From assembly GCA_009909005.1 (NCBI GenBank), contig JAAAOG010000102.1:1-32860 (forward strand): 32,860 nucleotides of DNA. The letters run 5' to 3'. Positions 1 through 32,860 of the stretch are shown here, in pieces. Position numbers and translations under genes: made by a program. The notes below the pieces were generated by a model. That model was not told the origin of the DNA. It did no database searches and saw nothing but the letters and a program-made list of their open reading frames with translations. Position 1 is the first letter of the stretch. Each line of letters starts with the position of its first letter. The DNA is from Alphaproteobacteria bacterium. Lineage in GTDB: Bacteria; Pseudomonadota; Alphaproteobacteria; DSM-16000; Inquilinaceae.

Positions 1-309
1 GGGGTGCTGGTGCTGCGGGTGGCGCCGGCGGACGCGCCGACCATCGAATATGCCGTGCCGCATTTGCGCGATCGTATCAATGCGCATTACGGCTATCAGG
101 CCGTGTCGCGCATCAAGCTCCTCCAGCGCGCCCCGCCGGCAAGGCCGCGGCCCGGCCCGGCGCCGGCCCCGACGCCCGATGTCGGCAAGAGCGATCTCGG
201 CCCGGCTCTGCGGGCTTCCCTGGCCGGCATCGAGGACGCCGAGCTTCGCACCAGCCTCGCCGCCCTCGGGCAAGCCATTCAGGACCGGGAGCGAAAGAGC
301 GGCCGCTGA
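1..309 (+). CDS. DUF721 / DciA-like protein, C-terminal part (gene cut by window edge)
   Basis: The frame is open from base 1 to a TGA at 307-309, so only about the last 102 residues are seen and the true start lies upstream. The first ~45 residues show the core of the DUF721 fold: a hydrophobic strand (LVLRV), then an A-x-x-I-E-Y helix, then L-R-D-R-I-N-A-H-Y-G, which matches the family's typical L..LN..YG stretch, and a closing V-S-R-I-K-L strand. A Pro/Ala/Arg-rich linker follows, then a charged helical tail ending R-E-R-K-S-G-R. DUF721 proteins include DciA, the replicative-helicase operator of many bacteria; whether this copy acts that way is inference. The order DUF721 – DsbA – SMC seen here is a common alphaproteobacterial neighbourhood, which supports the call. 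Confidence 0.7.
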   Translation, partial: GVLVLRVAPADAPTIEYAVPHLRDRINAHYGYQAVSRIKLLQRAPPARPRPGPAPAPTPDVGKSDLGPALRASLAGIEDAELRTSLAALGQAIQDRERKSGR

Positions 310-384
310 GGCGGGGGGCCGTCATGCGGCCGGCCTCCTCACGCGATTGCGACCGGCCGGGTCATGGAACCGCCACGAATCTTC

Positions 385-410
385 ATTAGTATAATAGCAA
401 TCCGCATAAT
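385..410 (+). promoter_or_regulatory. Possible sigma70-type -10 region upstream of dsbA
   Basis: A perfect TATAAT hexamer lies at 390-395 in a short AT-rich patch inside otherwise GC-rich sequence, with a second TAAT-type element near 406-410. No good -35 hexamer is visible at 16-18 bases upstream; the nearest candidate (TGGAAC, 365-370) is weak and 19 bases away. It sits 62 bases before the proposed GTG start of dsbA. The call rests on this motif alone. Confidence 0.3.
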
Positions 411-456
411 ATCATGCGGTGCGGTACGACGCGGCGAGAACATGAGGAGGGGAGCG

Positions 457-1167
457 GTGACCAGTCGTGGCATGGTGGCGAGCGGCATCCTTGGCCTCGG
501 AGCGATCGGTTTCGTCTCTCTGGCGCTGATGTCCCAGCCCCCGGCGGAAGAGGCGCATCGCGAGGCTGTCGAACGCGCGGTCGCGGAGGCGGTCGCCGAG
601 CAACCCGTTCAACTCGCTTCCTGGGAAGCGGACATCACGCCGTTCGACCATGTCATGGGTTCACCGGACGCGCCGGTGACCATTATCGAATACGCCTCCT
701 TCACCTGCGGCCACTGCGCCAACTTTCACACCGATACGCTGCCGGCGCTCAAGGAGGCCTATGTCGATACCGGCCTCGCCCGCTTCATTTTCCGGGACTT
801 TCCGCTTGACGGCCTGGCACTCCGCGCCGGCATGCTGGCTCGTTGCGGCCGCGACGACCAGTATTTCGGCCTGGTCGACGCCATCTTCTCCGCCCAGCCC
901 CAATGGATTCAGGCCGAGGAACCGCTGGTGGCGCTGCAGCGGCTGGGAAGCCTGGCCGGGATCGGACCGGCCGAGTTTGAGGCCTGCATGGCCGACGAGA
1001 ACCTCTCGAACCGGATTATCGAACTGCGCCTCGATGCGCAGGAGCGCTACGACATTCGGGCTACGCCGAGTTTCGTCGTCGGCGGCGAAGTTGTGTCGGG
1101 TCATCTCGCGTTTGAGGAGTTTGCCGCTCTGATCGAGGGCCAGCTGCCGGAGCAGTCCGACGATTAA
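457..1167 (+). CDS. DsbA-family periplasmic thiol:disulfide interchange protein
   Basis: A thioredoxin-fold oxidoreductase that would form or shuffle disulfides in exported proteins. I chose the GTG at 457 because AGGAGGGG (445-452) lies just before it; ATG 442 (which overlaps that Shine-Dalgarno) and ATG 364 are in frame but leave odd leaders. The N-terminus has one hydrophobic segment (A-S-G-I-L-G-L-G-A-I-G-F-V-S-L-A-L), a signal peptide or membrane anchor. The body begins with the typical H-V-M-G-S-P-D-A-P-V-T-I-I-E-Y strand, followed by the active-site motif C-G-H-C (bases ~706-717), and ends with the cis-proline loop A-T-P-S-F. Length is about 236 residues, normal for alphaproteobacterial DsbA-like proteins encoded next to smc. 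A strong terminator follows, so it is probably transcribed separately from smc. Confidence 0.9.
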   Translation: MTSRGMVASGILGLGAIGFVSLALMSQPPAEEAHREAVERAVAEAVAEQPVQLASWEADITPFDHVMGSPDAPVTIIEYASFTCGHCANFHTDTLPALKEAYVDTGLARFIFRDFPLDGLALRAGMLARCGRDDQYFGLVDAIFSAQPQWIQAEEPLVALQRLGSLAGIGPAEFEACMADENLSNRIIELRLDAQERYDIRATPSFVVGGEVVSGHLAFEEFAALIEGQLPEQSDD

Positions 1168-1187
1168 GAGACTGCAAGAACATTTTG

Positions 1188-1226
1188 AAGAGGGCCGGTG
1201 GCTTCGATGCTTCCGGCCCTTTTTTA
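1188..1226 (+). terminator. Rho-independent terminator after dsbA
   Basis: Perfect 8-bp inverted repeat AGGGCCGG (1191-1198) / CCGGCCCT (1213-1220) with a 14-base loop, followed directly by a run of T residues (1220-1225). It starts 23 bases after the dsbA stop. Stem GC content, loop and T-tract are those of a classical intrinsic terminator. Confidence 0.85.
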
Positions 1227-1474
1227 TTTCCGGACGGTCATGCGCGATTTCGTCATAGGCCAAAGGCTATTCGGCCGTTGTCTCTCGACGTCTCAGATTC
1301 GGGACGCATTCTGCCCTGATCACCGGCGCCATATCTCGTCGAGCTTCCACATCTAGCGATCTTCCGGACGCGACCCGCAAAAAATCGCGTCCCGATGGCG
1401 AGTCGGCCTTGCCAGCGACGGCCGCGACCGATCTAATGACGACGTGCAGCGATTCAGCTGGGAGCGCCGGACTC
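1227..1474. other. smc leader region with an inverted repeat
   Basis: Together with the terminator this makes the ~307-base gap between dsbA and smc. It holds a perfect 8-bp inverted repeat, GGACGCGA (1366-1373) and TCGCGTCC (1385-1392), separated by an A-rich 11-base loop; there is no T-tract after it, so it is more likely an operator or a leader hairpin than a terminator. I see no clear promoter hexamers. In-frame ATG codons at 1409 and 1436 would add 22 or 13 residues to SMC that do not look like family sequence. Confidence 0.4.
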
Positions 1475-5233
<3,759 letters not shown>

Positions 5234-5258
5234 CCCTCCTGGCCCGGAGCGGCCGGCA

Positions 5259-5762
5259 TCAGACCGGGTCCGCGGGAAATCCGCCGCCGCAGGATGTCTC
5301 CGGATGGCCGTCACCGGATTCCGTTGGACGGGCGTGGCCGGCATGGCCGCAAACCGGGCAGGCGGACATCTCCGGCTCCATGGTCGCTTCCGGACGGACG
5401 CCCGGCTCGATCCCGGCAACCAGCTGCCGGATGCGACGCTCCGTCAGATTGAGGCGCTGGGCAATCATCCGGGTCGTCCATCCCGCTCGTCGCAGGCGCC
5501 GCGCCGCGTACCAGTTGAGGAGCGGTCTGGCCGACGGCACCTCCAGGTCTCCGGCGCCCAGCCTCTCCGAGATGGCTGTCGCGACCGGCCCGCCGAGAAG
5601 CCGTGTCAGGGGATTACGCGGGCCGGGGCGGGGCGCGACGTAGATCCGCCGGCCTCCGAGTTCCCGGGCCACCCGGACGGCGGCGTCCGGGCCGGCGATC
5701 TCGGCGATCTGCTGCAGGACGGGCGGCAGGAGGGCCATCGGCAACGGTTCCGGGTCGATCAT
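5259..5762 (-). CDS. Mor-like (phage Mu Mor/C family) transcriptional regulator
   Basis: A 167-residue DNA-binding protein. The start at 5762 is set by GAGGAAAGG (complement of 5772-5780) nine bases upstream; an in-frame ATG at 5888 would add an unlikely Arg-rich leader. Residues 12-42 (L-P-P-V-L...A-R-E-L-G-G-R-R-I-Y-V-A-P) resemble the Mor dimerisation part, which in Mu Mor has a similar H-L-G-G-G-Q-V-Y-I-P strand. Residues 94-115 (G-W-T-T-R-M-I-A-Q-R-L-N-L-T-E-R-R-I-R-Q) form a clear helix-turn-helix. The tail has C135-P-V-C138-G-H, H143 and C158, which might bind a metal; Mor of Mu has no such tail. It converges on smc with only 25 bases between stops. Mor proteins activate phage middle promoters; here no phage structural gene is nearby, so it is probably a domesticated or remnant regulator. 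Confidence 0.6.
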   Translation of the reverse strand: MIDPEPLPMALLPPVLQQIAEIAGPDAAVRVARELGGRRIYVAPRPGPRNPLTRLLGGPVATAISERLGAGDLEVPSARPLLNWYAARRLRRAGWTTRMIAQRLNLTERRIRQLVAGIEPGVRPEATMEPEMSACPVCGHAGHARPTESGDGHPETSCGGGFPADPV

Positions 5763-6238
5763 TGTCCGAAACCTTTCCTCGCCGCGGCGTTCCGGGACGA
5801 ATCGCTTTGCGTTGGTTTCTCGGTAACGCAGGATCCCACCGCAATGACACTGCCGCGCAGCGAGATTCCGCATCGGTGATCCCGCCAATGAGGCAGCACT
5901 GCCAAAGCACGTGAAGGATTTCCGGCTGATTTTTCGCGGAACCGGCGTATAAGCTCGGGAGTCCGCGAAGCGCCTCGCGCCTTGCGCTTATTTTGCATGG
6001 ATTTTTGTGTGTGGCTTTGCAACCCTCCTCTTGTGGTGTCCATGACGCCTATAAAAAGGCGATCGATGGATATACTCAACGTGTTTTGTAAGGCATCATT
6101 GAGTTGACCGTCGGCTGTCCTGCGCATTTTTGTGGGTCTCTTCTACTGGAGATTCGCGGCGCCGGCAACGGACTTGTCCGGGAAGGAGCGGGCATCCACT
6201 GCTCGTCGCCAAGGGCTCATGCAAACCTCGGATAGCGC
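5763..6238. promoter_or_regulatory. Intergenic region between two divergent regulators
   Basis: 476 bases without a convincing gene, richer in A/T than the flanks, particularly 5990-6110. It must hold the promoters of both the Mor-like (-) and CI-like (+) genes. Visible elements are a small hairpin CGCCT-ATAAAA-AGGCG (6046-6061) whose loop overlaps a TATAAA, and a 6-bp inverted repeat ACTCAA (6074-6079) / TTGAGT (6099-6104). These are possible operator sites; none can be tied to a regulator from sequence alone. Confidence 0.4.
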
Positions 6239-6802
6239 ATGGTTTCCGATAGCGTTAACCCGGAAATTTCCACCCCAGGCGCAGCTGACCCCGAGTGGCA
6301 GGATCAGATGTCACTGAAAGAACTAGGGAATCGCCTGCAGCTTGTGCTGGATCATTTTCCGAACAGAAGATCGGCATCAAGCGTGGCGGGAATCTCCGTC
6401 GATCAGCTCAATGCTTATGTTAAAGGACGGAATTCTCCTCCTTTTTTAGTCGTGGCACGCCTGGCTTTGGCGGCGGGTGTCCGGCTCGACTGGCTCGCGA
6501 CCGGAGAGGGGTCTATGCACCCGAAGGCGCGGCAAGACGGGCAGGTCGCCCCGGTGCCAACATCCGATCTCTTCTATGATGAAGATCTCTTGATCGAGAT
6601 AATTGAATCAGGGGAAATATTCGTAAAACAAAACAATTTAAAAGTGCGAGATCCGCGGATCAAGGCGCGACTCATTGCCACGCTTTACCGCCATGCCTGC
6701 CGGCGCCGCCTGCTGGCAACGGGCGCCGAAGCGCGCCAGCTGCGACGCATTGCCGAATCCGATCTGGAAGCGATTGAAGAGCTCTTGCGGATCCTGGAAT
6801 AG
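6239..6802 (+). CDS. CI-repressor-like helix-turn-helix regulator
   Basis: A 187-residue protein. Residues about 29-91 match the N-terminal DNA-binding domain of phage CI-type repressors: L-G-N-R-L-Q-L-V-L, a helix-turn-helix around S-S-V-A-G-I-S-V-D-Q-L-N-A-Y-V-K-G-R, then A-L-A-A-G-V-R-L-D-W-L-A-T-G-E-G, the family's signature end. The C-terminal half is helical and charged, with no Ser/Lys LexA-type peptidase, so RecA-dependent self-cleavage is not expected. The start is uncertain: ATG 6239 has no strong Shine-Dalgarno, and ATG 6308 (M-S-L-K-E-L-G) with AGGA close upstream is an alternative that keeps the whole HTH. Codons at 6595-6645 are unusually A/T-rich compared with neighbours. It lies opposite the Mor-like gene, an arrangement like a small phage-type switch; the targets are unknown. 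Confidence 0.7.
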   Translation: MVSDSVNPEISTPGAADPEWQDQMSLKELGNRLQLVLDHFPNRRSASSVAGISVDQLNAYVKGRNSPPFLVVARLALAAGVRLDWLATGEGSMHPKARQDGQVAPVPTSDLFYDEDLLIEIIESGEIFVKQNNLKVRDPRIKARLIATLYRHACRRRLLATGAEARQLRRIAESDLEAIEELLRILE

Positions 6803-6955
6803 ATGGCGGGGACCCGGAACCTGACCGCGCCGGGCGGTATTCGATTGGAGAGTCAGCGGCTTGTCAGACGTGCTTAATGTCACGCTGGACGTTTTGCCTT
6901 GAAATGCCTGAGTCAATATGCGAGACAAACGCCAAACAGCCGCGGCGAGAAGACC

Positions 6956-8269
6956 ATGGGCCGTCCGCACCGTGTCGGACATCTTCTGCTGGCGGCCGCC
7001 CTGTTGCTTGTGGCGGCTGTCGGCGGCATAGGCGTCGGGCCTGCGCGTGCAGAGCCCGCGGAGGTGCTGGACGTCCGGCTCGGCACGCATGGCAGCCGGA
7101 CCCGATTTGTGCTCGACCTGACCGGCGCCCCGCCTTTCGACCTGACGGCGGAGAGCGATGCCCGTCGCCTGGTGCTCGATCTTCAGGAAACACGCTGGCC
7201 GATCGACCCGGGGCCGGTTGCCGGCCTCGGGCTGATCGCCGGTTACTATCTCGCCCGGACCGACGAGACCGGGGATGTGGACAGCCGCGTCGTGCTGGAC
7301 TTGCGGGCCCCGGTCCGGGTCGAGGACATCTTCTTTATTCCCGCCACGGAAGGGCTCCCCTACCGCTTCGTCATTGACCTGCGCCCGGCCCCCGCGGCGC
7401 CGACGCCGGCCTCGGCGCCGCTGCCTGCGCGGGTCCCGGATCGGGGCAGCCCGGCGGTGGCCGCTGCCGACGAGGGCGAGGCGGTGGAGACGGCGTCGGC
7501 GGCGCTGCCATTGCCCGCGGTGCCGCTGCCGGGGCGGCGTCCTGCCGTGCCGGTGCGGCCGGTGCCCGGGCCGGAACGGCCCCTGATCGTGCTCGATGCC
7601 GGGCATGGCGGCGTCGATCCCGGGGCGATTGGCGCCAGCGGCGTGCTGGAAAAGACCGTGACGCTGCAGATGGCCCGGCGGCTGCGGGACCGGCTGACGG
7701 CGACGGGCCGGTTCGCCGTTGTGCTGACGCGCGACGGTGACGAATATCTGCGCCTGCGCGAGCGGGTGGAGGTGGCGCGGCGGGCCGGCGCCGACCTGTT
7801 CCTGTCGCTGCATGCCGACAGCAATCCCGATCCGAACCTGAGCGGCGCGTCGGTCTACACGCTGTCGGACCACGCCACCGACCGGGAGGCGGCGCAGCTG
7901 GCGCAGCGGGAGAACCGGGTTGATGCCCTGATCGGCGTCCATATGGACCCGGAAGACGATGTCATGGCCAGCATCCTCATCGATCTCGCCCAGCGGCGGA
8001 CCCGGGGGGAATCGAACCTGATGGCGGAGCTGCTGGTCGACCGGCTCGGGGAACGGGTCAGCCTGCTCAACAACACCCACCGCCATGCCGGCTTTGCCGT
8101 GCTGACGGCGCCGGATGTTCCGTCGGTCCTGGTGGAACTCGGCCATCTGTCGAATGCCGAGGACGAGAGGCTGCTGGTGACGGCGGACTACCAGGAACAG
8201 CTGGCGGCAGCGCTCGCCGAGGCCGTGTCGGCCTTTTTCAGCCGTGCGACCGCACGTCGCGGGCTGTGA
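6956..8269 (+). CDS. amiC: N-acetylmuramoyl-L-alanine amidase, AmiC type (AMIN + Amidase_3)
   Basis: A periplasmic zinc enzyme that cleaves the bond between N-acetylmuramic acid and the peptide stem of peptidoglycan, mainly at the division septum. The ATG at 6956 is chosen because it opens a normal signal peptide (M-G-R-P-H-R-V, an Ala/Leu-rich core, then A-R-A); a TTG at 6899 would add 19 non-signal residues. An AMIN-like domain (about 35-145) gives septal or peptidoglycan targeting, followed by a Pro/Ala linker (about 145-205). The Amidase_3 domain contains the expected zinc ligands H217 (A-G-H-G-G), E232 (L-E-K-T) and H286 (S-L-H-A-D), and the catalytic E394 (V-E-L-G). Length 437 residues is normal. 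It precedes mrcA on the same strand, the pairing commonly found in alphaproteobacteria; upstream rne, often present, is replaced here by the regulators. Confidence 0.93.
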   Translation: MGRPHRVGHLLLAAALLLVAAVGGIGVGPARAEPAEVLDVRLGTHGSRTRFVLDLTGAPPFDLTAESDARRLVLDLQETRWPIDPGPVAGLGLIAGYYLARTDETGDVDSRVVLDLRAPVRVEDIFFIPATEGLPYRFVIDLRPAPAAPTPASAPLPARVPDRGSPAVAAADEGEAVETASAALPLPAVPLPGRRPAVPVRPVPGPERPLIVLDAGHGGVDPGAIGASGVLEKTVTLQMARRLRDRLTATGRFAVVLTRDGDEYLRLRERVEVARRAGADLFLSLHADSNPDPNLSGASVYTLSDHATDREAAQLAQRENRVDALIGVHMDPEDDVMASILIDLAQRRTRGESNLMAELLVDRLGERVSLLNNTHRHAGFAVLTAPDVPSVLVELGHLSNAEDERLLVTADYQEQLAAALAEAVSAFFSRATARRGL

Positions 8270-8411
8270 CGGCGCGCCGTGCAGGGGAAGGGGGTGGTCG
8301 CCAAAACCGTGCCGGATTTGCGTCGGAGCGTGAATTGTCGCGGACGCGGGGTGACGGCCCCGTCCCGGCTGCCAATCTAAAGGACACGTCTTCGACCGGT
8401 ATTGGAGTCCC

Positions 8412-10859
8412 ATGCGCCTGATCGGCTGGCTGCTATCCTCCCTCGCTTTTCTCGGCCTGCTCGGCATTGCCGGCGGCATCGCCGCGGTGATCCATTTCAG
8501 CCGGGACCTTCCGGACCATGAGTGGCTGGCGGCGTACGAACCGCCCGTCACGACCCGGCTCTACGCCGCGGACGGCCAGTTGCTTGAGGAATATGCCGTC
8601 GAGAACCGGCTGTTCGTGCCGATCGAGGCGATTCCCGATCGGGTGGTCCAGGCCTTCGTTTCCGCCGAGGACCGGCATTTCTACGACCATCCCGGGATCG
8701 ACGTGCTCGGGATCGCCCGGGCCACGGTGACCAATCTCCGCAATATCGGCAGCGACCGGCGGCTGGTCGGCGCCTCCACCATCACCCAGCAGGTTGCCAA
8801 GAATTTCCTGCTGTCGAACGAGGTGTCCTTCACCCGCAAGATCCGCGAGGCGCTGCTGGCATTGCGCATCGAGCAGACGCTTGAGAAGGACGACATTCTC
8901 GAGCTGTATCTGAACGAGATTTATCTCGGCCGGAATTCCTACGGCGTCGCCGCGGCCGCACTCAATTACTTCAACCGCTCACTGCCGGAACTGACCCTGG
9001 CGCAGGCGGCCTATCTGGCCGGGCTGCCCAAGGCGCCGAACAACTATCCCCCGGGCAGTGATGCGGCCCTGGCACGGCGCGACTACGTCCTCAACCGGAT
9101 GGTCGAGGACGGGGCGATCACCGCCGCGGAGGCGGACGCGGCCCGGGCCGAGCCGATTGCGGTTGAGGATCGGTCGGCCGCGGAGGTCTTCACGGCCGAG
9201 TATTTCGCCGAGGAAGTGAGGCGCGAGCTGGTCGAGGAATTTCCGGACGAGGATGTGTATCGCGACGGGCTGGCGGTGCGCACCAGCCTCGATCCGGCGT
9301 TCCAGGCGATTGCCGACCGGGCCCTGCGGGCCGGGCTGATGGCCTATGATCGCCGGCACGGCTGGCGCGGGCCGATCGCCAGGCTGGAGGGCGTCGCGGC
9401 GGACTGGCCGGCCGCCCTGGCCGCTGTCCCGCGGCCGGCGGGGAGCGGCGCCTGGCGCCGGGCGGTGGTCCTCGCGCTCGACGGCGAGGGCGCCGATCTC
9501 GGTCTGGTGGATCCGGCGGCAGACGCTGCGGGGCCGGCGGAAGATATCGGCCCGGAGAGCGGCCGTCTGGCCTTTGCGGACATGGCCTGGGCACGGCCGG
9601 CGCGCCCCAACCAGCGGGTCGGGGCGGCGCCGCAGCGCCCGGCGGACGTGCTCTCGGTCGGCGACGTGATCCTCGTGGCGCCGGTGCCGTCACCGGCCGG
9701 GCCGGCCGATGCCTTCGCACTCCGCCAGATCCCCGAGGTGCAGGGCGCCCTCGTCGCCATGGACCCGCACACCGGGCGGGTGCTGGCGATGACCGGCGGT
9801 TACAGCTACGCCTTGAGCGAGTTCAACCGGGCGACCCAGGCGATGCGGCAGCCCGGTTCGGCCTTCAAGCCTTTCGTCTATCTGAGCGCGCTGCAGCATG
9901 GTTATACCCCGAGCACCCTCGTGCGCGATTCCCCTCTCACCGTCGACCTCGGCCGGGGGATGCCGGATTGGCGGCCGTCGAACTACTCGCACGACTTTCT
10001 TGGACTGACACCGCTGCGGGTCGGGCTCGAACGCTCCCGCAACGTTATGACCGTGCGCCTGCTGCTGGATGTCGGGCTGGAGCCGGTCCGCGATATCGCC
10101 CATGATTTCGGCATCTACGAAGACATGCCGCTGCTCTATTCCATGGCGCTCGGCGCCGGCGAGACAACGCCGCTGGCACTGACCACGGCCTATGCCATGC
10201 TGGCCAATGGCGGACGCCGGATCGTGCCCACCTTCATCGACCGGGTCCAGAACCGCAACGGCCTGACCATCTATCGGCACGACGGGCGGCCGTGCCCGGA
10301 CTGCGCGACCGTCGCCTGGTCGGGCCAGGCGGCACCGGAACCGCCGGATGTCCGGGAGACGGTCTCCGACCCGGCCACCACATTCCAACTCGTCAACATG
10401 ATGGAGGGCGTCGTCCAGCGCGGCACGGCGACCCGGCTGCGGCGGCTCGACATGCCGCTGGCCGGCAAGACCGGCACCACCAACGACTATCGCGATGCCT
10501 GGTTTCTCGGGTTCACCCCGGATCTCGTCGTCGGCGTGTTCATCGGGTTCGACAACCCCCGGTCGCTCGGTCGCGGCGAGGCGGGAAGCACCGCCGCCGC
10601 GCCGATTTTCGGGAATTTCATGGAGGAGGCGATGGCCGGCCGCGAGGTGCCGCCCTTCCGGATTCCGCCCGGGGTGCGGATGGTCCGGGTCGACCCGCGA
10701 ACCGGCGATCCCGCATCGCCGGGGGGGGCGGCGATCTGGGAAGCCTATCTGCCGGGGACCGAGCCGACCGCCGCCGATGCCGTGCGGGAGGATCGGGAGG
10801 GGGATATCGCGGCGGACGACCCGGTCGCCGCGCCGGTCGGCACCGGCGGCCTCTATTAG
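8412..10859 (+). CDS. mrcA: Penicillin-binding protein 1A, bifunctional glycosyltransferase/transpeptidase
   Basis: Class A PBP that polymerises lipid II glycan strands and cross-links peptides on the outer face of the inner membrane. ATG 8412 has GGAG four bases upstream and begins a short cytoplasmic stub followed by one membrane helix (residues ~5-28). The GT51 domain shows the catalytic E86 in S-A-E-D-R-H-F-Y-D-H-P-G, then G-A-S-T-I-T-Q-Q and R-K-I-R-E-A. The transpeptidase domain has S483-A-F-K486, S542-R-N544 and K686-T-G, so all catalytic motifs are intact. A ~100-residue Ala/Pro-rich OB-like region (about 310-440) lies between the domains, as in PBP1A. Length 815 matches the family. 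It lies 142 bases after amiC; in many relatives prfB comes next, but here shc does. Confidence 0.95.
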   Translation: MRLIGWLLSSLAFLGLLGIAGGIAAVIHFSRDLPDHEWLAAYEPPVTTRLYAADGQLLEEYAVENRLFVPIEAIPDRVVQAFVSAEDRHFYDHPGIDVLGIARATVTNLRNIGSDRRLVGASTITQQVAKNFLLSNEVSFTRKIREALLALRIEQTLEKDDILELYLNEIYLGRNSYGVAAAALNYFNRSLPELTLAQAAYLAGLPKAPNNYPPGSDAALARRDYVLNRMVEDGAITAAEADAARAEPIAVEDRSAAEVFTAEYFAEEVRRELVEEFPDEDVYRDGLAVRTSLDPAFQAIADRALRAGLMAYDRRHGWRGPIARLEGVAADWPAALAAVPRPAGSGAWRRAVVLALDGEGADLGLVDPAADAAGPAEDIGPESGRLAFADMAWARPARPNQRVGAAPQRPADVLSVGDVILVAPVPSPAGPADAFALRQIPEVQGALVAMDPHTGRVLAMTGGYSYALSEFNRATQAMRQPGSAFKPFVYLSALQHGYTPSTLVRDSPLTVDLGRGMPDWRPSNYSHDFLGLTPLRVGLERSRNVMTVRLLLDVGLEPVRDIAHDFGIYEDMPLLYSMALGAGETTPLALTTAYAMLANGGRRIVPTFIDRVQNRNGLTIYRHDGRPCPDCATVAWSGQAAPEPPDVRETVSDPATTFQLVNMMEGVVQRGTATRLRRLDMPLAGKTGTTNDYRDAWFLGFTPDLVVGVFIGFDNPRSLGRGEAGSTAAAPIFGNFMEEAMAGREVPPFRIPPGVRMVRVDPRTGDPASPGGAAIWEAYLPGTEPTAADAVREDREGDIAADDPVAAPVGTGGLY

Positions 10860-11189
10860 GCAGGCAGCGGCCGGCCATGGGCAGACCCGAGTCGCCGCAG
10901 CCGCGGGGCGTGGAACCAGGGTTCGCACGTGATGTTGAACAGCTGATATCGTCTTTAGCCTTTCCCGACCTTGCCGTGACCCGTTAGAAGAACAGGCGCA
11001 CGCCGTGCGACAACGCAATCTGCCCTCGACCCCGTCACCGCTGCGGAGCGCCGGTCAAACCCGTGTCCGGAACCGGGGCTTGTGCGCTTGTTCAGCAACA
11101 ACTGTGTTTTTTCCATCCGGTCTCGGTCGGGTTCCGTGTCGACTTGGCGCGTCTCTTGAGGCAAACATCCAACAAGCAGAAAAATTGCA
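10860..11189. other. Intergenic region between mrcA and shc
   Basis: 330 bases with no convincing gene. I see no T-tract terminator after mrcA and no strong sigma70 promoter; a TTGAAC at ~10935 lacks a good -10 partner at the right distance. The base composition becomes less GC-rich from about 10930 on, consistent with a promoter region for shc. Nothing else is recognisable. Confidence 0.3.
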
Positions 11190-13157
11190 ATGCCTGACGG
11201 ACTGACGAGTCGGATCCAAATGCTGACCATGAAGGCGGCCGATCACGAAGGTGATCTTTCGCTCGACGATTTGATCGAGGAGGCGAGGGCCCGTCTCGCC
11301 GCGTGGCAAAGGCCGGATGGCCACTGGGTGTTCGAACTGGAAGCCGATGCGACTATTCCGTCGGAATATGTTCTGCTGCAACACTTTCTCGGCGAGCCGA
11401 GGGTTGATTTAGAACCCAAGATCGGCTGCTACCTCCGCGCGCGGCAGGGCGCGCATGGCGGCTGGCCGCTGTTCCATGGCGGCGACCTGGATATCAGTGC
11501 GACCGTCAAGGCCTATTACGCCCTGAAGCTGATCGGCGACGATCCCGACGCACCGCATATGCGCCGGGCGCGGGAGGCGCTGCTGGCCCGCGGCGGGGCT
11601 GCCTGCAGCAATGTCTTCACCCGCTTCAGCCTGGCGCTGTTCGGGCAGGTGCCCTGGCGCGCGGTGCCGGTGATGCCGATCGAGATCATGCTGCTGCCGC
11701 GCTGGTTCCCCTTCCACCTGTCGAAGGTGAGCTACTGGTCGCGGACCGTCATCGTGCCGTTGCTGGTCCTCAGCACCCTGAAACCGCGGGCGGCAAACCC
11801 GCGCGGCGTCGATATTCAAGAGCTGTTCCTCACCCCGCCCGAGGAGGAACGGTCTTTCAACAACAACCCGACCGGCTCGACGCTGGGCGAGCTGTTCCTG
11901 TGGATCGACCGGCTGTTGCAGATCGTCGAGCCGCACCTGCCCATGGCGCCGCGCCGCTTCGCCATCGACAAGGCGATGGCCTGGGCGACGAAGCGGCTGA
12001 ACGGCGAGGACGGGCTTGGCGCCATTTATCCGGCCATGGCGAATCTGGTCATGGCCTTCCGCACGCTCGGCTATCCGGATGACCATCCGGACATGGTGAC
12101 GGCGCGCGGCGCCATCGAGAAGCTGGTGACCGACCGTGGCGAGGAAGCCTATTGCCAGCCCTGCTTCTCGCCGGTCTGGGATACCGGGCTGGCCGCGCAC
12201 GCCCTGATGGAGGCCGGCATGCCGGCCGGCAGCCCGACGATCGACCGGGCCATGGGCTGGCTGTCCGACCGCCAGGTGCTCGACACGGTCGGCGACTGGG
12301 GGGAACGCACGCCGGGGCTGCGGCCGGGCGGCTGGCCGTTCCAGTACGGCAACGACCATTATCCGGATATCGACGATACGGCCATGGTGGTGATGGCGCT
12401 GCACCGCGCCGATCCGGAAAAGCACCGCGAGGCCATCGCCCGGGCCCTGGAGTGGGTCATCGGCCTGCAGAGCGAGGATGGCGGCTGGGGGGCCTTCGAC
12501 GCCGACAACACCTGCCGCTATCTCAACCACATTCCTTTTGCCGACCATGGGGCGCTGCTCGACCCGCCGACCGCCGACGTCACCGCGCGCTGCGTCGGCA
12601 TGCTGGCGCAGCTCGGCTACCGGCGGGACGACCCCGTGGTCGCCCGCGCCATCGATTTTCTCCGTCGCGAGCAGGAGCCCGACGGCTCCTGGTTCGGTCG
12701 ATGGGGCACGAACTACGTCTACGGCACCTGGTCGGTCCTCTCCGCGCTCAACGCGGCCGGGGAGGATATGAACGCCCCCTATATCCGCCAAGCCGTCGAC
12801 TGGCTGAAGAGCCGGCAGCGCGCCGATGGCGGCTGGGGCGAAGACGGCGCCAGCTACTGGCCCGAGCACCGGGATGCCTGCAGGACGAGCACGCCCTCGC
12901 AGACCGCCTGGGCACTGCTCGGCCTGATGGCGGCGGGCGAAGTGGACGGCGACGCCGTGCGGGAGGGCGTGCGCTATCTGCACGCGGCGCCCCGCGACGG
13001 GGCGCGCTGGCACGAAGACGTCTTTACTGCCGTGGGTTTCCCGCGGGTTTTCTACCTTAAGTACCACGGCTATGCCGCATACTTCCCTTTATGGGCGCTG
13101 GCCCGCTATCGCCGCCTGATGGCCCGGAACGACCGCACCGTGGAATGGGGATTGTAA
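11190..13157 (+). CDS. shc: Squalene-hopene cyclase
   Basis: Cyclises squalene to hopene/hopanol, the first committed step to hopanoids, as a monotopic membrane enzyme. The 655-residue length is typical. Residues ~34-50 (L-A-A-W-Q-R-P-D-G-H-W-V-F-E-L-E-A-D) form the first QW-type motif, with further ones such as Q-S-E-D-G-G-W-G-A-F-D, Q-E-P-D-G-S-W and Q-R-A-D-G-G-W-G-E-D. The catalytic D-x-D-D-T-A motif is D393-I-D395-D396-T-A, D395 being the proton donor by family alignment. The R-F-S-L-A-L-F-G-Q and Y-P-A-M-A-N segments are also family features. ATG 11190 has only a weak Shine-Dalgarno; ATG 11229 is an alternative. No other hopanoid genes (hpnC-E, hpnG, hpnH) lie in the window, so the rest of the pathway must be elsewhere. 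Confidence 0.96.
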   Translation: MPDGLTSRIQMLTMKAADHEGDLSLDDLIEEARARLAAWQRPDGHWVFELEADATIPSEYVLLQHFLGEPRVDLEPKIGCYLRARQGAHGGWPLFHGGDLDISATVKAYYALKLIGDDPDAPHMRRAREALLARGGAACSNVFTRFSLALFGQVPWRAVPVMPIEIMLLPRWFPFHLSKVSYWSRTVIVPLLVLSTLKPRAANPRGVDIQELFLTPPEEERSFNNNPTGSTLGELFLWIDRLLQIVEPHLPMAPRRFAIDKAMAWATKRLNGEDGLGAIYPAMANLVMAFRTLGYPDDHPDMVTARGAIEKLVTDRGEEAYCQPCFSPVWDTGLAAHALMEAGMPAGSPTIDRAMGWLSDRQVLDTVGDWGERTPGLRPGGWPFQYGNDHYPDIDDTAMVVMALHRADPEKHREAIARALEWVIGLQSEDGGWGAFDADNTCRYLNHIPFADHGALLDPPTADVTARCVGMLAQLGYRRDDPVVARAIDFLRREQEPDGSWFGRWGTNYVYGTWSVLSALNAAGEDMNAPYIRQAVDWLKSRQRADGGWGEDGASYWPEHRDACRTSTPSQTAWALLGLMAAGEVDGDAVREGVRYLHAAPRDGARWHEDVFTAVGFPRVFYLKYHGYAAYFPLWALARYRRLMARNDRTVEWGL

Positions 13158-13189
13158 GCGCGCCGAGCCGGCGGTGCCGGGTCTGCCGG

Positions 13190-13813
13190 TCAGGCGTGGC
13201 CGGCGTCGGCGGAAAGCATATGGGGTGAAATGCCGAGCTTGGCGATCGCCCGCTCCCATTTGGTCGAGAGATCGGTGTCGAAGAGCAATTGCTCGTCGGC
13301 CGGGGCGCTGAGCCAGCCATTGGCCTGGATCTCGCTGTCGAGCTGTCCCGGTCCCCAGCCGGCATAGCCGAGCGCCAGCAGGTGCGCGCGTGGTCCCTCC
13401 CCGGAGGCGATCGCCTTCAGGATATCGATCGTGGCCGTCATGGCGACGCTGTGGTCGACCAGCATCGTGCCGTCCCGGACAAAATCGGCGGTATGCAGCA
13501 CGAAACCGCGGCCGCCTTCCACCGGCCCGCCGAGCAGCACCTGCGTCTCCTCCGGCGGACCCGGAATCTGGATATCGAGCTGTTCGAGCAGGTCGGCAAA
13601 GCTCAGCGAGGGCATCGGCTTGTTGATAACCAGCCCCATCGCGCCGTCTTCGTTGTGGGCGCACATGTAAATCACTGTTTTCGAGAAGCGCGGATCGGCC
13701 ATATTGGGCATGGCGATCAGCAATTGCCCGGTCAGGAAATGGGTCTCGTCAGTCTGAGCTGTCATCGCGCTGTCCGGTCGCTCGACGAAGGGAACTGCCG
13801 CACCATCGACCAT
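13190..13813 (-). CDS. AlgH/YqgE family protein (UPF0301)
   Basis: A small single-domain protein of the YqgE/AlgH family. Family hallmarks are clear: F-L-T-G-Q-L-L-I-A-M-P-N-M-A-D-P-R-F near the N-terminus, G-L-V-I-N-K-P in the middle, and L-G-G-P-V-E and Y-A-G-W-G-P-G-Q-L later. The start is uncertain: ATG 13813 gives 207 residues, while ATG 13765 (M-T-A-Q-T-D-E-T) gives 191 and fits the usual family start better; both Shine-Dalgarno candidates are weak. It converges with shc (32 bases between stops) and diverges from the peroxiredoxin gene, sharing a 250-base promoter gap. AlgH was named for effects on alginate control in Pseudomonas; the biochemical function is not established. Confidence 0.92.
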   Translation of the reverse strand: MVDGAAVPFVERPDSAMTAQTDETHFLTGQLLIAMPNMADPRFSKTVIYMCAHNEDGAMGLVINKPMPSLSFADLLEQLDIQIPGPPEETQVLLGGPVEGGRGFVLHTADFVRDGTMLVDHSVAMTATIDILKAIASGEGPRAHLLALGYAGWGPGQLDSEIQANGWLSAPADEQLLFDTDLSTKWERAIAKLGISPHMLSADAGHA

Positions 13814-14065
13814 CCGGCACGACCTACTGAAAAACTATTCTGGCACCGGATCTCTGCAAATGCCATTAAGATATCGGAACGAGCGACGCCACGCCGCTGA
13901 CCCCGGCCATAGCCTGGAGCCCCGGCTGCGGCAAGAGTGTCGGGTGCCTCTCCCCTGACCGCGCCTGCCTGGACAGCACGGCCCCGGGGCCTTACGTCCT
14001 GTCCGGGGCGGCATTGCGCCGCAGCCCATAATGCCGACCAACCGGAGCGCACGGAGAACAGAACG

Positions 14066-14551
14066 ATGCCAATCCAAGAGGGCGACAAGATCCCGTCGGT
14101 CACGCTGAAGCACCTGACCGACGAGGGCATGCAGGAGATCTCGACCGACGACATCTTCAAGGGTCAGAAGGTGATCATGTTCGCGGTTCCCGGCGCTTTC
14201 ACGCCGACCTGCAGCAATCAGCACCTGCCCGGCTTTCTCAGCCATGCCGATGACTTCAAGGCGAAAGGCATTGACCGGGTCGTCTGCATGGCGGTCAATG
14301 ATCCCTTCGTCATGAAGGCCTGGGGAACGCATGCCGGCGTGGCGGACAAGGTGATGATGCTGCCGGACGGCAATGGTGAGTTCACCCGGGCCTTGGGCCT
14401 GGAGATGGATGGGAGCGGCGTCTCGCTCGGCCAGCGATCCAAGCGTTTCGCCATGCTGGTCGAGGACGGTGTCGTCAAGGCCCTCGGCGTTGACGACAAG
14501 GGGCTGGGCGCTTCAAGCGCCGAGGCGATGCTGGCGAAACTCGACGCCTGA
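14066..14551 (+). CDS. Peroxiredoxin, Prx5 type (redoxin family)
   Basis: A thiol peroxidase that would reduce H2O2 and organic hydroperoxides in the cytoplasm. ATG 14066 is set by GGAGAA (14052-14057) eight bases upstream; the frame is open further upstream but that part is not peroxiredoxin-like. The 161-residue protein begins M-P-I-Q-E-G-D-K-I-P-S-V-T-L and carries the peroxidatic motif P-G-A-F-T-P-T-C49-S, followed by H-L-P-G-F, typical of the Prx5 group. V-V-C-M-A-V-N-D-P-F-V and the C-terminal G-V-S-L-G-Q-R-S-K-R-F are also family segments. There is no fused glutaredoxin domain, so glutathione or a separate glutaredoxin/thioredoxin is the likely reductant (inference). It is divergent from algH. 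Confidence 0.93.
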   Translation: MPIQEGDKIPSVTLKHLTDEGMQEISTDDIFKGQKVIMFAVPGAFTPTCSNQHLPGFLSHADDFKAKGIDRVVCMAVNDPFVMKAWGTHAGVADKVMMLPDGNGEFTRALGLEMDGSGVSLGQRSKRFAMLVEDGVVKALGVDDKGLGASSAEAMLAKLDA

Positions 14552-14559
14552 TGGTCGTG

Positions 14560-14588
14560 GCGGGCGGCGCGTCCCGCGCGCCACCCGC
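14560..14588 (+). terminator. GC-rich hairpin directly after the peroxiredoxin gene
   Basis: Inverted repeat with 11 of 12 pairs: 14560-14571 against 14577-14588, one C-A mismatch and a 5-base loop, beginning 9 bases after the stop. There is no T-tract, so it may be a weak terminator or an mRNA 3'-end stabiliser rather than a full intrinsic terminator. Confidence 0.5.
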
Positions 14589-14694
14589 TACCTCCGCGGA
14601 ACCGCAATTTCCCCCGGTTGGTCCGCGTCGCGATAGACGTTCAAAGGCCGGCACGGTAGAAAGTTAGATTGTCATCGATAGAGAGGGAAGCGGC

Positions 14695-15051
14695 GTGCCG
14701 ACCGAGTTTCGCCATATCATCTTCACGCGGGAAGAACTGCTGGCGGCGATCAAAGGCTATCGCAAGCGGCGCCGCGATCCTCTTCCCGCTGGGTCCGTCG
14801 TCAATTTTTCGTTGGAGAAGGAGCCCTATCTGCACGCCGTTCTGCGGATCGCGCCGGATACGGGCGATGGCCCCGTCCGCTATACGGTCGAACGCGACGA
14901 ACTGGCCAACGCCTTGATCATGTATTGTATCGACTACCGCATCCCGATGCCGGTCGAATCCACCAAGTTCCTGCAGGTTTTTGGCGGCAGTGTCGGCTTG
15001 GTGATCACCAAGAACGTCGCGTCGGCGGAGATCGACAGCGTGGCGGAATGA
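14695..15051 (+). CDS. Small conserved-looking protein of unknown function
   Basis: A 118-residue soluble protein; GTG 14695 is preceded by AGAGGGA (14682-14688). It has no signal peptide or membrane segment. Visible pattern: F-R-H-I-I-F-T-R-E-E-L, a basic helix K-G-Y-R-K-R-R-R-D-P-L-P-A-G, strands carrying V-V-N-F-S-L and A-V-L-R-I-A, then A-N-A-L-I-M-Y-C-I-D-Y-R-I-P-M-P and a final V-G-L-V-I-T-K-N-V strand. I recall similar small proteins in other alphaproteobacteria but no assigned function. It stands alone on the plus strand, 143 bases after the peroxiredoxin and 240 bases before the 578-codon gene. Coding quality is good (balanced charged/hydrophobic pattern, high third-position GC). Confidence 0.7.
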   Translation: MPTEFRHIIFTREELLAAIKGYRKRRRDPLPAGSVVNFSLEKEPYLHAVLRIAPDTGDGPVRYTVERDELANALIMYCIDYRIPMPVESTKFLQVFGGSVGLVITKNVASAEIDSVAE

Positions 15052-15291
15052 GCGGCGCGGATCCTCAAGGCCGTACAGGCCCTCGCATCATCATGAAGAG
15101 TTTCACCACTGCGGTGCCGTGATCCCGGTGCGCATGGGATGCCTCTTCGCTGCGACCAGCAAGAGACCGCGAACAGCCGGACTGCGGGCGGTCTTCGACC
15201 GCTTCCTGTTGCGGAAGCCGGATTGATTTGAGCGTTCGGGCGGTCGCGGACAGAATGGCGAAGCTGCCCTTCGAACTGGAGTAGGGCGGGT

Positions 15292-17028
15292 ATGGACATC
15301 ACGATCCTGGGCCCGTCGGTCTGGCGCCCGGCCGTGGCCCTCGCCCTCGACAAGGCGCCGGAGGCGCCGCCGGCCGCCACCCGGGCATTGCTGCGTTTCG
15401 CGCATGACCGCCATGTCGGCCTCGCGCCGCTGCCGGCCGCGCGTCTGGCGGTCCTGCTGGCCGGCGGACAACGGCCGGAGGACGCCGATTTCGCCGATCC
15501 CACGGCAAGCGAGCCCTGGGCGACTCTTGTCGACCGCCTGGTCTCCGCGATCACGCCGGACGAAACCGGCGGTCACGCCGCCCGGCTCAGCCGGCCGCGC
15601 CGTGTGGCCGACCTACGCCTGGATTTGATCCCGGCCTGGAGCGTCGTGCGGATCGCCATGCCGGTGGTGACGCGCGCCTGCCGGCTGCTGGGCCGCGCTT
15701 ATCTGTTCGGCGGCCACGGCCATGCCGCCCCCCGAAACGCCGACCGGGCGCTCAAGCTCTACGAATTCGAGCAGCTCGAGCTGCTTCGCCATCTGGCAAC
15801 GTCCGACGACGAAATGCCGGAGCTGTTCTGGGACCTGGAAGGCCTCGCCGCCGGCTCCCTGACACGGGGGCCGACAGGCGGGCTGACACGCGGGTCGGCC
15901 TTGCCCGCTCCGCGCGCCGATCCGCGCCGCCAGCCCAGCCTTGACCGGAGCACATTCGCGCTGCTCTGGCGCCTTCGGCCGGAGCCGGACGGGGCGGCCG
16001 GAGGAGACCCTGCCCACACCCCGCCGACCGCGCGGCCGGCCCGTCGCCGGGAAGCGGACCGCTCGAAAGAGGAGGGGGTGGCCGGGGTCCATGGGCCGCC
16101 GCCGCGTCGGTGCCGGCGCGACGTCCTTCTCGTCGGGCTGATGCCCGATCCTGCACACGGCTCCGGCTGTGCGCTGGCGAAGGCCGTCTGGTTCGAGCTG
16201 GTGCTACGTCTCGGCCTCGTGCTGCAGGAGGCCGGGCTGGCGGGCAGTGACGCTCTCTGGATCGAGGCCGGCGGGCTCGGCGGCATCCGTGTCCACGATG
16301 CGGCACTCGACGCCACAGGCGACGGGGCGTGCGACGGCGCACGGCAGGCTTTGCTTGGACGGATCGGTGCGGTGCCGCACTCCCATCGCATGCAGGCGCT
16401 GATCGAGCGCGGCTGGATGCCTCGTTTTCTCGACCGGAAGACGGCGTTTGCCACGGCCTCGATGCTGCCGGACGCGACGAAGGCCGGCAGCGGCAGGGAC
16501 AGTGGCAGTGGCGAGGGCGAGGGCAGTGGCGAGGGCAGTGGCGAGGGCAGTGGCGAGGGCCCGCCGGACCGCTTCGACGCCTTCGGGGCCTGGATGGCCG
16601 ATGCGCTTGACCGGGTGTTGGCAGGGCGCCGGGCCGGTCAGCCGGAGGCTCATTCCGCGCATGAGCCCGATGCGGAGCCGGGGCCGGTCGCAGCGCTGTC
16701 CGACTACCGGCTGGTGCACGGCTTTGTCTGCTGGCCCTTTCTGCCGGCCGCGGATGACCGGCGCAGCGGCGACACCGATCTGGCACGGCTTGCCGAGCGG
16801 CTCGGTCTCGCGCGGGACCGGGGGCAGAGCCTGAGCCTGTTGCGCATTCCGGAAGGGCTGCGGGATCTGTCCGGATGGCGCCTGACGGCCGGCCGGCGCT
16901 GCGGCGCGCAGGTGATGCCCGAAGCCGGCGATGACGTCGATGCATCGGCGATACGGACCGGGACTCTGGCGGCCGCGCTGGTCGGTGCCTGGCTGGATGC
17001 GGCGTTGGAGGCGCTGTTCGGTGACTGA
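15292..17028 (+). CDS. Uncharacterised soluble protein, first gene of the three-gene operon
   Basis: A 578-residue protein that I do not recognise. GGAG at 15278-15281 supports ATG 15292. No signal peptide or membrane helix is seen, so it is probably cytoplasmic. Three ordered parts can be told apart: an N-terminal helical region (1-185) rich in Leu/Ala/Arg; an Arg/Pro/Gly-rich linker (~190-275); and a central piece (~278-350) with strand-helix-strand pattern (R-R-D-V-L-L-V-G-L-M-P-D-P-A-H-G-S-G, then a long helix, then A-L-W-I-E-A). A Ser/Gly/Glu repeat linker (bases 16487-16560) precedes a C-terminal part ending in an amphipathic helix. The central piece could be a degenerate von Willebrand A-like fold, D-P-A-H-G-S-G taking the place of D-x-S-x-S; this is a guess. 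The next gene follows after 111 bases. Confidence 0.7.
   Translation: MDITILGPSVWRPAVALALDKAPEAPPAATRALLRFAHDRHVGLAPLPAARLAVLLAGGQRPEDADFADPTASEPWATLVDRLVSAITPDETGGHAARLSRPRRVADLRLDLIPAWSVVRIAMPVVTRACRLLGRAYLFGGHGHAAPRNADRALKLYEFEQLELLRHLATSDDEMPELFWDLEGLAAGSLTRGPTGGLTRGSALPAPRADPRRQPSLDRSTFALLWRLRPEPDGAAGGDPAHTPPTARPARRREADRSKEEGVAGVHGPPPRRCRRDVLLVGLMPDPAHGSGCALAKAVWFELVLRLGLVLQEAGLAGSDALWIEAGGLGGIRVHDAALDATGDGACDGARQALLGRIGAVPHSHRMQALIERGWMPRFLDRKTAFATASMLPDATKAGSGRDSGSGEGEGSGEGSGEGSGEGPPDRFDAFGAWMADALDRVLAGRRAGQPEAHSAHEPDAEPGPVAALSDYRLVHGFVCWPFLPAADDRRSGDTDLARLAERLGLARDRGQSLSLLRIPEGLRDLSGWRLTAGRRCGAQVMPEAGDDVDASAIRTGTLAAALVGAWLDAALEALFGD
16507..16560 (+). repeat. 12-bp tandem repeat in the 578-codon gene
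   Basis: Three perfect tandem copies of AGTGGCGAGGGC at 16525-16560, plus a fourth copy at 16507-16518 separated by one GAGGGC half-unit. Each unit encodes Ser-Gly-Glu-Gly. Because the unit is a multiple of three, copy-number change would alter linker length without breaking the frame. Confidence 0.9.
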
Positions 17029-17139
17029 CCTGGATTGCCGGCTGATCCGACGATGCCTTGCCTGCGCGGCTTGTCTCGACGTGTTCGACGCCCATGACCG
17101 GTGATATGAAAAATTGCGGGCCCGAGGAGAGGGGGCCGG

Positions 17140-18666
17140 TTGAAGCGCGGCAAAGGCGGGTCGCCAATGTTGCCGTTCTTGTCCGGGAGAGCGAAGAGGC
17201 GGGTTTGGGACCTTTGTCTGGAGCCGGTTATGCAGCCTGATCCGGCGCGGGTGCGGGAAACGGGTGCGCGCTCGCATTTCCTGGCTGCCATTGCGGTTCC
17301 CGGAGGACGCCGGGACCGGGTCCTGCGGCAGGGCCTGCGGTGCGGCGCGGCTCTCGGTCTCGCAGCGGCGGGCGGATGGCTCGTCATGGCCGTCCGGGCG
17401 CGGCAGTTCGATCCGGACGGGCCGGGCCGGTTTCTGTACTGGCTGCACGACCATGTTGCCCTGCCGGCCTGGGGCCATGCCTGGACGGCGATCCATCCCT
17501 ATGGGGTAATCTGGCTGGCCGTGCTGCTCCTGGTTATCGGGATCGGCATGGCCGGCTGGCTGTTGGGCCTGGCGCCGGTCCGGGTCCTGCAGCGGCGCCT
17601 CACCCTGGCGCTCATCCGGCGGCCGCGCTGGCGCGCCTGGCTGGTCGGCTGGCACCGCCGCGCCATGCGGATCGGTCTCCGCCCGCTCCTGTTCGAGGAG
17701 GTGCTGCGGCACGATCGCCGGCTGGCCATGGACGTGCTGGCGGGCCTGCGGGACGGCGGGCAGGCGGCCGGCGCGCGGACCGCGGCCGCCCGGCGCCTGG
17801 CGGCTGCCACGCTCGTGCAGGCGGGGTTGGACGACCCCGCGGGCGCCGATGCCGAAGACATTTGCCCCGAAGCGGTCGAGCTGCTGGCTGAGGCGGCGGT
17901 TACCCTGGCCATCGAAGGCGCACCGGTCGGGGACAGCCTTCCCGATGCCGTTGCGCGCGACCTGACGAGTCTGCGGGACGCCCTGGCTGCCCGGGTGGTG
18001 GCGGCCTTGGATCGCGACGAGGTCGACCCCGGTCTTCACGCGCTGCCGCACGACGATTTCGACTGGCGCCGGCCGGCAGCCGAGATCCTTGTGCTGTTGT
18101 CGGATATGGAGATGCCGGATGGGCCGAACCGGCTCCCGATCCTGCGGCAGGTCGGAGACGCGGTGGATCGCCGGCTGACGGTCGTGGAAACGCTGCGCCA
18201 CAGCCTGGAACGGGACTCGGCCACGCCGCTGATCCGGACCGGGCTTGCCTCGGATCGGGTGCCGGCCGCCGATCCGGCCGCACGCCGGCTGGCGGTCCTG
18301 GCGGCGCTGCTGCTCGCCGATCGCGCCGCGGTCCCGCATCTCGGCATCGACAGCGTCGAGGCTTTCGATGCCCTGGCTCTCACGGCGGCGCTGCGGAGCG
18401 ACGGCGAGCGCGACAACCGGACCCGGCCGCTGATCGCCGCGGCCGGCGCTTTGAGCACCGGAGCCGTCGACACCGACATCTATCGCCTCGCCGCCCGTCT
18501 GGCAGCGCGGGAGGATCCGGCGTTCCGGGCGTTGTTTGCCGAGGCCGGCGACGTTCTCGGGCCCGGCGACCCGGCCTTGCTCCGCGCCGATATCGAGGCG
18601 CTGACCCTGGCCGCCGGCCGGGATGCCGGGCTTGAGACGCCGGATGGTCCGGGAGGGCGGTCGTGA
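17140..18666 (+). CDS. Uncharacterised inner-membrane protein, second gene of the three-gene operon
   Basis: A 508-residue protein I cannot assign. The TTG at 17140 has a strong Shine-Dalgarno (GAGGAGAGG, ~17123-17131) nine bases upstream; ATG 17167 and ATG 17230 are later options. Two membrane segments are clear, at about 66-86 (G-A-A-L-G-L-A-A-A-G-G-W-L-V) and 121-145 (I-W-L-A-V-L-L-L-V-I-G-I-G-M-A-G-W-L-L), with a ~35-residue loop between them that contains W-L-H-D-H. Basic residues before the first and after the second put both termini in the cytoplasm. The remaining ~360 residues are helical, Ala/Leu/Arg/Asp-rich, and look like a cytoplasmic helical-repeat domain. Its TGA overlaps the GTG start of the giant gene (GTGA), indicating translational coupling and probably a shared complex. 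Confidence 0.75.
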   Translation: MKRGKGGSPMLPFLSGRAKRRVWDLCLEPVMQPDPARVRETGARSHFLAAIAVPGGRRDRVLRQGLRCGAALGLAAAGGWLVMAVRARQFDPDGPGRFLYWLHDHVALPAWGHAWTAIHPYGVIWLAVLLLVIGIGMAGWLLGLAPVRVLQRRLTLALIRRPRWRAWLVGWHRRAMRIGLRPLLFEEVLRHDRRLAMDVLAGLRDGGQAAGARTAAARRLAAATLVQAGLDDPAGADAEDICPEAVELLAEAAVTLAIEGAPVGDSLPDAVARDLTSLRDALAARVVAALDRDEVDPGLHALPHDDFDWRRPAAEILVLLSDMEMPDGPNRLPILRQVGDAVDRRLTVVETLRHSLERDSATPLIRTGLASDRVPAADPAARRLAVLAALLLADRAAVPHLGIDSVEAFDALALTAALRSDGERDNRTRPLIAAAGALSTGAVDTDIYRLAARLAAREDPAFRALFAEAGDVLGPGDPALLRADIEALTLAAGRDAGLETPDGPGGRS

Positions 18667-21600
18667 GCGGCGGCTGGCAGGCCCAGCGCAACGCCCTGCG
18701 GCGCAGCCGGCGCCGTCGCCTCGCCGCGGCGCTCCGGCAGGTGCCGCTCGCCGGCCGGCTCGACCCCGCCCTGCTGTTGTTGGTTGTTCTGGGGCTCGGC
18801 CTTGCCGCGGGGACCGGCTGGCTGGCGGCGGAGGCCGTGGCCCGGCTGGGGCTGTTCGAGCCGCCGCTGCTGCGCGTGGTTCCCGACGATCGGTTGCTGG
18901 CCAATCTGCGCGACGGGCTCGAGGAAGACCCGCTGACCGCCGCGACCGTGCATGTCCGGGAGTCTGCGCTCTATCTGGCGCAGCAGGACGGGCGGCTTCA
19001 CCGCTACGATCTCGCGACGGGCCTCTGGTCGACCACCCGGCCTTTCGGGCCGGGCTCCGGGCTGGCGGGCCCGGTGACCGCGCTGCGCGCCGGCTGCGGC
19101 GGCGGCGCGGCCGGGAGCGACGCGGACGATTGCGCCGATCCGGAGGTCCTGTGGGCCATGGGGCGCGCAGGCGGCCTGCTCCGGCGCGATGCCGGCGGCT
19201 GGCGGGCCCTGATCCCGGACACCGCCTTTATCGGCCGTGACGGCCAGCCGGTCAGCCATGCCGCACTGACGACGGCGGCCGTCTCCGGCGACGGGCGCCG
19301 GCTTGCCGTCGGAACGCGGACCGGCGACCTCGGGCTCTTCGATATCGACCGCCAGGCCTGGACGCCCCTGCCCGCGGCGGCGGCCGCGATGCTGCCGGAG
19401 GCACCGATCGACCGGCTGCGCTGGTGGCGCGGGCAATTCTGGATCGGCAGCGCGGCCGGCCTGCAGCGCCTGCGCTGGGAAGACGGGATCCTCGCCCTGG
19501 CTCCGGTCGATGGCGTCGACGGGCCGGTGCGCGATCTCGACATCGACGGCCGCGGTGGTCTTATCGTGCTTGAGGATCGTCCGTGCACCAATGGCGCCCC
19601 GGGCTGTCGACGGCTGTCGCGGCTGGGCGAAGCTGGTGAGACGCCCAGCCGGCTGATCGACGAGACGGCGCTGTTCCCGGACCTGGACCTCGCCGGTCTG
19701 GTCATGGCCGGGCGCCAGGCCGGCACCGTCGTCGTGATGGGCCAGGCCGGTGTGCACCGCTACGACCTCGCCACCCATGGCTGGCGACGGCTCGACCGGC
19801 GCCCGGTCGAGATCGCCCATCGCGGAGCGGCGGACGGCGCGCTCTTCTTCGCCGCCGGTGCGGAGGTCCGGCGGGTGGCCGGCGGCGCTTTGGACGAGAT
19901 CGCCTGGACGTTGCCCGACGGCCGGCCGGTGCAACTGGCGGACGGGCCGGACGGCGCGCTCCTGGCGATGAGCGAGGCCGGCGCGATCCACGCCCTGTGG
20001 CCGGAGGGGGCGGTCGAGACCGTCTTCGATCCGGGCCGCACCGGTCTTGATCCGGGCGGCTTCGACCGGGCCGTCGCGTCGGGCGACCGGGTGCTGCTGC
20101 TCGGCTCCGGCGACGCCCTGCTGCACGACATTGTCCGCCGCACCTATCGCCGCATCCCGGCTCATCGGATTGCGCCCTGGCTCCGGGACCCCGAAACCCG
20201 GCTGCAGGGCTCCGGCGACCATGTCTTTGGCCTGGCCGGACGCGGCGACCGGGTCGAGATCGCGGCGTTCGACCTCGACAATGCCGCCGCGGCGGCGCTC
20301 GCTCCGTTAGGCGAGGGCGATGGCGAGGGGCTGCCGGGCCCGGTCACCGCCGTGCGGGACTGGAACGGGACCGGCCTCTCGCTGATCGACGGCGACGGCA
20401 CCGCGTGGCGGATCGGCGCCGAGGCTTCGGAGGCCTTGACCGGACCGGCCGCGCCGGACCTGGAGCTTGGCGGCCTCCGCGATGTCTGGGCCGGCGAGAG
20501 ACGGCTCTATGCGGCGACCGGAGTGGACCTGCATATCTATGACCTGGACAGGCGGGGCTGGGAGGCGCCGCTTTCCCCGCGCCCCGGGCTCGGCCCGATC
20601 GTCGCGTTGGCCGCGGGCGCGGGCGGGCCGCTCGGCCGCACCGCCGGGGGGCATCTGATTGCCGTCGATCCCCATGGCTTGCATATCGGCGGTCCCGACG
20701 GACTCCCCATGGCCCAGGCGGAGATCAGCGATGTCCGGCGCCATGGCGACGGCCTGTTTCTGGCGGGGGCCGGGCGCGTCGCGCGCTACGACATGGCGGC
20801 CCGGCGCGTCACCGACCGCTGGACGCTGGGCCGGGAGGGCGCGGTGCAGCTGGTCGCGGTGCTGGACGGAAGCCCGGTGTCGCTCTTTGCGGAGCGGCTG
20901 TGGATCGGCCGGCGCCCGGTGCCGGGGAGCGGCGATCCGGTCAGCCAGGCCTTCGTGCATGAGGAGCATCTCTGGACGGTCCGTCGTGCCGCCGGGGGCG
21001 GCGGGGCGGGCGGCGGGCATCGCTATCTCATGGGGCATCCGATCGGTGCGCCGCTCTCCGGCAGCCCGACCTGCCTGTTCCGGCAGCCGCGTACCGGGCC
21101 GGAGGCCACCCGGATCGTCCATGCGGCGGAGATCGGGCCGGACCGTCTGGCGGTCCTCACCAATGCCGGGCTGTGGGTCTACAGCGAGACGGGCCGGACC
21201 TGGCAGCGCATGATCCTTGCCGGCCGGCCCGACGAGGACATGCCGGCGCGTCCGACCGACCGGCTCTGGCGTCTCGGCGATGACCTGGCGCTGGTGCGCG
21301 GCGCGCCCGGCGCCCGGGCGATCGATCTGGTCGGCATCGCGGCGATCCCGAGCCCCGACAGTTGCGCGACCGGGCCGATGCGGGTGCCGGCCGCGCATAT
21401 CGGCGCGCGGGCCGTGGCGGTGGACCCCGGGAGCGGCACCCTGGCCTGGCTGGCGGCGGATGGCGCGGTCCGGCGCCGGCAGCACGGTGAGGTGCGGACC
21501 GTTCTGCCGCCATCGACACCGGGCCCGCGGGCCGGCGATTTGCGCCGGCTGTTCCTGAGGCCGCAGCGGCTCTACGCCACGACCGACGACGCCGTCTGGG

Positions 21601-24600
21601 CCTATGACCGAGTGCAGCGGACCTGGACGCGCCATGCGCTGGCGCTGAACGGCCGGACGCTCGCGGCCGCGGACGACCTTGTTCTGCATGCGGATGCCGA
21701 AGGCTCCCGGGAAACCGTGACCGCCACGCTTCCCGACGGGGGTGCGGCGGTCGGCACGCTCGACCCGGCGCCGGCGGCGGGGCCGGTCGCGCTGGAGCGG
21801 GTCGAGGTGCCGGACATCGCCCCATTCGGCGCGGGGGCGGCGGCGCTGATGGATGTCCAGCAGCGCAACGGGCTGTGGATGTTCCTGCTGCCCGACCGGC
21901 TGAAGGCCCTGCATCCCGACGGCCTGGTCTGGGCGCCCGACCTCATCTTCCCGGGGCCCGACGAGAGCCGGCGGCTGGGCACCATCGCCGGCCACCTGGT
22001 GGTCGAGGCGGATGAGGGGCGGACCTGGTGGATCGGCCGGCCGGGCGGTTTTCGGGGCTTCGGCGACAGCTTCCCGGCGGGTCGGGTCTTCCATCACTAC
22101 CGCCTGCAGCCGGAGGAACGGACGCTGCTCGCCGGCGACCCCGCGATCGGGGTGGTGCGCCTGCGGCCCGACGGCACGCGGCTGACCTGTCCGCTCGGCG
22201 GCGAGACCCTGGTCTGCGCGCCGCCCGCCGGCCCCGACATCCCATCCGACCACGACGGCGGGCCGGGCGCCTCCGCCCCGGGCGAGGGGCTGCCGGCGGA
22301 TACCGGAGAGGTCCTGGTTCCGGGTGCGCCTCTCGACACGAGCTGGCTCGACTGGGAGCGCGAGACCCGGCGGTTCCGCCTGCGCACCACGGCGGGCCAA
22401 GTGAGTCTGGCGCCGGCGGACCTGATCCGCGAGGGGCGGCTGATCTTCGGCGTGCCGGGCCGGGTGCTGGCCGACCGGCCCGATCTGCTGCACCACGCCA
22501 ATCCGCATGGGGTCTGGACGTTCGCCGCCTCGGCGCTCGATCTCGACAGCGCCGATATGCTGGTCCGGCTGACCGACCTCGGCGAACCGGTGGCGATGGC
22601 GCATGACGCCGTTGTGACCGCCACGGGCTGGCTGCCGCCCGGCCGCGACGCGGTGGTGCCGGGTCCGGCACCGCGGCGCCTGCGCCTCGGCGACGCGGTG
22701 CTGGAGGAGGATATCCGGGCCCGGCGGGTGCACGGCCGGATGACCGGCGAGGGGGAGGCGGAGGGCGTCCCGGCCTTCGCACCGGAGGGCGGCTTTGCCT
22801 GGGATATCCGCCGCGGCCTCGCCTTCGAGGACGGGCAGCTGGTGCTGGAGACGGCCGCCGGCCGCGTGCCGACCGACGCCCTGCGCCGGCAACCCCCGCC
22901 GACAGCCGGGACGCCGGAGGCGGAGCCCGGGACCCTGGTCGACAGCCCCCGCCGGCGCTGGCAGCGCAGCGAGGCCGGTGTCGCGATCAGCCGGCGGGGC
23001 GATCCGTCCGGCCTCGCCCTCGCCCTCGCCCTCGACCTCGACCGTGAGAATGGGCTCGGCTTTGCGGACGACCGGCTGGTGAGTGCCGCGGCGCATGATG
23101 GGCGATTGATGCTCCTGACGGAGGCGGCACTGATCGAGGCCCCGCGCGCCGCCGCCCTGTCCGGCGACACCGCCATCCGCCGCCCGCCGGAGCCGGCCGG
23201 GACGCGTCTGGCGGCGCTCCCCGGCCCGGATGGTGTGACCCGGCTCTATGCGTCCGGCCCCGGCGAGACGCGCGTCTGGTCCGCCGAGGCCGGCCGGTTC
23301 GCGCCGGTGCCGGCTGAGGAGGACCCGACCCGCCGGCGCCTGCTCGCCGAGACCGGGCGGCTGCGCGTCAGCCTGGCGGAGGGCCGGATCGAGACGGACC
23401 TGCGCCTGATCGACCCGGAGACGGGAGAGGCGCGCTGGCGGCCGATCGCGCTCGAGGACGGCCGCTTCGCCTTCGATCGGGTGACGGCCGTCGCGACGAC
23501 GCCGGCCCATGTCTTCGTCGGCAGCCCGGCCGGCCTTCAGGTCTATGCCCGCGGGGCCGGCTTCGCCCTCGGCGCCATGGTCCGGCTGACGGATCTGCCG
23601 TCCGGCCCCGACGGCGTGCCCGACCCCGGCGCTGCGCGGCTTGCGGTGCCGGAGGGCGATGCCGGGACAGTCCGGATCGATCTGCCGGGACGCTGCCTGG
23701 CGACGGCCGACGGCGCAGCCTTCCGCCCCTGTCCGGAGGCCGTCGCCACGGCGCCGGCGGCGCGGGGAAGCGGGCCGCTCTGGCGCTGGCACCGCGATCC
23801 GGAAGAGGGGCCCGTGGGCCGTTATCGTGATCCCGAGGGCCGGCCGTTCGGCCCGCCGGTCCGTCTCCTCGACGGCCGCTTTCCGCATGACCGGCTGCAC
23901 GACGTCCTTGCCTGCGGCGACCGCTCCGCGGCGATCTGGCAGGATGGCCGTCTGTCGCTGCATCGCGGACCGCGCCTGTCGCTGCGGCCGGGGATGGCCG
24001 TTTTCGACCGGGGCGGGTCCCGGCCGGAGGCCCTGCTTTGCCGGCGCGCGCCGGCCGCCGGCCCGGGCAGCCCGCCCGGGGCCGGGCTCTATGCGCGCTT
24101 CGCCGACGGCAGCCTGGCGCGCCTCGCCGCCGACGGGCCGGTGCCCGTTGCACCGGAGCAGGCGGCGCGGCTCGATCCTCCCACGGATCAGCGGCTGGTG
24201 TTCGCGCGCGGCCGGCTGCGGCTGCCGGCGGCGGAGGCTTCGGCGTCCCGGCGCTTCCAGCACCGCGGAGAGGACGGAGGCTGGCAGGACCTGCGCTGGT
24301 CCGGCGACCGGCTGGCGATCGACCGGCCGGAGGCCATCGCCTATGGCCATGGCCGGGTCTGGCTGGCGACGGCGGACGGGCTGGTGGCGCTGCGGCTGCA
24401 GCGCGGGACCGGGCTGCGCCTCGACCCCGAGACCATGCGGCGGGTGGCGTTGCCAAGCGCCGGGTCCTGCCGGGTGAGCGATCTGCGGATTCCGGAGCCG
24501 GGGACGGCGATCCTGCGCTGCAACGGCTCCAGCGATGCCGTGTTCCGGGTGTCGTTGACCGAGGCGGGCGGGGTGCAGCGGCTCGACGCCGATCCCTTCG

Positions 24601-25823
24601 CCGGGACGGTGCTCATCACGCCCGAGCGCCCGGGCGACTGGCAATGGACGCTGGACGATCGCCGGGAGGGCAGGCCGGGGAACGTCGCCATCACGCATCG
24701 GGGGGAGGCCGTCGACCTGGCCCGTGGCCGCTTCGACTTCGACGGGATCGTCAGCCTTGCCGCGCCGGACGGCGGCGGTCTCCATGCCGCGACCGCAGCC
24801 GGTCGGTGGGTCCGGGCGGCGGATGGGGATTTCTCGCTGCCGGCCCTGCACCGGCCGCAGGCCGGCAACGCCGTGGCGGCGGTCAGCCGGGTGACTGTCG
24901 TGCGGCGCGATGGAGAGAGGCGGCTTTGCCTCTCGGGGGCCGGCGGAGAGGCGGTGCCGGTCGACGCCTCGGGGGACATCGGCGGGCGCCTCCAGGGCTG
25001 CCCGGACGATCTCGGCAGCGACGGGCTCTGGGCCTATGCGCAGTCGCCGGACGGCGGGCTGGAGATCACCGCCGCGGGCCGGGCCGGCCGCTCGGCGGAA
25101 CGGCGGCTGGTTGCGGGGCGTTTCTCCGACGGCCGGGCGACAGGGCTGCCGGTGCCCGTCGGGTCGGGCGAAGGTCCGGCGGAAACGCTGGTGCCGACGG
25201 CCGCCGGCGTGCTGGTCTTCGGGGCGGAGGGCCGCCCGGCAGGGCTCTACGCGCCGCCATTTCCGGGGCTGGCGGAAGCAGCGGTGCCGCGCGCCGTCGC
25301 TGCACTGCCCGGCGAGGGGCCCGTCTATCCGGCGGACAGCGGCCTGCGCGCCCTTGAGAGCGGCCGGCCGATCGCCTGTCCCCGGCTTGCGGCCCTGGCC
25401 GCGTCCCTGCCGCCCGACGCGACGGTCCGCGAGCTTGCCCCCGCGCCGGACGGCCGGCTGCGGGTGGCCTGGCAGCGGCCGGGAAGCCACCGGGCGGCGT
25501 GGGCGCTGGCCGGCTGTGCGACCGGCGGCCCGCCCGATCTCCGCACGATCCGGCTGGATGCGAGCCAGTGGCGGCACTTCGTCGCGAACCGGGAGGATTG
25601 GGGCGATCCGCCGGCCGGTCTGGCGGTGTCGATCGATCCGCGGCGGGTCACCATCCGCTCGGCCGGCGGCATCATCGCCGTGGATGTGCCCGGAGCACGA
25701 CCCCTGCTGGCCGTCCTGCCGGCCGGACGGACGCTCTATCTGGTGACGCCGGAGGACATCCACGCCCTGGCTCTGCCGACGGCCCTGGTGGCGACCTTCC
25801 GGACGGCGGCCGCTCCGCCATGA
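18663..25823 (+). CDS. Giant membrane-anchored multi-beta-propeller-like protein (2386 aa)
   Basis: An uninterrupted 7.16-kb gene. GGGAGGG (18651-18657) precedes the GTG at 18663. An Arg-rich N-terminus (R-R-S-R-R-R-R) followed by one hydrophobic helix (residues ~35-57) predicts a signal anchor with the remaining ~2325 residues in the periplasm. Many strand-rich repeats follow, of the kind L-Y-x-A-x-x-x-G-x-x-x-Y-D-L-x-x-x-x-W, for example around residues 103-122, 365-380 and 628-645, resembling Reg_prop/PQQ/WD-type propeller blades. From ~1225 on, a second motif recurs with W near its start, then G-R-F-x-x-D-R and V-x-x-A-T-x-x-G-L (near 1227, 1434, 1591, 1706, 1872, 1990). At 40-50 residues per blade this would make several propellers. 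No catalytic motif is recognisable, so a scaffold, sensor or binding role is inferred. The stop overlaps the gluQ start (ATGA). Confidence 0.85.
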   Translation: MSGGWQAQRNALRRSRRRRLAAALRQVPLAGRLDPALLLLVVLGLGLAAGTGWLAAEAVARLGLFEPPLLRVVPDDRLLANLRDGLEEDPLTAATVHVRESALYLAQQDGRLHRYDLATGLWSTTRPFGPGSGLAGPVTALRAGCGGGAAGSDADDCADPEVLWAMGRAGGLLRRDAGGWRALIPDTAFIGRDGQPVSHAALTTAAVSGDGRRLAVGTRTGDLGLFDIDRQAWTPLPAAAAAMLPEAPIDRLRWWRGQFWIGSAAGLQRLRWEDGILALAPVDGVDGPVRDLDIDGRGGLIVLEDRPCTNGAPGCRRLSRLGEAGETPSRLIDETALFPDLDLAGLVMAGRQAGTVVVMGQAGVHRYDLATHGWRRLDRRPVEIAHRGAADGALFFAAGAEVRRVAGGALDEIAWTLPDGRPVQLADGPDGALLAMSEAGAIHALWPEGAVETVFDPGRTGLDPGGFDRAVASGDRVLLLGSGDALLHDIVRRTYRRIPAHRIAPWLRDPETRLQGSGDHVFGLAGRGDRVEIAAFDLDNAAAAALAPLGEGDGEGLPGPVTAVRDWNGTGLSLIDGDGTAWRIGAEASEALTGPAAPDLELGGLRDVWAGERRLYAATGVDLHIYDLDRRGWEAPLSPRPGLGPIVALAAGAGGPLGRTAGGHLIAVDPHGLHIGGPDGLPMAQAEISDVRRHGDGLFLAGAGRVARYDMAARRVTDRWTLGREGAVQLVAVLDGSPVSLFAERLWIGRRPVPGSGDPVSQAFVHEEHLWTVRRAAGGGGAGGGHRYLMGHPIGAPLSGSPTCLFRQPRTGPEATRIVHAAEIGPDRLAVLTNAGLWVYSETGRTWQRMILAGRPDEDMPARPTDRLWRLGDDLALVRGAPGARAIDLVGIAAIPSPDSCATGPMRVPAAHIGARAVAVDPGSGTLAWLAADGAVRRRQHGEVRTVLPPSTPGPRAGDLRRLFLRPQRLYATTDDAVWAYDRVQRTWTRHALALNGRTLAAADDLVLHADAEGSRETVTATLPDGGAAVGTLDPAPAAGPVALERVEVPDIAPFGAGAAALMDVQQRNGLWMFLLPDRLKALHPDGLVWAPDLIFPGPDESRRLGTIAGHLVVEADEGRTWWIGRPGGFRGFGDSFPAGRVFHHYRLQPEERTLLAGDPAIGVVRLRPDGTRLTCPLGGETLVCAPPAGPDIPSDHDGGPGASAPGEGLPADTGEVLVPGAPLDTSWLDWERETRRFRLRTTAGQVSLAPADLIREGRLIFGVPGRVLADRPDLLHHANPHGVWTFAASALDLDSADMLVRLTDLGEPVAMAHDAVVTATGWLPPGRDAVVPGPAPRRLRLGDAVLEEDIRARRVHGRMTGEGEAEGVPAFAPEGGFAWDIRRGLAFEDGQLVLETAAGRVPTDALRRQPPPTAGTPEAEPGTLVDSPRRRWQRSEAGVAISRRGDPSGLALALALDLDRENGLGFADDRLVSAAAHDGRLMLLTEAALIEAPRAAALSGDTAIRRPPEPAGTRLAALPGPDGVTRLYASGPGETRVWSAEAGRFAPVPAEEDPTRRRLLAETGRLRVSLAEGRIETDLRLIDPETGEARWRPIALEDGRFAFDRVTAVATTPAHVFVGSPAGLQVYARGAGFALGAMVRLTDLPSGPDGVPDPGAARLAVPEGDAGTVRIDLPGRCLATADGAAFRPCPEAVATAPAARGSGPLWRWHRDPEEGPVGRYRDPEGRPFGPPVRLLDGRFPHDRLHDVLACGDRSAAIWQDGRLSLHRGPRLSLRPGMAVFDRGGSRPEALLCRRAPAAGPGSPPGAGLYARFADGSLARLAADGPVPVAPEQAARLDPPTDQRLVFARGRLRLPAAEASASRRFQHRGEDGGWQDLRWSGDRLAIDRPEAIAYGHGRVWLATADGLVALRLQRGTGLRLDPETMRRVALPSAGSCRVSDLRIPEPGTAILRCNGSSDAVFRVSLTEAGGVQRLDADPFAGTVLITPERPGDWQWTLDDRREGRPGNVAITHRGEAVDLARGRFDFDGIVSLAAPDGGGLHAATAAGRWVRAADGDFSLPALHRPQAGNAVAAVSRVTVVRRDGERRLCLSGAGGEAVPVDASGDIGGRLQGCPDDLGSDGLWAYAQSPDGGLEITAAGRAGRSAERRLVAGRFSDGRATGLPVPVGSGEGPAETLVPTAAGVLVFGAEGRPAGLYAPPFPGLAEAAVPRAVAALPGEGPVYPADSGLRALESGRPIACPRLAALAASLPPDATVRELAPAPDGRLRVAWQRPGSHRAAWALAGCATGGPPDLRTIRLDASQWRHFVANREDWGDPPAGLAVSIDPRRVTIRSAGGIIAVDVPGARPLLAVLPAGRTLYLVTPEDIHALALPTALVATFRTAAAPP

Positions 25824-26689
25824 GCGTCGTCACCCGCTTCGCCCCCAGTCCGACCGGCCTCCTGCATCTCGGCCATGCCTATTCCGCCTGGGTCGGCTGG
25901 CAGGCGGCCCGGGCCGCGGGCGGGCGGTTTCTGCTGCGGATCGAGGATATCGACCCGGGGCGCTGCCGGCCGGAATACGACGCCGCCATCCGCGAAGACC
26001 TGGCCTGGCTGGGGCTCGGCTGGGACGGCCCGGTGCTGCGCCAGTCGGACCGCCTGGCGGCCTATGCCGAGGCGCTGCAGCGCTTGTCCGATCTCGGCGT
26101 GCTTTATCCGTGCTTCTGCACGCGCAAGGACATCCAGGCGGAGATCGCCCGGCTCGGCCAGGCGCCGCACGGGCCGGACGGGCCGCTTTATCCGGGCACC
26201 TGCCGCCATCTCGACCCGGCGGAGCGGGAGGCCCGGCTGGCGCGCGGCGAGGCGCATGCCGTGCGCCTCGATGTCGGGCTGGCGGACCGGCTGGCCGGCC
26301 CGCTCGCCTGGCACGACCATGAGGAGGGCCGGCAGACCGCCCGGCCGGCGCTGCTGGGCGACGTGATCCTGGCCCGCAAGGACAGCCCGGCCAGCTATCA
26401 TCTGAGCGTGGTGGTCGACGATGCCGCGCAGGGCGTCACCCTGGTGACGCGCGGGCGGGATCTCTTCCATGCCACCCATCTGCACCGGCTGCTGCAGGCG
26501 CTGCTCGGCTATGCCGTGCCGCTCTATCATCATCACGGGCTGATCACCGACGAAGCGGGACGGCGTCTCGCCAAGCGCAGCGATGCCGCGGCGTTGCGGG
26601 CCCTTCGCGCGGCCGGGGCCAGCCCGGCCGAAATCCGCGCCCGCCTCGAACGCGGCACGGACCTCAGCGCCGCACCGGCCGGCCGGTGA
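25820..26689 (+). CDS. gluQ: Glutamyl-Q tRNA(Asp) synthetase (GluQRS)
   Basis: A truncated glutamyl-tRNA synthetase paralogue that attaches glutamate to the queuosine at position 34 of tRNA-Asp, without an anticodon-binding domain. The 289-residue length is that of the family. Class I motifs are present: F-A-P-S-P-T-G-L-L-H16-L-G-H19 (HIGH) and L-A-K-R-S (KMSKS equivalent) near the end. R-I-E-D-I-D-P is the family's glutamate-binding stretch. The zinc site is C98-F-C100 ... Y124-x3-C128, characteristic of GluQRS. The ATG overlaps the stop of the giant gene by four bases, which is unusual company for this enzyme and implies co-translation. Its 3' end overlaps the end of the opposite-strand aldo/keto reductase gene by 26 bases. 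Confidence 0.95.
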   Translation: MSVVTRFAPSPTGLLHLGHAYSAWVGWQAARAAGGRFLLRIEDIDPGRCRPEYDAAIREDLAWLGLGWDGPVLRQSDRLAAYAEALQRLSDLGVLYPCFCTRKDIQAEIARLGQAPHGPDGPLYPGTCRHLDPAEREARLARGEAHAVRLDVGLADRLAGPLAWHDHEEGRQTARPALLGDVILARKDSPASYHLSVVVDDAAQGVTLVTRGRDLFHATHLHRLLQALLGYAVPLYHHHGLITDEAGRRLAKRSDAAALRALRAAGASPAEIRARLERGTDLSAAPAGR

Positions 26690-27671
26690 TGGGATAGCGC
26701 GGGTCGCTGTAGCCCGGCGTCGAGGGATGGCCGGGCGCCACCAGCCGGTCGATCAGGGCCTCGTCCTCCTCCGAAAAGGCATGCTCGAGAGCGCCGAGAT
26801 AGTCCTGCCATTGTTCGACCGTCCGCGGCCCGGCGATGACGCTGGTGACCAGCGGATTGTTGAGCACCCAGAGCACGGCGAACCGGGCCGGAGTCATGCC
26901 GCGGCTCTCGGCGTGGTCCTTGATCGTCCGGGCGAGGAGGAGCGACTCGCGGCGGAATTCGGTCTCCATCATCCGCGCGTCGCGGCGGCCGGCGCGGCTG
27001 TCGGCCGGCGGCGCCGCGTCGACCTCGTATTTGCCGGTCAGCACGCCGCGGGCGACCGGCGAATAGGGCACGACGCCGATGCCGTAATGGCCGCAGGCCG
27101 GCAGATAGTCGACCTCCGGCATGCGGTTCATGGCGTTGTAATAGGGCTGGGCGGCGATTGGCCGGGGCACGCCCAGCGCGTCGGCCAGGCGCACCATCTC
27201 GCCGATCTGCCAGCCGAAGAAGTTTGAGAATCCCCAATGCAGCACCTTGCCGGCGCGGATGATGTCGCCCAGCGCCGCGATGGTTTCCTCCAGCGGCGTC
27301 CGGCGGTCGGCGAGGTGCAGGTACCAGAGGTCGACATAATCGGTGCCGAGCCGGCGCAGGCTGGCGTCGATGGCATGGCGCAGCCAGCGGCGCGACAGCC
27401 CGCCCGTATCCGGGTCGTCGCCGACGCGGTTGCCGACCTTGGTCGCCAGCACCCAGCGCCGCCGCTCCGGCGCGATGAGCCGGCCGACGATCCGCTCGGA
27501 CAGGCCGCCGGCATATTGATCGGCCGTGTCGAGGAAATTGATCCCGGCCGCGCGGGCCATGCCGAGCATGCGGGCGGCGGTGTGCCCGTCGGTCGGCCCG
27601 CCCACCATCATGGTGCCGAGGCAGAGCCGCGACACCCACACGCCGCTCTTCCCCAGCTGACGCGCGCTCAT
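26664..27671 (-). CDS. Aldo/keto reductase
   Basis: An NADPH-dependent (alpha/beta)8-barrel oxidoreductase, 335 residues. It starts M-S-A-R-Q-L-G-K-S-G-V-W-V-S-R-L-C-L-G-T and has the complete catalytic tetrad D48, Y53 (D-T-A-D-Q-Y), K78 (A-T-K-V-G) and H119 (W-Y-L-H). The C-terminal cofactor part contains Y-S-P-V-A-R-G-V-L-T-G-K and V-I-A-G-P-R-T-V-E-Q. Overall it resembles the YajO/YhdN-type group that reduces small aldehydes; the true substrate is unknown. Its ATG overlaps the TGA of the upstream GH13 gene (ATGA, 27668-27671), so the two are translationally coupled and may act on related sugar or aldehyde compounds. The 3' end overlaps gluQ on the other strand. Confidence 0.94.
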   Translation of the reverse strand: MSARQLGKSGVWVSRLCLGTMMVGGPTDGHTAARMLGMARAAGINFLDTADQYAGGLSERIVGRLIAPERRRWVLATKVGNRVGDDPDTGGLSRRWLRHAIDASLRRLGTDYVDLWYLHLADRRTPLEETIAALGDIIRAGKVLHWGFSNFFGWQIGEMVRLADALGVPRPIAAQPYYNAMNRMPEVDYLPACGHYGIGVVPYSPVARGVLTGKYEVDAAPPADSRAGRRDARMMETEFRRESLLLARTIKDHAESRGMTPARFAVLWVLNNPLVTSVIAGPRTVEQWQDYLGALEHAFSEEDEALIDRLVAPGHPSTPGYSDPRYPITGRPVRR

Positions 27672-29170
27672 GCCTCGGCGATCCGGGTCATGGCGAAGAT
27701 CTGCCGCTGGTACGGCTCCAGCCGGACATAGAGGCCCTGGCCCGACATGGGATCGCCGTCGCGTTCGTAGACGGCGTCGGACAGGCGGTCGGCCAGCTGC
27801 CAGCGGCGCCCGGCAATGCCGTGGAAGTGCAGGGGCAGGTTCGCTTCCGAAACGGTGGCCGCCATGTTGACGACCACCAGGTCGCGGTCGCCCTCCGCCG
27901 TTTCCCAGAGAAAGGCGTAGAGGTTGCGGTGGGTGTCATTGCCCGGCCAGCCATGGGTCTCGACATGCCGCCAGGTGCCCTGGCCGACCGCCGAGTCGTT
28001 CAGCGCGAGAAAGAGACGGTCGAAGAACGCCAGCTCGTCCGGGTCCGGCTCCTCCGCCTGCCGACGAGCGAGGTGTATCGAGTGCTGCCATTGCCGCGCC
28101 TCGGTCTGGCCGTCATGGATCAGCCGGGCGCCGGGCAGGGCGGTGATCAGAACGGTGGCGGCGCGGCGGCGCTCGGCGTGCGGAATGGCGGCGGCGGCCC
28201 GCGGCTCGTCATGGTTCTCCAAAAACTGCACCGACCGGCTGAGGACCTCGCGGCTGAGGAAATGGCCGCGGGCGGCAGCCGGATCGCCATGAACCAGCGT
28301 GTCATAGAGCGACTTGTTGTAGGTGTAGTCGAAGCCCAGCAGCTGCAGGCGCCATTCCAGCCCCCAATAAGTCTCGGCGATGAAGCGGAAACCCGGATAG
28401 AGGGCCCGCACCTCGTCGATGGCGTCCGGCCAGAACTCGCCCTCGGCATTGCCGTCCGGCAGGTGCCCCCAGGTCCGCTCGAAAATCTCCTTCAGGACCA
28501 GCATCGCCATGTCGCAGCGCAGGCCGTCGCACTGGTCGGCAATGCGCACCAGCGTGTCCGTCATGCGGTCGCGGGTTTCCCGGCGCCGGTAGTCGAGCTG
28601 GAAGGTATCGATCCAGCCGGGGAAATAGGGGTCGCGCCCGAAGGCGATGACATGGCCGTCCTGGGCGGCATAATTGGCCGGGTCGGCTTCGGCCTGCTCC
28701 GGCGACCCGTGGACATAGAGCTCGGGATGTGCGGTGACCCAGGCATGGTCGCGGGCGGTGTGGTTCGGGACGAAGTCGAGAATCAGGCCGATGCCGGAGG
28801 CGTGCAGCCGCTGCCGCAGGTCGGTCAGGGCATCGGGGCCGCCGAACGCGTCCGGAACGGCATAGTCGGCGACGGCATAGGGCGAGCCGCAGACATCGTC
28901 CCGCGTCCAGTCGGGCAGGACCGAAGGGTAGTGCCGGACAAAGACGGGCTCCTCCGCCGACAGCCGCCGGCCGATCTGCCCGGTGGTCCAGGCGCCCATC
29001 AGCCAGATGGCATGGTAGCCGGCCCGCGCCCAGCCCTCCACGACGCTGGCCGGGACATCGGCCAGTGTGGCGTCATCGCGATCGAGATGGCGTGCCGTCC
29101 GCTGCACCAGCTGACGCGCATTGACCTCGAAGATCAGGGGATGCGGGATGACGGAAAAGGGAGCTTTCAT
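27668..29170 (-). CDS. GH13 family alpha-amylase/alpha-glucosidase-type enzyme
   Basis: A 500-residue glycoside hydrolase family 13 protein without a signal peptide, so cytoplasmic. The conserved regions are present: region I D132-F-V-P-N136-H (metal/active site), region II G-L-R-C-D220 (nucleophile), region III F-I-A-E266-T-Y-W (acid/base), and region IV E-N-H-D321-E-P-R (transition-state Asp). A beta-sandwich C-domain follows. The N-terminal F-E-V-N-A-R-Q and the G-x-x-A-I-W-L-M-G-A-W segments resemble the sucrose-phosphorylase-like/maltogenic subgroups rather than extracellular amylases, but substrate and hydrolase-versus-transferase activity cannot be read here. It is the first gene of a two-gene operon with the aldo/keto reductase. 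No other glycogen or trehalose genes are in the window. Confidence 0.92.
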   Translation of the reverse strand: MKAPFSVIPHPLIFEVNARQLVQRTARHLDRDDATLADVPASVVEGWARAGYHAIWLMGAWTTGQIGRRLSAEEPVFVRHYPSVLPDWTRDDVCGSPYAVADYAVPDAFGGPDALTDLRQRLHASGIGLILDFVPNHTARDHAWVTAHPELYVHGSPEQAEADPANYAAQDGHVIAFGRDPYFPGWIDTFQLDYRRRETRDRMTDTLVRIADQCDGLRCDMAMLVLKEIFERTWGHLPDGNAEGEFWPDAIDEVRALYPGFRFIAETYWGLEWRLQLLGFDYTYNKSLYDTLVHGDPAAARGHFLSREVLSRSVQFLENHDEPRAAAAIPHAERRRAATVLITALPGARLIHDGQTEARQWQHSIHLARRQAEEPDPDELAFFDRLFLALNDSAVGQGTWRHVETHGWPGNDTHRNLYAFLWETAEGDRDLVVVNMAATVSEANLPLHFHGIAGRRWQLADRLSDAVYERDGDPMSGQGLYVRLEPYQRQIFAMTRIAEA

Positions 29171-29360
29171 GGCTGGTACCGTCGCCGTATATGTCGAAGC
29201 CGTCCTCGGCGTATCGGGTGTGCCGCACGGCGGTGCCCGATCGCAGCCGATCCGGGCGCGGCAGTATGGTCCAGTTCAGCCAATGGCGGCAAGCGAGGCG
29301 CAGAGAGGCCCGCGCGAGACGGCAGGGCGGACTCCGGAGAATGAAGGGCCCCTTTTCTCA

Positions 29361-29714
29361 ATGATCGAGTCCTGCCGTCGAGACTGTCGCCCGGCCGTTC
29401 GGCTTTTCCTCCTGCTCGGTGCTCTGGCCGTTTCCAACCAGGCCGGGGCGCAGGCGGATCGCTATTACCAGTTCGCCAACACCCGATCCTATCTGGCGGC
29501 TTCGGACACCATGCGCACCGGCTATGTCGCCGGCCTGATGGATGCCGCCCTGGCCTATGGCGCGCTTCCGGATGCGACGGCATCCTGCCTGGCGGTGATG
29601 CGCCTGCGGGAGATCCGCTCCGGGTTCGACCGATGGCTGCGAAACCATCCCGCGGAATGGCGGTTTTCCCTGCCGTCGAACTTTACAATCGCGATGCGCG
29701 GTGTTTGCGAATAG
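29361..29714 (+). CDS. Small secreted protein, Rap1a/Tai-like
   Basis: A 117-residue protein. ATG 29361 opens a signal peptide (R-R-D-C-R-P-A-V-R, then L-F-L-L-L-G-A-L-A-V, cleavage near A-G-A-Q-A); the frame is open further upstream to 29121 but that part is not protein-like. The mature part has Y-V-A-G-L-M-D-A-A-L, C76, then helical L-R-E-I-R-S-G-F-D-R-W-L-R-N-H-P-A-E-W-R, and ends A-M-R-G-V-C116-E. This layout (G-Y-V-x-G-x-x-D ... C ... L-x-x-H-P ... A-x-x-x-x-C) resembles the Rap1a/Tai family, known as periplasmic immunity proteins to type VI amidase effectors. The match is by eye and moderate; C76 and C116 may form a disulfide. No effector gene is adjacent. It diverges from the GH13 gene. 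Confidence 0.55.
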   Translation: MIESCRRDCRPAVRLFLLLGALAVSNQAGAQADRYYQFANTRSYLAASDTMRTGYVAGLMDAALAYGALPDATASCLAVMRLREIRSGFDRWLRNHPAEWRFSLPSNFTIAMRGVCE

Positions 29715-29717
29715 TAT

Positions 29718-29731
29718 CGCGTATATACGCG
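29718..29731. promoter_or_regulatory. Perfect 14-bp palindrome CGCGTATATACGCG
   Basis: Exact self-complementary sequence four bases after the stop of the Rap1a-like gene. A perfect GC-flanked TATATA core is the kind of site a dimeric HTH regulator binds; the XRE gene 700 bases away is a possible but untested partner. Confidence 0.4.
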
Positions 29732-30039
29732 CAACGCGTCAAAATGCCCCGAGACAACGCGAGGGTTTTTCTAGTTAATTCAGTCGGGCTTTGGGACGTC
29801 TTCGGGCCTTGCGGGGCTGGAATAGCCTGAAAGACTGTCTTCTCAGGGAAAAAACCCTTGCCGAGGACCGACCCGGGCCCGGCAAATCATGAGAGTTCTC
29901 GGCTTCTATGCCGAACCTCTGGCAATTAATTCAAATTGTTCTTTAATCCTTGCCAAATGGAGGCGTACAAGCCATCGCGCGGCCTTCATGCCATGAGATG
30001 GCTAACGCTTGCTCTGTCCTCGGGCTTATTCGGATTGTC

Positions 30040-30072
30040 GACCCAATAATACCGGGAATAATTCATTGGGTC
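30040..30072. repeat. 8-bp inverted repeat GACCCAAT / ATTGGGTC
   Basis: Perfect arms at 30040-30047 and 30065-30072 around a 17-base AT-rich spacer. No T-tract follows, so it is an operator-like site or an RNA hairpin rather than an intrinsic terminator. Confidence 0.45.
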
Positions 30073-30396
30073 TATTGCGATCCGGATTTCGCAGGGCCAT
30101 ATCCCGAGACGCGAAAAGGCCGTGGGCGCGGTTACCATGGCGAGGGCCCCGATTTCGGCAGGGTTGGAAAAATGCCGAAGGGTAGAAAAGATTGTTCTCG
30201 CCATGGAAAGAAAAGAAGGTTAAGACGTCATCAATAACCATGTCGTGCTTCGGGGTTCGCGGTGACGGGGGAACGAAACGCGGTTTGGCGGTTTTCGCCC
30301 GCAGGCCAGGGTCGATTGCTGCGTCTTCGACGCGGTCTCTCAGGAATGGCCCGCTTTCCCCGCCCGGGTGCCGATAGTCCCCACGGTTTACGGTGT

Positions 30397-30417
30397 CGCG
30401 GCTGCAGAACGGCCGCG
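30397..30417 (+). promoter_or_regulatory. Hairpin CGCGGC / GCCGCG before the XRE gene
   Basis: Perfect 6-bp arms at 30397-30402 and 30412-30417 with a 9-base loop, ending eight bases before the Shine-Dalgarno of the XRE gene. The position fits a repressor operator or a translation-affecting hairpin. GC-rich sequence makes such arms fairly likely by chance. Confidence 0.3.
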
Positions 30418-30438
30418 TAAGCGCGAGGAGTGATGGAT

Positions 30439-30888
30439 ATGAAGCGGAAATCCCCCCAGAGGCGCCGCCCGACGATTGCAGAAGCCGGTCCGGATCCCAT
30501 CGACGTCCATGTCGGCGCCAAGATTCGCGAGCGGCGGCTGGTCCTCGGCATGAGCCAGGAGACCCTTGGCGACCGCCTGAAAATCAGCTTTCAGCAGCTG
30601 CAGAAATACGAGCGCGGGGCCAACCGGGTCAGTGCCTCGACCCTGCATCGGCTGACCCAGATTCTCGATGCGCCGATCTCCTATTTCTTCGACGGCGCGC
30701 CGACCGATAACATCCAGGATGTGCCGCATGATTCGGACCGGCTGCCGAAGCGGGAAGAGCTGGAGCTGATGCGGGACTTTTCGATGATCACCAACCGACG
30801 GCTGCGGGACCGGATCCGCCGGCTGGTCGGGGCGATCGCCCGCGAAGACGCCGGCAGCATCGGGCCCTCGGCGGAAGCCGCCGAATAA
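30439..30888 (+). CDS. XRE-family HTH transcriptional regulator
   Basis: A 149-residue cytoplasmic repressor-type protein. The ATG at 30439 is chosen because GAGGAG (30425-30430) lies eight bases upstream; the GTG at 30430 and ATG at 30433 overlap or crowd that site. After a basic leader ([10 protein letters not shown]), residues ~24-85 form a canonical Cro/[34 protein letters not shown], then K-Y-E-R-G, then [11 protein letters not shown] and Y-F-F-D-G. The C-terminal ~60 residues are charged and helical ([11 protein letters not shown]), without peptidase or sensor domain. This layout is very common in alphaproteobacteria. A hairpin at 30397-30417 just upstream could be an autoregulatory operator. 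Confidence 0.9.
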
Positions 30889-31026
30889 GGGCAGCCCGGG
30901 CGCAGCGGCGGAAGAGTGTGCCGGCCGGCAGACCTTTGGACCTGCCGGGTCTACACAGCGCGTTCAAGGCCCCCACCTTAGGCGGGTCTGCCCCCGCCGG
31001 ATGGCGCTTCCGGAGGGGAGGGGCTC

Positions 31027-31872
31027 GTGGCGGGAAAGGGGGCCTGCGTGTCGACGGCTGGACGACGGCTCATCGGCGTGGCGTCGGTGGTGCTGCTTTT
31101 CGGGGGGGAGGCCGCCGCGCAGGACGTCGGCACGCCGGCCCTCCTGCCGCACCGTGCCGTCTACGAACTGCGGCTGGACAGCGTGGCCGACCGCTCGCAG
31201 ATCGTCGCGGCCGGTGGCGACATGGCCGTGTCCTGGGAAGCCTCGTGCGAGGGCTGGACCATCGACCAGCGCTATCGGCTCGCCTTTACCTATGCCGAGG
31301 GCGGCGATGTCGAGCTGGTGACGACCTACGCGTCCTGGGAATCGCGGGACGGCGGGAGCTTCAGCTTTACCAGCCGGACGACGCTGAACGGCTTCGTCGA
31401 AGAGGAAATCCGCGGCCATGCGGCGCTGACGCCGGAGGGCGGCTCGGCGCATTACCGCCTGCCGGCCGAACGCGACCAGGCGCTGCCGGCGGGGACCTAT
31501 TTCCCCACCGGCCATACCCGGGCCCTGCTGCGCCGGGCCGAGGCGGGGGCCGCCGCCTTCACGGCGCCGCTGTTCGACGGCACCCGCGCCGACGGGCTGA
31601 CCGAAGTGAGTGCCGCAATCGGCAGCGCGCCCGCCGGCGGGGACCGGCCCGCACTGCAGGAGAGGCCGGCCATTCTCGAGGGCCGCGCCTTCTGGCCGGT
31701 GCAGCTGGCCTTTTTCGACCCGGATCAGGCCGATCCCGAGCCGGACCATGAAGTCGGCTTCCGGCTCTATCGCGGCGGCATTGTCGACGGGCTGCTGATC
31801 AACTACGGTGATTTCGTGCTGCGCGGTCGCGCCGCCGCCATCGAAGCCCTGCCGCTGCCGGACGATTGCTGA
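31027..31872 (+). CDS. eipB: EipB-like periplasmic envelope-integrity protein (DUF1849)
   Basis: A 281-residue exported protein. GTG 31027 follows a very purine-rich Shine-Dalgarno (GGAGGGGAGGGG, ~31012-31023). A signal peptide is visible (T-A-G-R-R-L-I-G-V-A-S-V-V-L-L-F, cleavage near E-A-A-A-Q-D). The mature protein begins L-L-P-H-R-A-V-Y-E-L-R-L, then a run of beta strands with W-E-A-S-C74-E-G-W-T-I-D-Q-R, and closes with N-Y-G-D-F-V-L-R-G ... D-D-C281 at the very end. These are hallmarks of DUF1849/EipB, a beta-spiral periplasmic protein conserved in alphaproteobacteria; in Brucella the two equivalent cysteines (69 and 278) form a disulfide and the protein supports envelope integrity. Here C74 and the terminal C281 would do the same, a potential client of a DsbA-type oxidase. 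Confidence 0.9.
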   Translation: MAGKGACVSTAGRRLIGVASVVLLFGGEAAAQDVGTPALLPHRAVYELRLDSVADRSQIVAAGGDMAVSWEASCEGWTIDQRYRLAFTYAEGGDVELVTTYASWESRDGGSFSFTSRTTLNGFVEEEIRGHAALTPEGGSAHYRLPAERDQALPAGTYFPTGHTRALLRRAEAGAAAFTAPLFDGTRADGLTEVSAAIGSAPAGGDRPALQERPAILEGRAFWPVQLAFFDPDQADPEPDHEVGFRLYRGGIVDGLLINYGDFVLRGRAAAIEALPLPDDC

Positions 31873-31960
31873 GCCCGGGCGGCGCGCTTTGTCTTTGGCG
31901 AGCCCGCCCTTCCCGCGCGGCCGCTCTTCGTCCGGAGCCCCGTCTCATGCCGCTCGACCG

Positions 31961-32860
31961 ATGCCCGACACCCCGTCCCTGAAACCCGAGACCCTGCTGG
32001 CCCGGGCCGACGGCTATCTCTGCCGGCACAGCGGCTCGGTCACGCCCGGGCTGTATCCGTCCTCGACCTTTGCGCGGGACGGGGTGACCTATGAGCAGGT
32101 GGCCGGGCGCGGCTACAGCCGCGACGACAATCCGACCTATCTGCTGCCCGAGGCCCTGATCGCCAAGCTGGAGGGCGGGGCGGGGTGCCGGCTCTTCGCC
32201 TCCGGCATGGCGGCGGTCACGGCCGTGTTCCAGGCCCTGGCGCCCGGCGACCGGGTGGTCGTCAGCCGGGCCGGCTATTTCGGCACGCCGAAATGGCTGA
32301 AGGAATGGGCCGTGCCCTGGGGGCTCGACGTCCGGCTGGTCGACACCGGCGACCTCGATGCCCTGGCCGACGCCATCGGCACCGGCCCCACCCGGCTGGT
32401 CTGGGTCGAGACCCCGGCCAATCCGAGCTGGGCGATCACCGACATCGCCGCCGCCGCCCGGCTGGCGCACGCGGCCGGCGCGGCGCTGGCGGTCGACAGC
32501 ACCGCGGCGACGCCGATCCTCAGCCGGCCGATCGAGCACGGCGCCGATTTCGTCGTGCACTCTGCGACGAAATATCTCAACGGCCATTCCGATCTCGTCG
32601 CCGGCGCTGTGGTGGCGGCGCGGGAGGACGACCCGCTGTGGGAGCGGATCGGGCGCATCCGCTTCCTCAGCGGCGCGGTCCTGGGCGCCTTCGAGGCCTG
32701 GCTGCTGCAGCGCGGCCTGCGCACTCTGGTGCTGCGGGTGCGCCAGGCGAGCGACAGCGCCATGGCCATCGCCCGCCATTTCGTCGGCCATCCGCGCATC
32801 GCCCAGGTCTGCTATCCCGGCCTGCCGGACTTTCCGGGGCATGAGATCGCCTGCCGGCAG
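31961..32860 (+). CDS. PLP-dependent cystathionine gamma-synthase/lyase-family enzyme, N-terminal 300 residues
   Basis: The frame is open from ATG 31961 to the window edge, so the C-terminus is missing. It belongs to the Cys/Met-metabolism PLP family (fold type I), which handles cystathionine, homocysteine, O-acyl-homoserine or methionine. Features in order: Y-S-R-D-D-N-P-T-Y (substrate/PLP phosphate region of the partner subunit), A-K-L-E-G-G, A-S-G-M-A-A-V, V-E-T-P-A-N-P-S-W, A-V-D-S-T-A-A-T-P, and H-S-A-T-K204-Y-L-N-G-H-S-D, where K204 would hold PLP as a Schiff base. Which reaction it catalyses cannot be decided; D-S-T in place of the common D-N-T suggests a divergent subgroup. The Shine-Dalgarno is weak, but the upstream ATG at 31947 is out of frame. 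It lies 88 bases after eipB. Confidence 0.88.
   Translation, partial: MPDTPSLKPETLLARADGYLCRHSGSVTPGLYPSSTFARDGVTYEQVAGRGYSRDDNPTYLLPEALIAKLEGGAGCRLFASGMAAVTAVFQALAPGDRVVVSRAGYFGTPKWLKEWAVPWGLDVRLVDTGDLDALADAIGTGPTRLVWVETPANPSWAITDIAAAARLAHAAGAALAVDSTAATPILSRPIEHGADFVVHSATKYLNGHSDLVAGAVVAAREDDPLWERIGRIRFLSGAVLGAFEAWLLQRGLRTLVLRVRQASDSAMAIARHFVGHPRIAQVCYPGLPDFPGHEIACRQ

Follow-up and report, generated by a model that had tools for sequence, protein, structure and literature searches.

What do three large, adjacent genes encode when none of their products belongs to a named protein family? The question is raised by a locus in an alphaproteobacterial stretch of 32,860 nucleotides, hereafter called the window, which represents the whole DNA analysed. 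A first-pass annotation had read the locus as a three-gene operon built around a giant, membrane-anchored, propeller-like protein. The three products are called A, B, and C here, and their positions are collected in Table 1 together with the other features of the locus.

Table 1. Features of the window locus
Feature	Positions	Strand	Description
bpMoxR-type AAA+ ATPase remnant	15089-15214	+	42 of about 340 codons remain; directly precedes A
Protein A	15292-17028	+	578 aa, ATG start
In-frame 36-residue loss in A	16087-16092	+	Junction about 16089/16090; alignment columns 412-447
A-B gap	17029-17139	+	Site of D and E in intact loci (order A-D-E-B, in G002 and Paracoccus)
Protein B	17140-18666	+	508 aa, TTG start
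Protein C	18663-25823	+	2386 aa, GTG start

The three proteins of the window locus

All three frames are present with the coordinates, strand, and lengths first given for them, as are the 111 bases separating A from B and the 4-base overlap (GTGA) between B and C. The initial residues after the ATG of A align with the homologue in G002, a relative from the same family, and a purine-rich stretch precedes the TTG of B. Third-position GC is 0.83-0.88 across A, B, and C. Judged by conservation, the three are more than chance frames, since homologues stand in the same order in G002 and C keeps 61 of 64 conserved columns. Against Pfam (searched to E 10) no match rose above cut-off, and three matches for A, none for B, and two for C lay below it; against NCBIfam (to E 1) there was again none above cut-off and a single one below it, for A. 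The initial statement that none of the three could be recognised is thus correct as far as named families for A, B, and C are concerned. It fails at the level of the locus because the neighbours in intact loci are MoxR ATPases, DUF58, and vWA proteins. Searches with A and with B returned one match apiece in the window genome, an assembly of 230 contigs and 96% completeness. The GC content of the region is 72-77%, and the antisense strand also carries long frames (16204-18339 and 20307-25763). An empty-site comparison at gluQ in 12 relatives was uninformative, as the other window flank genes tested do not lie near gluQ there.

The fold of A was approached through its homologue in A. brasilense, modelled with 30 relatives (pLDDT 83.7, pTM 0.83). 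Foldseek ranked a parvovirus capsid entry first (E 3.8e-3) and the NorQ-NorD VWA complex 9qh6, the best vWA entry, second (E 5.2e-3, probability 0.89), and many of the remaining rows were vWA proteins, with probabilities up to 0.97 (6fpy). Being weak, the capsid match was disregarded, as were a carboxylase and an XPD entry that ranked in the top ten. Additionally, VIA-align placed vWA folds on residues 296-567 of the 567-residue model, with a Z-score of up to 8.7 (rmsd 4.2 over 163 residues) that is just above the background stated by the tool, and nearly all of the 50 rows listed were vWA-type domains. For A, a putative partner of MoxR, the model moderately supports a helical N-terminal half followed by a divergent vWA-like C-terminal half. 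Within the 60 columns following the position of the block missing from window A, first strand included, none of 32 A proteins has a DxSxS motif, the signature of the MIDAS metal site when it follows the first strand. None of the 32 has any Pfam hit at E 0.01 either. Kyte-Doolittle analysis (threshold 1.6) shows a single hydrophobic stretch in A; it spans 293-311, lies within the vWA-like part, and is no obvious membrane helix.

In B, the same scale and threshold give a single clear helix (123-141) for the window protein and two for its G002 counterpart, and a short conserved loop, Y..HD...LP....W, lies between two hydrophobic stretches. For C, residues 1-800 were modelled; helices at 5-24 and 35-62 and a short one at 79-86 are followed almost only by strands. 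This part matches tandem propellers in the PDB with E down to 5e-17 (Foldseek), including periplasmic sensor domains of Bacteroides two-component proteins, while the packing of the propellers is not to be read, as pTM is 0.40 and TM-scores are low. C is accordingly modelled as an N-terminal membrane anchor (helix 35-62) and tandem beta-propellers that are predicted to be periplasmic, the propellers of residues 1-800 being strongly supported. The 18 cysteines of C, several of them closely paired, would suit a periplasmic protein. The localisation first proposed (A in the cytoplasm, B in the membrane, C in the periplasm) therefore stands in outline, C having one N-terminal helix and then an all-beta chain, although the second helix of B is weaker than had been implied; likewise, the description of C as propeller-like is upheld by model and Foldseek for residues 1-800, which is the extent of that support.

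The operon in relatives and its distribution

A and B were each searched in 61 genomes (the window genome and 60 relatives), among which the window genome and G002 were positive, and in G002 both lie at one place. A is 26% identical to its G002 homologue, which adjoins MoxR (68 bits, E 1e-14); B matches over 81 aa at 39-40% (40 bits, E 3e-6), and C at 29-30% in two long segments (285 and 230 bits; E 2e-79 and 6e-63). Over 35 kb of G002, one strand carries, in this order, DUF58, vWA1, vWA2, X, MoxR, A, D, E, B, and C. The DUF58 protein and vWA2 score 50 and 43 bits in Pfam; vWA matches fall at two places in vWA2, itself a membrane protein, and vWA1 is a membrane vWA protein whose Pfam VWA_2 match lies below cut-off. 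X is a frame of 368 aa, D a coiled-coil protein of 681 aa, and E a membrane protein of 171 aa. Nine frames downstream of C in G002 have no Pfam hits. Furthermore, when 72,556 plasmid records were searched with C by tblastn, two matched, namely Paracoccus aminovorans p_IV and P. versutus pBEN. Both are megaplasmids typed as conjugative, and each carries the ten genes in unchanged order (B, E, and X were read from the frames between the tblastn-matched genes, as tblastn alone did not show them). With the starts chosen, seven of the nine junctions in P. aminovorans are 4-base overlaps.

The motor of G002 scores 177.1 bits against PF20030 (bpMoxR; cut-off 27), titled 'MoxR domain in the MoxR-vWA-beta-propeller ternary systems', which was the best of 16 families listed; this cut-off is loose: matches above it occur in 12 of 14 control genomes, and the window genome has one of 42 bits. 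The P-loop of 32 intact copies reads TAKS in 24, TGKS in six, and VAKS in two, and the region is missing in the window. These matches place the motor of the intact operon in the bpMoxR class. A second MoxR, scoring 17-32 bits against the bpMoxR-clade model, stands directly before DUF58 in 19 of the 20 DUF58-bearing loci, and in both cases examined, P. aminovorans (177 bits to AAA_3) and A. brasilense, it is an AAA_3 MoxR. The intact gene order is MoxR1-DUF58-vWA1-vWA2-X-MoxR(bpMoxR)-A-D-E-B-C, 10-11 genes. MoxR, DUF58, and vWA genes are adjacent in intact relatives, and none of the three is intact at the window locus.

A scan of genome contigs with three MoxR sequences yielded 36 loci, one of which (L018) is G002's own. 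They were scanned with ten family HMMs, each built from three to four sequences (G002, the two Paracoccus loci, and the window), and the hits in L018 are not independent evidence. L041/L043 and L047/L051 are near-duplicate pairs, and L048 and L049 derive from one MAG. MoxR was detected in all 36 loci, A in 33, D in 31, vWA2 in 28, C in 24, vWA1 in 23, B in 22, DUF58 in 20, X in 16, and E in 7; the last two counts are probably too low, as both proteins are short and divergent and several loci end early. Judged by best hits, order and strand are unbroken for every detected gene in these loci, in G002, and on the two Paracoccus plasmids. At E 0.01, none of the accessory bpX families of the ternary systems in Pfam matched in 32 A, 25 D, 23 C, and 36 B, X, or E proteins. 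The idea of one operon is thereby confirmed, A, B, and C keeping the same order and strand throughout, and one trans-envelope assembly is judged likely. The number of genes has to be corrected, since three is far short of the 10-11 of intact loci, which include MoxR ATPases, DUF58, and vWA proteins.

Whether the three genes ever occur apart has a divided answer. B was found in 22 of the 36 loci, in 21 of them with C and preceding it, and C never occurs without A (24 of 24). Nine A-bearing loci have no C, of which five (L019, L025, L033, L042, and L048) end too early to judge. In the other four (L021, L024, L028, and L032), at least 5 kb could be read past D; MoxR-A-D is present, and B and C are not detectable. 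Because of these four sufficiently long loci, MoxR-A-D looks like a core and B-C like an addition.

According to record titles, A-bearing loci come from Alpha- and Gammaproteobacteria, Acidobacteria, Chloroflexi (Oscillochloris), Planctomicrobium, Opitutia, Aminicenantes, and a cyanobacterial MAG, and short contigs of Latescibacterota and Zixibacteriota show MoxR and vWA2 only. Across 385 genomes of the class, clear hits of C occur in the window genome and G002 only, in a search that scored three candidates per genome and may miss copies; one of its three hits (64 residues, E 3.5e-4) was left uncounted. In the order of A. canadense, C was found in 3 of 82 genomes, all three already known as full loci (seven hits, four short ones left uncounted). 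When genome contigs were scanned with C by itself, 34 pattern matches resulted, among them no relative. Judging from these homology searches, the operon is rare in the samples searched. The window proteins are only 17-33% (A) and 19-35% (C) identical to those of other members.

Losses at the window locus

The remnant upstream of A, which reads HHEEFHHCGAVIPVRMGCLFAATSKRPRTAGLRAVFDRFLLR, lies in a frame (15005-15226) between a 118-aa frame and A. It is identical to residues 153-194 of the G002 MoxR at 21 of 42 positions (tblastn, E 4e-7 at a database size of 4 Mb) and at 34 of 37 bases (blastn), it is recognised by the family HMM with E 7.8e-11, and its place and direction are as expected. Of 20 conserved MoxR columns it keeps 14, while none of 32 intact relatives keeps fewer than 16; among the columns lost is the asparagine of the ATN motif (sensor 1). 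This count used 32 of 39 copies (L018, L043, L051, L048, the window, and two fragments below 250 aa being dropped). No bpMoxR-class motor was found in the window genome; the 42-bit match mentioned above is the sole hit of the bpMoxR model elsewhere in that genome and scores 36 bits with the clade HMM, against 221-495 for members.

Relocation of D or the vWA genes to another place in the window genome was considered and rejected. The 42-bit match adjoins a weak DUF58 match, and this MoxR-DUF58 pair on another contig is only weakly related. For D, the window genome gives only two weak matches (E 1.8e-4 and 5.7e-4); three VWA_2 loci exist there, none of them vWA1 and one a weak vWA2 (45 bits). 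The search for X and E covered the loci read in that genome. The A-B gap holds no convincing remnant of D or E. At the window locus itself D, E, X, DUF58, and the vWA genes are missing.

A has also been clipped. The block missing from it lies just before the vWA-like domain, is ungapped in all 31 other A proteins aligned, and holds the motif IR.TR..ED..D.L.SE...P.....DRLLN.G.LVR. Conserved columns are retained at 61 of 64 positions in window C, 11 of 12 in B, and 27 of 33 in A, and four of the six positions lost in A are gaps of the missing block. With near-duplicates (L018, L043, L051, and L048) dropped where present, the retention of C and B is within the range of motor-bearing copies; the low C values of L036 and L022 accompany many gaps, and both have split C frames. 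B and C show no visible decay in the window. Compared with its relatives, the window locus has evidently lost motor, scaffold, and half of the operon. That the window copy is under selection, as had been argued from its long open frames, is supported for C and B, and less so for A, whose conserved block is missing.

A contig that joins or collapses parts of an intact operon is a very improbable source of this picture. The assembly is indeed fragmented into its 230 contigs and several losses coincide at one place, and an assembly error could imitate some of them; however, it could not imitate the MoxR scrap, which has diverged at conserved positions and is not a clean copy. The A frame is moreover open across its junction, and neither an intact bpMoxR nor D was found elsewhere in the window genome. 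Decaying debris with no present function, for its part, would explain why MoxR is only a scrap, why D, E, X, DUF58, and the vWA genes are gone, and why A lost a conserved block. We consider this rather unlikely, given frames that stay open over 10 kb and the 61 of 64 columns kept in C and 11 of 12 in B, against 6 of 20 lost in the MoxR scrap. The well-conserved C could mean that the loss is recent or that C has a motor-free job.

Our preferred reading, which we hold to be probable, is that A, B, and C survive from a MoxR-vWA trans-envelope machine, which in intact form is encoded by the operon of 10-11 genes. The window would then hold an orphaned B-C half and a clipped A of a wider MoxR-vWA operon that was nowhere found described as such; some of its loci may be contained in the supplementary gene lists of Kaur et al. 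A full-text literature search, most subscription journals being outside its reach, returned no paper on this operon by title or start of abstract.

Possible roles and known systems

In the intact machine, a cytoplasmic MoxR hexamer would be engaged by the vWA half of A, by analogy with the way NorD engages NorQ. The coiled-coil protein D and the membrane proteins E and B could transmit ATP-driven movement through the inner membrane to C, which would serve as a giant periplasmic propeller scaffold binding an envelope target. DUF58, vWA1, vWA2, and MoxR1 may form a Bat-like membrane module that assists the machine, and the whole would serve to remodel or gate a complex of the envelope. The window copy presumably cannot carry out the ATP-driven step in the way its relatives do. 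There, B and C, possibly with A, may persist as a scaffold or binding protein that works in the periplasm without a motor, or else at an early stage of loss. The block lost from A might, as a guess, be a contact for the motor or D, which would account for the joint loss of motor, scaffold, and block.

In P. aminovorans, C is followed by a gene of 617 aa and then by SngA, SngB, and SngC (294, 567, and 864 bits with PADLOC models), that is, by a Shango system. Of the 12 loci with at least 5 kb read downstream of C (L080, which ends about 1.3 kb past C, was left out), five carry a complete SngA-SngB-SngC set close behind it, namely those of P. aminovorans, P. versutus, P. lutimaris, a Rhodobacterales MAG, and R. 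capsulatus; the set was called by PADLOC models in the first and by homology in the other four. It is on the same strand as the operon in P. versutus, P. lutimaris, and the Rhodobacterales MAG and on the opposite strand in R. capsulatus. No Shango was present in the remaining seven flanks (A. canadense, Thalassovita, Planctomicrobium, an Alteromonadaceae MAG, L087, G002, and the window), and with 5 of 12 flanks positive, Shango as a constant part of the system was rejected. The BrxC/D family has a full-length match in six of 28 locus-bearing genomes, in three of them beside the operon; the window genome has only a match of 20 bits and 65 residues, under cut-off. The Shango link is real in one lineage and at most suggestive for the role of the operon.

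A defence role is plausible. Tentatively, the intact operon might be an anti-phage defence in which C senses or binds at the envelope, MoxR-A-D remodels, and Shango is a DNA-acting arm or companion, with the window as a discarded defence locus. Besides the complete Shango systems, this possibility draws on the patchy presence of C (2 of 385 genomes in the class, by clear hits, and 3 of 82 in the other order), on the two copies borne by conjugative-type megaplasmids, and on the motor, which matches the Pfam family of ternary systems that the available text of Kaur et al. (PMC7159879) predicts to be conflict systems. It is weakened by the fact that all five Shango neighbours are Rhodobacterales while the seven other flanks have none, by the opposite strand in R. 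capsulatus, and by the habit of unrelated systems to gather in defence islands. In addition, the DUF58, vWA2, MoxR, A, and D proteins of P. aminovorans match no PADLOC model, Shango included.

It seems somewhat unlikely that the operon encodes a chaperone with a housekeeping task in maturation, akin to Bat or NorQD, which would assemble or insert a cofactor in a particular envelope complex with C as scaffold. The MoxR-DUF58-vWA arrangement does resemble known MoxR operons, the model of A matches the NorD VWA domain among others, and NorQ-NorD is described as inserting iron into NO reductase (PMC9976466, available text). Nevertheless, rarity in the sampled genomes and scatter over several phyla are not what a housekeeping factor would show, no constant client gene stood out in the flanks read beyond C, and the divergence of A and C is strong. 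Under this alternative, the window genome would have lost the client or replaced the machine. A bolder proposal, which we regard as quite unlikely in its full extent, extends the preferred machine to an undescribed class of trans-envelope AAA+ machines, spread across several phyla by horizontal transfer, whose cytoplasmic MoxR-vWA motor drives a giant propeller protein in the periplasm. This protein would do the sensing or capturing for an anti-phage or anti-plasmid system, which in Rhodobacterales would be coupled to Shango; the window would be a motor-free descendant with the periplasmic half kept for its own sake.

The MoxR-vWA machine favoured here is of interest because its intact operon unites, in one conserved order, a motor of the bpMoxR class, a vWA module resembling that of Bat operons, and a periplasmic protein about 2700 residues long. 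It is present in tractable bacteria (Rhodobacter capsulatus, with strain DSM 1710, Azospirillum, with A. brasilense, and Paracoccus), which makes the function of MoxR-vWA machines across the envelope and their part in phage defence testable. The window copy adds a natural deletion experiment on which parts can outlive the motor.

Bat-type operons consist of MoxR, DUF58, and vWA genes. The intact operon resembles them in its row of MoxR1 (AAA_3), DUF58, and membrane vWA proteins, but continues with a second motor of the bpMoxR class and with A, D, E, B, and C, which to our knowledge are not part of Bat operons. Shango (SngABC), whose anti-phage activity is reported as experimentally shown in P. 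aeruginosa (PMC10250203, available text), adjoins C in five relatives and is absent from the window and from 7 of the 12 flanks. Other MoxR-vWA systems have been placed in defence settings in the available text of a BREX survey (PMC12839542) and of a CRISPR survey (PMC10910872).

A second comparison is offered by NorQ-NorD, CbbQ-CbbO, and RavA-ViaA, in which a hexameric MoxR works with a vWA partner that has a variable N-terminal domain (PMC9976466, available text); the model of A has a weak Foldseek match to the NorQ-NorD VWA entry 9qh6. According to the same text, one NorD binds a NorQ hexamer, a finger of the vWA domain is thought to plug the pore, and the MIDAS motif of NorD is needed for activity. 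A has no DxSxS after the first strand; furthermore, NorQD as described there has no giant periplasmic partner, unlike the operon with its C.

The closest comparison is with the MoxR-vWA propeller systems, a comparative-genomics prediction that is called enigmatic and has no conventional effector in the available text of Kaur et al. (2020, PMC7159879). There, the MoxR of the ternary systems often has the P-loop variant GXXXTAKS, and in the propeller and FtsH systems some of the vWA domains lack metal-site aspartates. The intact operon shares with them a bpMoxR motor, mostly with GXXXTAKS (24 of 32 intact copies), a vWA-like partner with no evident metal site, propellers, and a membrane-spanning protein. 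The differences, as far as the available text describes these systems, lie in the architecture. In the ternary systems, a propeller of about four blades is strictly present behind the vWA domain, to which it is fused at the C-terminal end. A, if it is the vWA component, ends with its vWA-like domain, shows no propeller, and leaves the propellers to the separate, giant, membrane-anchored C. The third ternary component combines a variable N-terminus, a membrane segment, TPR, and a propeller; a membrane helix and propellers are predicted for C as well, and 23 C members, most of them cut at the locus end, gave no TPR hit. No other Pfam domain of the ternary systems as described there matched the A, D, C, B, X, and E proteins scanned. 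Finally, the intact operon has the DUF58-vWA1-vWA2-MoxR1 module in addition to what is described for the ternary systems, and DUF58 is not mentioned in the main text of Kaur et al. (PMC7159879).

Genes flanking the run in the window

Table. Window features, all on the + strand
Feature	Window position	Match or location
SMC-type protein, 1274 aa	1409-5233	SMC_N, 188 bits
187-aa frame, phage CI-repressor-like helix-turn-helix	6239-6802	24.7 bits (cut-off 22)
118-aa frame	14695-15051	between peroxiredoxin gene and MoxR remnant (scrap of an AAA+ ATPase gene)
Frame with Rap1a-immunity-like match	29121-29714	weak, under cut-off
EipB-like protein	31027-31872	227 bits

The 118-aa frame returned no Pfam or NCBIfam match. 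The SMC-type gene is overlapped by a 1107-aa antisense frame, for which no Pfam match was obtained.

Compact MoxR-A-D clusters

The ATPase gene MoxR, A and the coiled-coil gene D form a compact cluster in L021:8935-15073 and L032:8944-15072 (Holophagae MAG, Acanthopleuribacter), in which neither B nor the propeller gene C was detectable. Frames the size of X and of the small membrane protein E flank these clusters, and a frame of ~1060-1072 aa comes after them.

Shango beside C

Complete Shango (SngABC), an anti-phage system, adjoins C in five Rhodobacterales loci (L014:25509-33298 and the matching flanks of L015, L082, L083 and L084), along with a protein of 617 aa that matches TerB_N weakly, or a homologue of that protein.
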